The notes below the pieces were generated by a model. It was given only the letters and a program-made list of their open reading frames with translations, made no database searches and was not told where the DNA came from. From Iodobacter sp. (GTDB lineage Bacteria > Pseudomonadota > Gammaproteobacteria > Burkholderiales > Chitinibacteraceae), in assembly GCF_025352645.1 (NCBI RefSeq), contig NZ_JANXSO010000026.1, forward strand, positions 1-58,636: a DNA stretch of 58,636 bases, written 5' to 3'. Within the stretch, counting starts at the first letter, position 1, and each line of letters begins with the position of its first letter. Below are positions 1 to 58,636 of the stretch, one piece after another. The translations under genes were made by a program, and so were the position numbers.

Positions 1-51
1 GAACTCAGGCAAAGACAAGCCTTTTTGCATCTGAATGCCATTGATGGGCAT
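1..51 (-). CDS. IS1595-family transposase, N-terminal fragment cut by window edge
   Basis: Only the first 17 codons are inside the window (MPINGIQMQKGLSLPEF), starting at the ATG at 51-49 and running off the left edge. The stretch QKGLSLPEF resembles the N-terminus of IS1595/ISXO2-type transposases, which carry a zinc ribbon and a DDE domain further on (outside the window). A strong GGAGG ribosome-binding site sits just upstream. The terminal repeat at 117-139 lies about 65 bases upstream of the start, as expected for the end of an insertion sequence. The family call rests on a short segment plus the linked terminal repeat. Confidence 0.6.
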   Translation of the reverse strand, partial: MPINGIQMQKGLSLPEF

Positions 52-116
52 GATCCACCTCCGCAAAACAGAACGTTCGTTCACTTTACGCCGCGCGAAT
101 GGCTAAATCAAGGGAT

Positions 117-139
117 CCTGAGCAAGAGACATAATCAGG
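117..139. repeat. Putative terminal inverted repeat of the IS1595-type element
   Basis: A 23-base motif, CCTGAGCAAGAGACATAATC plus AGG, lies upstream of the IS1595-type transposase start. The same motif forms both ends of the 172-bp element at 4792-4963 and appears once more, degenerate, at 13654-13674. Outside the first 23 bases the similarity with the 4792 end continues for about a dozen bases (CCCTTGATTTAG on the opposite strand). It is read as the outer end of the IS whose transposase starts at 51. Confidence 0.6.
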
Positions 140-243
140 AATATTTTTTTAATTTCTTTGTTTTCTGTGTTTGTAGTTGTTTTATTGGTGACAAGAAACA
201 TCTCTTTGCCTGATGGAGATTGTATGCTTTGATTTGGCATCTA

Positions 244-789
244 TTAACCCTCCAAATAAATTTTTATATTTTCAGCTTTGGTTATGGAATCAAGAAGATG
301 TGTATTTCCTTCTTCGTCTGTTTCTCCATGCTCAGTTTGGCCATTCTCTCGTACAATTGCATAAAGGTGATTAGCAATTGGCTTTTTTGTTTCGCTATCT
401 AATAATTGAAATTTATCATTAAATAGGCTGTCAATTATTTTAGATGTAGCCGCTAGAGCCGCTGCCGCTGCAATCGCTTTTCCTGCGTTGCTTGATGCTC
501 CTGAAGAGGCCGCACCGCTTCCTTCATATGAGCGTCCGATCTCTGGCATGGATGAGATTAGAACCGCCCCACATGCAGTCTTATGCCCTTCTAATGCAAC
601 GGATTTACCGCCAACACTCCACGAGGGGTCGCCTTCAATAATTGGGCAAACGCCGTGGCCAGTGATAGGACAGCTAACTTTATCCCCAAGGAGAGCAACA
701 GGCTTGCCAAACATATTGCTTGTTGATGCAGCACTTATTACAACTCCGCCGTGGCTGGTTTGGTCGCCTAAGCGTATTACTCTTTTCAT
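244..789 (-). CDS. PAAR-domain T6SS spike-tip protein with C-terminal extension
   Basis: 181 aa. Residues 1-90 match the PAAR fold: VIRLGDQTSHGGVV at the start, then GDKVSCPITGHGVC and VALEGHKTACGAVLISS with regularly placed Gly, His and Cys. PAAR proteins cap the VgrG spike of type VI secretion systems and carry or recruit effectors. A Gly/Ser/Ala-rich linker with a hydrophobic segment (about 95-120) follows. The C-terminal 65 residues contain PIANHLYAIVRENG and GETDEEGNTHLL, resembling the beta-rich extension often seen on such tips. No toxin motif is visible. No other T6SS gene is in the window; this is likely an orphan tip locus, with any effector lying beyond the IS on the left. Confidence 0.85.
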   Translation of the reverse strand: MKRVIRLGDQTSHGGVVISAASTSNMFGKPVALLGDKVSCPITGHGVCPIIEGDPSWSVGGKSVALEGHKTACGAVLISSMPEIGRSYEGSGAASSGASSNAGKAIAAAAALAATSKIIDSLFNDKFQLLDSETKKPIANHLYAIVRENGQTEHGETDEEGNTHLLDSITKAENIKIYLEG

Positions 790-1010
790 GCCTGCTACCT
801 ATAAGAGATTAAGATTAGTACACTAATCTTAATCTTTGCTTACTAGACCCACAATAAGAGGTAGGGTGTATTGGCTAGGCAAACTGATGTAATTAATGCA
901 CACAGGACTTGCATTGTTGATGCAATGTTTTTTTGTTGAACTGTGTTTTTTGTAAGGAATGTTGCTATTAATGTTGCTATTGTTGGGCCTAAAAGGGCCT
1001 TTTTAGGCAT

Positions 1011-1042
1011 AAAAAAAGCCACTTAGATTTCTCTAAGTGGCT
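1011..1042 (-). terminator. Rho-independent terminator (leftward)
   Basis: An 11-bp perfect stem (AGCCACTTAGA / TCTAAGTGGCT) with a 4-base loop is followed, reading leftward, by seven T. It would stop transcription from the higBA side before the PAAR gene. Confidence 0.75.
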
Positions 1043-1259
1043 GATTTCATTGCTTTATACTGGTGGTGGGACGGCCACTGGAATCCAAATTGCTCTCACA
1101 GCCATATATAGCTGTAGCTATCTGTAGCAAGCTAAAACAACAAGTCGAATTCTTACGGGTCTTCATTATTTGCCAGCCTTACAGTTTGGCGGTTGGAAGA
1201 GACAATATTGCTTAGCGGTGGCTAGCAAAATCCAACCCTATTTTTTAGTAAGAATATAG

Positions 1260-1617
1260 GTGTAGCAATCAGCCCTTTCAAGGTGGACAAGCCAAGTTAA
1301 GCATGATAGGAAAATGTTTTTTTTAATGAAAACAACTAGTTTTTAGTCGAAAATAACATATTTCTGACACAAGCTTGCGACAGTGTGCGTTACTTTAATC
1401 GCAAAAAGTAAGATTGTTTTTGTTGATACATTACTAAATCTATGTATCAAAACGTATCGTACAGAGGATGGTTATTTATTACTCAACCACATCAAATACT
1501 TACCAATAAATTTCAAAAACAATTTAACTGTGAAATATTTGGCGTTTTTACACAAAAAAACTACAAAAAACCATACTTTTTACAAAAAGTCCACCTTGAA
1601 AGGGCTGGTGTAGCAAT
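1260..1617. mobile_element. 338-bp MITE with 19-bp inverted repeats and 10-bp target duplication
   Basis: Perfect inverted repeats CAGCCCTTTCAAGGTGGAC at 1270-1288 and, inverted, at 1589-1607 bound a 338-bp segment with no convincing gene. Immediately outside both ends is the identical 10-bp sequence GTGTAGCAAT (1260-1269 and 1608-1617), a target-site duplication. The 10-bp duplication and partial similarity of the ends to the IS4-family element at 8214-9493 (shared CA..CCT.TCAA) point to mobilisation by an IS4-type transposase. The interior is AT-rich. The small open frames at 1383-1681 are considered chance. Confidence 0.85.
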
Positions 1618-1703
1618 GTATAACAAGCTGCTGATAGCTAGATCAATAAGTGCTTCAACCGTTGGTCGGAACTTTACTTAAACTGATTAAACTTTAACCA
1701 ACA

Positions 1704-2129
1704 TCATAGGAAAACATCGGCATGTACGTGAAAGTGAGAGGCTAGCTTTTTGGCAATATCCTTACTGATAGCTCGCTTGCCGTTCAAAATCGCTGAAATA
1801 CGGCTTTGCGGTGCGCAGTCCTCTAGGTCATCTTGCTTGAGGCTGTGCTCCTCCATCAGAAAGCGTAATACCTCATGTGGTTCCGCTTCAGGAATGAACA
1901 CACATTCGTCTTCGTAGGCTTTCATTTGATCCGCTAGGTAATCTAACACGTCTGCTAACGGGTGCGTTTCATCATCGCCGATTTCATCCAATAGTGAATC
2001 AACAATGGCACTGACCCGAGCATAATCGGCTTCGCAATGTACTGACGTGATGCCAAGCAATTGTTTGAAAGGGGTCCAGGCACGAAGAATATCATTCGGC
2101 GCGGGTACGATTTGTCTGGCTTGTTTCAT
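1704..2129 (-). CDS. higA: HigA-type antitoxin (XRE helix-turn-helix)
   Basis: 141 aa. The C-terminal half holds a Cro/C1-type helix-turn-helix (EVLRFLMEEHSLKQDDL, then SRISAILNGKRAISKDIAKKLA), the layout of HigA antitoxins in which the toxin-binding part is N-terminal. It directly follows higB and shares one base with its stop codon, so the two are translationally coupled in the toxin-first order typical of higBA. HigA normally neutralises HigB and represses the operon promoter. Confidence 0.9.
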   Translation of the reverse strand: MKQARQIVPAPNDILRAWTPFKQLLGITSVHCEADYARVSAIVDSLLDEIGDDETHPLADVLDYLADQMKAYEDECVFIPEAEPHEVLRFLMEEHSLKQDDLEDCAPQSRISAILNGKRAISKDIAKKLASHFHVHADVFL

Positions 2130-2422
2130 TATTTTCCTCGCTTCCAGCTACCACGATCATATTCTGCATGCGTCAAAATGGAGCGAATATAGATCTTGTG
2201 TCGGTTGTAGTGAATAGAAGCAATCAGTCGGTACTTGTTGCCCCCGATATTGAATATGGTCAATCCATCAACATAATCAGCACTGGGATAGGTAGTCCTT
2301 AAGTCGTTAAAATCGACAAAAGCCTCACTTTCTACCGTGCGAAACCATGCCTGCAGTGGGCTTTGGGCATTAGGATGACGGGTCCAGAATTCTACAAGGA
2401 TAGGTTTAGATATAACGTGCAT
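2129..2422 (-). CDS. higB: HigB-type mRNA interferase toxin
   Basis: 97 aa, the usual length of HigB toxins of the RelE superfamily. It begins MHVISKPILVEFW and carries the family segments LTIFNIGGNKYRLIA and HYNRHKIYIRSILTHAEYD, which form the ribosome-dependent mRNase core. It is the first gene of the pair with higA. The 48 bases between its start and the transposase remnant at 2470 must contain its promoter. Confidence 0.92.
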   Translation of the reverse strand: MHVISKPILVEFWTRHPNAQSPLQAWFRTVESEAFVDFNDLRTTYPSADYVDGLTIFNIGGNKYRLIASIHYNRHKIYIRSILTHAEYDRGSWKRGK

Positions 2423-2469
2423 GATTTAAGTATATACCAAAATGGTATTGCGTCAATTCTGGGGGAGCA

Positions 2470-2691
2470 TTGCGCCAGCTTCTTCTGCCAAATGGCTTGG
2501 TGCTGGAAAGTGCGCTAGCTGAGTTTTCTTTGTTCTACAATTTCATCCGCCCTCATCAAAACCTAGCTGGCCTTACACCCGCTGACGCTTGGCAAGGGCG
2601 GACGTGGGTTGATATCCAGCAGTCAGACAGTGATCCTATTTTGGTCGAGGCGTTGGATGGTTTGTTGGCAGGGTATTATCTGCGGCAATAG
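2470..2691 (+). pseudogene. 3' remnant of an integrase-core transposase (IS481-like)
   Basis: The 73-codon frame contains FYNFIRPHQNLAGLTPADAW, the conserved C-terminal end of rve-type DDE transposases (IS481/IS3 relatives), followed by about 35 residues and a stop. The catalytic D, D and most of the core are missing. The frame has no proper start and begins next to the higB promoter, so it is a truncated remnant. Confidence 0.7.
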
Positions 2692-2730
2692 CTAAGCAGT
2701 AAGGCGCGTTCTATAGCAAATTTGACTGTC

Positions 2731-3112
2731 CGCAAAATGGAGGGAGAAGCACGTCAGGAGCTGCCGGGGTGCTTAAAAAATAGTTAAACCAACGCATATC
2801 GAATTCCGCTCTAGGTAGAAATTGAGCTGAAATGTGTTGGTTTTGCTTTGAAAATACTGACACTGGGCCTCGGGGAGGCATGGCGGACAGTCGGACACGA
2901 CACCGCAAAATGGAGGGTGAAGCACGTCTGCATAAGTCAGTTTGCGTGAAAAAGAGTCAAACCAGCTCATATCTGATATCGATCTAGGTAGAAGTTGAGC
3001 TGAAATGTGATGGTTTTGCTTTGAAAATACTGACAATGTGTATCAGATAGTTATGGCGGACACTCGGATATGACAACAGTCGGACATGGCAACAACACTC
3101 GGACACGACAAC
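2731..3112. repeat. Two-copy degenerate direct repeat (about 173 bp) plus short CGGACACGAC repeats
   Basis: A unit beginning CGCAAAATGGAGGG starts at 2731 and again at 2904. The copies share long blocks such as TTGAGCTGAAATGTG and GGTTTTGCTTTGAAAATA. The tail of the second copy runs into four degenerate copies of (A)CTCGGACACGACAAC up to about 3112. No gene is supported here. It looks like decayed IS-flanking sequence. Confidence 0.7.
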
Positions 3113-3226
3113 GGTAACGTATGGTATTATCTACAGACGAAATTTTGATGCAATTTTTCCTAAGTAGCATTAGTGCGAATTGCTTTGCAATTAAATAATT
3201 AACACATAAAAGGTAATTAATTCACA

Positions 3227-4066
3227 ATGATTATTGATTGTGGCGCCATTGTAAAAAAACTTGATACTGAGTTGATAGATGCTTGTTCAGTGCTTAGTAA
3301 AAATACTTCTCCGCCTAAGCTATGTGAGATTCTAGCTACATCAAATCAAGCTGTCTTATCTTATGCGGAAACAAAGAGACGTAAAGCTGAAGGGCTTGGA
3401 ATTATTTATGAGTCAATTATTTGTGATCAAAGCAAAAGTACTTCCGATGTTATAGAGGTTATTCAAAGACTCAATGAGGATTCTAGTGTTAATGGCATAC
3501 TTGTTGGTTTGCCTACATTTTCTCATGTTGATTCTGAAATGTTAGTAAATGCAATTAATCATAAAAAAGATATCGATGGGCTTGGTGTAAAAAATTCAAA
3601 CTTAATTTTATCTAATCAAGAGCACTTAGGTATAGCACCTGCGACTCCGTCCGCTGCTCTGCATATTATTGAATCATTATTAACACTTAGTGGAAAAAAT
3701 GTCTGTGTTATTGGACGAGGTCGTACTGTTGGTAGACCATTAATTCAGATGTTGATAAATCGGGATGCAACAGTAACGGTTTGCCATTCTAGAACACCTC
3801 TCTCTGCAATTGAAGACGCAGTTAAACAAAGCGATATTATTATTACAGCGATCGGTTGTCCTGGGAGAGTTAAAAGTGAGTGGTTCAGTGCAGATCAAGT
3901 TGCCATTGATTGCGGCATATCCTTTATAAATAATATTACAACAGGCGATTTGGATAGTGCAGCACTTTCTGCACGAGGTGTTATTGTTTCACCGGTTCCA
4001 AAGGGGGTTGGTGCAGTTACTAACTCTATGATTTTTTCAAACTTATTAAAAGCAATTCGTCTATAA
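3227..4066 (+). CDS. FolD-like methylenetetrahydrofolate dehydrogenase with degenerate cyclohydrolase site
   Basis: 279 aa, normal FolD length. FolD oxidises 5,10-methylene-THF to methenyl-THF with NADP and hydrolyses it to 10-formyl-THF. Seen: the catalytic S-Y...K segment (SYAETKRRKAEG), KDIDGLGV, a Rossmann loop VIGRGRTVGRP, VTVCHSRT and a C-terminal PVPKGVGAVTNSM. Differences: the canonical QLPLP motif reads GLPTF, so the Gln that partners the catalytic Lys is Gly; PCTP reads PATP. From work on human MTHFD1 this Gln is important for the cyclohydrolase step, so the enzyme may be mainly a dehydrogenase (inference). The next gene, 8 bases downstream, encodes an FchA-type cyclohydrolase that could supply the missing step. 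An AAGG lies upstream of the ATG at a rather long distance. Confidence 0.88.
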   Translation: MIIDCGAIVKKLDTELIDACSVLSKNTSPPKLCEILATSNQAVLSYAETKRRKAEGLGIIYESIICDQSKSTSDVIEVIQRLNEDSSVNGILVGLPTFSHVDSEMLVNAINHKKDIDGLGVKNSNLILSNQEHLGIAPATPSAALHIIESLLTLSGKNVCVIGRGRTVGRPLIQMLINRDATVTVCHSRTPLSAIEDAVKQSDIIITAIGCPGRVKSEWFSADQVAIDCGISFINNITTGDLDSAALSARGVIVSPVPKGVGAVTNSMIFSNLLKAIRL

Positions 4067-4074
4067 AGTTTAAT

Positions 4075-4692
4075 ATGAAAAGTATCTATTCACACATCCC
4101 GAATTCAATTCCCAGCCTTTTTGAAGCTGCTGCATCAACAAATCCAGTCCCTGGGGGGGGGAGCGTAGTTTGTACTTGTGCTAATTTAGGTGTCGCTTTA
4201 CTTTTGAAGGCAATTAGAATTACCTTGAAAAGTGATAGTATTGAAAAACTGGTTGTTGCGGATCTTTCTTTTCAAGAAAATGCAGAAAATTTGCTGAGTT
4301 TTGCACAAAGAGATGCTAATGTTTTTTTTCAATACATTTCCGCTTTAAATTTACCTAAGCAAACAACAGATGAGCAAGTTAATCGTGTAAAACATATTGA
4401 AAAAGCTGCAATAGATGCGATAGCACTAGGGGTTTTAATGGCAGAAACGGGGAATGACATCTTAAAAACTTGTATAGAAATTAAGCCTCTGATAAAACGT
4501 ACCATTGTTGCAGATATTCATGCTGGCGCATATTTGGTTTCTGCTATGGTTTCTGTTGCTATTGAAAATGCACGTGCAAATCTTTTGAGTATCAAAGGGA
4601 ATCTTTCTTATCATGAATTAGATAGCAATCTATTAAATATAAATGACATTCACATGAAATTAATATCAGATTTGTTAGCATTTGAAAGATAA
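4075..4692 (+). CDS. FchA / formiminotransferase-cyclodeaminase family protein
   Basis: 205 aa, the length of stand-alone cyclodeaminase-fold proteins (methenyl-THF cyclohydrolase FchA or the cyclodeaminase half of FTCD). Seen: the signature NPVPGGGSVVC near residue 23, then an all-helical body with DANVFFQYISA, AAIDAIALGV and IVADIHAGAYL, where D and A positions typical of the family recur. Adjacent to the FolD-like gene (8-base gap), it most plausibly converts methenyl-THF to 10-formyl-THF. Odd: the GGG codons form an uninterrupted run of nine G (4153-4161), a possible slippage site that would truncate the protein after about 27 residues. Confidence 0.85.
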   Translation: MKSIYSHIPNSIPSLFEAAASTNPVPGGGSVVCTCANLGVALLLKAIRITLKSDSIEKLVVADLSFQENAENLLSFAQRDANVFFQYISALNLPKQTTDEQVNRVKHIEKAAIDAIALGVLMAETGNDILKTCIEIKPLIKRTIVADIHAGAYLVSAMVSVAIENARANLLSIKGNLSYHELDSNLLNINDIHMKLISDLLAFER

Positions 4693-4791
4693 AATTATTT
4701 TTTTTCGTAATAATGCATACTGCTCAGCTAATAGTGCTCTAGTTGAATTTTGAAAAGTGGGGCATTGGTTTTCAGTCCCCACTTTACTTTT

Positions 4792-4963
4792 CCTGATTAT
4801 GTCTCTTGCTCAGGCCCCCTTGATTTAGTAATCTATATGGCATTAATTCGGACGGTCTGATCTGTTTTGAGTTGGGGAGCCCTTAGTCCACACATGCTGC
4901 ATGCCTTACTCTAGTCAGACCACGCCCATATGGGCGCTTGGCTGAGCAAGAGACAGAATCAGG
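4792..4963. mobile_element. 172-bp MITE derived from the IS1595-type element
   Basis: The ends (4792-4814 and 4942-4963, inverted) match over 22 bases with one mismatch and are the same sequence as the IS end at 117-139. The similarity to that IS continues inward over CCCTTGATTTAG. The flanks TTACTTTT (4784-4791) and TCACTTTT (4964-4971) agree at 7 of 8 positions, fitting the 8-bp target duplication known for the IS1595 family. There is no gene inside. It lies between fchA and the ACP gene. Confidence 0.75.
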
Positions 4964-4971
4964 TCACTTTT

Positions 4972-5610
4972 TATAATAATTACATGATGGCTACAATCGT
5001 TAGCAAGTGCATTTTTTTAAAATAGATTAACATGCCAGGTGAAATTTTATCATATAAAAATTGTAACTAACTCAGGTGTGTGAGCAAAACCCAAATCTTG
5101 AACCACAGAGAACACAGAGTTTCACAGAGAAAATGATAGATTTGATGGTTTACTCTGTGGTTCAAGGTTTAGCACTCTATCCTTTTAGTCGACGGTGCTG
5201 TCTCGTGCACGCATGTTGTTTAGATGAAAAAAATAATATTCCTTGTATATTCGAGGTTCTTATTTTATTAGCATTTTTTAGTAAAAAAATCAGAATAATC
5301 CTAGCATACTCAAACGAAAGAAGGTTTCTGGGTGCGTGGGAAACAAGCCTTATCAAACAGGCTCTTTTCTAAATGAATTTTCCAAAGTATTAATTGGGAT
5401 ATGTTACTGCTTGAAAATAAAAAATTCATGTTCGATTTAAACAGTATCTTTCGCATAACCTATTCGTTCTTCATTTTATAAGGTTATGACTTTATATGGC
5501 TAATGAATTTAGTATGCCATTTTAAGGGATAGATAACATATTTTTTATGGTCTTTTTAAAATTAATTTGACCTAGGTAGAATGGCTTTATAGATAAAAAG
5601 GTTTGGTTAA
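4972..5610. other. Non-coding interval before the ACP gene
   Basis: About 640 AT-rich bases. It contains a direct/near repeat of the kind 'ACCACAGAGAACACAGAG' (about 5081-5100, an intergenic motif) and no frame with coding character. The ACP promoter must lie near the right end, but no clear -35/-10 pair stands out. Confidence 0.5.
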
Positions 5611-5868
5611 ATGTTAAATTGGAGAAAAAATAAATTACCCACTACAGAAAATATTATAGAAGAGCTTATTGTTTTATTGTATGGTGATCAATATGATCTT
5701 CTATCTATGGAGTTATTGGAACTTAGTTCAATAGATTTTGTTCATCTTTATTTATTATTAGATGAAAATGAGTATATTTCGAAACGTAAATTAAGTGAGC
5801 TTTTTTACCCTAACGATTTGAATACTGTTGGCGATTTATATGCATTTATTGAAAGAATACGTATCTAA
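5611..5868 (+). CDS. Stand-alone acyl carrier protein
   Basis: 85 aa, acidic and helical. The segment ELSSIDFVHLYLLLDE aligns with the ACP helix-II motif (G)xDSLDxVEL; Ser40 is the expected 4'-phosphopantetheine site, preceded by Ser instead of the usual Asp. AAAAGG lies upstream of the ATG. It points toward the leftward operon that holds an adenylating enzyme and a thioesterase, so it may be the carrier on which an acyl or aminoacyl group is tethered (inference). Sequence similarity to fatty-acid AcpP is low. Confidence 0.75.
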   Translation: MLNWRKNKLPTTENIIEELIVLLYGDQYDLLSMELLELSSIDFVHLYLLLDENEYISKRKLSELFYPNDLNTVGDLYAFIERIRI

Positions 5869-5913
5869 ATTCGACACACCACATACCTAGTGCTGGGGGG
5901 GGGCACGGCTTTC

Positions 5914-6991
5914 TCATAAAAATCTCGCCTTCCTCAGCATCAATTCCAAGTCGCTAGGTTTGTCATTAAAGCGCTCAATGGCGGCTTGGAAATTCTTTAT
6001 GTCTGTTTTCCGAATCAACTCGATGGCTAGGCCGCGTAATAGACCCATGATTTGCCCTTGATTGCCCGACTTCACTTTGATCTGATCTTCGCTAAAAGTA
6101 ACATCACGAATCCAATTATTGGACTCGATAGCCCAGTGCCTCTGCACCGCCTGAATCAAATCTTTAGACTGCACTGTTGTGCCGAAGATAACAGCCTGAT
6201 TACTAATGTAGTACGACGTCTCTACTGTGCTTTTCTTCGTTGACATTTGATACGTTTCGCGCTTAATGACGATTAATGCACTCAATTGGCTATGTTTCAA
6301 ACGTGGAGCGAATAGCGTGATGTAATACGGCCATTTGCTTTGTTGTGCTCTTGCAATTCTACTGTTGCAACTAGCGTCCCCTAGGCATGCTTGGCATTGC
6401 CGTAGCAGCGCAGCTTGATTCTCCTTAACTTGGACCAAGTAAATACCTTTCGCTTGATGAATTTGGCTTGTCGTTGTTGGGGTGCAATGATGAGCGTCTA
6501 GCGATATTTTTTGTGAATCCAAACCCGTCTCGCTTAATAGCGTGCGTACAATGCGTACAACGTTGATTTCACTCGACTTCTCTCCCTCTTGTCTCGCTTG
6601 AGGCTCGGTCTCACGCGTGGTGTGATCCACAGCAAAACCATACTTTGCATGTCATTTTTATTTTGACTACCACGCAACGCTTTACCGTCTAGCGCAATCC
6701 ATTTTTTATCACCGCGAGACTCAATGGTTGCTCCAAAGAAAGGGTTAACAAGTGCATCTGAAGTCCCCCAATCCAATCCAATCGATTAAAGATAAAGCGA
6801 TGAATGCTAGATAGTTTATGTCGCCCCGATAGCGTTGCCAGCAAAAAACAAACAATGCATAAAGACAATGCAATGGCGCTTTCCTCTGTTATCACGATGA
6901 TCTGGGAGACTTTGCTTTAGGACATCAATAAAACTGAGGATGACTTGGTTTGGTTTGGGTAAAGAAAATCATCCAGCGGCTCATGAATCAT
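5914..6991 (-). pseudogene. ISAs1-family transposase, frameshifted
   Basis: Pieces in several frames assemble into an ISAs1 (H-repeat type) transposase. Near 6940-6860 one frame reads SLPDHRDNRGKRH; a second continues ALSLCIVCFLLATLSGRHKL and FIFNRLDWI; a third contains KWIALDGKALRGS (6720-6680). The C-terminal 238 codons (5914-6630) include DAHHCTPTTTSQI and RHWAIESNNWIRDVTFSEDQ, the characteristic end of the family. At least two frameshifts break it, so it is inactive unless supplied in trans. Downstream of its stop is a run of nine G at 5895-5903. Confidence 0.88.
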
Positions 6992-7065
6992 CGTTTTACG
7001 CGTTCCTTTATAGAAAGCAGCGCAATGTACACTTAATGGTTCTTTTTATGAGGAAGCCGTGAGGC

Positions 7066-8211
7066 GGTAATCCCCCCATTTTTAATCGGGGTTAAAAGTA
7101 AAGCTAAGCAGCAAGTGCCAATTTTTGTTTCGGCGTAATGCCACCCAAAGCCATATTCGGTCTTTCATTATTGTAAGTCCACAGCCAACTCGTGCCAAAC
7201 TCTTGAACTTCGGCGATTGAATCAAATAAGTATTGATTCAGCCAGTCATATTGCACAGTCCGGTTGTAGCGTTCAACGTACGCATTCTGTTGGGGGTTGC
7301 CCGGTTGGATGTGCTCCAGCCGAATTTCTTGCCTGGCCGCCCAATTGAGCAAGGTTGCGCTGATGTACTCTGGGCCATTATCGCTACGAATGGCTTTCGG
7401 TTTACCTCGCCATTCAATGATTTGCTCTAACGCACGGACCACGCGCTCTGCAGGTAAGGACAGATCAATTTCCATTGCCAAACCCTCACGATTAAAGTAG
7501 TCGATGACGTTCAATAAACGGTAGCTGCGCCCATCCGCCAGTTGGTCATGCATAAAATCCATCGACCAGCATTCGTTGATATGCTCCGGTACGGCCAGTG
7601 GCTCAGGCTTGGTGCGAATCAAGCGCTTATGCGGTTTGATTCGCAGATTGAGCGCCAATTGCCGGTAAATCCGATATACACGCTTGTGATTCCAGCGATG
7701 GCCTTTCACATTCCGCAAATACAAATAGCACAAACCAAAACCCCAGTTTCGCTGATTTTGTGTCAACGTAATCAACTGATCAGCGATCTGCCGGTTGACG
7801 CTTGATTGTTGGCTGACATAGCGATAACAAGTTTGGCTGATGCCAAACGCCAAGCAGGCCACCGTTTCCCGGACGATTTCAGCCTTCAGACGTTCTTCGG
7901 CATACATTTTTTTGAGGCGACGATTTTCGCCTTCCAGCTCTTTAAGGCGACGATTTTCGCCTTCCAGCTCTTTAAGGCGTGCCATCATGGAGGCGTCCAT
8001 GCCTCCAAATTTCGCGCGCCATTTGTAAAAAGTAGCCGAGCTAAAGCTATGTTCGCGACAGAGCTCAGCGACAGTACTGCCGCCTTCGGCTTGCTTAAGG
8101 ATGGCAATGATTTGGCTATCAGTAAAACGAGATGATTTCATGTAAAACTTCCTCAAATTCATTACGAGAAAATTCTACTTAAAACGACGATTATTTGGTG
8201 GGGGGATTACC
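7066..8211. mobile_element. IS3-family insertion sequence (defective)
   Basis: The element ends GGTAATCCCCCCA (7066-7078) and its inverted copy TGGGGGGATTACC (about 8199-8211) bound an IS3-type transposase gene. The right end has been hit by the IS4 element, whose duplicated target GGATTACCGG overlaps the last bases of this IS. No convincing target duplication could be assigned for this IS3 element. Confidence 0.8.
7104..8141 (-). CDS. IS3-family transposase, OrfA/OrfB fused in one frame
   Basis: About 345 aa from the ATG at 8141 ([17 protein letters not shown]), preceded by GGAAG. The N-terminal part is a HTH_8-type DNA-binding domain plus leucine-zipper segment; the C-terminal part is an rve/DDE core with [21 protein letters not shown] and [10 protein letters not shown] as the D, D and E regions. 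Usually these are two overlapping frames joined by frameshifting. Here they are one frame because the junction reads [21 protein letters not shown]-like, lacking roughly 20 residues normally present. A 30-bp tandem duplication (7921-7980) repeats [10 protein letters not shown] in the zipper. Both changes suggest a defective copy. Confidence 0.88.
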
Positions 8212-9503
8212 GGCAATCCTATCAACTTAAGCCGCTTGCCTTTATTCAAGGCATGCGGCAACATCTTTAATCAATAGCAACTCACTGATTTATAATTACA
8301 ATATGATTAAGTACATTAACTGACGTGGTTAGTAATTTATCGACTCTTTTGCACTCCGAAGAGCTCGCCCAAGCCTCTCGCCTACAAGCAACCGCCTTTA
8401 CCCGTCAACGCAAACTCCCGTTTCCTCTGCTGCTTTCCACCATTCTGGCCTGCATGAGCAGCAATGTACATGCAGAATTAATGGCTTTTTTTGCCAAGGC
8501 ATTTACACTGCTCAATCAGCGTCTACTTCAGCAAACAACCACGTTCACTCCACGTTGGCAGGGCTTGCGATTAGTCGCTGCCGATGCCTCCTTTCTCTGC
8601 TTACCCGCACGCCAAATTGGCTCCACGCAAAAGCTAAACGCCGCCGCATTTGCCCTTTACCTTCCCGGTGCAGAGCTCACCTTGTCTGCTGAGCTCTATC
8701 TGCCTTCGGTGGGCGAGCGGCAAATGCTGTTTGAACACCTAGAGCACGTTCAAGCAGATGATTTACTGCTCCTTGAGGGCTACCCCAGCCGCTGGCTGGC
8801 GGCGGTACTTAGCCAGCGCCAGCGATACTTCTGTATTCGTGTCGATCAATGGAGCTATACTGCGGCTAAAACACTGCTGCGCAGCGAGCAAACTGAACTC
8901 ATCGCCACTCTCTCTGCACCCAATAAACAAGATGCGCTGGACTATGAATGCCAACGCATTCCTACTCAAGTTCGCTTCGTCAAAACCATCTGCCCCAATG
9001 GCACGATTCGAGTGGTGATGACTAATTTATTGGATACAGAACGCTATCCTGCTGCCGTTTTTAGTGGCTTATATCATCAACGCTGGCGCATTGAGGAAGC
9101 CTTTAAGCGCCTCAAACACAGACTACATCTTGAGTCGGTAACCGGTGATAACTGGCTCGCCGCGCAACAAGACTTTGGTGCCAAAATTGTTGCCGATAAT
9201 TTGCATTCTTTATGTGTTGCCACTTCAGCAACGATGCTTCCTGCCCCAGTGGAAAATGGTTGTTGCTACAAAATCAATCGAGCCATTGCGTTGTCGATTT
9301 TAAAGCGCTGCTTGCCCGCTGTTCTGCTCAAAAAACCACGGGCGATCACTCGACTAAAACTGGCACTGAATGAGCTATGCAAAGCGGTGATTTACTTCGA
9401 TCCTCACGCAAAAAAAGATCGCCCCAAACATCCCAAACCGCATGATTTCACGGCTTATAAATCAGGGGTTTGAAGCTTAAGTTGATAGGATTGGGATTAC
9501 CGG
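8204..9503. mobile_element. Complete IS4-family element with 10-bp target duplication
   Basis: The element occupies 8214-9493. Perfect 19-bp terminal inverted repeats: CAATCCTATCAACTTAAGC at 8214-8232 and its complement at 9475-9493. The target GGATTACCGG is duplicated exactly at 8204-8213 and 9494-9503, matching the IS4 family's 9-13 bp duplications. The duplicated target is the terminal sequence of the IS3 element, so insertion occurred into an older IS. Confidence 0.95.
8325..9473 (+). CDS. IS4-family DDE transposase
   Basis: 382 aa with GTG start. DDE_Tnp_1 features: the first Asp in LRLVAADASFLCLP (about residue 90), a long beta-insertion, and the family signature YHQRWRIEEAFKRLKHRL containing the catalytic Glu (Y-(2)R-(3)E-(6)K pattern). 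The frame is intact and fills the element, so it is probably functional. It may also mobilise the 338-bp MITE at 1270-1607, whose ends are related. Confidence 0.95.
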   Translation: MVSNLSTLLHSEELAQASRLQATAFTRQRKLPFPLLLSTILACMSSNVHAELMAFFAKAFTLLNQRLLQQTTTFTPRWQGLRLVAADASFLCLPARQIGSTQKLNAAAFALYLPGAELTLSAELYLPSVGERQMLFEHLEHVQADDLLLLEGYPSRWLAAVLSQRQRYFCIRVDQWSYTAAKTLLRSEQTELIATLSAPNKQDALDYECQRIPTQVRFVKTICPNGTIRVVMTNLLDTERYPAAVFSGLYHQRWRIEEAFKRLKHRLHLESVTGDNWLAAQQDFGAKIVADNLHSLCVATSATMLPAPVENGCCYKINRAIALSILKRCLPAVLLKKPRAITRLKLALNELCKAVIYFDPHAKKDRPKHPKPHDFTAYKSGV

Positions 9504-9577
9504 GCCATTACTTCGACACTTATCGTGGCTAAATGACTAGTACACTTCATTCGGCCACGTGCGCTAGTCAGCATAAG

Positions 9578-11179
9578 TTATGAGACGGACTCAAAATAAG
9601 CATTCTGATACATTAATTGTATAGAATGTCTTCTCTTTTTGAAGTTGGCGGTTAATGTTGAGTCTTGAAGTGAGAAAGGTCTAGCAAGGATAAATCTATT
9701 TATTTTACAATAATCATCTAAACTATTATTTATTTCCTTTATTTCATTTTTAATTGTTTTAATGTCACTATTGCTAACAATTATAGCGCATAATTTGTGT
9801 TTTTTTTCTAAAAAAATACAAGCATCACGTATTTCATTGCTTCTCATTAACTCTTGTTCTATTTCTAATGGTTTTATTTTTTTTCCATTATGACTGATGA
9901 TGATGTCATCAAGTCGCCCTGTCACAAATAGATTACCATCTTTAATATATCCAATATCACCTGTATGTATGTATCCATCATCATCAATGTTTAAACGAGA
10001 TTTATCACGTATGAGGTGATCATACATAATTAAAATTTCATTTTCTTCAGATATTTTTACACTTCTAGTTGGCTGACCTACACTGCCAAGCATAAACGTA
10101 CTATCATTATCAGTGGAAATTGGCCCAATTTCACTAATTCCATATGCTCCATATAACTTAATACCAATAGAGTAGAATGTAGTTAGTGCTGATGGAGAAA
10201 TATTTGCACTATTCCATATAAACTCATGGGCTAACCCACCATAAATATGTGTAATTTTTCTTATAAAAATTAAAAAGAATATTTTATATAATAGGTGATC
10301 AACTCCATATTCATTTATTTTCATGGCCGTATATATTTTATAAAAAAATTTCATAATTAAATTAAAATTATTTATTTTTTTTTGTATATTTTCCGCCAAA
10401 AGTTCATAAAGGTATGGAGTACAAATCATATGAGTTGCCCCTTCAGAGGCCAAATGTGATATGCACTGCTTGCTATTTGATAAAACTAAGTTATTGCCGA
10501 GTGCAAGTGCGCGAAAAGCAACTTGTCTTTGAATATAATGGGAAAACTCCATCCAAATAAATACTTTATCTTTATCTTTATTTATATAATTTTTCGATGA
10601 TTTAAAAAAACTAGAATTTATCTCAAAGTAAGGTAAGTATAAAGCTTTCCCGTCACCTTGGGTGCCGGACGTCAATGCAATTGTATAATATATAGATGAT
10701 GTTGGTTTTTTTATAATGCAAGAGGAAGGCTTTATTGAGTATATATGGTTTTCTTCGTTTTTTCCAAATTCTCCAAAATAGATAATATTGGTACTATCTG
10801 GAATATTAAATTGCCACTCTGTATCAACTAACAATAGATCTATGCCAATTTCATTCTTGATAAAATTGAGATTTGATTGTGTTGTTCCAGATGGAATGGC
10901 AATTGAAACAACGCCACATAATAGGCATGCTAAATCAAGTACAAGCCAATCATAACTAATTTGGCCACAAATTCCTATTTTTTCAATGTTATAATTTTCA
11001 ATTAAGTGAGTTATATTGCATGCGGCATTTTTAATGTCAACGAGCAACTCAGTATGAGACTTCTCTATACGACTCCCTCGCTTCCAATAAATAATAGTTC
11101 TATTTTTTTGAAAGTGCAGGTTCTCAATAATCTTAGCTATATTATTATACCGATTAATATGCTCTGACTTTTCAATCAT
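9578..11179 (-). CDS. Acyl/aminoacyl-adenylating enzyme (ANL superfamily)
   Basis: 533 aa from the ATG at 11179 (AAGAGA upstream); an in-frame TTG six codons earlier is less likely. ANL motifs in order: A3 ALTSGTQGDGK (unusual, normally TSGSTGxPK), A5 LYGAYGISEIGP, A7 YIHTGDIGY, A8 GRLDDIIISHNGKKI, and an A10-like lysine in LTANFKKRR. Such enzymes activate a carboxylate as acyl-AMP and load CoA or a carrier protein. It is the last gene of the leftward operon, next to a thioesterase and facing the ACP gene, so loading that ACP is plausible (inference). The substrate cannot be read from the sequence. Very AT-rich codon use compared with the phage region. Confidence 0.85.
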   Translation of the reverse strand: MIEKSEHINRYNNIAKIIENLHFQKNRTIIYWKRGSRIEKSHTELLVDIKNAACNITHLIENYNIEKIGICGQISYDWLVLDLACLLCGVVSIAIPSGTTQSNLNFIKNEIGIDLLLVDTEWQFNIPDSTNIIYFGEFGKNEENHIYSIKPSSCIIKKPTSSIYYTIALTSGTQGDGKALYLPYFEINSSFFKSSKNYINKDKDKVFIWMEFSHYIQRQVAFRALALGNNLVLSNSKQCISHLASEGATHMICTPYLYELLAENIQKKINNFNLIMKFFYKIYTAMKINEYGVDHLLYKIFFLIFIRKITHIYGGLAHEFIWNSANISPSALTTFYSIGIKLYGAYGISEIGPISTDNDSTFMLGSVGQPTRSVKISEENEILIMYDHLIRDKSRLNIDDDGYIHTGDIGYIKDGNLFVTGRLDDIIISHNGKKIKPLEIEQELMRSNEIRDACIFLEKKHKLCAIIVSNSDIKTIKNEIKEINNSLDDYCKINRFILARPFSLQDSTLTANFKKRRHSIQLMYQNAYFESVS

Positions 11180-11375
11180 TTTCAATCTCTTTGTCAATTA
11201 AATATTATTGTTAATTATTTATATTGAGTGTAGTTAAGTTATATTTTTAATGTATTTAAAAACTGCGATAATGTTATCTCATAAAATTAGTAGTATATTT
11301 TTTATAAAAATTAAATTTGACTGTGTATTAATATCCTCTACTTTTAGTTTTCTTATTAATATAATTCTCGTTCTT

Positions 11376-12104
11376 TTAAATATCTATTTCAGCTTGCAAA
11401 AGCTCAAAAAATTTTTTATCTTGTAACATTTTTTTATGCTCTGAACTTGACTTTAAAACTTTTATTGAAGTTGTTAATTGTGACCAATGTGCAATAAGAT
11501 GAATAATTGTTTCTTCGTTAAAGTCTGAGGGAATAAACATTTTAATCTTTGAAGAAATGGGTGTCATTCTATGCAAGATAGCAGAGCTTAACAACGCGTT
11601 GCGAACATTCGTCATCCTTTTGACAAATTCAAGTGCAACTACTCGTCTGTTTTCTGCTAAAACAGTGTTTATTTGTTCATGTGCAAATTTATTAATTGCT
11701 GTGGTGTTTTCATGACTAACTATTGATCGCTGTATGGATGGTCCTATTAGTAGGATAAAATTAACAGTTATGCCTATTTTCTCTAGTTGATTTGCTACTT
11801 CTAATGCAATAACACATCCTAAACAATATCCACCCAGTTTTATTGGAGTGTTAGGAAATGTATTCATTATTTCATGTGCGTATTTTTTTGAGAGGTCTAT
11901 TATATTATTTATAATAGCTTCATTTTCTCTAAGACCTGGCGTATGAAAAGAATAAACAGGGTGGTCGTTAAAAAAGATTGCCAAGTCTCTATATATATGA
12001 ATAGAAGCACTTAAATCAGAAATTAAAACTAAAGGGGATTTTCTTCCTTCGTTGCGTATGCAGATTAGCGATGTGTTCCACATGTTTGAATTATTTATAG
12101 ACAT
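11376..12104 (-). CDS. Type II thioesterase-like alpha/beta hydrolase with Cys nucleophile
   Basis: 242 aa, the size of stand-alone NRPS/PKS thioesterases (PF00975). The nucleophile elbow reads KLGGYCLGCVIALEVA, i.e. G-Y-C-L-G where most members have G-x-S-x-G; the codon is TGT. The N-terminal strand SPLVLISDLSASIHIYRDLA fits the family, and a C-terminal His occurs in SSEHKKML. Cys-type TE domains are known from assembly lines making strained rings or amides (obafluorin, sulfazecin), so the replacement may matter for product release. It could also be an ordinary proofreading thioesterase. 178 bases separate it from the adenylating gene. Confidence 0.8.
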   Translation of the reverse strand: MSINNSNMWNTSLICIRNEGRKSPLVLISDLSASIHIYRDLAIFFNDHPVYSFHTPGLRENEAIINNIIDLSKKYAHEIMNTFPNTPIKLGGYCLGCVIALEVANQLEKIGITVNFILLIGPSIQRSIVSHENTTAINKFAHEQINTVLAENRRVVALEFVKRMTNVRNALLSSAILHRMTPISSKIKMFIPSDFNEETIIHLIAHWSQLTTSIKVLKSSSEHKKMLQDKKFFELLQAEIDI

Positions 12105-12325
12105 TATGTTTATATTCCATGTTGTATGATTAATTCACTTTAATGCGTATGGTTAAATTTTCGCCCCTAAAGATTAAAAATTTAGTATTTAAGTCAACAA
12201 GTGGTCACGCATAACTAAAGCCAAAATTGTATTACGTTTTATTACTTACAAGCTTTGTTTTACACATGGCTTTCTTGCTGGGAAATTTGAAGTGTATTAC
12301 TTGTTATTGTTGCTTATGGCAATTT

Positions 12326-13108
12326 TTATACGAATTCACTATCAATAAATTGATTAATTGCACTTATTATTGATGTACTTATTATTTTTTGGCTTTCTGC
12401 AAGTTTTTTTCCACAAATATAGTAATCTTCGTCTAAGTACGTGTCTCTCCTTACTTCAATGATGATTGAGTTTATTTTTCCTTGGGGGGTACTTAACTCT
12501 TTAATAAGATGACCAGTGGGGAATAAGTCATTTATTTCTACAGAGAGGTTATTAGCATCAAAATTATTTTTTATAAATTTACATAAAAGTGGGTTTGCTG
12601 TTGTACCAAAAGTATCTCCTAAATATATTTGATTAGGGATTGTTTCTCTATTTTTTGAATATTTATCAATTCTAGTTGTTGGGAATGTATGTAAATTAAG
12701 GTGTATTGCCATACCATATTTTTTAACGCATTTATTTATAGCCTTTTTAACACCCATTATATATGGATAATAGTTATTTTTTACTCTTCTATAATATTCA
12801 AAGCGGTCTGGGATTGTAGCATATATTTTTTTTCCATCTAGCGTAATTAGGCGTAATCCTTTTTTTTCTTCTAAATTATAATTGTCTCTATTGATATCAA
12901 TGAATGTTCTTGGTGATTGCTCTATTATTGTTGTATGGGAATGCTTATATAGTCCTTCAAATAGTATATCTGCATATCGATCTTCAGTTAACTGAAGGGA
13001 GCGGAGGTCACAGCAATATTTAAAATCACTTGGATATATTCTGCCACTATGGGGAATATCAATTATCAAAGGTAAATTACTGTTTGTATTTTTTATTGTT
13101 GTAAACAT
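12326..13108 (-). CDS. N-formylglutamate amidohydrolase-like protein
   Basis: 260 aa from the ATG at 13108; upstream starts would overlap the preceding gene and begin with TTG. Family (PF05013, HutG type) motifs: PLIIDIPHSGRIYP near the start, RTFIDINRDNYN, HLNLHTFPTT with the metal-binding His pair, IYLGDTFGTTA, and IIEVRRDTYLDEDY. The known activity is hydrolysis of an N-formyl group from formylglutamate in histidine degradation. No hut genes are present, and it sits among folate-type enzymes in a biosynthetic-looking operon, so a different N-formyl substrate or precursor deformylation is more likely (inference). Confidence 0.85.
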   Translation of the reverse strand: MFTTIKNTNSNLPLIIDIPHSGRIYPSDFKYCCDLRSLQLTEDRYADILFEGLYKHSHTTIIEQSPRTFIDINRDNYNLEEKKGLRLITLDGKKIYATIPDRFEYYRRVKNNYYPYIMGVKKAINKCVKKYGMAIHLNLHTFPTTRIDKYSKNRETIPNQIYLGDTFGTTANPLLCKFIKNNFDANNLSVEINDLFPTGHLIKELSTPQGKINSIIIEVRRDTYLDEDYYICGKKLAESQKIISTSIISAINQFIDSEFV

Positions 13109-13161
13109 TGCAATTTTGTCAATTTGTTTGTTGAGTAATTTGTGTATTTTATAATAGCTTT

Positions 13162-13536
13162 CTATTTTTCTTTTATTAGAATGCAGCCAATAGCATGACA
13201 ATCATTAAATGCATCTAACTTTCCGATTTTTATACATACTTTGATTACGTCATTAAATGATAAACAGCGTTCAGCAATTCTATCACAAACAGTTTCCTGT
13301 AATTCTGTATGTTTATTATGCAATACATCAATTACTATCTCCCTTAGTGTGGAATAGTCAAGAACAAATTCAAAATTGTCATTGAGTGCCTCATCTATAT
13401 TTTTTACAATAACAGAAACACTAATTTTAACGCGTTGAGAATTTTTCTTCTCATTTTCATAAATGCCTATATATGCATCACTTATGTATTCTTCTACATA
13501 CAATATTCGAGTTTCTTTGTATTTAGATTTTTTCAT
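13162..13536 (-). CDS. FolB-like (dihydroneopterin aldolase family) protein
   Basis: About 124 aa if started at the ATG at 13536 (ATG 13551 is an alternative; neither has a clear ribosome-binding site). The fold is recognised from ILYVEEYISDAYIGIYENE, LDYSTLREIVIDVL and VCIKIGKLDAF. The FolB catalytic Tyr (in LDYS) and Lys (in IGKL) are retained; the usual KP pair is KL. FolB cleaves dihydroneopterin to hydroxymethyl-dihydropterin in folate synthesis. As a second, cluster-borne copy beside FolD-like genes it may make or modify a pterin, or have a changed role. It lies 54 bases upstream of the HutG-like gene. Confidence 0.7.
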   Translation of the reverse strand: MKKSKYKETRILYVEEYISDAYIGIYENEKKNSQRVKISVSVIVKNIDEALNDNFEFVLDYSTLREIVIDVLHNKHTELQETVCDRIAERCLSFNDVIKVCIKIGKLDAFNDCHAIGCILIKEK

Positions 13537-13653
13537 TAAAAGTAAGTTCATAGTTTCGTCAGCATAATACAATGGTTGTATCCTATAAGATTGATCTAGG
13601 TGTTGATATATAAATTAATTGAATAATAGGTATTTTTTTTATAGATGAATGAT

Positions 13654-13674
13654 CCTGATTATGCCTCTTGCTCA
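13654..13674. repeat. Degenerate copy of the IS1595-type terminal repeat
   Basis: CCTGATTATGCCTCTTGCTC followed by A matches the IS1595-type end at 117-139 with one substitution. No partner end is visible nearby, so it is a solo or decayed end in the 360-bp non-coding stretch between the FolB-like gene and the P450 gene. Confidence 0.55.
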
Positions 13675-13886
13675 ATGGACTCAATGTAGATGGATTTCTT
13701 GAGTGCTGGGCATGGTTTTTGAATTTGTAGGGCGGGTGAAATCCGCGAGCAATACTGAAGAAATACACGGGTTTCACCCATAATAATGAATTATTTAGTA
13801 AAATTGGATTGATTAATCTTTTAAAAGGCACTTTAGTTATATGGAAAAAATATACGTCTTTACAATACGCTAGGTTGGTATTTATT

Positions 13887-14013
13887 AACCGAGCCTCTTG
13901 CAAAACTGTATAAAATTTAAGCGCCAGATCTACATGTAGTTAATTTTACAAAATAAAGCACACTATATTGTGTTGCAACTGGCAAAAAAAATACTTTTGC
14001 AAGAGCCTCAACC
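13887..14013. mobile_element. 119-bp MITE with IS5-like ends next to the P450 stop codon
   Basis: The element spans 13891-14009. Ends GAGCCTCTTGCAAAA (13891-13905) and, inverted, GAGGCTCTTGCAAAA (13995-14009) match at 14 of 15 positions and resemble IS5-family termini. The flanking AACC occurs at 13887-13890 and 14010-14013, a 4-bp duplication as made by IS5/IS427 elements. The right copy touches the TAG stop of the P450 gene, so the insertion lies exactly at the gene end and separates P450 from the downstream genes of the operon. Confidence 0.7.
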
Positions 14014-15128
14014 TAGTTAAAAATAAAAGATACCTTTTTAGCTGGTATTGCACTTACATTTATCGTATGTGAACAAAGATCCTCTAAGTTTGTACATTCT
14101 ATATTTTTCATTTCCTTTAGTTTATTTAATAAGGCGTACATTGCGGTTCGAACAAAGCGTTCTCCTTTACATACTCTGGGTCCATGGCTAAAAGGGAAAA
14201 AGGCATATGTTTCAATGGATTGCCCCCATCTTTCAGGCATAAATTTATTTGGCTCTTTGAAATAAACAGCATTGTTTGCCATGAGCCATGGGCTTGTTAT
14301 TACTACAGAATCTTTTGTAAGCTCCATCTCATTGATCGTCAGATCTCCTTTGGAGCGGCGCATAATTGCCCAAATAGGGGAGTGTAACCGTATCACTTCA
14401 TTTAAATAATACCGATTACTAATATTATTGAAGTCTTTGTATGGTGTTTTTGAATAATGTACTATTAGCCAAAACATTATGCTTGCCATTTGTTCATAAC
14501 CTGCAAGGATAGTTGTCATGGCTCTTGCTGGGGTTGCATGAATACAAAATTCATTCTGAATAAATAGTTGAGAATAGCTTAAAAGTTCACTATGTTTATC
14601 TAGCTCTAATTCATCTATTATGTCAATGTTATCAGGAAAACGTAAAATTACATTTCCAAGAATATCAATTGCTTTAATTGTTTGATATTCTAGCTGAGAT
14701 CTAGAAACCTCTGGACGGACTGATCCTTTAAGAAGAGTTTGCATAAATAACTCCATTGTAAGTGCTTTGCACCACTCATATAAGTCAATGGTCTCAGTGT
14801 CATTTTCAGTAATAAATTTATTAATAATCAAGTCAAGGTTGCTTGATATATTAATAAATTCTTGTGAAGTGGGCCATGTTATCTCGGGTGAGAAAAGCTC
14901 TTTATGAATTAAATCACGTGATTTTTTATATCCAAATTCTTTACGAAAATTAGGCCATTGTGAAGCTAGAACTTGGCTGATAAGAGTTGGGTCATTTATA
15001 TAAACACAGCTTGTATCATCTATGGAAAAATGAAGAAAACCACATGTTTTTTTGTCAATTTCATTTAAAGATGATAATGGATTTTTTTTAAATTCATTCC
15101 CTTTAATAAATACGTCTACACTTTTCAT
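14013..15128 (-). CDS. Cytochrome P450 with atypical I-helix
   Basis: 371 aa, shorter than the usual 400-450. Heme-binding loop FPFSHGPRVCKGERF (FxxGxRxCxG, Cys ligand) about 45 residues from the C-terminus, ExxR in LNEVIRLHSP, and PERW in NKFMPERWG. The I-helix reads LAGYEQMAS: the AGxE part is kept, but the conserved Thr that guides O2 protonation is Gln. P450s lacking this Thr are known (for example CYP107A1/EryF has Ala and uses the substrate hydroxyl), so unusual chemistry is possible. AAAGAG precedes the ATG. The gene is 43 bases downstream of the second FolD-like gene and probably co-transcribed with it. The redox partner is not in the window. Confidence 0.92.
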   Translation of the reverse strand: MKSVDVFIKGNEFKKNPLSSLNEIDKKTCGFLHFSIDDTSCVYINDPTLISQVLASQWPNFRKEFGYKKSRDLIHKELFSPEITWPTSQEFINISSNLDLIINKFITENDTETIDLYEWCKALTMELFMQTLLKGSVRPEVSRSQLEYQTIKAIDILGNVILRFPDNIDIIDELELDKHSELLSYSQLFIQNEFCIHATPARAMTTILAGYEQMASIMFWLIVHYSKTPYKDFNNISNRYYLNEVIRLHSPIWAIMRRSKGDLTINEMELTKDSVVITSPWLMANNAVYFKEPNKFMPERWGQSIETYAFFPFSHGPRVCKGERFVRTAMYALLNKLKEMKNIECTNLEDLCSHTINVSAIPAKKVSFIFN

Positions 15129-15171
15129 TTTAGTTGCTCTTTGTGAACTGTTGAAATGGCATTTAATTTTA

Positions 15172-16053
15172 TCAGATAATCATTGTTTTTTCTGAATTGG
15201 TATTTAAATTTTTATTTTTGCTAACATCTGCTTTTAATGCACTCCATGGTTTGTAGGTTTTAATCTCAAATGTTAATGCAGCTCTTTCTAAAAGGGTTAA
15301 TACTTGCAAAGGTCCTATCCCACCAGGGACTGGTGTGTGGAATGTTGAATATTCATAGCATGATTGACTAAAATCACCAAAACCTTGATTAACAGATTCA
15401 TCATATTGAAAACCGACATCAATTAATAATTTTTTATGTGTATATAAATGTTTTGGAAGGATTAAATTTTTTTTCCCTACTGCAGATATTACAATATCTA
15501 CATCTGATAACTGAAATAAGTTTGAACCTATATCTAAATTTAAAATTTCAACAGGATATTTATTAAGTAGAGTACTAATCTCAGCACCAAAAAAACCATT
15601 ACTACCAACTAAACCAATTTTGTGGAGGAGTGGGGGATTCTTTGTATTTTTTTCTAAAAATGGTTTTATAATCTTATGAGCCGTTTCGCTTACCGCACTT
15701 ATTTTTTTTTCTGCTGAATCAAGTGTGTCTAAATTTACCCATTTTATAACATCAGGCAATATTGTTGAGTGAGTGTTTAGTGGGCGTTGCATGATGAAAA
15801 ATATTCTATTGTTTTTTTTATAATTAAACTCAAGCATTTCTGATGAGTTTGGAACAAAAATTAAACATTTAAAACCTATTAATTGAAATGCTTTTTGTTT
15901 TTCTTTTGCTGAAATATATGCCTCTGATGCTCCTTTTTCTCCAGGTCTTGGAACAAAAATAAATACATAAGTATCAAAGAATAAATGTGCGTATTTTTGC
16001 AATTTACTAATAAATTCTTGTTGTATTTTTTTTCCATTTATTGGTGTAGACAT
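15172..16053 (-). CDS. Second, highly divergent FolD-like protein
   Basis: 293 aa. FolD landmarks: SEAYISAKEKQKAFQLIGF with the S-Y-K triad, a Gln in FFIMQRPLN at the position of QLPLP, a Rossmann loop GLVGSNGFFG, VDIVISAVGKK, and an almost canonical end TPVPGGIGPLQVLTLLERA. The KDVDG motif is absent (region reads KWVNLDTLDS), as is PCTP, so the folate site is altered. This is the reverse pattern of the FolD at 3227-4066, which keeps KDIDG and lost the Gln. It may act on a modified folate/pterin or be a non-classical NAD(P) enzyme. AGAGAA precedes the ATG. It lies between the unknown 348-aa gene and the P450 gene. Confidence 0.8.
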   Translation of the reverse strand: MSTPINGKKIQQEFISKLQKYAHLFFDTYVFIFVPRPGEKGASEAYISAKEKQKAFQLIGFKCLIFVPNSSEMLEFNYKKNNRIFFIMQRPLNTHSTILPDVIKWVNLDTLDSAEKKISAVSETAHKIIKPFLEKNTKNPPLLHKIGLVGSNGFFGAEISTLLNKYPVEILNLDIGSNLFQLSDVDIVISAVGKKNLILPKHLYTHKKLLIDVGFQYDESVNQGFGDFSQSCYEYSTFHTPVPGGIGPLQVLTLLERAALTFEIKTYKPWSALKADVSKNKNLNTNSEKTMII

Positions 16054-16193
16054 TGTTGATTCTCTTTTAATTTTCGTGCGTATAAATATAACAAGAAGAT
16101 TTGTATTTTTGGCTTCCTGTTAGTTGGCTTTTTATGGTTGTATTATGATATAATTTTATTTTATTTTATAAAATAATAATAATATATTTATAT

Positions 16194-17240
16194 TTATATT
16201 CTTAGTATTGTATCTAAAACTGTGTGTAGATTGAGTGAGTCATTCTGTTTTTTCTTAATATTTAGCTGATTTATTAGTTCAATATTTATTAAGCTTACTA
16301 ATTCGTAGCAGTCTGTTTTAGTCTTAAATTTTTTTTCTCTATCAAGCTCAGCTAAGCATTGTTCTAAATACATTAATGCTTGATTATGGAGAGAGTGGCA
16401 TCCTCTATATGCTGTAAATAATTTATTAATGTGTAATAATAGTTTTTTTTCTGTTCCCATTTTTACTGCATGTAATGCATGTTTATAATATGGGATGGGA
16501 AAATTTGGTTTTTTTAATAGGTATTCACTTTGGGAAATACTACAATTTGTAGCTATATAGCTTGCAATAATTAAATTAAATATTGTATAAAGTCCGCTTA
16601 CTATGAGTGCCCGTTGCATTGTGCTTGATGAAAAATAACTGTCATGATTGTTTATTTCATTGTTTGGAGTTATTAAAAAATTAATAATTTCAGATTCAAT
16701 TGAAATTATTAATTTTTCTGGGGCAGGGCAAGTTTCTACCTCCCCAATTAGTAGGCCGTGATGGGCTGAATAGCTGGCCATTGTAAAATGATGCTGTATG
16801 GTAAGCTCGCCAAAAGCCAATTTATGCTCAGCATAAACTGCAATTCCTCGGAAAAACTTAAAAACTTGAGCTACGTGAACAGGAAGTTGTCCTTTATACT
16901 CCACATCTAAAGTGTAGGGCATAAAGACACAGGACTTGGCTAATCGAAAAAAATTCTCTAATGTTGAAAAATCAGCAACTTCAGTTGATTTTTTATATGC
17001 AACTGTAGCCGCTTTCCATTGAGTGTCACCTTTTAAAATTGTTTTTAATGCTCCTATGTTCATAGGTTTTGCAGACGCAGAACGACCATCTTTATAAGGG
17101 CATGATGAGAAGTTGATTGAATCTATGTAATTAGTAAATTTTTTTGTGCTTCCTTCTAGTAAAGGTGTACCTCTTTCGTCACAAAAATCAGGAGGGATTG
17201 CCGACCATAAGATAGGGTAATTTTTAAGATTGTTAGACAT
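16194..17240 (-). CDS. Unrecognised 348-aa protein of the peptide cluster
   Basis: I do not recognise the family. It is the first gene after the leader-peptide gene and is followed at 140 bases by the second FolD. No signal peptide and no convincing transmembrane segment. The N-terminal third has YPILWSAIPPDFCDERG and a Cys at FSSCPYKDG. The middle contains a His-rich stretch, TIQHHFTMASYSAHHGLL, with four His in about 14 residues. The rest is predicted helical (ALIVSGLYTIFNLIIASYIA, a long Leu/Lys-rich C-terminus). A helical His-bearing protein next to P450 and folate enzymes could be a metal- or heme-dependent oxygenase, but this is speculation. AT-rich codons like its neighbours. Confidence 0.75.
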   Translation of the reverse strand: MSNNLKNYPILWSAIPPDFCDERGTPLLEGSTKKFTNYIDSINFSSCPYKDGRSASAKPMNIGALKTILKGDTQWKAATVAYKKSTEVADFSTLENFFRLAKSCVFMPYTLDVEYKGQLPVHVAQVFKFFRGIAVYAEHKLAFGELTIQHHFTMASYSAHHGLLIGEVETCPAPEKLIISIESEIINFLITPNNEINNHDSYFSSSTMQRALIVSGLYTIFNLIIASYIATNCSISQSEYLLKKPNFPIPYYKHALHAVKMGTEKKLLLHINKLFTAYRGCHSLHNQALMYLEQCLAELDREKKFKTKTDCYELVSLINIELINQLNIKKKQNDSLNLHTVLDTILRI

Positions 17241-17417
17241 TTTTTATGCCAAGTGAACGTTTTTTATTGTTTGTAAATTTATCTATCTTATCTATGATTA
17301 AAAAATACTTTTCCTTTGAGTTAAAATATCAAATACAAAAGTCTTAGCTTAGTAAGAGTCATGCGATGTAGATAATTTTCTAACTAACTAACTGATTTAA
17401 TAAGAAAATTTATTCTG

Positions 17418-17449
17418 ATGAGAGGCAGGTAAGTATACCCGCCTCTCAT
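17418..17449. promoter_or_regulatory. Hairpin between leader-peptide gene and downstream operon
   Basis: A 9-bp stem ATGAGAGGC / GCCTCTCAT with a 14-base loop lies 43 bases after the peptide stop and 177 bases before the next start. There is no long T run leftward, so it may be a leaky attenuator or mRNA-processing/stability element, as often seen after RiPP precursor genes, rather than a full terminator. Confidence 0.5.
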
Positions 17450-17492
17450 TTTCACTATATTAGTAAGGCTTTTTGGTTAGTGAATATATTGC

Positions 17493-17642
17493 TTATTGCA
17501 TTTCAGCATTGAAGTGTGGGCTTGAACGACCAGCTCCGTAGATTAAGCTTAACTCCTCGATCGACAACTCACGAAAATCTTGACTATCTTCTGAGGAAAA
17601 TACAGCTGCGGTTTTTTCATTCCTATTAAGATCTAGTTCCAT
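17493..17642 (-). CDS. Short peptide precursor with double-glycine-type (GA) leader
   Basis: 49 aa from the ATG at 17642, preceded by GAGG at good spacing; a 12-codon longer frame exists but lacks support. The leader ends FRELSIEELSLIYGA: counting back from Ala37 as -1, Leu26 is -12, Ser -11, Glu30 -8, Leu31 -7, Ile34 -4 and Gly36 -2, exactly the consensus cut by C39-peptidase exporters. The predicted core is only 12 residues, GRSSPHFNAEMQ. The divergent neighbours are a membrane-fusion protein and a C39 ABC exporter, and it heads the leftward operon. It is most likely a secreted microcin-like or modified peptide. The core has no Cys and few Ser, so lanthionine or thiazole chemistry is unlikely. 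Confidence 0.8.
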   Translation of the reverse strand: MELDLNRNEKTAAVFSSEDSQDFRELSIEELSLIYGAGRSSPHFNAEMQ

Positions 17643-17980
17643 GATATATATGACCTCATTGTTGGATTTACCAATCATTATTGATTAGTCGGTTCGTATC
17701 CTAACATTGTGTTTTTTACAGTGTCAATAACATGTGTATATGTTTTTTATATTGATATTTATAGTTGAAAATAGTGTACAAAATGGCACTGTTTGATTAT
17801 TATTTAATAGCATTGATATGTTACCAATTCTATGTATGGTAGTTATCAATACTTTAAATAGTATGAGTACGTATGTTGCTGTTTTATTTGGAGCAGAAAG
17901 TTATCTGTAGACTTATGGCTTATTTTCTTGAAAATGTAGGTGGAGGTACTTTTTTTATTCTGAGGCGTGAAAATATTTAA
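17643..17980. promoter_or_regulatory. Divergent intergenic region between peptide gene and exporter genes
   Basis: About 340 AT-rich bases separate the leftward peptide gene from the rightward exporter operon and must hold both promoters. Several TATAAT-like hexamers occur, but no single -35/-10 pair is convincing. No gene is seen here. Confidence 0.5.
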
Positions 17981-19258
17981 ATGTCTAATAAAGCTGATAT
18001 TACTACTACGTCATCGCCATTTTCTAGTTTATTTCGTAGGAATGAAAAAAACCTATGTGGCTCTATTTTGCTAGCGCATCCTGTTAGTTATGATGTTTTG
18101 ACAGGGTTGTTTATTTTTATCATTGCTACAGCGATCATCTTTTCTACTTGCTTTGAGCATACAAAAAGTATTCAGCTAGCGGGGGTTGTGTTGCCAGAAA
18201 AAGGTTTGCTGAGGGTGTTTTCTGGGCAGGAGGGGGTTGTGTTAGAGCGGCGGGTGATGGAAGGGCAGATGGTTGCGGCAGGGGATGTGTTATTTGTCTT
18301 GTCACGTGATTACTCTAGCGGCAAAGACCATCAGGTAAAACAAGGCGTAGCGGATTTATTGCAATCGCGGCGTAACAATCTGCTTGCAACTCAAGTCTTA
18401 GCGCAGCAACAATTGCAGCAGCATTTACTTACTGTGCAGCAAAAAAATGATGAATTAAAGAAAGAAGTGTTACAAATTGATTTTCAAATGAATTTACAGC
18501 AGCGCCGACTTGCTATCGCTGATGAAGTAGTTAATCGCTACCATAAATTGCAAGTGGCTAGTTTTATTTCTACGGCAGGGTTGCAAGATAAACTTGCAGA
18601 TCAAATTGATCAACAGTTGCGTTTGGCTGATTTGCAAAAAAATCGCATGATTATTGTGCAGGAAATTCAAAAAAATAGTGCTGATTTGCGTGATATCCAG
18701 ATTCAAATGCAGCAAGATCGATCCGCGAAAGAAAACAACATCTCTAGCTTAGATCAAGAAATTACAGAAAATGAAGCTAATAGAAAAACAGTAATTCGTG
18801 CTACTAAAGCAGGGGTCGTTAGCGCAATCAGTACTGAACAGGGAGAGAAAATTATTGCTGATCAAGTGCTTGCTAATATCTCCCCACTCAACTCACCGTT
18901 AGAAGGTGTGTTTTTTGTGCCATCTAGGGCGATTGGTTTTGCTAAACCGGGTATGGATGTTTTGCTACGCTATCAAGCCTATCCTTATCAAAAATATGGG
19001 CAGTTTCATGGCAAAGTTAAAGAAATATCTAATACCCCATTGCGTTTGGAAGAGCTGGCTTTATATGGACTAACCTCCTCCCAAGTAGAGCCTTTGTATC
19101 GCATTAAAGTGGCATTGCCAAGTCAGGTTGTTGCCAGTAAGCAAGAAAAATTTGCGCTTAAAACAGGCATGGTGGTAGATGCCAGCTTGCAATTAGAAAG
19201 TAGAAAGTTGTATCAGTGGATATTAGCGCCTTTATTCAATACTCAAACTGCGTCGTAA
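17981..19258 (+). CDS. HlyD/CvaA-type membrane-fusion protein of a peptide exporter
   Basis: 425 aa. Short cytoplasmic N-terminus, one transmembrane helix at about 44-65 (VLTGLFIFIIATAIIFSTC), a lipoyl-like half (GVVLERRVMEGQMVAAGDVLFVL), a long Gln-rich coiled-coil hairpin (about 120-270), the second lipoyl half (IRATKAGVVSAIST) and a beta-barrel C-terminus. Such adaptors link a C39 ABC exporter in the inner membrane to TolC in the outer membrane. It is immediately followed by the ABC gene with one base between stop and start. No outer-membrane protein is encoded nearby, so host TolC is presumably used. Confidence 0.92.
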   Translation: MSNKADITTTSSPFSSLFRRNEKNLCGSILLAHPVSYDVLTGLFIFIIATAIIFSTCFEHTKSIQLAGVVLPEKGLLRVFSGQEGVVLERRVMEGQMVAAGDVLFVLSRDYSSGKDHQVKQGVADLLQSRRNNLLATQVLAQQQLQQHLLTVQQKNDELKKEVLQIDFQMNLQQRRLAIADEVVNRYHKLQVASFISTAGLQDKLADQIDQQLRLADLQKNRMIIVQEIQKNSADLRDIQIQMQQDRSAKENNISSLDQEITENEANRKTVIRATKAGVVSAISTEQGEKIIADQVLANISPLNSPLEGVFFVPSRAIGFAKPGMDVLLRYQAYPYQKYGQFHGKVKEISNTPLRLEELALYGLTSSQVEPLYRIKVALPSQVVASKQEKFALKTGMVVDASLQLESRKLYQWILAPLFNTQTAS

Positions 19259-19259
19259 A

Positions 19260-21407
19260 ATGAACATACTTCCTTTTTTAAAGTTCTGGCAAAAAAAATA
19301 TTTACCTAGCATTTTACAGACTGAATCGGCTGAATGTGGTTCCGCTTGTTTGGCTATGATTGCCCATTATTGGGGCTATAAAATTGATATGCCTAGCATG
19401 CGGCGTCATTTCTCTGTTTCTCTAAAGGGGGCTAGCCTACGACATTTAATTCCTATGTCACAAGTGCTGGGATTGCAAGCCAGACCGCTTAAAGTGGATT
19501 TGACACAGCTATCCAAAGTAAAATTACCATGTATTTTGCATTGGAATATGAATCATTTTGTGGTTTTAAAGCAAATTAATTCATCGACATTGATTATTCA
19601 TGATCCCGCCGTCGGGATCAGAAAATTAGGCCATGCCGAGGTTGCCAAGCATTTTACTGGCGTGGTGTTAGAAATTACGCCAAGTAGCCAGTTTAAAATA
19701 AAAGAGGAGCGGGTTAAATTTAGTTTTCAATCCTTAATGGGGCGAATTGATGGCATTCGGCGTAGTTTTATTCAGTTAGTATTGTTGGGGCTGGCTTTAC
19801 AAATCTGTACTCTGCTAGCACCTTTTTACTTACAATGGATTGTGGACGAGGCATTAGTATCGGCGGATCGACACTTGATTAGTGTTTTGGGTATTGGTTT
19901 TTTGTTGTTGATCGTTTTGCAAACGGCTATTGGTACCTTGCGCTCATGGGTGACCAATGTGATGGCGACGAATATTAATTTTCAATGGCAAGGAAATGCT
20001 TTTTCTCACTTAATGCGCTTACCCTTGGCATGGTTTGAAAAACGTCATTTAGGCGATATTGTTTCTCGTTTTGGATCTATCCATACAATTCAGCGCAACT
20101 TAACCACTCAATTAATAGAAGGTGTGTTGGATGGTGTATTAGTTAGTGCCACTTTGATACTTATGCTGTGCTATAGCGTTAAACTAACGGCCATTACCCT
20201 GTTGGCTGTATTGATTTATGTTTTATTACGTTGGGCCATCTTCAGTGCTATTCAAAATGCAACAACAGAGCAAATTATTCACGCAGCTAAACAACATACG
20301 CATTTTTTAGAGTCTGCACGTAGTGCGCAAAGTATCAGATTGTTTGACCGTCAAGAAGAGCGCCGTATAGGCTGGATGAATTTACTGGCAGAGCAATTTA
20401 ATGCAGATATCAAAATAGCACGATTGTCTATTTCATTTCAATCTGCTAATACATTGCTTTTTGGGATTGAGCGCATTGTGGTGATTTGGGTAGCGTCCTT
20501 TTTAGTGTTAGATAATTATCTATCCATTGGGATGCTGTTCGCCTACATCAGCTATAAAGACCAATTTAGTCAGCGTATTGCTGCATTGATTGATAAGTTA
20601 TTCGAGTTAAAAATGTTACGTGTGCATGGCGAAAGGTTGGCAGATATTTTGCTCACGGAGCCGGAACCACATATGCAGTTATGTGAAGTTGACCCTGAAC
20701 AAATTATTGCTAAGATTGAGTTTAACAATGTTTCTTTTCGTTATGCTGATAATGAGCCATATATTTTAAAGAATATTAATTTAACCATTCCTGCTGGGCA
20801 ATGTATTGCGATTACAGGTGCTTCTGGCTGTGGCAAAACCACTTTATTAAAACTGCTACTTGGTGTGGTAGAGCCAACGGAAGGTGATATTCTCATTAAT
20901 GGGATGGAGTTAAAAAAAATTGGACTATCTAATTTTAGAAAAACCCTCGGTGTGGTGATGCAAGATGATTATTTATTCTCAGGCTCGATTGCAGACAATA
21001 TTTCATTCTTTGATCCAGTTTTAAAGCAAGAGCAAGTTGAATATTCGGCTAAGCTGTCCGCGATTCATGGCGAAATTATGCAGATGCCGATGGCTTATCA
21101 TACTTTGGTGGGCAATATCGGTTCTGGTATTTCTGGTGGGCAAAAACAGCGTATTTTATTAGCACGGGCTTTATATAAATCACCAAAATTGTTGGTATTG
21201 GATGAGGCGACTAGCCATCTTGATGTGAAAAATGAAGGGCTGGTTAATAAAGCGATTCAAGACATTGTAATGACGAGGGTGTTAGTAGCACACCGACCAG
21301 AAACCATTGCCAGTGCTGAGCGGGTGATATATTTGGAAACGGGGCAGATTACACAAGATACAATGGCTTCAAGCTGTATAAACTTGGCTCCTGTCATGGC
21401 CTCTTAG
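19260..21407 (+). CDS. C39-peptidase ABC exporter (CvaB-like)
   Basis: 715 aa with three parts. The N-terminal C39 peptidase has QTESAECGSACLAM with catalytic Cys26, His99 in HWNMNHFVVL and Asp115 in IHDPAVG, so it looks active. A six-helix transmembrane domain (about 160-440) follows. The C-terminal ATPase has Walker A GASGCGKTT, signature SGGQKQRILLARAL, Walker B LLVLDEATS and a switch His in LVAHRPETI. These exporters cleave double-glycine leaders and secrete the core peptide. The leader at 17493-17642 has the exact recognition pattern. Operon with the preceding membrane-fusion gene. Confidence 0.95.
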   Translation: MNILPFLKFWQKKYLPSILQTESAECGSACLAMIAHYWGYKIDMPSMRRHFSVSLKGASLRHLIPMSQVLGLQARPLKVDLTQLSKVKLPCILHWNMNHFVVLKQINSSTLIIHDPAVGIRKLGHAEVAKHFTGVVLEITPSSQFKIKEERVKFSFQSLMGRIDGIRRSFIQLVLLGLALQICTLLAPFYLQWIVDEALVSADRHLISVLGIGFLLLIVLQTAIGTLRSWVTNVMATNINFQWQGNAFSHLMRLPLAWFEKRHLGDIVSRFGSIHTIQRNLTTQLIEGVLDGVLVSATLILMLCYSVKLTAITLLAVLIYVLLRWAIFSAIQNATTEQIIHAAKQHTHFLESARSAQSIRLFDRQEERRIGWMNLLAEQFNADIKIARLSISFQSANTLLFGIERIVVIWVASFLVLDNYLSIGMLFAYISYKDQFSQRIAALIDKLFELKMLRVHGERLADILLTEPEPHMQLCEVDPEQIIAKIEFNNVSFRYADNEPYILKNINLTIPAGQCIAITGASGCGKTTLLKLLLGVVEPTEGDILINGMELKKIGLSNFRKTLGVVMQDDYLFSGSIADNISFFDPVLKQEQVEYSAKLSAIHGEIMQMPMAYHTLVGNIGSGISGGQKQRILLARALYKSPKLLVLDEATSHLDVKNEGLVNKAIQDIVMTRVLVAHRPETIASAERVIYLETGQITQDTMASSCINLAPVMAS

Positions 21408-21520
21408 TATTTGACTCGAAATAACTTCCTTGCATATAAATTATTGGTGTTGGGTTAGGCAATAGAGCTTCCTAAGCTAACAAGGCCCATTAACTTGGGA
21501 AGTTATTTTGAGCTGCATTT
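21408..21520. other. Host/prophage junction region
   Basis: Between the exporter gene and the phage lysozyme gene. Complementary AATAACTTCC (21420-21429) and GGAAGTTATT (21497-21506) are separated by about 67 bases. The left prophage attachment site should be in or near this interval, but the partner site and integrase lie outside the window, so it cannot be assigned. Confidence 0.4.
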
Positions 21521-21988
21521 TTAAGCCTGCAGTAACCGAACTTCCACCTCCCTTCTCATCACCAGCCCCGGTAGTTTTTTTCCTCCACCATAAACCCACT
21601 TCCGTAACTCATTCTCTGAAGCCCGCCAATCCCGCTGATTAATTCTGCGGCGCAAGGTTGAGTTTTGCAGCCTGCCAGCACCAAGATTAAATGTGAAGTC
21701 GACGATGGCGGCGAGGCGGTTTTCGGGTTCGCTGGCGAGGATGGGGCAGTATTTTAGGGTGGCATTGAGGGCGGTTTGCAGATCTTGTGCTAGGTAGATT
21801 TCGGCCTCTGCTGCGGTGATGGGCGGGTGATTGGGTTTACAGAGATGACCGTAGCCAATCGTTGTAAACCCTGCAGGACAGATATAGGGATGGGCGAGGC
21901 GAAGCGGATCATTTCTCTTCACGCGGTGGAAGCCTTCAAATTGCTTGCATAGGGCAATCGCGGCTTGGGGGATCATAAGTGTTTCCAT
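21521..21988 (-). CDS. Phage lysozyme (endolysin), GH24 family
   Basis: 155 aa from the ATG at 21988, chosen because GGAG lies six bases upstream and the fold starts there (IALCKQFEGFHRVKRND). GH24/T4-type features: catalytic Glu in CKQFEGF, then TIGYGHLCKP with the catalytic-region Thr/Gly, and VDFTFNLGAGRLQNSTL. It cleaves peptidoglycan at lysis. No signal-arrest-release helix at the N-terminus, so it needs a holin. It overlaps the end of the HNH gene by 16 bases and is the last gene of the prophage's leftward transcript. Confidence 0.93.
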   Translation of the reverse strand: METLMIPQAAIALCKQFEGFHRVKRNDPLRLAHPYICPAGFTTIGYGHLCKPNHPPITAAEAEIYLAQDLQTALNATLKYCPILASEPENRLAAIVDFTFNLGAGRLQNSTLRRRINQRDWRASENELRKWVYGGGKKLPGLVMRREVEVRLLQA

Positions 21989-22443
21989 AGTTTTCTCCGT
22001 TTGATCAATCCCACTGCCGAAGGCGTTACGCCAAATCGTCGTGCGATGCATGGGTAGCTGTCGTCGCTGGCGCGAATTAATATGACATCTGCGGCACTCA
22101 GCTTGGCACGGCCATTGCGTTCGCCATACATGTGCACCAATCTTCCCTTTATGACTTTGTCGGCCATATTATCCGCAGGGGTGCCAAGAAATAGATGACT
22201 GGGCCGAACACAACCTGGATTATCGCAATGGTGGCACACGAATAAACCTGTTGGAATTGGACCATAGGCCAGTTCGTAGGCGACACGATGAGCACGAAGT
22301 AGTACACCATCTCTACTCCCAATCAGCCCATACCCAAATGTTTTTGCTCCCGTCCACTCCCAGCAACCAGGTGTAATGTCAAAGTCGATCCGCGCAAGAA
22401 AACGATAGCGGATGGGTGTTGCTGGTCTTCCTGTGCGTGCCAT
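21973..22443 (-). CDS. Free-standing HNH endonuclease
   Basis: 156 aa. Central HNH motif: RAHRVAYELAYGPIPTGLFVCHHCDNPGCVRPSHLF-type pattern (His-Asn-His with paired Cys as in HNH_3/AP2-type homing enzymes), an N-terminal segment CWEWTGAKTFGYG, and a C-terminal helix-turn-helix-like tail IARRFGVTPSAVGLIKRR. It lies between the putative holin gene and lysozyme, sharing a base with the upstream stop (TAATG) and 16 bases with the lysozyme start. Likely a homing-type endonuclease that inserted into the lysis cassette without breaking it. Confidence 0.88.
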   Translation of the reverse strand: MARTGRPATPIRYRFLARIDFDITPGCWEWTGAKTFGYGLIGSRDGVLLRAHRVAYELAYGPIPTGLFVCHHCDNPGCVRPSHLFLGTPADNMADKVIKGRLVHMYGERNGRAKLSAADVILIRASDDSYPCIARRFGVTPSAVGLIKRRKLWKHL

Positions 22444-22919
22444 TATCGGCCCATCTTTTCAAGAGTTCTTGATAGAAACCAGAAGTTAAGCACACCGGCC
22501 CATAGTGCCTGATCCGCTTCTGCCCATACGTGCAGTATTGCCACGCTCCAGCCGGTGCCAGCATTTATGGCTAATGTGAACGTCGCTATTTTTGCCGCGC
22601 AGTATAAGGCCATAAACCAATAAGTAATCACGGGTCGCACGCTGGACGACAGGGCATCGGCCCATGGCACGCCGCTTTTTTCTCCTTGGGCGCGGATGGC
22701 GGTTTGTAAGGCTTCGAGTGCGCCGCTGTTCCATGCTGCGTCGCCACTAGCACCGATTTCATCCATCTTGGATGCACCACGCAGCTTTTCAAATTCTAGG
22801 GCTTTGTCTTGCATGGCCAGCTCGTGGCTGCGCTCGCCTTTGCGATCCAGCCATTTGAGTGCTTCGGGGGCTAAGCGAAATGCGCCACCGAGTAGGCCGC
22901 CGAGTAATGTTTCTAACAT
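22443..22919 (-). CDS. Phage membrane protein, putative holin-like (holin of 3TMs type)
   Basis: 158 aa from the ATG at 22919 (MLETLLGGLLGGAFRLAP). The N-terminal part is Gly-rich and amphipathic, followed by a charged helix (RKGERSHELAMQDKALEFEKLRG). Two hydrophobic segments, VITYWFMALYCAAKIATF and an aromatic C-terminus AGVLNFWFLSRTLEKMGR, resemble '3TM holin' family proteins of siphophages. The position beside lysozyme supports a role in lysis. Confidence 0.65.
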   Translation of the reverse strand: MLETLLGGLLGGAFRLAPEALKWLDRKGERSHELAMQDKALEFEKLRGASKMDEIGASGDAAWNSGALEALQTAIRAQGEKSGVPWADALSSSVRPVITYWFMALYCAAKIATFTLAINAGTGWSVAILHVWAEADQALWAGVLNFWFLSRTLEKMGR

Positions 22920-22920
22920 A

Positions 22921-23232
22921 TTAGCCTCCGAATACTTTGAGTTTGATCGCTGCACCGGCGACCAAGGAGAGTAAAAAGCCAGTAGTGATCATATGAATCA
23001 CGGTCTTCCAAGCAGTGCGTTTGGCTTCTGTAAAAGCGTCTAGCAGGCTGCGTAATTCGCGAATATCTTCTGCCGCTGTTTCACCATCGAGCCCCACATT
23101 GGCCAGTGCGCGTTTTGCGCCCATTTCGGCGGCGTGTTCTAGAAATTGCTTAAACTCACCGCGTGGCATCATCACCACGCCGTCTCTTTCTAGGGGATCT
23201 CGGTTGATTGGGTCCGAATCATGAATAGCCAT
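22921..23232 (-). CDS. Phage small membrane-anchored protein (DUF6127-like), lysis region
   Basis: 103 aa from the ATG at 23232 (MAIHDSDPINRD). A hydrophilic helix (RGEFKQFLEHAAEMGAKRAL...) is followed by a single C-terminal transmembrane helix MITTGFLLSLVAGAAIKLKVF. It resembles small holin/spanin-associated proteins located before lysozyme in siphophages. The start is chosen because the longer frame reads through the terminator upstream. Confidence 0.6.
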   Translation of the reverse strand: MAIHDSDPINRDPLERDGVVMMPRGEFKQFLEHAAEMGAKRALANVGLDGETAAEDIRELRSLLDAFTEAKRTAWKTVIHMITTGFLLSLVAGAAIKLKVFGG

Positions 23233-23247
23233 CTTGGCCTCCGACGT

Positions 23248-23270
23248 AAAAAAACCGCCTTGCGGGCGGT
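23248..23270 (-). terminator. Rho-independent terminator before the lysis genes
   Basis: Leftward: ACCGCC / GGCGGT stem with a short loop followed by seven T. It lies after the 220-aa structural gene and just upstream of the 103-aa gene, so it separates the tail transcript from the lysis cassette, which must have read-through or its own promoter. Confidence 0.75.
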
Positions 23271-23290
23271 GGAATGGTTGGGGTGTGGGA

Positions 23291-23953
23291 TCAGCGTTGC
23301 ATTGCATCCCTGACTACGCTGGCTAATAGCGGTAGCTTGCTTTGCACCAGTTGGTGAATATTCAGCCGACGTTTCATTTGCACCCGAGTGAGCAGTTCGG
23401 CGATGGGGATGTCGACCCCGCGTTTGACAGTTTTAAGGCCATGGGCATTGCGATGGGCACGCTTGAAGCGGGTCAGTTGCCGGTCGTTATCTTTGATGTT
23501 TTCAGAGAATAAAAACACTCGGCCATCTTGGGTTTGATTAAAGAAGGCATTGCCTGAGCGCATCAGCTCTGCGACGATTTGTTTAAATTTTTTACCACCC
23601 ATGCGTAAACCCGCTTGTTTAAAGGCAGCGATGCCAAAGGGGATGAGCATCTTGCCGGTGATGGTTCCGCCATATTCATGGATGCCTAGCCATGGAATAC
23701 GCGAGCTGATGATCAGCAGCGGTGGGCTGTTTTTATGCTTGGCGTACACCCGCGCTTTAAAGCTTTTAGCAAAAGAGGCGGATTTGATTTTCAATCGGCT
23801 GGTGACATGGGTTTGTACCGTTGCCAAGATGGCCTTGCCGCCGGTTTTAAATCCTTGGGCCGCTGCAGCGTAAATCTCTTGTTTGGCTTTGTCGCCGAAC
23901 TGCTTGAGCTGGCGTTGGATTTCTGAATTATCTAACTCGATTTTAAAGGTCAT
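23291..23953 (-). CDS. Phage structural/assembly protein (DUF6441-like)
   Basis: 220 aa, basic. The N-terminal EIQRQLKQFGDKAKQEIYAA and central HEYGGTITGKMLIPFG pattern resemble the gp10/DUF6441 group of minor tail or head-completion proteins of siphophages. Last gene of the tail cluster before the terminator at 23248. The exact role is unknown. Confidence 0.65.
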   Translation of the reverse strand: MTFKIELDNSEIQRQLKQFGDKAKQEIYAAAAQGFKTGGKAILATVQTHVTSRLKIKSASFAKSFKARVYAKHKNSPPLLIISSRIPWLGIHEYGGTITGKMLIPFGIAAFKQAGLRMGGKKFKQIVAELMRSGNAFFNQTQDGRVFLFSENIKDNDRQLTRFKRAHRNAHGLKTVKRGVDIPIAELLTRVQMKRRLNIHQLVQSKLPLLASVVRDAMQR

Positions 23954-23960
23954 GATGAGC

Positions 23961-24182
23961 TCAGACGTACCACGTTTCTGCGCTAGGCTTGGCTGCGACG
24001 TGGGTAATCACGTTTTGCTGAATGCTGACCTGATCACCAATCTTGACGGCGATTCTGCTGCTGACGATTCTGAGCCCAGCCGTGCTAGCGACTTCGATAT
24101 GATCACCATCGATGCGCATCACGATGCCGCTTTGGCTTGAGTCTCCACCAAGTAAATCACGTAGCTGATGCATCGTTTCCAT
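23961..24182 (-). CDS. Small phage tail-region protein
   Basis: 73 aa. METMHQLRDLLGGD start, then beta-rich VMRIDGDHIEVASTAGL and IGDQVSIQQNVI. Shares a base with the upstream gene's stop, so it is translationally coupled. Function not recognised. Confidence 0.65.
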   Translation of the reverse strand: METMHQLRDLLGGDSSQSGIVMRIDGDHIEVASTAGLRIVSSRIAVKIGDQVSIQQNVITHVAAKPSAETWYV

Positions 24183-24481
24183 TAGGCGGGGATCTCCAAA
24201 TCCAAGTGACTAAGTAGCATGCCTTCGCTGGCAATATGCTCAATGCCGACCACTTTGCCACGTGCAATGTGGCCACGCAGGCTGTCTTTTACATCAAGGA
24301 GCTGGCCGATGCGGACGCTGGCTTGATAGGTAGTAGTCAGCCTGAGTTTGCGCACCGAGCAACTGGCATCGATTTCAGCGCGACCTCGGCTGATGGCGGC
24401 TTGTACGCTGCCAATGAGCGGATCGATGATTTCTTTGCCCGCTATATCCCCAGCGCCCCTTTGTACCGTTGCTTCAATCAT
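24182..24481 (-). CDS. Phage tail-region protein, unknown
   Basis: 99 aa, beta-rich with repeated LDVKD / GHIARGKV-type strands. It overlaps the upstream 167-aa gene by 8 bases and couples to the 73-aa gene downstream. Likely part of the tail-tip module from its position; no family recognised. Confidence 0.6.
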   Translation of the reverse strand: MIEATVQRGAGDIAGKEIIDPLIGSVQAAISRGRAEIDASCSVRKLRLTTTYQASVRIGQLLDVKDSLRGHIARGKVVGIEHIASEGMLLSHLDLEIPA

Positions 24482-24977
24482 CTTTTACATTGCCGATAAT
24501 CAGCACGCCAATAGAGAAGTTCTTTTCTCCTCCGGAGCTGGGTGGCGATTGAATGCCCCAAGATTGGGCTTTGGCGCTGTATTTGACCTTGGCCACGGCG
24601 ACACCGGCTCGCTCGGTGCTGATGCTCATCTTGTCATCCCCCAGCGTCATCGCCCCGAGATTGTTGCCATACCACTGAACGATAAGTGCGCTGCTGGCAG
24701 GTTTACTTAGCTTGCTCTCAGCCGTATTTTGCAGGTTGATAATGTCGCTCTGTGGGATGATTTGATCGGTGCCGCGCAAGATGCTTCCTTCCGATAAAAT
24801 CGGCACGCCATAGGTCACCATGGGGCTGGCGTAAACCAGTAACCACACCACATCGCCGGGTTTAAACTGGCTGCGACCTCTATTGAGCCCATCGGGGCGG
24901 CTGTCGATTTCGGCGCTTAAAAAGCCTTGTTGGCTGCTATCAAACTGAACGGTAATGCTGCTGGTGATTTGGCTCAT
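24474..24977 (-). CDS. Phage tail-region protein, unknown
   Basis: 167 aa starting MSQITSSITVQFDSSQQG. Beta-rich with an FKPGDVVWLLVYASP segment and SEGSILRGTDQIIP. Overlaps the stop of the 699-aa gene (ATGA). Presumed component of the tail tip or baseplate; function not recognised. Confidence 0.65.
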   Translation of the reverse strand: MSQITSSITVQFDSSQQGFLSAEIDSRPDGLNRGRSQFKPGDVVWLLVYASPMVTYGVPILSEGSILRGTDQIIPQSDIINLQNTAESKLSKPASSALIVQWYGNNLGAMTLGDDKMSISTERAGVAVAKVKYSAKAQSWGIQSPPSSGGEKNFSIGVLIIGNVKDD

Positions 24978-27073
24978 GGCTCGATGACCAAAAATTGAAT
25001 GCGCTCTGAACGAATATGCTCAACACGATATTCAAACGCACGGGTTTGATAATGGATGTGGGCGAGGCTATAGCCTTGCAGGTGGCTCACTTGTAAACCT
25101 TGCTCGCCCACCGCGATTGGCCCCAAATCGGCGTACTGCCATTGGCTATCGAGCAGTTGCTCAATCGGGTACTTGCTCTGCGCACGGCCTGCTTTGAACT
25201 CGATTAATTCCCTTTCTTCACGACGGACGATGCCCAAGGACTGGATGCTCACCCCTGCATCGCCGCTATGCGCCAGTGAGATTTCCCGCCATGGCTTGGG
25301 AACAACCCGCACCAGACCGGCGAGTCTGTGCTGTGGGTCGACGATAAACTCGACTTGATCTTGTCCTGCATTGCTGCTTTGCCCGTCGCTGATATGAATT
25401 AAATTGCTGCCTGCACGGATTTCATCGCTCTCGGTGACTTCAAATAATTCCCGATCTTCGCTTAAGGTCGTGCTCACCGTGGCGAGTCCATATAGCAGAA
25501 TGGGGACTGGAAACAGATGCCGTACCTGCACATTGCCATCGGGTAAAGACTCCAGCAGTCCACCAGCGGCATTGACGATATTGCTGGCAATCGTGATGGG
25601 ATTAGCCTCAACGGCAGCCAGTCGCCCAGCCTGAATCAGCCAATCCTCTAATTGCCAGTCAATGGCAAAGCCCGGCAGTAGCTCGGCGACCGCTGCACTG
25701 GCCCACACCGGCTGATCCCATACTCGCGAAACGGGCCTGCCATGCGGTGGTGCTAACCATGCCAGCGGTGAAATCGCCGTCAGGGAGATGTGAATCTCTG
25801 CGGGGGATGGGCGGGTGAGCGAGCGGCTATCCAAGCGCAAAGCAAACACACTGTCTGCCGTTAAACGTAGCGAGAGCACATCCCCTAAACGCATACGCTG
25901 CATGGCAACAAGGTCGGCGATTTCGATACGGGCAATCCAAAACGGAGAGTGTTCATCCATGCTGATACTGGCCGATAACACGGCGATACTTTGCCCCGCG
26001 TGCAGTAAGCTTGCTGCACTATCGAACTGCTGAAATTGCCCGTGTTGATCTTCATATAACAGCCGCTGTTGTTGCCGAGCACGATTACGCAGCGCTAAAT
26101 CACTGCGGCTGCTGTGGCTGGTGTGGCAGCGAGCCGTCAAATTGAAACAGCTGGCTAATCTGCTGTGGAGCAGGGGGCGTAATTGATAGCCTGCCGTGAT
26201 CGCTGCGACGGTATGCAACATCGGCTGCCAGCAGCTTGAGCCTTGTGCGGCAAGGCGTAGTGAATAATTGAATCCCTGCTGGGCACGGGCCTGATTGCCT
26301 AGTCTGAGTTGATAGGGGCTGACGATTGCACCATGGGCCAGTGCATAAAAAGTAAATGGCGCAGCGTGTTGGGCTTGAATCTGGCTGGCTTCGGTCAGCG
26401 GACTCGTTAATTGCTGCGCGATTTTAAGTGCCCATAAACTGCCATGCTTGGCGCTGGTTTTTGCATAGGCCTGTAACTGATAAGGGCTGGCCAACGTGGC
26501 ACACAAGGGCTGAGCATAGGCGTAAGGGCTGCGATGGCTTATTCCATGTCTACTACTATATATAGCCTCGTGCTGCTGGCTGATAGGCATGCGCCAGCGG
26601 GCTATGTGGCTTGCAGCCAAGCGGAGCGAATATTTGCTATTAAAGCGGGCCTGAGTAAACAGGCCCACATGGTAGGCCGATTTAAATACTCGGCGAGTAG
26701 ATTGAGTTTGCCACCAGCGGCTGTCTATCCTTGCCTTGGTAAACGTCCCCACATCCATTGGTGAGCGCAGGCGGCGCTTGCTCGTGCTGGTAAAAAACCA
26801 GATCGATTTGTTGTGTTTCTTGGCGATAAACACATAATGCAATCCAGCGGAGATAGACTGCATGGGCACCGCAATGGTCGCCGTTATTTGTGGTGGATGG
26901 TCTAGATTGCCACTGATGACTTGCTTGGGAACCGCGATGCTGGCGCTGATTTGTAATGGGACCGCAAGCTGTAATCCGCCGCTGATGAGCTGCTTTGGAA
27001 CAGCCATCGTCCCCGATACATTATTAAAAGCGAGCTGGCCAGTGATGAGCTGCTTGCTGATGCTCCAAGCCAT
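24974..27073 (-). CDS. Large phage tail protein with N-terminal repeats
   Basis: 699 aa. The first 85 residues carry four copies of an (A)VPKQLISGxL-like unit. A His/Arg/Tyr-rich middle (about 100-350) contains further degenerate repeats (SPYQLRLGNQARAQQG-like). The C-terminal half is globular, with LDSRSLTRPSPAEIHISL and RIEIADLVAMQRMRLGD, resembling tail-hub/receptor-region proteins. It is probably a tail-tip structural protein. The repeat-rich N-terminus may be a variable or linker region. Confidence 0.65.
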   Translation of the reverse strand: MAWSISKQLITGQLAFNNVSGTMAVPKQLISGGLQLAVPLQISASIAVPKQVISGNLDHPPQITATIAVPMQSISAGLHYVFIAKKHNKSIWFFTSTSKRRLRSPMDVGTFTKARIDSRWWQTQSTRRVFKSAYHVGLFTQARFNSKYSLRLAASHIARWRMPISQQHEAIYSSRHGISHRSPYAYAQPLCATLASPYQLQAYAKTSAKHGSLWALKIAQQLTSPLTEASQIQAQHAAPFTFYALAHGAIVSPYQLRLGNQARAQQGFNYSLRLAAQGSSCWQPMLHTVAAITAGYQLRPLLHSRLASCFNLTARCHTSHSSRSDLALRNRARQQQRLLYEDQHGQFQQFDSAASLLHAGQSIAVLSASISMDEHSPFWIARIEIADLVAMQRMRLGDVLSLRLTADSVFALRLDSRSLTRPSPAEIHISLTAISPLAWLAPPHGRPVSRVWDQPVWASAAVAELLPGFAIDWQLEDWLIQAGRLAAVEANPITIASNIVNAAGGLLESLPDGNVQVRHLFPVPILLYGLATVSTTLSEDRELFEVTESDEIRAGSNLIHISDGQSSNAGQDQVEFIVDPQHRLAGLVRVVPKPWREISLAHSGDAGVSIQSLGIVRREERELIEFKAGRAQSKYPIEQLLDSQWQYADLGPIAVGEQGLQVSHLQGYSLAHIHYQTRAFEYRVEHIRSERIQFLVIEP

Positions 27074-27083
27074 GACACGTTAC

Positions 27084-27467
27084 TCAGGCGGGCTGCGTGA
27101 TGGTGCAGTTAGTTAGTGTGACCATACCACCACTCACAATACTCACCGTATTAATAATAAAGTCCGTCGCGCTAGTGCCTACCGAGCCATCAATATTATT
27201 CGTCAAATCGGTGAGCCTTGCCCAGCCTGCGGTGCCTGTGGCAACCGCGATCCCTTGCACGGGCGGCGAGGTAACTAAAGTGGCGACACCGGTGGTGCTG
27301 GCATTAAATCCTGCCAGCACAATATCGACCAGCAAAGTGCCGGTGGCCGCCGTTGCTGCTGTCGCTGGTTGCGTGCCGGTATAAATTTTAAGGGTGGCAG
27401 AACCCATCGTGGCGGTGATGGCATTGGTAATCAGATCACGAGTTGCAGTATTAAATCGGATCGTCAT
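27084..27467 (-). CDS. Small phage structural protein, Thr/Ala-rich
   Basis: 127 aa beginning MTIRFNTATRDLITNAI. The low-complexity Thr/Ala-rich beta pattern (YTGTQPATAATAATGTLLVDI, TGTAGWARLTD) is common in small decoration-like phage proteins associated with the tail tip. It lies next to its neighbours with 10 bases or less between genes. Confidence 0.65.
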   Translation of the reverse strand: MTIRFNTATRDLITNAITATMGSATLKIYTGTQPATAATAATGTLLVDIVLAGFNASTTGVATLVTSPPVQGIAVATGTAGWARLTDLTNNIDGSVGTSATDFIINTVSIVSGGMVTLTNCTITQPA

Positions 27468-28139
27468 TTAGTTCTCCTTAAAATATCTAAAGACGAAGCT
27501 AGCGGATTCGCCCGGCGCAACCTGATTAAACTCGGCAGTCAAACCGATATTTAATTCAAAGTCATAAGCGTGTTGGCTTGGGTTTGCTGGAACAGGATAA
27601 TTGAACGCACTGGCGTTTCCTGATTCGATTTGTATATGCAAAAGGTGCGGCAAGTAGGTCGATAAATCGTTCCAGTTCCCCGGTGCTGGGCCTGCCCAAA
27701 GGGGATTAATATAACGATCATACGCAGGGCTTTGTGGAATGGGGCTGTGGTTGATATACGTTACCGTACAGCGTATGGCTCGCTCGATGGCTTCATAACG
27801 ATGACTCAGTTGATAGCCCTGTCTTTTGTTAATGACCTCTCCCCAAGTGCCATCGCCTTGTTTTGCACAGTTGATACCGAGCCAATTGGAAGGCTCGTCC
27901 CATGATGTATCGAGATTGTTCAGTGTGAAATAGTCTCTTGTGTGCTGTGGCAAGGTTTGTATAAAACCAAAGTTCCCAAGCTGGATGCCCGTGATAAAAG
28001 CATGGCTATCGCCTAGGCAACCGAAGCCACTGTTCACGACAGCCATGGAGTTGGGGCCATGAATCTGAAACGAGGCAATCTGCTTGCAGCCAAAGTTAAA
28101 GCTGCTGATATGGCTAAATGGATCAAGGTAAGTGCTCAT
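27468..28139 (-). CDS. Phage structural protein, unknown
   Basis: 223 aa; MSTYLDPFSHISSFNFGCKQ start. Rich in aromatic residues and short beta segments, no family recognised. The start overlaps the upstream stop (ATGA at 28136-28139), so it is part of the same coupled tail operon. Confidence 0.65.
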   Translation of the reverse strand: MSTYLDPFSHISSFNFGCKQIASFQIHGPNSMAVVNSGFGCLGDSHAFITGIQLGNFGFIQTLPQHTRDYFTLNNLDTSWDEPSNWLGINCAKQGDGTWGEVINKRQGYQLSHRYEAIERAIRCTVTYINHSPIPQSPAYDRYINPLWAGPAPGNWNDLSTYLPHLLHIQIESGNASAFNYPVPANPSQHAYDFELNIGLTAEFNQVAPGESASFVFRYFKEN

Positions 28140-29182
28140 AGCTTGCCTGCCAATTTCAGCATCCAGATTTTGCCTTGGCCGTCTTGTAACGTGATCTCAC
28201 GGGCACGTTCCACCTCGATATAGTTGTCTGGATCGAGGGGAGAGCTGATTTTTTCGGTGCTGCTGATGCGGCCTGTTTCTGCCAGCGCTCTGCTGCCCTC
28301 TGGATTTTCTACTTCTTTGCGCAGCGCATCTGCGGTATTGGCCAGTAAAAATCCCGAGGGCCAGACACTACGCACGACGCTAATTTGTGCCGCGCTATTG
28401 GCCGACATGGCAAAGACCAGCAGGGGGGGCATGCCAACAGAATTGACATCGCCCCCTAACCAAGCCCAGCGCAATTTGTCTAATAGATCGCCACTGGGCA
28501 GGCCGTAATGACAGCGCAGCAATTGGTAATGGCTGTTGTAGCGAATCACTAAAGAGCCTGCCACCTCTTCTGTCGCCTCAAAGCTCGTCAGCAGATCCGT
28601 ATTTGGCAGCGGAGCTGGAACGGTTTCACCTGCACGATTAATAAAAATAGAGCTGTATAAAATCTCAACTGCCGAGACAAAGGGGCGTTTCAGCTGTGCT
28701 TGGCGCTGAAAGTTAAACGTCAATACTTCAAACTCGCTGGATTCCCGTGCACCCAAGCTTTCAATGGGCGGCTTATTGCTGGCTGCCTTACCTGGAATTC
28801 TGACCACATAGGGTGGCACCGCTACGGAGAACAAGCTTGATGGGATGCCCACCATTGGCACGAGCAGATCCGGTACTGCAGGAATAAACGGTGCAGGTTC
28901 TGACATATACAGCTTAAATTGGCTGCTGGGCCGACAATACAAACGCAGGTGCGCTTGGCCGACGACTGTAATGGCAAGGAGTGCAGTCCAAGGCTCTGGC
29001 CTGCCTTTGATCGAGCCAAAACTCGCCCATTTTGCCTGCTCAAATAGCGAGGGCGGCTGGGTGTAATTGACTTGTACAGGGCTATTAAGCGTGCCATCGC
29101 GCTCGTCGATTTCTAGCTGCAGCGTGTCTAAACCATCGATGGCTTCAAAAGCGACCGAAACTTGGCTGGTCATTGTGCTCAT
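28136..29182 (-). CDS. Phage structural protein, unknown
   Basis: 348 aa, MSTMTSQVSVAFEAIDGLDTL start. Contains WAWLGGDVNSVGMPPLLVFAMS and ends with KIWMLKLAGKL. Coupled with both neighbours by ATGA-type overlaps. Tail-tip or fibre-related by position only. Confidence 0.65.
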   Translation of the reverse strand: MSTMTSQVSVAFEAIDGLDTLQLEIDERDGTLNSPVQVNYTQPPSLFEQAKWASFGSIKGRPEPWTALLAITVVGQAHLRLYCRPSSQFKLYMSEPAPFIPAVPDLLVPMVGIPSSLFSVAVPPYVVRIPGKAASNKPPIESLGARESSEFEVLTFNFQRQAQLKRPFVSAVEILYSSIFINRAGETVPAPLPNTDLLTSFEATEEVAGSLVIRYNSHYQLLRCHYGLPSGDLLDKLRWAWLGGDVNSVGMPPLLVFAMSANSAAQISVVRSVWPSGFLLANTADALRKEVENPEGSRALAETGRISSTEKISSPLDPDNYIEVERAREITLQDGQGKIWMLKLAGKL

Positions 29183-30177
29183 GCGGATTCACAATCCACG
29201 CCAATAATCACCTGATTTCCTGAGTAAGACGCCGCTCCCGCAGGCACGACTCGCTTATACCAAAGCGCAATGGCTGCCGGTTGCGTGGTAAAACTCAGGG
29301 TATTGCCGCTGACAAAAGTGCCACCAAAAGCATGAAAATCCAGCGTAAAAAAGGGGCGGGCAAAGTCGCTATTGAGCGGCGTAAAGTTCACGCTGATCGA
29401 ACCGCCTCCGATGCTACCCAAGGTGTCCCCCGTTACATTAAACGAGCTGGCCGAGGTAAAAGTCAGCAGCCAGTTTTGGGTGATGCCGCCGATATGATCG
29501 ACGATGATGGGATACAGAGCACTATTAAAAGTGCCCGCCACCGAAGTTAACACCGGCGTGGTCGTACTCGCCTTTAGATCGCCGGGCTGATAACAGCTGG
29601 CCACCTTGGTGTTCGTCGCTGGAAAAGAATTCGCCAGCGCTGAGGTCAGTGTGAGTTGGGCTAAATCACCGCTATAACTGGGCGCGGCTGCCAGCGTGGC
29701 AAACTCCTCAAAGCCAGCAATATCATCCACCGTCGCCTTATTAGAAATACGAATTAAATCTCCGTTTCTAAATAGATTAAAGCTCGCACCTTCGGTATTG
29801 ACCTCCAGCACGCTGCTCCCCGCATTGATGGCCGTTTGCAAACGTGCCGCGCCATAGAGCCGCTCGCTACCCGTCAGGGTGGCTTGGGTATCGGTTAAGC
29901 TCCCCGGAAAAATCGCCACCATATCCTGTGCCGCCGTATTGGTTTCAACAAACAGCTTCGGGGCAATGGCGAGCAAATTGTCAGGGTTGGCAAACTTGAT
30001 AAATACCTTGCGATAGCGCGTCGACCCTGTCGTGCGCTCCGCCTGCGGCACATCTGGAAAAATATTATTTTTAACGCCATCGGGAATTTCATTCTTACTC
30101 AGGCGGCCGCCATTGCTGCTGTCATCGCTGACGGTAAGCGATTTCATCCATTTGATTTCGCTGGCGAGGATGGGCAT
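29179..30177 (-). CDS. Phage structural protein, putative minor tail protein
   Basis: 332 aa from the ATG at 30177 (MPILASEIKWMKSLTVSDDS); a longer frame to 30273 would overlap the dinJ promoter and is not favoured. The N-terminal SSNGGRLSKNEIPDGVKNNIFPDV pattern is conserved in tail proteins of D3112/B3-like and related siphophages, and the C-terminal half is Ser/Thr-rich beta. The DinJ-YafQ pair is inserted in the opposite orientation just upstream. Confidence 0.7.
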   Translation of the reverse strand: MPILASEIKWMKSLTVSDDSSNGGRLSKNEIPDGVKNNIFPDVPQAERTTGSTRYRKVFIKFANPDNLLAIAPKLFVETNTAAQDMVAIFPGSLTDTQATLTGSERLYGAARLQTAINAGSSVLEVNTEGASFNLFRNGDLIRISNKATVDDIAGFEEFATLAAAPSYSGDLAQLTLTSALANSFPATNTKVASCYQPGDLKASTTTPVLTSVAGTFNSALYPIIVDHIGGITQNWLLTFTSASSFNVTGDTLGSIGGGSISVNFTPLNSDFARPFFTLDFHAFGGTFVSGNTLSFTTQPAAIALWYKRVVPAGAASYSGNQVIIGVDCESA

Positions 30178-30271
30178 GTTGCTACTCCAGAGAATAGAGC
30201 GGGAAAAATGGCGTGGCTTGACCGTATCGCATATGAGATACATAATGAACAAAATAAAGGAGGTCAATATC

Positions 30272-30553
30272 ATGACTGCACATACTTCAATGCTTCACGT
30301 CCGAATTGATGACGCGACCAAAGCACAAGCGACTCAAACGCTGGCTGCGCTGGGTTTGTCGATGTCTGATGCGGTGCGTTTGTTTTTGCACCGCGTGGTC
30401 GTGGATCAGGCTTTTCCGCTAGAGCTGAAGGTTCCAAATGCTGAAACACAGGCTGCGATGAATGAATCTCGTGCCATGATGGCCGCTCGCCGTAGCCGCT
30501 TTGCCACTGCTGAAGAATTATTTAATGACCTTGAAAAGAACAGCAGCAAGTAA
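30272..30553 (+). CDS. DinJ/RelB-type antitoxin
   Basis: 93 aa from the ATG at 30272 behind a very strong AGGAGG site. Ribbon-helix-helix start SMLHVRIDDATKAQATQTL and LGLSMSDAVRLFLHRVVV are the RelB/DinJ signature; the acidic C-terminus wraps the toxin. It overlaps the yafQ gene by 29 bases. Encoded opposite to the surrounding phage tail genes. Confidence 0.9.
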   Translation: MTAHTSMLHVRIDDATKAQATQTLAALGLSMSDAVRLFLHRVVVDQAFPLELKVPNAETQAAMNESRAMMAARRSRFATAEELFNDLEKNSSK

Positions 30554-30845
30554 ACGTGCAGCCTTACCAAGGGCTTCGGATTACGCCAAGTCCTTTCTTA
30601 AAGATTGGGAACGTTTATCACGCTCAGGTCGCTACGATCTGACTCGGCTTAAAGAAGCCATGCTGTTGCTGATTGCCAATGAAGCACCACTGGGGCCAGA
30701 GTGGCTTGATCATCCGCTAAAGGGTGATTGGGCCGATTGCCGTGAGTGTCATATTGGCGGTGATTTTCTGTTGATCTATCAGTTGGAAGGCCATGCCATC
30801 AACTTTGTACGTACAGGGTCACACGCCGATCTATTTAACGAATAA
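30525..30845 (+). CDS. YafQ-type mRNA interferase toxin
   Basis: 106 aa from the ATG at 30525 inside the antitoxin end. RelE-fold features: YAKSFLKDWERLSRSGRYDLTRLKEAM, LGPEWLDHPLKGDW, CRECHIGGDFLLIYQL and a C-terminal HADLF; the RECHIGGD and H positions match the YafQ catalytic region. Its end is 3 bases from the stop of the leftward tail gene at 30849. Confidence 0.9.
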   Translation: MTLKRTAASKRAALPRASDYAKSFLKDWERLSRSGRYDLTRLKEAMLLLIANEAPLGPEWLDHPLKGDWADCRECHIGGDFLLIYQLEGHAINFVRTGSHADLFNE

Positions 30846-30848
30846 TGC

Positions 30849-31211
30849 TTACACCGTCACCAGCCGAATCTCGCCAAAATAGCGATTGGCCGATGGCCAA
30901 ACTGGGCTAAAGCGCAGTGCAGGTAGCTCTGCGTGATTGAAGCGCACTGTAAAAGATGGCCCCTCCCATTGCAGCGTCAGCAGGGCATCGGCGCTCTGGC
31001 TCATTGCCAGCAGCGCGTCGGTTTGAGCTTGCGTGAACCAAGCCACGCCTTCTCTTGCGATCAGGCTGAGGTTTCGGTTGTGCAGGGTGTGGCTGTAAAC
31101 CACCAGTTCTCCGCCTAAAGTCAGTTTATGGCTTTGGGCCACACCAAAGCTCTCGCTGAAGGCTGGGCATTCAAGCTGGCTGGGTAAAATGACTTCCCCT
31201 AACTGCTTCAT
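30849..31211 (-). CDS. Phage tail protein following the tape measure
   Basis: 120 aa; MKQLGEVILPSQLECPAFSE start and a C-terminus ALRFSPVWPSANRYFGEIRL, an arrangement seen in a small minor-tail protein downstream of tape measures in siphophages. The ATG overlaps the tape-measure stop (ATGA). Confidence 0.7.
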   Translation of the reverse strand: MKQLGEVILPSQLECPAFSESFGVAQSHKLTLGGELVVYSHTLHNRNLSLIAREGVAWFTQAQTDALLAMSQSADALLTLQWEGPSFTVRFNHAELPALRFSPVWPSANRYFGEIRLVTV

Positions 31212-34200
31212 GCCACCCGACCTCGATCCATAAATCTTAAAGTCTCGACCAACTGGCGGGCTTGTTGGCGCTCGGACTGCATCACAAAGGTTTTACCGCC
31301 GAGGTTCAAATTAACGGTGATGCTGTCGTTTGCAGACGCTGGAGCACTGGCGAGTGCTGGTGTTAAGCCGCCACCTACCAAGCCGCCAAGGGCGAATCGA
31401 GGCAGTTTGCCGCTATCAAAATTCATTTGATTTAAACGCCAGATCAGGCCACTGCCATATTTGCGGACCGCTTCTTTACGTAGCACAAACTCACCGGCCT
31501 CGAGCAGGGCAGGGATGCGATCGCCTCCGCCGTAACCTGCCAGCGCTCCGCCTCCTTGCAAGCCTGTGGGAGAGCTGGCTTGATGGGTGTTGCGCTGTGC
31601 CAGCGTCACCGTGACGGTTTTATCTTTTAAGCCATTGATTTCGGCCTGAAGCTGGGCAATGGCTTTCATGGCATCGTCGATTTCAGCTTTGATGGCGATA
31701 TGTTTGTCTTCGGCGGTCAGGGCCGTTAATTGCGTCGTTAAATCATTAATCAGTCCCAGCACGCGTTGATAAGCCGCGTATTCATTGGCGGCTTTATAAC
31801 GGGCTATTTGTGCAGCCACATTATTGGCGGCGATTTCTGCCTTGATGCCTTGCTCAATCAGCTCGCCACTTTTTGCGACCAGCTCGTAGGCCTGTTTATT
31901 GTCTTTTAGCCGTTCTCCAAGGGAAGCGGCACCTTCGGCTTCTTTTTGAGCGAGCTGGGCGAGTTGTTCAGCTTCTTTATTGCGGCCTTGATTGGCGGCA
32001 GTCTGTGCCCGTGCATTCAGATCCGCCGCTTTATTTTGCTTGTCCTTGGCTTGTGCCAGAATATCGCTCTGTTGCTGTTCCTCGCTCATGCCTCGGCGTT
32101 TGATTTCTCTCAGCCGGTCTTCGTTGGCACTTTTAGCGTCGGCTAGCTTGCTGTGTAATTCTTTGACCCGTTCGATATATTGCCGCTCTTCATTCAGTGC
32201 CGCGTCTAACCTTGTTTTACGTTGCTGGGCAACTTGCTCCATGGCGCTGATTTGGCTGCGTAGCGTTTCCTCGGCCAGTTTTTTTTCTTCTGCGGCGACG
32301 GCTTGATCGAGGTTTTTAAGCAATTGAGATAAGCGTTGTCGCTCATTGGCTAGCTTCTGAATAAGGGCGATTGCGCCATTTACATACTCTTGTGCGGCTG
32401 CCAGATTTTGCTGATAGCTGTCTCGGTCGGCTAGGGCCGCTTGTTTGGCTTGTTGCACTTGATCGACCGCACCTGCCGGTGCACTTGCATCAGCGAGCTT
32501 GGTTTTAAGGGTATTAAATTCTTTATAGATTTGCAGCGACTGAGCGATCTCGGCTCGCTCATCACGTAGTGCCGCGCTTTCTTTAACAATCATTTCGGCG
32601 ATCTTGCCACCGGCCCAATAGCTGGCAGCAAACAGGGCCGTGAGTGCAATGACTTGCGGGGCGACGGCGGCCATGCTGGCGGCGAAGGTCGCCATGCCTG
32701 TACCCGCCGCCGTACTGGCTCCGCCTAGTGTGGCTAAGGATGCGGACATCGAGGTAATGGCGATCACCACTCCCGCGTAAATGGCGCGTAAAGCAGCATA
32801 GCCCGCCAGTACCGACAGCGCGACGGCTGCCGCCGCAGACAGCAGTGGGTAGTTTTCAATTAAGGTGGCGATGGATTGCACCATGGAGGCCACGCTCTTG
32901 GCGGCGAGCACGACCGCAGGTAAAAACACCGTGCCCAGTGCAATGGCCGCTTCGGTGATGGCATTTTTAGCCAGTTGCAATTGGGCTTCGGTGGTTTTAA
33001 TGCGCTCGGCAAACTCACGATTCATCGAACCCGCGCTGGCGGTTTTATCTTCACTGATGGTCAGTGCTTTTTGATAGAGCTCGAGCCCACCCACCAAGGT
33101 GGCCAGATCATCGGAGTATTCCGCACCAAACAGCTGTGCCAGTGTTTCAGCCGCCGTTTGCTTATCTAATAGCGCAATAGTGGCGAGAAACTTTTGCAAA
33201 GCCACCTGCGGATTGGCGGCAATATCGGTGGCTAATTGCCGACTCGATAGGCCAATATTCGCAAGGGCATCTTGAAACTCTTTGCTCTGTGTTTTACCCG
33301 TTTGTAATTTGAGCAGTAGCGCATTGATGCCGGTGGCGGCGATTTCAGGGGTCTTACCTAGGCTGAGCATGGTGGTGGCTAAGGCGGCGACTTGCTCGGC
33401 AGTGAGTCCAAATTGTCTCGCCATGCCGCCGGTGCGGGTTAAGACGGCGATGATATCTTTTTCTGTGGCATTGGTTTTATTGCCCAGCTGATTGAGCGTA
33501 TCGCCGAGTTTGACCACTTGTGGAATCGACAGCGCAAACTGATTCATCAGCTCACCCACGGCCTTGCCTGCTTCTTCGGGTAGCATTTTAAAGGCCGAAG
33601 CCATCTTGGCCGTCACGGTGACAAAGCCTTTGATATCTTCGCTGGCCGTCCCCATCTGGCCGCCTGCCTCGGCGATTCTGGCCAAGCCTTCGGCGGTAAT
33701 CGGCATCTCACGCGATAGATCTTTAAGCTCACGGCTCAGCTGGATAAATCCTTTGGGGCTATCAAAATCGACGACCTTTTTAACATCGCTCATCGCCGAT
33801 TCAAACAAGATCGCTTGATGTATCGTCAGACCAATCCCCGCTGCTGCCGCAATCAGGCCCGCAGCTCCTTCCTTGATTTGATCCAGTACCGTCGGCATGC
33901 CAGAGAGTTCGCCCTTTAATTCACCAACTTGCTGGGTCAAGGCCAGACCGGCCCGCGCTAACTCCGAGGTAGAAGCCAGCCCCGTTTCTTTAAGTGCGTT
34001 ATAAGCTGCTTTGGCTTGATTGATCTCGGCGTTAATCTCATCGTTGCCTCGAATGCCCAGTATTTCACGTGCCGAATCGGCGGTTTTAAGTCGAGATAAA
34101 ACTTGATTCGTGGCGCTGATACTGGTTCGCAACTTGGCTTGGCCTGCACTGGCATTGCCGGCAGCCACGCCCGCTGTTTGTAATTCACGACGTAATACTT

Positions 34201-34528
34201 CGAGCGCCAATTGCTGCTCTTTAAACGCCTGCTTGCTGCCCTGAGCTTCCTTTTTTGCGGCGGCAAACTGTGTGGTTAAGCCTTTAGAGGGCGCATCGGC
34301 ATCGCTGATTTCCCGTGCTAATCGAGCGACATCGGCCTGCGCCGCCTGCCATGCTTTACGTGCCTCATCGGTTTGCCGTTTCATGGGCCCAAAGGCATCG
34401 AGTTTGCCTGAGGTCGCCTGCATTTCTTGTAACGATGCTCGGTACTGCTCCGACAGACGTGACATGCCCTTTTGCACGGCAGAGCCGTCAAAACCAATCT
34501 TGATCGCGAGGGAAACATCGTTACTCAT
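31208..34528 (-). CDS. Tail length tape measure protein
   Basis: 1106 aa, the longest phage gene. N-terminal coiled coil (about 10-220), then a TP901-type core (ALFESAMSDVKKVVDFDSPKGF, MPITAEGLARIAEAGGQMG, ALATTMLSLGKTPEIAATGINALL), hydrophobic helices (about 560-640) that may insert in the host membrane, a second coiled coil (700-960) and a Gly-rich end. It fixes tail length and assists DNA ejection. The ATG overlaps the TGA of the upstream -1 frameshift product, as usual for chaperone-tape measure pairs. Confidence 0.95.
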   Translation of the reverse strand: MSNDVSLAIKIGFDGSAVQKGMSRLSEQYRASLQEMQATSGKLDAFGPMKRQTDEARKAWQAAQADVARLAREISDADAPSKGLTTQFAAAKKEAQGSKQAFKEQQLALEVLRRELQTAGVAAGNASAGQAKLRTSISATNQVLSRLKTADSAREILGIRGNDEINAEINQAKAAYNALKETGLASTSELARAGLALTQQVGELKGELSGMPTVLDQIKEGAAGLIAAAAGIGLTIHQAILFESAMSDVKKVVDFDSPKGFIQLSRELKDLSREMPITAEGLARIAEAGGQMGTASEDIKGFVTVTAKMASAFKMLPEEAGKAVGELMNQFALSIPQVVKLGDTLNQLGNKTNATEKDIIAVLTRTGGMARQFGLTAEQVAALATTMLSLGKTPEIAATGINALLLKLQTGKTQSKEFQDALANIGLSSRQLATDIAANPQVALQKFLATIALLDKQTAAETLAQLFGAEYSDDLATLVGGLELYQKALTISEDKTASAGSMNREFAERIKTTEAQLQLAKNAITEAAIALGTVFLPAVVLAAKSVASMVQSIATLIENYPLLSAAAAVALSVLAGYAALRAIYAGVVIAITSMSASLATLGGASTAAGTGMATFAASMAAVAPQVIALTALFAASYWAGGKIAEMIVKESAALRDERAEIAQSLQIYKEFNTLKTKLADASAPAGAVDQVQQAKQAALADRDSYQQNLAAAQEYVNGAIALIQKLANERQRLSQLLKNLDQAVAAEEKKLAEETLRSQISAMEQVAQQRKTRLDAALNEERQYIERVKELHSKLADAKSANEDRLREIKRRGMSEEQQQSDILAQAKDKQNKAADLNARAQTAANQGRNKEAEQLAQLAQKEAEGAASLGERLKDNKQAYELVAKSGELIEQGIKAEIAANNVAAQIARYKAANEYAAYQRVLGLINDLTTQLTALTAEDKHIAIKAEIDDAMKAIAQLQAEINGLKDKTVTVTLAQRNTHQASSPTGLQGGGALAGYGGGDRIPALLEAGEFVLRKEAVRKYGSGLIWRLNQMNFDSGKLPRFALGGLVGGGLTPALASAPASANDSITVNLNLGGKTFVMQSERQQARQLVETLRFMDRGRVA

Positions 34529-34952
34529 TGGTTCAGCCCTAATTCATCTAGCGCTGCAATAAACACGGAATAGGGATAGATCCATACTTGGCTATGCCCT
34601 AATCGAACCAAGGTGCAGGCGGCGTGGAGCAAGGTTTTTAGGCTGCGGCGGGCAGGACACGGGCCGCCTGAATCAGCTTGTTCCGCAGCGTAAAAAAATC
34701 TGCATTTATGCCCTTGGCGGCATCAATCACTTGACGTAGTTCAGAGGGCGTCATGGTTTCGACTTGAGCCATCGTTAGGCTGGATAATCGGGGGATGTCA
34801 GCCAGCGAGATATCATTGAATAGGGCTTCGGCGACTAAATCGGGCTCGGCGCTGTTGATCAGCTCTTGCAGCCACAAACGAATATCCGCCACGGTCAGTT
34901 CGCGTACTTCAAACGAGATATCGCCGACCGTGAGCGTTTTAACGGCCCGCAT
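34525..34952 (-). CDS. Tail assembly chaperone with -1 frameshift extension (gpG/gpGT-like)
   Basis: Zero-frame product: 104 aa, 34638-34952, MRAVKTLTVGDISFEVRELT, ending PAAA. At residues 85-87 the frame runs GAT TTT TTT, giving the slippery heptamer T-TTT-TTT (seven T, opposite 34692-34698). A -1 slip there continues in an open frame for 55 codons (starting YAAEQADSGG, ending ALDELGLNQ) to a TGA at 34527-34525, which overlaps the tape-measure ATG. The product would be 142 aa. This matches the lambda G/GT arrangement, where a small part of ribosomes makes the longer chaperone needed for tail assembly. I see no obvious downstream pseudoknot. Confidence 0.8.
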
Positions 34953-35684
34953 TTAAATAAATCCATAACGGAAATAGGACGATGTGCCCATGGGGCGCGA
35001 TTCGTCTTTTAATAGCTTGCCTTCAAGCTCTATTTTAGAAAAATCATCGTCAATCAGATCCAGTGATTTCAAGGGTGAAAAACGCACCCGCCATAAATCC
35101 ACGGCACAGGGCTTGGCTGAATCGGCTTCGTTCAGTCCATCGAAGGCCAGTGTGTATTCTTCACCGGTCGCGGTAATGGCCTCGACTATATTTTGCAGGC
35201 CAAAGGCGTAGCTCACTTTGATCGTGCTGGCGTCGGCGATGCTGCTGCCATCGGGAATTAAAATCCCTGCACCGCTGACTTGATAATCGCTACCGGCCAC
35301 ATAGGTGATGGTTGCGCCGCTATTGCTGACGACCACTGCGCTAGCGCCGATTTTATCTAGCCGGATCAAGGCGCCTTTATAAGCAGTGTGGCTTTCAGCG
35401 GTGATGGTGCCGCTGGCGATACTGCTGGCATTGCCAAACAACGCGATGGCTAAATTGGCTGCATTGAGATTGTGCAGCGTCAACGCGACCTTCACCTCTT
35501 TGATGCGGGTAATGGCATCGGCAATACCGCCACCGGGGTTTTCATAATCGGCGAGCTCTTTCGATTCATCGTCGATGGTGAGCGATAATTTGGAGGTGTT
35601 ACCGATCCGCTGCAGATTATTTTGCTGAAAGCGACCGAGGTAAACCTTGCCCTTACCCACAAAACTACGTTTTTGGAAGGCCAT
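34953..35684 (-). CDS. Major tail (tube) protein
   Basis: 243 aa from the ATG at 35684 (MAFQKRSFVGKGKVYLG), seven bases after AGGAG. A beta-rich protein with the tail-tube layout: YLGRFQQNNLQRIGNTSKLSLTID, an immunoglobulin-like central insertion, and a C-terminal EYTLAFDGLNEAD / LWRVRFSPLKSLDLI. The gene lies immediately before the chaperone and tape measure, the standard position of gpV. Confidence 0.85.
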   Translation of the reverse strand: MAFQKRSFVGKGKVYLGRFQQNNLQRIGNTSKLSLTIDDESKELADYENPGGGIADAITRIKEVKVALTLHNLNAANLAIALFGNASSIASGTITAESHTAYKGALIRLDKIGASAVVVSNSGATITYVAGSDYQVSGAGILIPDGSSIADASTIKVSYAFGLQNIVEAITATGEEYTLAFDGLNEADSAKPCAVDLWRVRFSPLKSLDLIDDDFSKIELEGKLLKDESRPMGTSSYFRYGFI

Positions 35685-35847
35685 CATCTTGCTCCTTGTC
35701 ATTCAGGGTTTTTTTAAACTTAAGTAGATCGGCGATGCCTTGGCTAATGAGCCAGTTCGCCAGTGCATCGGGTAAATCCAGTGTGCTGCCCGCTGGATAC
35801 AGCTGGCCTTCATGGATATGCGGCGATGTTAAGATCACAGCGATCAT
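35665..35847 (-). CDS. Small phage protein (DUF7210-like)
   Basis: 60 aa, MIAVILTSPHIHEGQLYPAG; a short protein of the kind V-x-L..P..H.G..Y.AG with a small acidic tail, common between head-completion and tail-tube genes. It overlaps the tail-tube start by about 20 bases. Confidence 0.65.
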   Translation of the reverse strand: MIAVILTSPHIHEGQLYPAGSTLDLPDALANWLISQGIADLLKFKKTLNDKEQDDGLPKT

Positions 35848-35848
35848 G

Positions 35849-36271
35849 TTAATTCCCTTGTGAAAGATCCTGCCTATTGCACAAATAGCGGATCTGATAG
35901 CGCGTCACCAGATGCTCGGCGATCGAATCGGCGTCTTCAAAATCCCAATCACAATCCACTTCATGAATTAAAAAGGCCGGTTCAGAGGAGTGGCTCAGCG
36001 CGAGCATGGCTTGATTGGCGCTGACTTGTAATTCATCGGCCTGCTGATGGGCGAGATCTCCCCGCGTTAAAACATGCAAAACCACGCTTAATTGCCGCTC
36101 TGATAATTCGCCTGCAATGCTTTCTACAGACTCGGCCTGTGGCTCTAAAATCAGCAACGGCATGTTTTCTCGTCTGGCGGCTAAAATGGGAGCGCGATAC
36201 ACAGGGACGGTGAGTGCGGCATCCAGTCTGGCCTGCAGCGTATTGAGAATGCGCTCACGGATCGATGGCAT
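35849..36271 (-). CDS. Putative tail terminator (gpU-like)
   Basis: 140 aa. MPSIRERILNTLQARLDAAL start, a central strand LLILEPQAESVESIAGE and an acidic VDCDWDFEDADS. The length, order and N-terminal helix fit tail-terminator proteins placed just before the tail-tube gene. It overlaps the end of the 66-aa gene. Confidence 0.7.
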   Translation of the reverse strand: MPSIRERILNTLQARLDAALTVPVYRAPILAARRENMPLLILEPQAESVESIAGELSERQLSVVLHVLTRGDLAHQQADELQVSANQAMLALSHSSEPAFLIHEVDCDWDFEDADSIAEHLVTRYQIRYLCNRQDLSQGN

Positions 36272-36455
36272 TTGAAATACCGCTTATGACTTGCTTCATA
36301 TTCATATTCATAAATGTGCTAGCCATCATTCCCGAATGCTTTAATCGGGAATTCAGTAGCGCTGCTGGATCTCCGACAAAAACACTAGTGGATGACGCTT
36401 TTATTGAATGCGCCATTTGGGGCCTTATTTCGAGCCATACGCTTAAGGTTTGCAT
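36255..36455 (-). CDS. Small phage protein between head-tail connectors
   Basis: 66 aa, MQTLSVWLEIRPQMAHSIKA. The ATG overlaps the end of the gpFII-like gene by 13 bases, and its stop overlaps the next start, so it is inserted in a tightly coupled operon. No family recognised; it may be a truncated connector protein. Confidence 0.45.
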   Translation of the reverse strand: MQTLSVWLEIRPQMAHSIKASSTSVFVGDPAALLNSRLKHSGMMASTFMNMNMKQVISGISNAIDP

Positions 36456-36748
36456 AATCTGATTTCCAACTCGCTTCCATCACGAATCGCCCGCACGGCT
36501 TGCATGCGATAATCAATGCCGTCGATCTGCAACTGATCCGTCGCGCTAATGCCCGGCATGGCAGACAAGGGACAATGGATTTGATAGTCGGTATTGAGCT
36601 GGAAGTGGTTCAAAATCTCACCATCAGGCGCTCTAAAATCCACCCAAGCGCTGCCGCCTGAAGCCCCTGACGATGAAGTCCAAACCGCTATTTTAAGCAG
36701 ACCCGCACGTTGCGCTGCCTGATACAGCGTTTCAATCATGCCGCTCAT
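36443..36748 (-). CDS. Head-tail joining protein (gpFII-like)
   Basis: 101 aa from the ATG at 36748, which overlaps the major-capsid stop (ATGA). Contains SAWVDFRAPDGEILNHF, the PF05354-type strand region, and MPGISATDQLQIDGIDYRM. In lambda the FII protein joins the filled head to the tail; the order after gpE supports this. Confidence 0.75.
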   Translation of the reverse strand: MSGMIETLYQAAQRAGLLKIAVWTSSSGASGGSAWVDFRAPDGEILNHFQLNTDYQIHCPLSAMPGISATDQLQIDGIDYRMQAVRAIRDGSELEIRLCKP

Positions 36749-37755
36749 GACATGGTCAGCTTGATCAGCACGCCGGGACGGTGGCACATCGGTAGTGGGT
36801 TGGATTGGGTATGCAGATCGGTGCCTCGATCAAACTTGCGAGGTTCCTGTTTGGCATACAGTGGTAGCCCCAGTGTGTTCACCGTTTCATTAAAATCAGC
36901 CGGAGAAAAGTAGGTGCTAAAGGTATCAATCGTGCCCAGCGGAAAAGCGTGCGCTTCCCCAGCGGCAATAAAGCGCCGCACATTACCTATGGCATCGCTG
37001 GCCTTGCCTCGGTATTCCTCAAAAGTGACACCCGCAAAGGTAAAGCCCCGGCGCATATCGTTAATTAAAATCGCCCCCTGTTGCCAGTTGGTAAAGGCGG
37101 TTTTAACGTCCTTATGGCTGGTGAATGCTGCAAAAAACTCGGGAGAACACAGGCAATGCATCTCGCTCATAAATTCACCGAGCAAGGCCTCTTCGACCAT
37201 GCCCACCACCTCGAGGCATTTGGCTTTGACATCGGTCGCACTGGCTGGATTAGCGATCACAAAATTCACGACTTGAGCGCTTAAATCAAATTCGTCAAAC
37301 AGGTTGTAAATCGTACTGCCGTCGGCATCCAGAATCTCTCCCTTGAGCGCGCCCATCCGTAGATGTTCCAGCGTAATCGCGTGCTTATTCCGCATGGTCT
37401 CTAAATGTTGCGCCGCCACACTGGCGATCGATTCCATTTCGGTTTCTGAACCAAAAGCACGAATACCCTGTATTTCCTCGGGAAGCACCACATCGTCGTG
37501 GGGAATATGCGGAATAATAAAAGAGCGCAATGCCCGCTTGCCCCGCGAGCCAACGGTGCCCGGAGAACCTGGCGGAAGGGTGGGGAGCAGGTTTAAAACA
37601 CCATTACGTGATTCAATAATAATTTGCCGAGTGCGCACGGGCTTGGCTGGGAACAGGTTTAAAGCTTCCAAACGACCATAGCGATTGGGAATCAGATTGA
37701 TGGCCGTGGTCAGCGCGGCCATCGAAAAGCCCGGATTATTAAAGGGATTATTCAT
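36745..37755 (-). CDS. Major capsid protein (lambda gpE family)
   Basis: 336 aa, the usual length. MNNPFNNPGFSMAALTTAIN start, VRTRQIIIESRNGVLNLLPT, FIIPHIPHDDVVLPEEIQG and VTFEEYRGKASDAIGNVRRF are hallmarks of the gpE/HK97-fold family. It follows the decoration protein gene and precedes the gpFII-like gene, as in lambda. Confidence 0.95.
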   Translation of the reverse strand: MNNPFNNPGFSMAALTTAINLIPNRYGRLEALNLFPAKPVRTRQIIIESRNGVLNLLPTLPPGSPGTVGSRGKRALRSFIIPHIPHDDVVLPEEIQGIRAFGSETEMESIASVAAQHLETMRNKHAITLEHLRMGALKGEILDADGSTIYNLFDEFDLSAQVVNFVIANPASATDVKAKCLEVVGMVEEALLGEFMSEMHCLCSPEFFAAFTSHKDVKTAFTNWQQGAILINDMRRGFTFAGVTFEEYRGKASDAIGNVRRFIAAGEAHAFPLGTIDTFSTYFSPADFNETVNTLGLPLYAKQEPRKFDRGTDLHTQSNPLPMCHRPGVLIKLTMS

Positions 37756-37766
37756 GACGGTTCCTC

Positions 37767-38144
37767 CTAGGCTGCAGCGCGAATCAAAATACCGCGCTGT
37801 TCAAGCTGAGCAATGGCGATGGCTTTTTGCGGAGCCGTAATCGTGGCGGGCCAGACGATGACGGTGCTGGCCACAATGGCGTGCCGCGCAATCAGCAGCG
37901 CATCGTCTTCCAGCGCCAATGTGGCATTGACCGCGTGAGCAAGCAGCCCGACAGCGATTTCTGCCCCATTGTTGGCCGTTGGATTCAGGGCCACCAGTTG
38001 AGCAGAGGCTGTGAGTCGTGCCACGACCGTGGCAGCAGGTAAATTCTGTGCGGCTGCTACCGTCGCGACTTCGCGGGAATAAAGACTGGGCGCTTCGTAC
38101 TTAAGCCAATCGCCCAGATTGAGGGATTCAATAATGGCGGACAT
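37767..38144 (-). CDS. Head decoration protein (gpD-like)
   Basis: 125 aa. KYEAPSLYSREVATVAAAQNL and a C-terminal QKAIAIAQLEQRGILIRAA match the lambda gpD family of trimeric capsid-stabilising proteins. Lies between the S49 protease and major capsid genes in the lambda order. Confidence 0.88.
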   Translation of the reverse strand: MSAIIESLNLGDWLKYEAPSLYSREVATVAAAQNLPAATVVARLTASAQLVALNPTANNGAEIAVGLLAHAVNATLALEDDALLIARHAIVASTVIVWPATITAPQKAIAIAQLEQRGILIRAAA

Positions 38145-38147
38145 GAG

Positions 38148-39449
38148 CTACTCCCGATGAATGAGTTTTTTAACGGCGTTGACGATGGCACTGCTTTCAA
38201 CGGGGCTGCTGATCCCTGTGTCGGCACTAATGCGAGAGCTAATCTCCGGCTGCTCGGCGCGGGCATCAAGCAGGATGTGGCGAACTTGGGCCTCACTCAT
38301 CCCCGCCGCTAAAAATTCCACTGTGCGGTTGGAAGTACCGGCAATCAGACACAGCTCGGCGATGGCCTGTGCATCGCTGCTTTCCACGGGTAATGCCGCT
38401 GTCGGTGGTGGCGGACTAAGCGGAGCAGTGACTGGCGTGACTATCGTTGTCTGGATGGGGATGGCAGCAGCACTTGCTGGTGTAGTCATCACTGGCGCTG
38501 CTGCTAATTGGGGAGTGGGTGTTTCAAGGCCGTCCATGACGTGCTCCTGCTGAGCGAGGGTAGAAGGGGAAATCACTGCACGGGGAGGGCTCAATTTCTG
38601 CGTTGCCGAGAGTGAGTTTTCAAAATCAATGAGCAATTGATCAAAGCTCAGTACCGCATCGGCTAAGCCTGCAGCCACGGCATCTTGCCCAAAGTACAGA
38701 CCCGCTTCGGTAGCGCGAATCGCCTCACTATCCAAAGCCCGCAGGGTGGCCATCTGATGGATAAACAGGCTGTAAATCCGCTCAACCTCAGCTTGCAAAG
38801 CCGAAGCGGCATGGGGTGAAAGAGGGGCATGTGGTGTGAAATCATTTTTATGATGACCGGCATAGAGCGCGGTGTACTTCAAGCCGTCTTGGGCGTCTTT
38901 CAGTGATTGATCGACATGCAGGGCAATCACACCGATGGATCCCACACCTGCTGTGGCCGAGAGGGTTAAACGGGATGCCGCAGCGGCTAGTGCATAGGCC
39001 GCTGAATAGGCTGAGTCATTGGCATGTGCCCAGATCGGTTTAACTTGGCTGGCCAGTCGGATCTGCTGTGCCAGCTCAAATACCCCGCCAGCCTCGCCCC
39101 CTGAGGAGTCAATATCCAGCAAGATGCCTTGAATTTGCGGGTCGCTCATGGCTGCATCGAGGCGGGCTGCTATTTCGGCATAGGAGAGCAAGCCAGACGC
39201 CGCTTCCAGTCCCATGCTGCGCCGCACCAGCGTGCCGTAAATAGGAATGACGGCGATATGGCGTTCACTTGATAAGAGGGCGACCGTATTGCATGGGTTC
39301 TGCAAGTTTTGCACGGTGGTTTCAGGGATCAAGCTTTGCACTTGTCCAATGCGCGAGCCCAATACCGACAGAATCACATCCAGTTTCGAGCGGGCAATCA
39401 ATAGCGGCACCCCGTAGAGACGGGATGCTAAATGGATCAGTTGCATCAT
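38148..39449 (-). CDS. Phage head maturation protease (S49/SppA-like, gpC) with scaffold-like tail
   Basis: 433 aa. The protease part (about 65-290) contains HIAVIPIYGTLVRR, GILLDIDSSGGEAGG, DSAYSAAYALAAAA (catalytic Ser) and GVGSIGVIALHVDQS (the Lys-type dyad region of S49 enzymes). The C-terminal 140 residues are Pro/Ala/Thr-rich, then helical, consistent with a nested scaffold domain as in lambda C/Nu3. An internal ATG for a separate scaffold is possible but not resolved. Upstream is the inserted ParDE pair. Confidence 0.9.
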   Translation of the reverse strand: MMQLIHLASRLYGVPLLIARSKLDVILSVLGSRIGQVQSLIPETTVQNLQNPCNTVALLSSERHIAVIPIYGTLVRRSMGLEAASGLLSYAEIAARLDAAMSDPQIQGILLDIDSSGGEAGGVFELAQQIRLASQVKPIWAHANDSAYSAAYALAAAASRLTLSATAGVGSIGVIALHVDQSLKDAQDGLKYTALYAGHHKNDFTPHAPLSPHAASALQAEVERIYSLFIHQMATLRALDSEAIRATEAGLYFGQDAVAAGLADAVLSFDQLLIDFENSLSATQKLSPPRAVISPSTLAQQEHVMDGLETPTPQLAAAPVMTTPASAAAIPIQTTIVTPVTAPLSPPPPTAALPVESSDAQAIAELCLIAGTSNRTVEFLAAGMSEAQVRHILLDARAEQPEISSRISADTGISSPVESSAIVNAVKKLIHRE

Positions 39450-39595
39450 TTATCCTTGCGGCGGCGGGCGAAGGGAGTGGCGTAAAACGCTTATTCACGC
39501 ATCAATGGCATGATGTTTTTTGTGAGGCGGTTGACAAGATCCGCCGAATCGCATTGAATGATTTGTTAATAGTTAATAATAGTTAGGAGAAGGTC

Positions 39596-39853
39596 ATGCC
39601 CACCAGCGTTGCTTTAAGCCCTCATTTTGAAAGCTTTATTCGTGAGCAAGTCGATCACGGCCGCTATAACAACGCCAGCGAAGTGGTCCGTGCGGGCTTA
39701 CGTCTGTTAGAAGAGCACGAGTTACGCCAATCGCTGCAACTTGAGGCTTTACGTGCGGATATCGCAGCGGGCAAAGCCAGCGGAGCCAGCAAACCGGCGG
39801 AAGATGTTTTTGAGCGACTGGAAGCCAAGTACAAGCAAGATGGGCGTTCTTAA
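39596..39853 (+). CDS. parD: ParD-type antitoxin
   Basis: 85 aa. Ribbon-helix-helix SVALSPHFESFIREQVDHGRYNNASEVVRAGLRLLEEHE-type pattern (VxLxxHF..FI..QV..GRY.NASEVVR), the standard ParD N-terminus, with an Ala/Glu-rich C-terminus. AGGAG lies 6 bases before the ATG. Its stop codon overlaps the parE start. Opposite strand to the portal and protease genes. Confidence 0.95.
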   Translation: MPTSVALSPHFESFIREQVDHGRYNNASEVVRAGLRLLEEHELRQSLQLEALRADIAAGKASGASKPAEDVFERLEAKYKQDGRS

Positions 39854-40152
39854 TGCAACTTCTGATTTCGCCGCTGGCAGAACAAGACCTTGAACAAATT
39901 GCAGACTTTATTGCTCAAGACCAGCCGCTTCGGGCACTGAGCTTTGTGCAAGCGTTGCACAAGCAGTGCAAAAATATTGCCATGCAGCCACAGATTTACC
40001 GCTTACGCACTGAGCTGGGCAGCGATATTCGCTCCTGTGCTTATGGGCACTACGTTATTTTCTTTGCGGCTCAAGAGCAGGAGCTACATATTATTCGTGT
40101 GCTACATGGCTCGCGTGATATTCACGCGGCCCTGAATGAGTCTCAGCATTAG
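39853..40152 (+). CDS. parE: ParE-type toxin (RelE/ParE superfamily)
   Basis: 99 aa. QLLISPLAEQDLEQIADFIAQD, LRTELGSDIRSCAYGHYVIFF and IIRVLHGSRDIHAAL are the ParE core; ParE toxins poison DNA gyrase. Ends 4 bases past the stop of the portal gene (tail-to-tail). Confidence 0.95.
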   Translation: MQLLISPLAEQDLEQIADFIAQDQPLRALSFVQALHKQCKNIAMQPQIYRLRTELGSDIRSCAYGHYVIFFAAQEQELHIIRVLHGSRDIHAALNESQH

Positions 40153-41651
40153 CCTGCGTCCATTTTGCTTTGAGATGGCCCTGTTGCAGGTGGTGGGCTG
40201 CGCTCTGCCGTTGGCTGGTCATGGCGCGGATCTGAATCAAACACTAACCCAAGCTCATCGGCCCGCTGGTTGTCAGCGGCAATCTCGCGGTCGATGTCTT
40301 CGGCGTCGTAGCCAAAGGCTGAAATGGCTTCGGAGCGGGAGAGCAGTCCGGCGCGAATGGCGGTGAGCATGGCGTCGAATTCTTTCTTCGGGTCCACCCA
40401 TTGCCAGCCCTGTGGTATCCATTTCACGGCTACGCAGCTACGGCGATGCTGGGCAAAACTGGGTAATTGAAGTGCGCCCTCTAATACCGCCTGTTCCATC
40501 CATGCTGACCAAATCGGGCGGCAGAGCTGATGCACAATCACCCCGTGTTGAAGCGCTTCGCAGCGACGACGAAATTCCAGTAGCCCAGCACGAATTGACG
40601 AGTAATTTACTTGGGACAAATCGCCGGTGAGCATTTCATAAGTAATCCCCATGGCTGCTGCTACAGCGCGAAACTGCTGACGCATAAACTCGACATAGGA
40701 ATTGCCTAAGTCCGCCGGTGAGGAGAATTTAATATCCTCTCCCGGCTCTAAAATTTGTAAAGTGCCCGGCTCGAGCCCGGCAAACGACACGCCATTGGTG
40801 TCAGACAGACCCTCGCCCATGAGATTGTCTTCAGGGGCGAGGCGAGTGATAAAGCCAGCAAACATGGCCGCTGTTTTTTTACGCACCAGTTCGGCATCGT
40901 CGTACTGATCCAGCTCATTGAGTTTGACCAGCGCTCTGGCCAACCAAGGCTCGCCACGGATTTGACCGGGGCGTAATGGACGAAAAAGGTGGATGATTTC
41001 ACTGGACGGAACACGCACTATCTCGCTTGCTTGTGAAGCACCCACACCCGACATCGGCGCAAAAGCCCCATCGCCAGGATGGTTGCGATACAGGTGATAA
41101 GCGACTCGCTGCCCTAAGCTATCAAATTCGATACCTGCTCGGATGACATTGCCCGAACTGAGTACTTGATTCAGGGTGGCGGGCAAGTGTTCAGGTTCAA
41201 GCAGCTGCAATTGTAAAGCCACCGCCAGCGCATCTTCTGGGCGACGGTAGCGCAGGCGAATCAGGCATTCGCCACCTTCTAACATGGCTCGGCAAGCCAG
41301 CGCTTGCAGACCGTAAAAATCAGTCAGCCCAGCAGCATCGGCATCCACACACCAGTCTCGCCATAGCGCTTGAATGGCTTCGCGTTGCACGGAATTAAGC
41401 AGCATCGATTGGGGCTTAATGCCGGTGCCGATGGCGTTCGCCACAAAAGCTTCCACACCTGCAGCGGCCCAAGCGTTGCGCCGGATCAGATCACGGCTTT
41501 TAGCGCATAGCTCGTTTTGGCTATAGGCCAGCGCGGCAATGGCACTGGGATTGCCCGCCTGCCAAGCCATGGCCCGACGGCCCGAGCCGATTCCATCATA
41601 AGTCGGTGTAGATCCGCCAAATAAATAGCGTTTTAGATTCGTCAGCCACAT
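40149..41651 (-). CDS. Portal protein (lambda gpB family)
   Basis: 500 aa from the ATG at 41651, which overlaps the gpW stop (TAATG). Family segments: WLTNLKRYLFGGSTP, NELCAKSRDLIRRNAWAAAG, GGECLIRLRYRRPEDAL, GQIRGEPWLARALVKLNELD and EMLTGDLSQVNYSSIRAGLLEFRRR, all conserved in lambda-type portals. It forms the dodecameric DNA gate. Its Ala/Pro/Ser-rich end abuts parE. Confidence 0.95.
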   Translation of the reverse strand: MWLTNLKRYLFGGSTPTYDGIGSGRRAMAWQAGNPSAIAALAYSQNELCAKSRDLIRRNAWAAAGVEAFVANAIGTGIKPQSMLLNSVQREAIQALWRDWCVDADAAGLTDFYGLQALACRAMLEGGECLIRLRYRRPEDALAVALQLQLLEPEHLPATLNQVLSSGNVIRAGIEFDSLGQRVAYHLYRNHPGDGAFAPMSGVGASQASEIVRVPSSEIIHLFRPLRPGQIRGEPWLARALVKLNELDQYDDAELVRKKTAAMFAGFITRLAPEDNLMGEGLSDTNGVSFAGLEPGTLQILEPGEDIKFSSPADLGNSYVEFMRQQFRAVAAAMGITYEMLTGDLSQVNYSSIRAGLLEFRRRCEALQHGVIVHQLCRPIWSAWMEQAVLEGALQLPSFAQHRRSCVAVKWIPQGWQWVDPKKEFDAMLTAIRAGLLSRSEAISAFGYDAEDIDREIAADNQRADELGLVFDSDPRHDQPTAERSPPPATGPSQSKMDAG

Positions 41652-41872
41652 TAACTGGCTTTCCTCGTGATGATACGAATCTGCCGTGGTGCACGCGGCC
41701 AAAGATCTGTTGCGACGGCTTGCGCCATTAAATCTGCTTTGATGAGCCGAATGGCGGTTTTGATTTCATCGACCGAGCGATATTCAACGGTTTTATCGGC
41801 AAAGCTCACCCGCTTTTCACCCTTAGCCAGCGCGTCTTCGAGCAGCGTCAGTTGTTCTTGGGTATGGGCCAT
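41651..41872 (-). CDS. Head-tail joining protein (gpW/phiHSIC gp6-like)
   Basis: 73 aa, the usual size. MAHTQEQLTLLEDALAKGEK, VSFADKTVEYRSVDEIKTAIR is the gpW signature. Located between the tail-fibre-like cassette and portal and coupled to portal. Confidence 0.9.
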   Translation of the reverse strand: MAHTQEQLTLLEDALAKGEKRVSFADKTVEYRSVDEIKTAIRLIKADLMAQAVATDLWPRAPRQIRIITRKAS

Positions 41873-41886
41873 GGTGATTCTCGCTA

Positions 41887-42609
41887 TTAAATAACTCTCG
41901 TTGCCACAAGGTGGCTACCCGCCTTGATCACCACATTGGATGCGGCGACTTCGGAGGCAAAGCGGATTTGGATATTGCCTGCAGTAGCGCCAGTGATGAC
42001 CAAGATCGACGCGGTCGCCAGCGTGTTTGCGTTAATCATATCAATGGCCGTGCTGGCCGTTCCCGTATCGGCAGCCCGTTGATTGCTGAGAGCGCTGGCG
42101 GTGGGCGAAGTCGGAATATTCCATTGCGCCGCAACAGTTGCCCCAGCAGGAACGGCTTGGGTCAGCGTCATGCCGGTGGTGAGCGCGGCCGTTTGGAAGA
42201 TCACCTTTGCCTCGAGCGCGTAGTGGCTATTGGCGGCGAGTGCGATCATCAGGCCGCTCGCATTGCTGAGTGTCACGCTACTATTACTGACATCGGTGCT
42301 CATCCGAGCCGTGGTCAAGCGGCTGTCCGTTGTGGCGGAGAGGTCGATCCATGTATTGCTATCGCACCAATAGGGCTTGTTATCGGCGGCAAGCCGCGCA
42401 ATGCCTCCAGCAAAGGTTGAGGAGGGGGCAGGTAAAGAAGCGACCAGCGGCGCTAATAAATAGGTGGTGGTTAAATCAATCCAAGTACTGCCATCGCACC
42501 AATAGGGCTTATTATCGGTGGCGAGTCGCACGGTGACCCCAGCTAATGCAGCCGAGGCAGCGGGCAGAGTGTTGAGTAATGGCGCTGTGCGATAGGATAA
42601 ATCTTTCAC
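41887..42609 (-). CDS. Phage tail/fibre-like protein with repeated NKPYWCD motifs
   Basis: 240 aa. Two copies of a unit RLAxDNKPYWCDxxTWIDL in the first 100 residues, then a Ser/Thr/Ala-rich beta domain (AAQWNIPTSPTASALSNQRAAD). Such short modules are common in side-tail-fibre proteins. It is located between terminase and portal, which is atypical for a fibre. Confidence 0.65.
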   Translation of the reverse strand: MKDLSYRTAPLLNTLPAASAALAGVTVRLATDNKPYWCDGSTWIDLTTTYLLAPLVASLPAPSSTFAGGIARLAADNKPYWCDSNTWIDLSATTDSRLTTARMSTDVSNSSVTLSNASGLMIALAANSHYALEAKVIFQTAALTTGMTLTQAVPAGATVAAQWNIPTSPTASALSNQRAADTGTASTAIDMINANTLATASILVITGATAGNIQIRFASEVAASNVVIKAGSHLVATRVI

Positions 42610-42611
42610 AA

Positions 42612-43403
42612 TCAGCCCATCACGACCACACGGTAAGCATTACTCGCGGGGGCCCCTGCAAAGTTAAGCCTTGCGGTGTTCGTGGTTGGCAGGCTGATAT
42701 CGCAATTTACCTGCTCATAATTGCCCGAGGTTTGATAGACCTGTACCAGCACATCTCGGCTGGCAAAGTTATGATTTACGTCGAATTGGGTGCTGCTGCC
42801 ATCACCAATGGTGGCCTGTGCACGGCGTGTTTTATTGGTCCAAGTATTCAGTTTCAAGGCGGTAATAAAACGCAGATCATCGGTGCCGCCATCGGTTTCA
42901 GCCTGTGTGGCAATCTCGGCAATGCCTGAGCTGGTTTCGGATGCGGTACCGATAGAGCCACCAAACTGCAACCATGTGACGGCACTGGTCTCTAGCGTAA
43001 AATTAACCACCGACTGCCGCCAACTGGTGCCTGCCGAGGTGCCTTCTTCGATGGTCGTAATGGCTTGTTCCAGCTCGGCACTGCTCGAGGCATCTAAGCT
43101 GCGGGTCATCGCCACGGCCGCACCATTCCAGATATAAATACCGTTTTCGCTGGCAGCGGTCTGGGCCTTGATCAACACACGATCCCCAGCTTGCAGACTG
43201 ATGCCGTCGATGGCCGCTCCCGGAGAAGACAAATTAAGATTGGCCTGACTGACCACCCGGCAGCCATCCTTCCACGCCAAGCCCTCAATGGCGGAATTCA
43301 GATCTTGCTGGCGCACCGGCTCATCTGGATTCACTGGGGCGGGTAGATTACGCAGACGGGCAACGCCGCCAAAATCCAGATCAGAAAGTTGTTTGCGTGA
43401 CAT
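42612..43403 (-). CDS. Phage tail-fibre-like protein
   Basis: 263 aa. RNLPAPVNPDEPVRQQDLNSAIEGLAWKDG is a common start of phage tail fibres; repeated beta-rich, Ala/Ser/Thr segments (AGDRVLIKAQTAASENGIYIWNGAAVAMTRSLDASS) follow. The C-terminal FASRDVLVQVYQTSGNYEQV resembles the fibre-tip fold seen in other siphophages. Next to two more fibre-like genes. Confidence 0.75.
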   Translation of the reverse strand: MSRKQLSDLDFGGVARLRNLPAPVNPDEPVRQQDLNSAIEGLAWKDGCRVVSQANLNLSSPGAAIDGISLQAGDRVLIKAQTAASENGIYIWNGAAVAMTRSLDASSSAELEQAITTIEEGTSAGTSWRQSVVNFTLETSAVTWLQFGGSIGTASETSSGIAEIATQAETDGGTDDLRFITALKLNTWTNKTRRAQATIGDGSSTQFDVNHNFASRDVLVQVYQTSGNYEQVNCDISLPTTNTARLNFAGAPASNAYRVVVMG

Positions 43404-43425
43404 GGTATAAGCGCTCTTGAAGTGA

Positions 43426-43854
43426 TCAGGTCAGACGAGCTAAGCCCGCGACTGGAATGGCAAAGCGAATCAGCAGTTGATTGCTATTTTGATGCGCAAC
43501 ATCGGCCTCGATTTCATGGCCACCTGTATCAAAAATAGACACGGCGGGCCAGATGCCGAGATTATGGTTAATGGTCCAAAGCGCTGCGGGCACAAATTGC
43601 TGATGGGTATAAGCCACACCACTATTGGCGGCACTGTGTGTCGTCAGCTCATTAATCGCACTCACCAAATTGCTCTTGGCCGAAGTCTGTAAATAACTGA
43701 GGACGCCCATCTGCTGATCGATCACTAACAATCGCTCGGTCACTTGATCAATCAGGCTGTAAATTTTAAGGTAGAGCGACATGATGTTGCCTTTTGACTC
43801 CGGTATCACAACGTCATTGAAATAATAAATCGAGGATTGCTGGCTACCCGCCAT
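43426..43854 (-). CDS. Phage fibre-associated protein, unknown
   Basis: 142 aa if started at the ATG at 43854 (TAATG-coupled to the preceding stop); an internal ATG at 43782 with a better AAGG site is an alternative. A helix VTERLLVIDQQMGVLSYLQ is followed by a C-terminal beta domain WTINHNLGIWPAVSIFDTGG that resembles the end of phage fibre-type proteins. Confidence 0.6.
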   Translation of the reverse strand: MAGSQQSSIYYFNDVVIPESKGNIMSLYLKIYSLIDQVTERLLVIDQQMGVLSYLQTSAKSNLVSAINELTTHSAANSGVAYTHQQFVPAALWTINHNLGIWPAVSIFDTGGHEIEADVAHQNSNQLLIRFAIPVAGLARLT

Positions 43855-44168
43855 TACATCCCTTCATGCAGGATTTCCAATGCCGCTTTGAGCATGCTTT
43901 CGTGATAGGCATTGACCACACCAAAGCGGGCATCGCGCACCTTATCAATCGGCATACCCGCTTCCCGGCTGTTGGCAGATGCCACATAAAAAGCAGTTCC
44001 CAAAAATTTGGGAGATAGATCCTCACCCAATACCTTGGGTACTTTCGCCATGAAATGATCGTGCCGTAATTCAGCTTCGCCTTCCTTACGACTGGCATTA
44101 ATAAAATCGACCAACTCTAAGCTGGATAGGGTGACTGCTGGGGTCAAACAAAGTGCAAGTGATTGCAT
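43854..44168 (-). CDS. Rha-like phage regulatory protein N-terminal domain, or small DNA-binding protein
   Basis: 104 aa. SSLELVDFINASRKEGEAELRHDHFMAKVPKVLG resembles the Rha/antirepressor N-terminal helix-turn-helix (LRHDH motif), followed by YVASANSREAGM. Too short for a full Rha protein. It heads the fibre-like cassette behind the terminator at 44188. The call is tentative. Confidence 0.5.
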   Translation of the reverse strand: MQSLALCLTPAVTLSSLELVDFINASRKEGEAELRHDHFMAKVPKVLGEDLSPKFLGTAFYVASANSREAGMPIDKVRDARFGVVNAYHESMLKAALEILHEGM

Positions 44169-44187
44169 AATGATTTTCCTTGGGCCG

Positions 44188-44210
44188 AAAAAAATCCCGC
44201 AGCAGCGGGT
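44188..44210 (-). terminator. Rho-independent terminator
   Basis: Leftward CCCGC / GCGGG stem with a 4-base loop followed by a T run (44188-44195 opposite). Lies between the fibre-like cassette and the opposing HigBA pair, about 700 bases downstream of the terminase gene. Confidence 0.7.
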
Positions 44211-44300
44211 TAATTAAACAGAGTAGATTTGTGGCTTATTAAATATCTAGGCTTGAGCACATCGCTTGCTTTTTGTAACCCTATGGGTTACGATTTGGAG

Positions 44301-44579
44301 ATGATTAAATCGTTTAAGCATAAGGGGCTGGAAGCCTTTCATCTGACTAGCAGCAAGGCAGGAATTCAAGCCATCCATGCCAAGCGTTTGCAGCAAATTC
44401 TTTCCATGCTGAATGATGCAATCGACATCAACGATATGGATGCACCCGGCTTACGCTTGCATCCATTACATGGTGATTTGGCGACATTTTGGGCGGTCAC
44501 CGTACAAGCAAATTGGCGGGTTATTTTTCGTTTTGAAGACGGCAATGCCTATATCGTTGACTATTTGGATTATCACTAA
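44301..44579 (+). CDS. higB: HigB/RelE-type toxin
   Basis: 92 aa from the ATG at 44301 (MIKSFKHKGLEAFHLT), typical of the RelE-like HigB family (PF05015). Features: KAGIQAIHAKRLQQILSMLNDA, PLHGDLATFWAVTVQANWRVIF, ending VDYLDYH. A different subfamily from the higB at 2129. The toxin gene comes first; higA follows after 12 bases. Encoded opposite to terminase and fibre-like genes. Confidence 0.92.
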   Translation: MIKSFKHKGLEAFHLTSSKAGIQAIHAKRLQQILSMLNDAIDINDMDAPGLRLHPLHGDLATFWAVTVQANWRVIFRFEDGNAYIVDYLDYH

Positions 44580-44591
44580 ACGGAGCACAAG

Positions 44592-44876
44592 ATGTTGCAA
44601 CATAACCCTGCCCACCCCGGTGAAATTTTGCGCGATTTATGGCTAGAACCATTGGGGTTGAGTATTACCGCCACCGCCGACAAATTGCACGTTTCACGCA
44701 AAACCCTATCCGAAATTGTGAATGGAAGAGCGGGTATCAGCGCTGAAATGGCCGTTCGCCTTGAATTAGCTTTCGGTAAAAGCGCAGTTTCATGGCTTGC
44801 CCATCAGGCCAATTACGATCTATGGCAACTGCACGAGAAACGTGATCAATTCGCAATTAGCAGGATTGCCGCATAA
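44592..44876 (+). CDS. higA: HigA-type antitoxin (XRE family)
   Basis: 94 aa. HTH_3: [63 protein letters not shown] are diagnostic of VapI/HigA proteins. Represses and neutralises the upstream toxin gene. Confidence 0.95.
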
Positions 44877-44917
44877 AAATATGTACCACCTCAGAATTGA
44901 GCACGGAGTAGTACCCT

Positions 44918-47900
44918 TTAAGACGACATCCATCGACTCTTAACCACCCGCCTTGGTGTTTTCTGCTCTCCAGAAACAGCAAGGCCACCGTGCTTGGTGG
45001 CTTTATTGAGGGCTGTTTGAGAAGCAGGATCGGAGCTGACGCCTAGTTGTCGTTCCAACTCCCGCCAATGTCGCTCTTCAAAGCGGTCCAGCCCTGCGGC
45101 AGCGGCTGATGCGCGACTATATACGGCACAATTACCTGCAATCAGCATCTTGCCATGTCGGCGCACAATCAATGTGCCATTGGATACCGTAGCGCAATAA
45201 ATCCGTCCATCGTAAAGCTTCTCTTTAACCATACATTTTCTGTCTGTGCCATCGAGTGCAGCACTGCGTCGTTTATTGTTTTCACGTACCCAATATTGAG
45301 TTCTGCTCGTCGGACCAGAGCGTCCATTTATTGCCCATGGCCCCGACTCTTTTTCGGTCACACTTGGGCTTCCACCCAATTTTAAGAATAGCTCGGCCAT
45401 ATCATCAGCAAGTAGCTTGCTCGTCGTTGCATAGCTGCGATGAATACCATCTTGTATCCAGCCATCGCCAGCAATAGCGGCATCGACAAATGCAGTAATG
45501 ATCCTCGGGTCGCTATTTTTAACCCACTGCGGCACTCTGCGTTCTTCTTGATATCCCGGACAAACTTGAAACAGATAATCATAAAGTTGCTTAGATGAAA
45601 TTGCAGCGGCATACCGATCCCAGTGCCAACACCAAGGTAGTGCATCAAGAACGTGAGCAATTTGCTCCCGCCCTTGAAGTTTGGTCTGTGCAATATAAAC
45701 TATTTTTCTAATGCTGCTTTTATGCGCCGTAATGGTTAAGCAACCTTCAGCCACATACCAGCCAAGAAATGCGGCAAAAGCAACTGCATCCACTTCACGG
45801 GCGGGTTCAATCACCATTTTGTCACGCCGTTTTATGCTGGCCGGAATCCTTACTGTTTGAATCCCATTTCCAAGCCAGTGCGTTTTAATCTTAATGGTGT
45901 GATTAACTTTCAGATCTTTGGCCTGTGTCACCTGCACAGGCACATCAAAATTCCATTTACCAATTTTACGATCAAATACTTTATGAAAAGTCAGCATGCG
46001 ATGATTAGGCGTGACAGCAAAATTTAAACGCTTCCCTTCAACAACCATCATCGGGCCTTGATAAGGGCGATTAATCAAATATTGTGGACTCTGGTATTCA
46101 ATACAATCTGTTTCTAAATTGACCGTCGCCATTAAGTCACCAAAACCAATATCTGCAAAACGCTTCCAACCCACATAAGTGAGTGCCTCAGTTTCTTCAT
46201 CAAAGCAGTCCAAGCCTTCGTTTCTTTCGCGCATCTTCTGCCATTCCCTGACTTGGAAGCCGTTACGGTTAGGATGGGTCACCAGTTGCTCGGCGCATAG
46301 TTGCTGGATATATTCCGCGTCAATCTTGGGTAAATGCACATAGCCCGCTGGATAACTAAGGCTGCCGTCATCGGCGACATCGACGCTTTTACGTAGATTG
46401 TTGTACAGCTCGAGTTTGGCGATGCTGACGGTGACGGCGTACAGCTTGATGCCGCGACGTAAGCGTTTGCCACCCTGATTCACATCCACAGCCGTGGGAA
46501 TGCCGATCAATGCCGCGCCACGTGGCACACCTTTTACCGCCATGATTCGCGGATCGTGGCAAGCTCGTACAAAGGCGTAGGCTTCTTGCGTGGCATAGCC
46601 AGTGTCGATGGCAAAGCGTACTAAGGGCATCTTTGCGCCGCAGCTGTGGCTCCATGTTTCAGCGATCAGGCTGGCTAGATTTTTCCAAACCGTATCGCGG
46701 GCGGTGTCGCCCATCATGACGCGATGCTCAATCAGCCAGCTTTCTTTGCCTCGGCCAAAGGCCCAGATTGAGGCTTCGATACGATCTTTTTGAATATCGG
46801 CTCCACCCACCAACAGCAGGCCACCCAGTGGCACGATGCCCATCGGGTAATCTTCGCGCCGCTCCAGTAATCGTTGCCAATCAGGTGCTTCGCCTTCCTC
46901 AACCCACGTTTCGCCCAGATCAGTATTTTTAAAAGTTTTAATCACCGCCGCTGAGCCCGTTTCCTTCTCTAGCGCAGCCTCCCAACTGGCAGCAATATCG
47001 CACCAACTGCGCCAGCCCACCGGGCTATATAGGGATGAGAGGTGAAAGCCTGCCGTTGCCTGCTCTGGAGCCATTGCTTGCCATTGGCCGTGCTCCAGCA
47101 TCCATGTTTTGTGCTGCTCATTAATGGCTTGCTCGCAGGCTTCGCAATAATAGGCGGCGCTGGTGGGATCGCCTTTTTGCCAACGTAATTGCTCAAAACG
47201 CAAGTGCTGGCGGTGCTGGCAATGAGGGCAGGGGACGAAGTAACGTCCTTGATCTGAGGCTGCATATTCCCTCTCAATCGCACTGGCTCCGGCAATGGTC
47301 GGGGTCGACACGATAAAAATCTTGCGCCTGGCAAAGGTACGGGTGCGAGCTTCGGCCAAAGCAATCGCATCGCCTTCTCCATCCACATCGTGTGGATAGG
47401 CATCGACTTCATCTAAAAACAAATACCGCACCGGCATGGAGCGCAAGCCGACCGCGCTATTGGCTCCAGTCATCACCAATACACCGCCCCTGAATTCCTT
47501 GGTCAGAATGGTATTGCCAGAATCTCTCGATCTGGCCGGTGAAATCAACTCGGCCAGCGCGGGTGATTCTTCAATCAATGAATCGATACGTTGCTTAGAA
47601 TTGCGCTTGGCCATTTCTACCGTTGGCGAGACAAACATCATCGGCCCCGGCGCTTGATGAATCACATAAGCAATTGCGTTATTGATGCATTCCGTCGCAC
47701 CCAGTTGTGAGCCTTTGATGAACACCACGCGCTCGATGGAAGACATCGGCGATAAGCAATTCATGATCGCTTTTAAGTAAGGCGTGCGGCTGGTTCGCCA
47801 ACGCCCCGGCTCGGCAGAGGCTTTGCTGGATAACATCCGATGCTGATCTGCCCACTCAGACACCGATAGCAGTGGGTCAGGCAGCAGACCGTCATACCAA

Positions 47901-47950
47901 GCCTGCTCAATATCCAGTAAGCCGTCTTCACCCTCGCCGCGTGGCATCAT
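44918..47950 (-). CDS. Terminase large subunit (GpA) interrupted by an in-frame intein
   Basis: 1010 codons. Extein: GpA-type packaging ATPase with VFIKGSQLGATE as Walker A, LFLDEVDAYPHD as Walker B, FVPCPHCQHRQHLRFEQL zinc ribbon, and nuclease region with GADIQKDRIEASIWAFG and RFAIDTGYATQEAYAFV. The N- and C-exteins total about 651 aa, normal for GpA. The intein occupies residues 582-940. ATG shares bases with the stop of the small-subunit gene (TAATG). The intein must splice out to yield a functional terminase. Confidence 0.93.
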   Translation of the reverse strand: MMPRGEGEDGLLDIEQAWYDGLLPDPLLSVSEWADQHRMLSSKASAEPGRWRTSRTPYLKAIMNCLSPMSSIERVVFIKGSQLGATECINNAIAYVIHQAPGPMMFVSPTVEMAKRNSKQRIDSLIEESPALAELISPARSRDSGNTILTKEFRGGVLVMTGANSAVGLRSMPVRYLFLDEVDAYPHDVDGEGDAIALAEARTRTFARRKIFIVSTPTIAGASAIEREYAASDQGRYFVPCPHCQHRQHLRFEQLRWQKGDPTSAAYYCEACEQAINEQHKTWMLEHGQWQAMAPEQATAGFHLSSLYSPVGWRSWCDIAASWEAALEKETGSAAVIKTFKNTDLGETWVEEGEAPDWQRLLERREDYPMGIVPLGGLLLVGGADIQKDRIEASIWAFGRGKESWLIEHRVMMGDTARDTVWKNLASLIAETWSHSCGAKMPLVRFAIDTGYATQEAYAFVRACHDPRIMAVKGVPRGAALIGIPTAVDVNQGGKRLRRGIKLYAVTVSIAKLELYNNLRKSVDVADDGSLSYPAGYVHLPKIDAEYIQQLCAEQLVTHPNRNGFQVREWQKMRERNEGLDCFDEETEALTYVGWKRFADIGFGDLMATVNLETDCIEYQSPQYLINRPYQGPMMVVEGKRLNFAVTPNHRMLTFHKVFDRKIGKWNFDVPVQVTQAKDLKVNHTIKIKTHWLGNGIQTVRIPASIKRRDKMVIEPAREVDAVAFAAFLGWYVAEGCLTITAHKSSIRKIVYIAQTKLQGREQIAHVLDALPWCWHWDRYAAAISSKQLYDYLFQVCPGYQEERRVPQWVKNSDPRIITAFVDAAIAGDGWIQDGIHRSYATTSKLLADDMAELFLKLGGSPSVTEKESGPWAINGRSGPTSRTQYWVRENNKRRSAALDGTDRKCMVKEKLYDGRIYCATVSNGTLIVRRHGKMLIAGNCAVYSRASAAAAGLDRFEERHWRELERQLGVSSDPASQTALNKATKHGGLAVSGEQKTPRRVVKSRWMSS
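45131..46207 (-). other. Intein (359 aa) with LAGLIDADG-type endonuclease inside terminase
   Basis: Residues 582-940 of the terminase ORF. First residue Cys (CFDEETEALTYVGW, block A), block B TPNHRML with the TxxH motif, two LAGLIDADG-like blocks (AAFLGWYVAEGCLTI and AFVDAAIAGDGWIQ), block F ATVSNGTLIVRRHGKM, and last residues IAGN followed by a Cys as the first C-extein residue. Ends are Cys1...Asn/Cys+1, the standard class 1 chemistry. The homing endonuclease looks intact, so the intein may be mobile between phages. Confidence 0.92.
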
Positions 47951-48522
47951 TAATTCAACTCTATTTTATGCTCGCCTAACTCCTGCAAATGGTCACGAAC
48001 AGCGGCTTCTAGCGTCACATGCATCAAGTGGGCATTGACCCCTAAGCGGACCGCCATTTGGGCTGAAATGCGGGCGGGCCAATTCAGCCAAGCATCACGC
48101 TCGATTCTAGACAGCTGATAAATACGGGCGATGGATTGCGAACGGTCCACCAACTCACCCTTGAGCTGGGCCAGTTTCACCTTATTGGTTTGTGCCTTCA
48201 CCACCTCGTTGACAGTACGAGCCTGCAGCAGGGAAGTGCCACCGGCAGAAAGGGGAGCTGTTGTGGTATCGCGGTCATTGTTTGTTGCGGCTGGGGCAGC
48301 GATAGGTGTTGTTGGGGTTGGCGTAGTTGCCCGTTTTAATCCGTGGGCAATGGGCTGAGTCTCGTTGGATGTCACGGTATTCTTTGCCCACTCAATATCG
48401 GCCCGCTGTGGGTCAATACTGCCGTCTGCTTCCGTGCCGATACGCCCCACTTTGATCGCTTTATGCACTGCCGTATCAGAGATCCCTCGGTAGCGAGCGT
48501 AGGCCCGAATCGACATTCCCAT
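47950..48522 (-). CDS. Terminase small subunit-like protein
   Basis: 190 aa from the ATG at 48522, eight bases after GGAGG. N-terminal HTH (MSIRAYARYRGISDTAVHKAIKVGRIG) for DNA recognition, a Pro/Thr/Ala-rich linker (about 65-105), and a C-terminal helical part (TVNEVVKAQTNKVKLAQLKGELVDR...). The gene is directly upstream of the GpA gene with TAATG coupling. Function inferred from position and architecture. Confidence 0.8.
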   Translation of the reverse strand: MGMSIRAYARYRGISDTAVHKAIKVGRIGTEADGSIDPQRADIEWAKNTVTSNETQPIAHGLKRATTPTPTTPIAAPAATNNDRDTTTAPLSAGGTSLLQARTVNEVVKAQTNKVKLAQLKGELVDRSQSIARIYQLSRIERDAWLNWPARISAQMAVRLGVNAHLMHVTLEAAVRDHLQELGEHKIELN

Positions 48523-48710
48523 CAAAAAAACCTCCAGTGATGTGAACACACTCCAAGCAAAACCAAGCTCAGCGCCAAGCCAGCTAAAGCCAGTGGCATG
48601 ACTACGCGAGCCGCTATTTCAAAGCCTGCTGAAGCCGTTTGTGCGCCTCACAGTCCGATGAATTGTCATCGTTTCAGTGGGCGCTAGTAGGGCCATTTTT
48701 GCTTGCTGTT

Positions 48711-48804
48711 TATGCCTAAAAAATAGATTGAAACTCATCGATATAAGACTTGATGTAGTTGCGGATAAGAGCGAATGTGGTGTCACCCCAACGCAATACA
48801 CGGA
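48711..48804 (+). repeat. 94-bp upstream repeat, copy A
   Basis: Nearly identical to 49261-49354 (2 mismatches in 94 bases). Ends 8 bases before the start of the 89-aa gene at 48813. Weaker similarity continues further upstream. It must carry the promoter/leader of the downstream gene. Confidence 0.85.
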
Positions 48805-48812
48805 ACAGCAAA

Positions 48813-49082
48813 ATGAATAACGCAAACCTTCAAGTCTTTCTTAACAGCCTGAATAAGAAAGAGTTACAAAGTATCGCAAACGCTAGCTCTGGCGTAATTC
48901 GCGAGATTGCTGAGTTTCTTTTTTGCGGTAACAAACTGGCTGCTTTTGCGAAGCAGGATCAACACCGCATTACCATTATGAAGCGTTTGGATCCTTTGCT
49001 AGGGCGTGAGATTGCTAAGCTCAACATACGCTTAGACTGGATGGCCGCTGATACCCTAAAAATTCTCAACCATACAAAATAA
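48813..49082 (+). CDS. Small accessory phage protein, unknown
   Basis: 89 aa from the ATG at 48813 (MNNANLQVFLNSLNKKELQS). Mostly helical, hydrophobic patches IREIAEFLFCGNKLAAF. No family recognised. Preceded by the 94-bp repeat and followed by a rho-independent terminator at 49103. It is encoded opposite to the phage operons, like the TA pairs; probably a lysogen-expressed accessory gene. Confidence 0.7.
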   Translation: MNNANLQVFLNSLNKKELQSIANASSGVIREIAEFLFCGNKLAAFAKQDQHRITIMKRLDPLLGREIAKLNIRLDWMAADTLKILNHTK

Positions 49083-49102
49083 GCAAATCAACCGCCAAAC
49101 TC

Positions 49103-49127
49103 AGCCGGACTTTCCCTCCGGCTTCTT
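49103..49127 (+). terminator. Rho-independent terminator
   Basis: Stem AGCCGGA / TCCGGCT (7 bp, 7-base loop) followed by TCTTT, directly after the 89-aa gene. Oriented rightward. Confidence 0.7.
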
Positions 49128-49260
49128 TGCGTCCCAGCGCCTTCATGCCGCACTGGGCATGACTACACGGACCACTATTCCGAAGCTCACTGCAACTGTT
49201 TGTGGAGCCGAATTGCCATCGCTTCAGTAGGCGCGAGTAGGTCAATTTAGGCCTGCAGTT

Positions 49261-49354
49261 TATACCTAAAAAATAGATTGAGACTCATCGATATAAGACT
49301 TGATGTAGTTGCGGATAAGAGCGAATGTGGTGTCACCCCAACGCAATACACGGA
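49261..49354 (+). repeat. 94-bp upstream repeat, copy B
   Basis: Second copy of the repeat at 48711-48804, ending 8 bases before the next start at 49363. Two bases differ (positions corresponding to GCC/ACC near the start and GAAAC/GAGAC). Suggests duplicated promoter/regulatory DNA controlling two unrelated accessory genes. Confidence 0.85.
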
Positions 49355-49362
49355 GCCACACC

Positions 49363-49677
49363 ATGAAAACCGCCACAGCCTCAAACTTATATTTTGCTCG
49401 CAAGCCTTTAGATTTGAACGAAATGCGCGAGCAAATCAGCCATGAGAAAAAAAATGGTGAAGCTGAAACAGCCACGATTAAATGGCACAAAGAATTAAGC
49501 AGCCAAGAGTACGACGCTTTCACAAACAACATGTTGGCCGACTACGACTGGATGGCAGGCCTTGGCGGCCACGCTAACCACCAGCGCAACGTGATCGCGG
49601 TCAGCGCACCTCAGCGGGCCACCTTGTTTGTTGACCCATCGGGCAGCAACTACGCCCGCTACATTGGGATGGCTTAA
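49363..49677 (+). CDS. Small accessory phage protein, unknown
   Basis: 104 aa from the ATG at 49363 (MKTATASNLYFARKPLDL). A charged helix is followed by the compact segment ADYDWMAGLGGHANHQRNVI and a conserved-looking C-terminus APQRATLFVDPSGSNYARYI. Family not recognised, but the pattern suggests a small globular protein. A GGGGC...GCCCC hairpin follows at 49683. Start chosen by ATG following the repeat. Confidence 0.7.
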   Translation: MKTATASNLYFARKPLDLNEMREQISHEKKNGEAETATIKWHKELSSQEYDAFTNNMLADYDWMAGLGGHANHQRNVIAVSAPQRATLFVDPSGSNYARYIGMA

Positions 49678-49735
49678 GCAACGGGGCTTCGGCCCCATCG
49701 CCACCGCCAGATTAAGCCGTTAGAGATACCCAAGG

Positions 49736-50203
49736 ATGACCATCATGATGACGCTGACCGCTACCCAACACGCCGTTTTAAGTCACGCCATTCAAAATAC
49801 CGCCGACAAACTGGAGTGGTTCCCAGTTAAGGTCCAAGGCATCATTCGCCAGCGCGTGGTAAATGGGCTGCTCAATCGTGGTTTAATAAGCGCTGATGGT
49901 TTGGTTACCGATGCAGCTTACCAAGCGCTTGGTTTGGTTCGCTTAGCAGCGGCCAAGTTACCCCAAACTAGCACTGAAACCCACCGCCGAGAAAACAGCA
50001 AACAAGCCATCGTTATTCGGATGTTGCAGCGCCCCGAAGGCGCAACTGTCGAGCAGCTGCAAGCCGCCACCGGCTGGTTGCCGCATACGGTACGGAGTGT
50101 TTTTTACGGTACGCTGAGTAAAAAGCTTGGTTTTACCATTGCATCTGATAAGGCCATTGGCGGCAAGCGTGTCTATCACATTGTTGAGGAGCAGCATGCC
50201 TAG
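49736..50203 (+). CDS. DUF3489-family protein
   Basis: 155 aa (an ATG at 49745 is an alternative start). The C-terminal half fits DUF3489: KQAIVIRMLQRPEGATVEQLQAATGWLPHTVRSVFYGTLSKKLGFTI, a winged-helix-like segment. Common on phages and plasmids of Proteobacteria next to small unknown genes. It may bind DNA. It precedes the TacAT pair on the same strand. Confidence 0.8.
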   Translation: MTIMMTLTATQHAVLSHAIQNTADKLEWFPVKVQGIIRQRVVNGLLNRGLISADGLVTDAAYQALGLVRLAAAKLPQTSTETHRRENSKQAIVIRMLQRPEGATVEQLQAATGWLPHTVRSVFYGTLSKKLGFTIASDKAIGGKRVYHIVEEQHA

Positions 50204-50429
50204 CCAACAAGCCCACTCTGGGCTTGGTAGCGTCGTTGAAGCTCATCCAGCGGCATGACTATGATCATTCATCCCAACCCTGTTCAAGCCTTTGATTCTG
50301 CATGGCTTGATTCACTGTTGGCTTGGCCGCTTGTAAATCAGCAAATAGCAGCGCCTTTAAGCTTGTATTGACAATGTGTATACGTCGCATCTAAGCTGAT
50401 GGTTGTGTATTCATTGTGTGGACATCATC

Positions 50430-50693
50430 ATGCGTAATATTTCAATAAATCTGCGTGCTCTGTCTGAGCAACGTGACCTAATTGATCGTGCTGCTCGCGT
50501 CACCGGTAAAAACCGTTCTGATTTTATGTTGGAAGCCGCTTGCGAGAAAGCGCAGAACATCGTGCTTGAACGGGCTTTTTTTGCTTTAGATCAAGAGGCA
50601 TTCTCCCGTTTCGCCGCTGTGCTGGATGCGCCTGTTGAGGCCAATCCATCGTTGGATCGCTTATTGTCTAAGCGCCCATTGTGGGAGCAGTAA
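50430..50693 (+). CDS. TacA-type antitoxin (DUF1778)
   Basis: 87 aa from the ATG at 50430 (MRNISINLRALSEQRDLIDRAARV). RHH-type DUF1778 features: ISINLRALSEQRDLIDRAA and a KNRSDFMLEAACEKAQNIVL helix, with an Ala/Pro-rich C-terminus and a final LDRLLSKRPLWE. Its stop is one base from the toxin start. Antitoxin of a GNAT-type toxin that acetylates aminoacyl-tRNA. Confidence 0.93.
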   Translation: MRNISINLRALSEQRDLIDRAARVTGKNRSDFMLEAACEKAQNIVLERAFFALDQEAFSRFAAVLDAPVEANPSLDRLLSKRPLWEQ

Positions 50694-50694
50694 G

Positions 50695-51177
50695 TTGTTA
50701 TCTGCCCCAGAACTCTTAAATTCAGATCATGATCTCAGTGCGTTTTACTGTGGCGAGCCAATCATGGACGACTGGCTAAAACGTCGTGCATTAGCCAATC
50801 AAGCCTCCGGTGCTTCACGCTGTTTTGTTGTGGTCGATGAGCGCCGTATCGTGCGTGCCTATTATGCCTTGGCCGCTGGAGCAGTGGATCATGCCTTGGT
50901 AGCGAGCGCCCTTCGCCGCAATATGCCTGATCCTATTCCGGTGATGGTCTTGGGAAGGCTGGCGGTAGACCAACCCTTTCATGGCAAAGGCTTAGGGGCT
51001 GATTTGCTGCGTGATGCGATTTTGCGAACCACCCGATTGGCTCAGGAAGTCGGTATTAGAGCGTTGCTCGTGCATGCGCTGCACCAGAAGGCGAGAGATT
51101 TTTATCTGCATCATGGATTTGGTGAATCTGCTATTGATCCGTTGATTTTGATGTTAAGAATTCGCACTGCTGATTAG
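50695..51177 (+). CDS. TacT-type GNAT toxin
   Basis: 160 aa from the TTG at 50695 (reads LLSAPELLNSDHDLSAFYCG), the typical TacT start, with GGGAG upstream. GNAT core: ALANQASGASRCFVVVD, PIPVMVLGRLAVDQPFHGKGLGADLL (acetyl-CoA loop QxxxGxG), IRALLVHALHQKARDFYLHHGF. TacT acetylates charged tRNA to block translation. Overlaps the tail of the opposing methyltransferase gene by 24 bases. Confidence 0.93.
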   Translation: MLSAPELLNSDHDLSAFYCGEPIMDDWLKRRALANQASGASRCFVVVDERRIVRAYYALAAGAVDHALVASALRRNMPDPIPVMVLGRLAVDQPFHGKGLGADLLRDAILRTTRLAQEVGIRALLVHALHQKARDFYLHHGFGESAIDPLILMLRIRTAD

Positions 51178-53175
51178 GCTCTGCTTATTTTGTAAATCAG
51201 CAAATAGCAGCCCATCAGATTGACGGCTCGCTTGCTTGCCCGTCCAATTTTGCCACCTACAAATGATCACATCGCAATACTTCGGGTCCAGTTCCATCAG
51301 CCTTGCGTAGCGACCTAATTTTTCGCAGGCGATGAGGGTGGTGCCTGAGCCTGCAAAGCAATCGAGCACGATCTGACGGGAGCGGCTGCTGTTGCGAATG
51401 GCTCGCTCGACCAGCTCCACGGGCTTCATCGTGTTGTGAGACATGCCAATGCGCGTTTCAAACGTAGGGCTGTCCTTCACCGACAAATTCCACACCAGCC
51501 CCGAGTAATTTATTTTCTCGACGGCGCTTACGCTTCGCAGAACGAAGTTGTACCACTTTTCTGATATGACACGGACGGCATCCCCATCCATAGGGAAACC
51601 CATCCGCGCTGAAATACCAGTGTTCTGGGGATACAGGTTTAAGCGATCCGCAAGCGTGGCAAGGCTTCCACCAAACGCCATCGTGGAGGACACAACCGGA
51701 GTGAATCCGCTTGTGCTCAAGGTAGGTGACAAGTTGTAGGTTTGAAATTTGATTGTTTTGCTTGTTGCCATCAATGTGATGGATGCAGTGTCCGTCTGGG
51801 ATTGCCCCGCAGTTTCGTTCCCAGACGACGTCATGTTCCATTCTGAGATGTTTTCCGTATTGGATTCGAATGTAGCCTTTGTTGGTGAGCATATCTCGTC
51901 TCCTACCATGATTTGTGATGCCTCGACCCACGCCAATTCGCCGTCACGTAAAACGAGGAATGGGTGGTTATGGGTGGCATCGACTGCACGCTCAACACCC
52001 GAAACAGCGATCCGGAATATGCACTTTTCAATAAAATGAGACGACACCAACTCGACTGAGCGAAACACACCATCTGCCGTCAGGACGCAATCACCGGCGA
52101 CCAACGATTCGATGATTCGCCAACCGTTCTCCGTTAACACCTCTGTGCCCGTGCATAGGCAAGGATGAAGGTCATTTTTATTGGGCTTGTTGATTTGCCA
52201 CACATCACCTTGATTGCGGTCGCCGCACCAGAAGTGATCAATGCCTTCTTTCCAGCCGTAGAGGATAGGTTCGTATTGGCGCTGGTAATCGGCACGCCCC
52301 AGCGTGAAGTGATTTTTAGCCCAGATGATAAAGGTTGACCATTTACCACCGGCAGCACGAAAGGCGGCTTGCAGGGTGTCCAGCTCGCTCGACGACATGG
52401 CGATATAGATTGCACCCTTGGTGTATTGCAGAATGTGCGTGCAGGCGGTGGTCAAAAAGCCTGCAAATTCACCGCCTAAATTGTCGTTGAGAATAGGCCG
52501 GTAGCTACCGCGTAGTCTGTCTTTAGGTGTGGTGGCGTAATTTACGTTGTAAGGCGGATCGACAAAGCTCATGTCGGCCAAGTCTCCCGCCATCAGCGCC
52601 GTAAAATCATCCGCATCCGTCGCATTGCCACACAGCAAGCGGTGCTCGCCCAGCAGCCAGATATCGCCCAGCTGTGAAATGGCTACTTCTTGAGTTTCAG
52701 GTACCGCGTCGTCTTCGCTTAGCCCTTCGCTTTCCTCTGCGGCCAAGAGCTCGGCCAGCTCGTCTGGGTCGAAGCCGGTGAGGGATAGATCGAAATCTTC
52801 AAGTTGTAATTCTTCCAGCTCAAGTCGCAGCAACTCCTCGTCCCATTGCGCCCACGTTGCCGAGCGATTCGCTAACAGCCGAAACGCTTTGATCTGTGCC
52901 GGAGTCAAGTCATCGGCCAAAATCACCGGTACGGTTTCCAATCCCAGCAGACGTGCTGCCTTCAAGCGTAAATGACCATCCACCAGTAAGCCATCAGACT
53001 GAGCAATACAAGGAATCCGAAACCCAAACTCCTGAATCGCTGCGGCCATCTGCTCTACTGCATGATCATTTTTACGTGGATTACGGGCGTATTCATGCAG
53101 GCGGGCAATGGGCCAGAGTTCAAACTTTAAGGGGGACGTTGGATGATTTTCAAGCATGGGAAGATCCTTCATCAC
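51154..53175 (-). CDS. ParB-domain/DNA methyltransferase interrupted by an intein
   Basis: 673 codons. Residues 15-110 are a ParB-like nuclease/sulfiredoxin fold (LHEYARNPRKNDHAVEQMAAAIQEFG, LLVDGHLRLKAARLL). Then a beta-class N6/N4-adenine/cytosine methyltransferase: DPPYNVNYA (motif IV) followed later by DCFAGSGTTLIACEKLGR (motif I). The intein (residues 339-581) sits exactly between HP and TMKPVELVERAI, i.e. within motif X (HPTMKP). Extein total about 430 aa, normal for the family. Such enzymes protect phage DNA or form part of phage regulation. Overlaps the 79-aa gene upstream and the tacT end downstream. Confidence 0.92.
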   Translation of the reverse strand: MMKDLPMLENHPTSPLKFELWPIARLHEYARNPRKNDHAVEQMAAAIQEFGFRIPCIAQSDGLLVDGHLRLKAARLLGLETVPVILADDLTPAQIKAFRLLANRSATWAQWDEELLRLELEELQLEDFDLSLTGFDPDELAELLAAEESEGLSEDDAVPETQEVAISQLGDIWLLGEHRLLCGNATDADDFTALMAGDLADMSFVDPPYNVNYATTPKDRLRGSYRPILNDNLGGEFAGFLTTACTHILQYTKGAIYIAMSSSELDTLQAAFRAAGGKWSTFIIWAKNHFTLGRADYQRQYEPILYGWKEGIDHFWCGDRNQGDVWQINKPNKNDLHPCLCTGTEVLTENGWRIIESLVAGDCVLTADGVFRSVELVSSHFIEKCIFRIAVSGVERAVDATHNHPFLVLRDGELAWVEASQIMVGDEICSPTKATFESNTENISEWNMTSSGNETAGQSQTDTASITLMATSKTIKFQTYNLSPTLSTSGFTPVVSSTMAFGGSLATLADRLNLYPQNTGISARMGFPMDGDAVRVISEKWYNFVLRSVSAVEKINYSGLVWNLSVKDSPTFETRIGMSHNTMKPVELVERAIRNSSRSRQIVLDCFAGSGTTLIACEKLGRYARLMELDPKYCDVIICRWQNWTGKQASRQSDGLLFADLQNKQSLISSANS
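51433..52161 (-). other. Intein (243 aa) within the methyltransferase, with an out-of-frame HNH gene inside
   Basis: Residues 339-581. First residue Cys (CLCTGTEVLTENGW, block A), block B DATHNHPFLVL with TxxH, block F SGLVWNLSVKDSPTF, last residues GMSHN, and Thr as the first C-extein residue. The exteins reconnect to LHP-TMKPVE, the normal methyltransferase sequence. The central portion (residues about 430-540) is Ser/Thr-rich and lacks an in-frame homing endonuclease. Instead an HNH gene occupies the same DNA in another frame of the same strand. Confidence 0.9.
51458..51892 (-). CDS. HNH homing endonuclease nested out of frame inside the intein
   Basis: 144 aa starting at the ATG at 51892, with AGGAG at 51900-51904 seven bases upstream. 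Reads MLTNKGYIRIQYGKHLRMEH and then an HNH_3 core: IPDGHCIHHIDGNKQNN with the catalytic His pair and Asn, and NLQLVTYLEHKRIHSG. C-terminal residues have paired Cys (CHACGSL and GCRPCHI) as a likely zinc-binding region. The frame is shifted relative to the intein and methyltransferase, so it must be translated from its own start. The two reading frames overlap over all 435 bases. Likely the mobility enzyme of the intein. Confidence 0.85.
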   Translation of the reverse strand: MLTNKGYIRIQYGKHLRMEHDVVWERNCGAIPDGHCIHHIDGNKQNNQISNLQLVTYLEHKRIHSGCVLHDGVWWKPCHACGSLKPVSPEHWYFSADGFPYGWGCRPCHIRKVVQLRSAKRKRRRENKLLGAGVEFVGEGQPYV

Positions 53176-53389
53176 TGCTTAAAGCCGCCAGCCGCGCTAG
53201 CATGGCCACTTCCACCTGTGCCACTAGATCCAGCTTAATCAGCAATTCAATCAAATCTTCTGGGTTGCTCAATCGTGCCTTCGTTAACACCAGCTCTTTT
53301 TCGCAGCCGGAATAAAATTCACTTGGGCGTTCGGCGGGCTGAAAGTAAAAATCGACCATCAGCGGCATACCCAACAAAGAAACTCGCAT
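53150..53389 (-). CDS. Small phage protein, unknown
   Basis: 79 aa, MRVSLLGMPLMVDFYFQPAE start, a helix LTKARLSNPEDLIELLIKLD. Its last 26 bases overlap the methyltransferase start, so it is coupled to it. No family recognised. Confidence 0.6.
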   Translation of the reverse strand: MRVSLLGMPLMVDFYFQPAERPSEFYSGCEKELVLTKARLSNPEDLIELLIKLDLVAQVEVAMLARLAALSSDEGSSHA

Positions 53390-54299
53390 GATGAATCCTG
53401 TTGTTGTGTGCAGCCAAAGCCAGCGCCCATAAAAAAAACCGCTGAGGCTGATGCCTAGAGCGGGGAGGGTGTTGGGCCTTTGCTTAGAAGCAAAGAGTGG
53501 AAACCGGTGGATTAACTCACCACGGAGCTTGCCACAAAGATGATTAAGTTCACTTAAAATTTAAAAACGGATGCGAATGTTATGGGGGCTAATGGGGGCA
53601 AACTGCAAGCACTACGAAGTGCAAACCTAGCTGCAAACCTCATGTTAGGGTTTGCAGTGCTTAACGATAAAAGTATCCACTCGGTCTAATGGGCCCAAGC
53701 CGCGTATTGATTGGCTTTGCGGCTTGATGGGCTTGGAACTTTAGTGGGCTAGTGCAAACTGCAAACCTAGGTGCAAACCCATTTTTTAACGCTGTGTGTA
53801 GGACCGCCTTGCGCTGCTCCCCCCCGTATTACATTTTTAGACAGGGAGGACCCATAAAAAGACAGGTGGTCGTAATAGGCTTTGTCAGTCCGTGTGTCCT
53901 CGCAGTCGTATCGCCTGTATTCCACTTCAACTCCGAAATAGCCATCTCATCATGGGGTCACTCACCGCCCAGACTACCTTGCCATTGTTCGCACTGACAT
54001 CAACAGGTTAATGCTCAAACCGCTTAACCAAGACGAGACTGCTATCGTGCTGCTGTGTTGCCCTGTGCCTTGCTCTTGCCTAGTCACTTAGCTGTCTTGC
54101 TCCCATGTTACCGAGCCATCTAACGAGCTACTTGTTGCGGGTGTTAAAAACGGTCTGCTACCGCGTTCGAAATAAAAAACAACTAGAAATAATATCTCCC
54201 TTTTCCGTCAAAAGATCGAATGCTTATTTTCATAAAAATACGATTTTTTATGGATCGATCTTCAAGAATCTAGCTATAGCTCAATCCGTGCATTAATCT
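53390..54299. other. Long non-coding interval with TGCAAACC repeats
   Basis: About 900 bases without a convincing gene. Contains repeated TGCAAACC/CCTAG motifs: GTGCAAACCTAGCTGCAAACC (about 53619-53639), a rightward/inverted GGGTTTGCAG (53648-53657) and CTGCAAACCTAGGTGCAAACC (53759-53779). Could be a packaging/cos region, late promoter or repressor operator field before the terminase-methyltransferase operon. The right part (54160-54290) is AT-rich. Two small rightward open frames are treated as chance. Confidence 0.5.
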
Positions 54300-54695
54300 T
54301 TAAGACAAACGGTCAGCTTTTTGCATGTTTAAGCGATCAGTCAGTGCTTGCAAATCACGTTTCCAGCGTTGCTGTATCGTCCTTTCGCAACAACCATACA
54401 GCTTTGCAATTTCATCCCAGCGATAGCGCTTGGCTCTTATCCACAGCAAATGGCGTTGTTCGACTTCGATCAATTGCATCCAGCGGTTAACCTCTAGCAT
54501 TTCCTCAATCAAACTATCGTTGATGGTTGGACGATAGCCATTCTCTTTTCCCATCACCTCCCAAGGTTGACGAATAATATTTGGCCATGAGCATTTACAA
54601 CCACGAGGACGGTGATCGGGCATGTACTCAGCAGTGCGTGCGGCCCTGCGTAAACATAGTGCCACGGCATCAGTGTCCCAGACGGGGTGAGTCAT
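54300..54695 (-). CDS. Phage regulator with HTH (DUF6362-like)
   Basis: 131 aa. The C-terminal segment YRWDEIAKLYGCCERTIQQRWKRDLQAL is a sigma-like/HTH pattern seen in DUF6362 proteins, and the N-terminal part has paired Cys/Arg near PDHRPRGCKCSWPNI. The ATG overlaps the preceding stop. Located at the end of the early operon, a usual place for late-gene activators in lambdoid phages. Confidence 0.7.
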   Translation of the reverse strand: MTHPVWDTDAVALCLRRAARTAEYMPDHRPRGCKCSWPNIIRQPWEVMGKENGYRPTINDSLIEEMLEVNRWMQLIEVEQRHLLWIRAKRYRWDEIAKLYGCCERTIQQRWKRDLQALTDRLNMQKADRLS

Positions 54696-55282
54696 GATTG
54701 TCCCCTTCTGAGCTTAAGGCTCCTGAGTAGTTCACTTTGCTTTTCCAACAGCGCCTCACGCCGTCGGTGAAAGCGCTGGGCGTTTTCGCCTGCCACATCC
54801 GCTTGCGCTTGTCGGTTGATGGCATGAATGTCGCAGTTCAGCAAATCGATGCTCAGCCGGTCCTCATCGACGTCGTCCAGCGAGGGCGGCAGGATCTGGA
54901 TCAGCGCATCACACAGCTGGCTTTCTTGCAGGTTTGCCTGATACTGGCGCTCGCAGTCGATGAAATAGCCCCGCACCCTTTTGCCCATTTCGGTGCGCTC
55001 GACCATGGCCAGTTCCTTAGCCATATCCAGACTGACAAGGTAACGCATCACCGGTGTGATGCGTAAGCTTCCCTGATGGGGGACTTGAGTGATAACTCTA
55101 TCACTCAAGTGGTCCTTTCCCTCCTCAAAACCATACATGCGGATGCGGTTCTTGATCCAGTGCTGGTATTTTTGCTTTGATGCCAAGAAGGTATGCACCT
55201 GCTGAGCATCTGTCACCATCTGCTCCCGGCCATTTAACTGCGCTGGCCAGATCTGAACGAAGATATCTTCCGGTACATTCAT
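54692..55282 (-). CDS. AntA/AntB-type phage antirepressor
   Basis: 196 aa. AntB N-terminal domain: TDAQQVHTFLASKQKYQHWIKNRIRMYGFEEGKDH, then a mid-region VMRYLVSLDMAKELAMVERTEMGKRVRGYFIDCERQ (AntB/Rha signature) and a coiled, Leu/Asp-rich C-terminus. Antirepressors interfere with the prophage repressor or modulate lysogeny. Coupled to both neighbours with 4-base overlaps. Confidence 0.88.
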   Translation of the reverse strand: MNVPEDIFVQIWPAQLNGREQMVTDAQQVHTFLASKQKYQHWIKNRIRMYGFEEGKDHLSDRVITQVPHQGSLRITPVMRYLVSLDMAKELAMVERTEMGKRVRGYFIDCERQYQANLQESQLCDALIQILPPSLDDVDEDRLSIDLLNCDIHAINRQAQADVAGENAQRFHRRREALLEKQSELLRSLKLRRGQS

Positions 55283-55737
55283 GATGCACGCTCCTGATCA
55301 ATTGCCCATTGCAGCAAGGCCAAGGCATCGGCTTCGTTGTCGTCGACTGGCGTAAAGCCACGTTGGCGAGCGGCTTCGAGCATGTTGGCTTTGCTGGCAT
55401 TGCCTTTGCCGGTAGCATGTTTTTTGATCGTGCCCACCGGCACACCTTGGTAGGGAATCTGGTGGTGCTCGCACCAAGCGGTGAGTTGTCCCATAAAGCC
55501 ACCATAAACGTGTGCCGCATCAACACCGGCATGGGCACGCACTTCTTCGAAGAACACGACATCGAGGCCATCAGCGCCCTTAATCTCGGTGAGCCAACGT
55601 TTGAAGCGCAGGAATCGCATGCCGCCGCCTTCAAAGCGATGTGGTTTAAACGATTCTGAGCCGCTTAAAATGTGGCCTTCACGGGTCTGTAAGGCCCAAC
55701 CTGTCTGTGTTCCCAGATCAACGGTCAAAATGATCAT
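55279..55737 (-). CDS. Phage RuvC-like Holliday junction resolvase
   Basis: 152 aa from the ATG at 55737 (MIILTVDLGTQTGWALQ). RNase H-fold with DLGTQTGWAL (first Asp), VVFFEEVRAHAG (Glu), and a C-terminal VDDNEADALALLQWAI (paired Asp), the RuvC catalytic pattern. A compact phage form. Resolves branched DNA before packaging. Lies downstream of the primase and the iteron field. Confidence 0.88.
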   Translation of the reverse strand: MIILTVDLGTQTGWALQTREGHILSGSESFKPHRFEGGGMRFLRFKRWLTEIKGADGLDVVFFEEVRAHAGVDAAHVYGGFMGQLTAWCEHHQIPYQGVPVGTIKKHATGKGNASKANMLEAARQRGFTPVDDNEADALALLQWAIDQERAS

Positions 55738-56192
55738 AATGGTTATCACCTATAAACAAGCGTTTCAATCGATCTAAAACCTAGTAAACATGCGGGCTGC
55801 GGGGCGATAGTTGCTGAAGGTTGCCGAATATAACTATTATCCCCTCACGCGCGGGCCTATAAATTGATACAGAACTTCGGCAACATTCAGCAACTATGTA
55901 AGCTTTGTCTTTTGGAATAAATACAACTCTTTCAGCAACACTTATCTTTTGTGTAAACTTTAATGGCCTCAATATGGCAAGCATTGAACTGAGTAAGAGG
56001 CGGCTATTTTTTTCAAAGTAAGCAGACATGTATCTTCCGATGGCTTTGTTAATGCAAAACATGAATAAAACTACAGCAACATTCGGCCACTCTGTCAGCT
56101 CAATTGAATCGAAATTTCAGCAACATTGAGCCACTTCGTCAGTTAAAACAGATGATGTAAGTCATACGTGTTTTGTAATCATCCATTCAGCG
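55738..56192. other. Iteron-like repeat field between primase and RuvC genes
   Basis: About 450 bases without a credible gene. Four same-direction copies of a ~29-bp unit with consensus CAGCAACATTCRGCCACT then TGTCAGCT: 55876-55904, 55931-55959, 56072-56100, 56116-56144; plus an inverted copy near 55803-55828. Spacings are irregular. The repeats may be the replication origin region of the phage or operators for a repressor. Confidence 0.65.
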
Positions 56193-58466
56193 CTAGTTAT
56201 CTTTGTAAGGCAGTCGCTCACCATAATCGCGTGCTTTGAGCATCAGCCCACGTATGCCTCTTGCACCACCCGCCATCACAATCCGCTCAAATCCCCGATT
56301 AATGAGTTGCTGAGTGAACCAGCGAATGGTGCCAACGAACTCGCCGCGTTTGTTGCTGTACTCTTGCCAGCGCTGATAGAGGTCGGAAATAGCCGTTCTG
56401 GCTTGATGATGTTGCTGTGTTTCTTCCTCTAAATAGTTACCGACCACGTCCTCTTCGGCGAAATAATCAGCGGTCGCAGAGATCACTTTATCGGGTAATT
56501 GCAGGCCGTTTTGCTGCCAAAGCAATGCCCCTTGGACGGCCCAATATAAGATGCCATTACGCTCTTTAAGTAGCTTCTCAGTGAGCTGCTGATCGCGTTT
56601 TTCCAATGGAATGGTCACGGTAAAAGGGATGAGGTGCAGCCGCCGCTTCATCGCATCATCGACATTTCTGAGGGTCGGTTTATGATTACCGGTGATCATG
56701 AGTTTGAATTGGGGACTGTACTCAAAGAAGTCTTGGCGCATAAAACGGGCGCTGATTTTATCGCCGCCGGTGATGGTTTTAATGCGAGCCTCATTCCAGC
56801 GCCGACCCTGTTCGGTTTCGGTGGCCGTTACTAATCGAGCGCCTTGTAGACCGGCCATTTCTGTTGGGTGTCGATCACCGACTGATTCCATAAAAGCATC
56901 CATGGGCGCGGTGGCCGCATAGTCGCCCATGATGGTGGCCAGTACATTCACAAACACCGACTTGCCATTCGCACCTGTGCCATACAAAAAAAACAGCGCA
57001 TGCTCACTGGTAATCCCAGTCAGGCAATAGCCTGCCATCACTTGTAAATAAGCCATCAGCTCGGTATCACCGCCGGTGATGTCCAGTAGAAATTGTCGCC
57101 AGGTTGGGCATTCCTGCTGTGGAGACGCGGTGGCCATGCGGGTGATTTGATCGCTGCGTCGATGCTCGCGTAGGGTGCCGCTGCGTAAATCAACGACGCC
57201 ACTGGGTGTATTCAGCAGCCAAGGTGTGGCATCCCATGCTGAGGTGCTGATCGCATGGACCGGGTCGGCACGCACGAATTTTTCTACGCCAGAGGTGGTC
57301 GAGGCACTGGTCAAACGCGGTTTGAGTTTGGCATTGCTACTGAGGGATGCGCCTTGGCAGCAAATTTCACGGATCAGATGGCCGATGAAATGCAAATGAT
57401 CTTGATTCCAACGTTGGCCATTCCACACCAGCCATTTGCCCCACTGCGTGCAATAGCGCCAGTCCTCACCATAATGCCGGGTGAAGGCTGTGGCCAAACC
57501 ATCTTCGGTACTTGGATCAAGCGCTTGGAATAGATCATCGGTTAACTCAGCACTCCGCAGTACCGGTGTTCGCTCACCTGCGGCTAAGAAACCGGTAATA
57601 TCAAAGCCTTCGAAAAAGGCATCTGCCGCATCCCAGCTATCGGGTTTATCGGCGGGGGGCGTCAAAATGGCGCAGGAGATTGCGCCTGCTTGCAAAATGG
57701 CCTGCGCAGCGTTACGGGCGTAATCCATGCCGACCTGATCTTTATCTGGCCAGATCAAGACGGCCTTGCCCCTCAGTGGTGACCAGTCAGTTTTATCGAT
57801 CGGGGCATTCGCGCCAAACATGGCGGTGGTGGCGATCACCCCCACATCGATTAGCGCCTGAGCGCACTTTTCACCTTCGGCTAAGACCACCTGCCAAGCA
57901 TTGATTAAATTGGGCTGGTTATATAAAGGGCGTGGATTGGGCGCTGTTTTTTTGTGCCGCAGCACATCCAGTGGCCGAAATTCCTTTTGACCGCCGGGTG
58001 GATCGTAGCGGTACATCACGGCGATGAGCTTGCTCTGTGCATTGAGGTAATTCCATTTCGCTGTCACGGGGCCAAGTTCGTCAATTGGCTGTGCTTTGCG
58101 AGTTGGTGAAGGGGATAAAGCGTGCTGAGGGAGCCGCCCCAGCAGATCTGCTCCCTTATCTAATACCTTGGGGAAATCGGTCTGGGTATTGACGCCGATG
58201 CAGGCTGCGATCAGCTTAAATAGATCACCCCCTTCTCCCGTGGCATGGTCACGCCAGAGTCCAGGTTTCTCGCCATGGAGTGCCACATTCAAACTTTCCC
58301 CTTCAGCGCCTGAAAGATCGCCAATATAAAAAGTGCCATTGCGAACCTTGCCTGCGGGGAAAAGAGCAAAGAGCACCGACTCCAGCCGTATCAGTAGCTC
58401 AGCAAGAATCTTGTCCCGATCATGTTGGGGTAATGGGCGGGGCTGATCCGCATTAAAGTCCATCAT
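56193..58466 (-). CDS. Phage primase/helicase (P4-type, D5-like)
   Basis: 757 aa. N-terminal zinc-poor primase section with TOPRIM elements (QVVLAEGEKCAQAL and AVLIWPDKDQVGMDYA), then a D5_N/poxvirus-primase-like region (WLLNTPSGVVDLRSG), and a C-terminal SF3-like helicase with Walker A LYGTGANGKSVF, sensor region LVTATETEQGRRWNEARIK and ITGNHKPTLRNVDDAMKRRL. This protein type drives replication from a phage-encoded origin. Upstream frame overlaps its start. Confidence 0.93.
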   Translation of the reverse strand: MMDFNADQPRPLPQHDRDKILAELLIRLESVLFALFPAGKVRNGTFYIGDLSGAEGESLNVALHGEKPGLWRDHATGEGGDLFKLIAACIGVNTQTDFPKVLDKGADLLGRLPQHALSPSPTRKAQPIDELGPVTAKWNYLNAQSKLIAVMYRYDPPGGQKEFRPLDVLRHKKTAPNPRPLYNQPNLINAWQVVLAEGEKCAQALIDVGVIATTAMFGANAPIDKTDWSPLRGKAVLIWPDKDQVGMDYARNAAQAILQAGAISCAILTPPADKPDSWDAADAFFEGFDITGFLAAGERTPVLRSAELTDDLFQALDPSTEDGLATAFTRHYGEDWRYCTQWGKWLVWNGQRWNQDHLHFIGHLIREICCQGASLSSNAKLKPRLTSASTTSGVEKFVRADPVHAISTSAWDATPWLLNTPSGVVDLRSGTLREHRRSDQITRMATASPQQECPTWRQFLLDITGGDTELMAYLQVMAGYCLTGITSEHALFFLYGTGANGKSVFVNVLATIMGDYAATAPMDAFMESVGDRHPTEMAGLQGARLVTATETEQGRRWNEARIKTITGGDKISARFMRQDFFEYSPQFKLMITGNHKPTLRNVDDAMKRRLHLIPFTVTIPLEKRDQQLTEKLLKERNGILYWAVQGALLWQQNGLQLPDKVISATADYFAEEDVVGNYLEEETQQHHQARTAISDLYQRWQEYSNKRGEFVGTIRWFTQQLINRGFERIVMAGGARGIRGLMLKARDYGERLPYKDN

Positions 58467-58635
58467 AAGACCTCCGGATCATGGGCATTGGGCGTGGATT
58501 GATCGGCAAGGGGCACAAGATTGTGGTGAGGACAAAGGCTTTACTGGCGACTTCGCGTATAAAATCTGGCTCAAGGCCCACATGATTGGCCCAGTCATCA
58601 AGGCGTTTGCTACGCATAAAATCACAGGCATCGCG
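58453..58635 (-). CDS. 3' end of a phage early gene, cut by window edge
   Basis: A frame open from the right edge reads DACDFMRSKRLDDWANHVGL...FIREVASKAFVLTT and stops with TAA at 58455-58453, overlapping the primase start by 14 bases. A short helical protein by its visible part; family not recognised. Its start lies outside the window. Confidence 0.5.
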   Translation of the reverse strand, partial: RDACDFMRSKRLDDWANHVGLEPDFIREVASKAFVLTTILCPLPINPRPMPMIRRSYDGL

Positions 58636-58636
58636 C

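Follow-up and report, generated by a model that had tools for sequence, protein, structure and literature searches.

A methylase gene of the window, by which we mean the whole 58,636-nucleotide stretch of Iodobacter sp. DNA analyzed here, carries an intein whose central part also contains a complete HNH endonuclease gene in another reading frame of the same strand. We consider it highly probable that this element is a mobile intein whose homing endonuclease is a separate, overlapping gene that was acquired by capture. At the level of sequence comparison, the anatomy of the element, its recurrence in relatives, and the dual constraint on its frames are established.

The methylase gene carries an intein without an in-frame endonuclease

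The host gene encodes a ParB_N–N6_N4 methylase (phrog_498) on the minus strand at positions 51154–53175; it is interrupted by the intein, and its frame is open throughout. The intein comprises 243 codons (51433–52161, minus strand) and lies between HP and TMKP, with the host residues ...NDLHP before it and TMKPVE... after it. It starts with Cys1, contains a TxxH block (THNH), ends in His-Asn, and is followed by Thr+1. An original prediction, made from the letters of the DNA alone, had given these coordinates and motifs, and our analysis confirmed them exactly. The identification as an intein also holds, as all of these residues are present and the relatives match the Pfam profile Intein_splicing (PF14890).

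Searched alone, the window intein matched Intein_splicing with an E of 1.9e-7 and Hint_2 with an E of 9.2e-6, both below the curated cut-offs. Intein_splicing matched all 13 homologous inteins at E 0.01 or better, and the splicing residues are kept in 13/13, one of which (L047) lacks its C end because its contig ends there. The N-terminal Hint half (residues 1–92; 51886–52161, minus strand) is conserved in the alignment and forms strands in the AlphaFold model, with pLDDT blocks of ∼63–79. The intein-frame linker that follows (residues 93–202; 51556–51885, minus strand) overlaps most of the HNH gene; it is Ser/Thr-rich, of low complexity, predicted to be unstructured, and the least conserved frame, and residues 101–200 reach a modeled pLDDT of only ∼22–29. 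The C-terminal Hint part (residues 203–243; 51433–51555, minus strand), ending in VWNLSVKDSPTFETRIGMSHN, is conserved in relatives, with 80–90% amino acid identity to seven of eight and 100% to L026. Overall, the model has strands in residues 7–94 and 205–228, a mean pLDDT of 48, and low confidence outside the Hint parts. All nine of its PDB matches at E ≤ 0.001 were inteins or intein-like (best, 2.6e-4).

The low-confidence model and the profile scores below the cut-offs count against an intein. By its residues, its Hint fold and profile match, and its precise insertion site, the element nevertheless meets the definition, with autocatalytic splicing inferred. No endonuclease profile matched the intein frame, in line with the predicted absence of an in-frame endonuclease from the intein center; the element does not qualify as an in-frame-endonuclease intein, its HNH lying in another frame.

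The HNH gene is complete and has its own ATG

The predicted 144-amino acid HNH_3-type gene was recovered in full, with its profile match, its ATG, and an AGGAG 7 nt upstream. It occupies 51458–51892 (minus strand, 144 codons plus stop), its codons begin one base before the intein codons, and it combines an HNH core with CxxC...CxxC. The match to HNH_3 (PF13392; E 5.9e-15) is above the curated cut-off. The same profile matched 27/27 HNH relatives, across which HH...N...H and the CxxC pairs (Cys/His/Asn) are conserved. The AlphaFold model has a mean pLDDT of 89. Its best PDB match was I-HmuI (E 0.017), with no PDB match at E 0.001, and I-HmuI was also the best, although weak, sequence match (E 0.17).

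The internal ATG (51890–51892, minus strand) is made by an intein-frame ATA (Ile)–TGC (Cys) pair. This ATATGC context is found in 13/13 alleles, which are related to one another; elsewhere ATA is rare, accounting for 3/174 upstream Ile codons. The Shine-Dalgarno (SD)-like AGGAG lies at 51900–51904 (minus strand), and in 12/12 alleles of the lineage, the site before the ATG falls within the best 3.5% of local positions for anti-SD pairing. Here, GGAGACGAG doubles as the conserved Gly-Asp-Glu of the intein; because they encode these residues, the SD-like bases are partly forced and are weak evidence alone. Three partial copies (L008, L012, and L017) have an insertion at the SD-like site, yet GGAGG still precedes the ATG. 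The HNH starts chosen in the distant inteins L056 and L072 lack an SD, and in the terminase intein L186, described below, the HNH gene starts at a GTG with GGAGGT. Based on the SD-like site and the ATA-TGC context, and without any experiment, separate expression of the HNH protein from its own start appears well supported in this lineage.

Alternatively, the HNH protein could lack a start of its own and be a fusion, produced when ribosomes on the methylase-intein frame undergo programmed frameshifting. Such a shift would link the two frames, and start signals are weak in some relatives. However, the open part of the HNH frame reaches back only four codons from the ATG in L006 and two in L056, leaving a very short stretch for frameshifting, in which no slippery heptamer was seen in either (inspected by eye only), and the ATG and the SD-like site are kept. 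We regard a frameshift product as very unlikely.

Neither chance nor sequencing error explains the arrangement

The original prediction held that the intein frame stays open across the whole overlap and reads as a linker. Both points stood, and the open frame is no chance outcome (P ∼0.0015): when the synonymous codons of the window's HNH gene were reshuffled in 4,000 trials, the intein frame was open in 0.15%. In 6/6 non-nested relatives, the frame corresponding to the intein frame contains 2–6 stops. The 35 nested rows of this test were selected as nested, and their lack of stops is by choice.

The insertion site and frame relation seen in the window are shared by eight additional full-length inteins: four from metagenome-assembled genomes (L026, Janthinobacterium; L027, Proteobacteria; L029, Accumulibacter; and L030, Rhodocyclaceae) and four from viral contigs (L002, L006, L007, and L040). 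All nine are 729 bp long and were compared without gaps; therefore, two compensating errors are excluded. The partial copies L005, L008, L012, and L017 are consistent over their available length. One full-length intein, L040 (on the same contig as L045), has a single HNH-frame stop with the intein frame open. Stops in the HNH frame of relatives had been named as a potential refutation; this one case aside, the full-length inteins have none.

A second potential refutation, homologs with the HNH in frame, was sought and not encountered in any of 50 methylase-group loci or in any of the best 80 terminase-group loci, where the HNH-frame ORFs measured 76–258 and 171–282 amino acids, respectively. 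An error that split a single in-frame intein-HNH fusion thus has virtually no chance of being the explanation. Breaks do occur in the family, but the same gapless frame relation in nine full-length inteins and in 40/40 nested methylase-group loci already refutes an error here, and on these alignments neither chance nor error explains the arrangement. One such break was seen in L028, an Accumulibacter allele close to L029, whose two frames are merged and disrupted by an indel in the overlap that may be real or an assembly error.

Codon positions reveal which frame is constrained

As a stand-in for an overlapping-frame dN/dS, we determined the mean pairwise divergence at intein codon positions 1/2/3 among the nine inteins; position counts were not corrected for relatedness. 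The N-terminal Hint half showed an ordinary pattern (0.163/0.080/0.343). In the overlap core, the values were 0.079/0.276/0.115, and the loose position was the intein second position, which is the HNH third. The position counts of variable sites differed between the N-half and the core (chi-square p 3e-10, uncorrected for relatedness). Where the HNH tail runs over the C-terminal Hint part, divergence was 0.124/0.104/0.139, so both frames bind there. The overlap core of seven relatives is 76–80% identical to the window in the HNH frame and 55–62% in the intein-frame peptide; L026, a near copy of the window, was excluded from this comparison. The intein frame had been predicted to be constrained only to avoid stops, with a codon-pattern comparison as the proposed check. 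This stood for the overlap core, where the HNH is the conserved frame; over the HNH tail, both frames are constrained.

Counts of variable sites by HNH codon position were 41/26/53 and 17/5/32 in intein-less methylase insertions and 28/17/63, 19/20/49, and 3/0/12 in the terminase groups described below. One further terminase pair gave 1/4/3, which is uninformative.

HNH relatives lie out of frame in methylase genes with and without inteins

A search of viral contigs with the HNH alignment returned 50 loci, several of them on near-duplicate contigs. The HNH is out of frame in a methylase intein in 12, out of frame in an intein-less methylase in 28, not nested in 10, and in frame in 0. Three of these inteins are distant (L055, L056, and L072); they share the site HP/T[QM]KP, the slash marking the insertion point, and are 29–33% identical to the window intein. 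Of 22 intein-less insertions, 21 have an HPTVKP-type motif no more than 25 bp from the HNH stop, and Intein_splicing matched 0/22 scanned. Six of the eight non-nested HNH genes tested lie directly 3′ of a ParB-methylase, and no ParB-methylase was found near the other two (L059 and L061).

In named phage records, the window intein had only three matches, at 29% identity over half its length, and the window HNH had 201, all under 60% identity; neither had a match in plasmid records. Among 369 genomes of the class, the search returned the window itself and three weak HNH matches.

Two other inserts were noticed by eye. L018 has at 2194–5016 a helicase-like gene with an apparent intein containing an in-frame HNH, adjoining a methylase with an intein-less out-of-frame HNH. 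In L189 (Mycobacterium phage Lilac), an in-frame intein-like insert lies near the N-terminal third of a methylase (786–2990) that belongs to the same broad family.

The intein-less loci resemble published elements. Out-of-frame HNH genes have been described in mycobacteriophage methylases as the ShiLan domain and the Pacc40 insertion (Arsenault, Gosselin, and Gogarten 2025, PMC11855218; PMC9957025), and another is in phage Applejack (PMC12613952), according to the portions of these articles available to us. In the accessible part of PMC11855218, the ShiLan authors report no intein or intron features, explicitly no known intein, and a GTG start of the HNH without a detectable ribosome-binding site. 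As far as those excerpts go, ShiLan and Pacc40 are like the window in having an out-of-frame HNH in a phage methylase, an open host frame, and a patchy distribution read as homing. Unlike ShiLan as there described, the window system has a Hint intein, the site HP/TMKP, an ATG with an SD-like site, and a second host family, the terminase. The Murica methylase insertion, which we take to be a ShiLan domain, agrees with the window in the register of its HNH and matches our HNH profile at 36.9 bits.

The window element could likewise be an out-of-frame HNH insertion retained unspliced in the methylase, its likeness to an intein being dead or incidental. Such elements exist, on the available text of PMC11855218, and 28/50 relatives look like them, with no Intein_splicing match in the 22 scanned. 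The window has an out-of-frame HNH and an open host frame, as these elements do, but does not share their lack of splicing motifs: all splicing residues are present and are kept in 13/13 PF14890-matching homologs (L047 missing its C end), the N- and C-terminal Hint parts are conserved, and codon-position constraint in the N-half is ordinary. On these sequences, the 28 intein-less loci fit the ShiLan type better than the window does, and we find an unspliced insertion quite unlikely for the window.

The same arrangement occurs in terminase genes

A distant HNH match led to the terminase intein L186 and then to named phages, namely Rhodobacteraceae phage LS06-2018-MD07, Tetrasphaera phage TJE1, and Acinetobacter phage Highwayman. 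Each has a Hint or intein match (weakest in TJE1, 5.8e-4) and an out-of-frame HNH_3, and each gene is annotated only as large terminase. Among the best 80 terminase-group HNH loci, 68 are out of frame inside terminase-type genes, mostly recognizable inteins, in both registers (61 nested with the host frame +1 and 7 with +2); 12 are not nested or are cut, and 0 are in frame. By a simple pattern, the 61 host +1 loci have both intein ends in 53 cases, the N end only in 6, the C end only in 1, and neither in 1. Of 57 nested hosts scanned, 51 matched Intein_splicing and up to 36 matched terminase profiles. Among 11 non-nested terminase-group HNH genes, a TerL match ends just upstream in 8, and two have no TerL or methylase neighbor.

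An SD rule for all nested HNH genes was considered and rejected, as it fails in the terminase loci: SD cores occur in 16/61 host +1 and 0/7 host +2 loci versus 80/1,026 background start-like triplets. Many distant relatives have at most a weak ribosome-site signal.

L231, the remaining one of the 11 non-nested terminase-group HNH genes, is located upstream of a methylase and not next to TerL, which may represent a switch of target gene. L178, L179, and L185 look by eye like in-frame HNH inteins of other groups; our searches targeted the present HNH groups and do not give the frequency of in-frame HNH inteins elsewhere.

The HNH tree separates target genes rather than architectures

A tree of 111 HNH proteins divided methylase from terminase groups with full support, and nested, intein-less, and free forms were mixed within each. 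Loyalty to the target gene thus seems, as far as this tree indicates, older than architecture. The tree forces at least three changes for the methylase inteins and only one for the terminase +2 group; the two terminase registers would argue for more than one origin. The tree leaves undecided whether free or nested forms came first. The pattern is best explained if inteins captured gene-aimed HNH genes, a direction that is inferred.

Empty sites and flanking codons give indirect signs of mobility

We examined the 80 best viral methylase homologs out of 396. The intein is present in one of them, and the other 79 have an uninterrupted HP/TMKP. All 13 invaded alleles use CCT for the Pro immediately preceding the insertion point, a codon used there by none of 78 empty alleles. 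These exact empty sites and the altered flanking codon, like the anatomy, the constraint on both frames, and the gene loyalty of the HNH, can be read directly from the alignments. For cutting of the empty target by the HNH protein, the empty sites, the CCT flank, and the gene loyalty are only indirect signs, and cutting remains an inference.

In some cases, the inteins are more alike than the sequences around them: the intein DNA of L002 and L007 is 89–90% identical, whereas their flanks are 81% identical over the first 150 bp upstream, 61% at 150–300 bp upstream, and 67% downstream. We dropped decay of flank similarity with distance as evidence of co-conversion or homing, as empty alleles decay likewise. 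The window and L026 (Janthinobacterium) are mostly 95–100% identical over ∼600 bp upstream of the intein; beyond that, a gapless comparison finds no relationship, and their ParB-like N-terminal sequences differ. Judging from this comparison, the change is a recombination border inside the methylase gene.

A proposed mechanism

In the mechanism we propose, every functional step is inferred, from protein splicing and translation of the HNH gene to cleavage by its product and homing, and so is the direction of capture. Ribosomes translating the methylase frame would make a precursor with a Hint splicing domain and an unstructured linker as its middle, and the intein would excise itself, joining HP with T. 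Initiation at the internal ATG, one frame off, would yield the free 144-amino acid HNH protein, which may cut intein-less methylase alleles near the HPTMKP codons; repair would then copy the intein and a little flank into the cut alleles. The element would have originated when an HNH gene already aimed at this methylase region came inside an intein, out of frame and with its own start kept.

It is also conceivable, but unlikely, that the HNH frame has decayed and is only a remnant, or that it serves a purpose other than homing, such as DNA packaging in the terminase group. The L040 stop could fit decay, and a role in packaging is described for some phage HNH proteins encoded near terminase genes (PMC10448857 and PMC12613952, in the portions available). 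Constraint on the HNH frame, patchy occupancy (1 of the best 80), and the CCT flank speak against both, and the same HNH group also occurs in methylase genes, which are not packaging genes.

Relation to known systems and implications

Group I intron HNH homing endonucleases such as I-HmuI are proteins of their own made from inside a self-removing element, as the window HNH would be. Unlike those introns, the window element would be removed by protein splicing, which is inferred, so the same bases must also encode a translatable linker. In in-frame-endonuclease inteins such as PI-SceI, a Hint domain at a conserved site likewise surrounds an endonuclease gene, with presumed homing, but the endonuclease is fused, as stated for intein endonucleases in the accessible text of Stoddard 2014 (PMC3943268), whereas that of the window would be produced separately, from a different frame. 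HNH homing genes that stand free next to their target, and collaborative homing with introns, are covered in the available part of PMC10448857. Non-nested relatives of the window HNH are similarly adjacent to ParB-methylase (6/8) or TerL (8/11), whereas the collaborative-homing genes described there are with introns or free, and the window HNH is inside an intein. TerL is the main intein gene in a mycobacteriophage survey (PMC5050341, as far as its text was available).

No published intein with an out-of-frame endonuclease came to our notice in the open-access literature, subscription papers being outside our scope. In the parts of that literature available, an out-of-frame HNH in a phage methylase appeared only as ShiLan, Pacc40, and phage Applejack. 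The arrangement is not unique to the window, and ShiLan is a published precedent for a similar out-of-frame HNH that lacks an intein.

Dual-coded inteins probably form a large unrecognized class in phages, in which HNH genes directed at methylase or terminase genes were captured by inteins several times, in both off-frame registers, with no need for in-frame fusion. If this is true, many inteins read as endonuclease-less, that is, as mini-inteins with long linkers, are mobile, and endonuclease surveys restricted to the intein frame would overlook them. It would break the usual picture of the intein homing endonuclease as an intein fusion and would offer a testable route to endonuclease gain, in which a site-targeting gene is captured whole and retains its start. 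The intein frame would adapt chiefly through stop avoidance, and these natural long overlapping genes, with one frame a disordered linker, would be material for studies of overlap evolution.

Neighboring features of the window

The prophage's own large terminase (GpA family; 44918–47950, minus strand) has an insert that reads as a second, conventional intein, with an in-frame LAGLIDADG_3 endonuclease (E 9.1e-7) and, by eye, the boundaries NEGLD/C...AGN/C. At 50403–51177 (plus strand), convergent with the methylase gene, lie a small ORF and, after it, a GNAT acetyltransferase (Pfam), an arrangement that we take to resemble a toxin-antitoxin pair.
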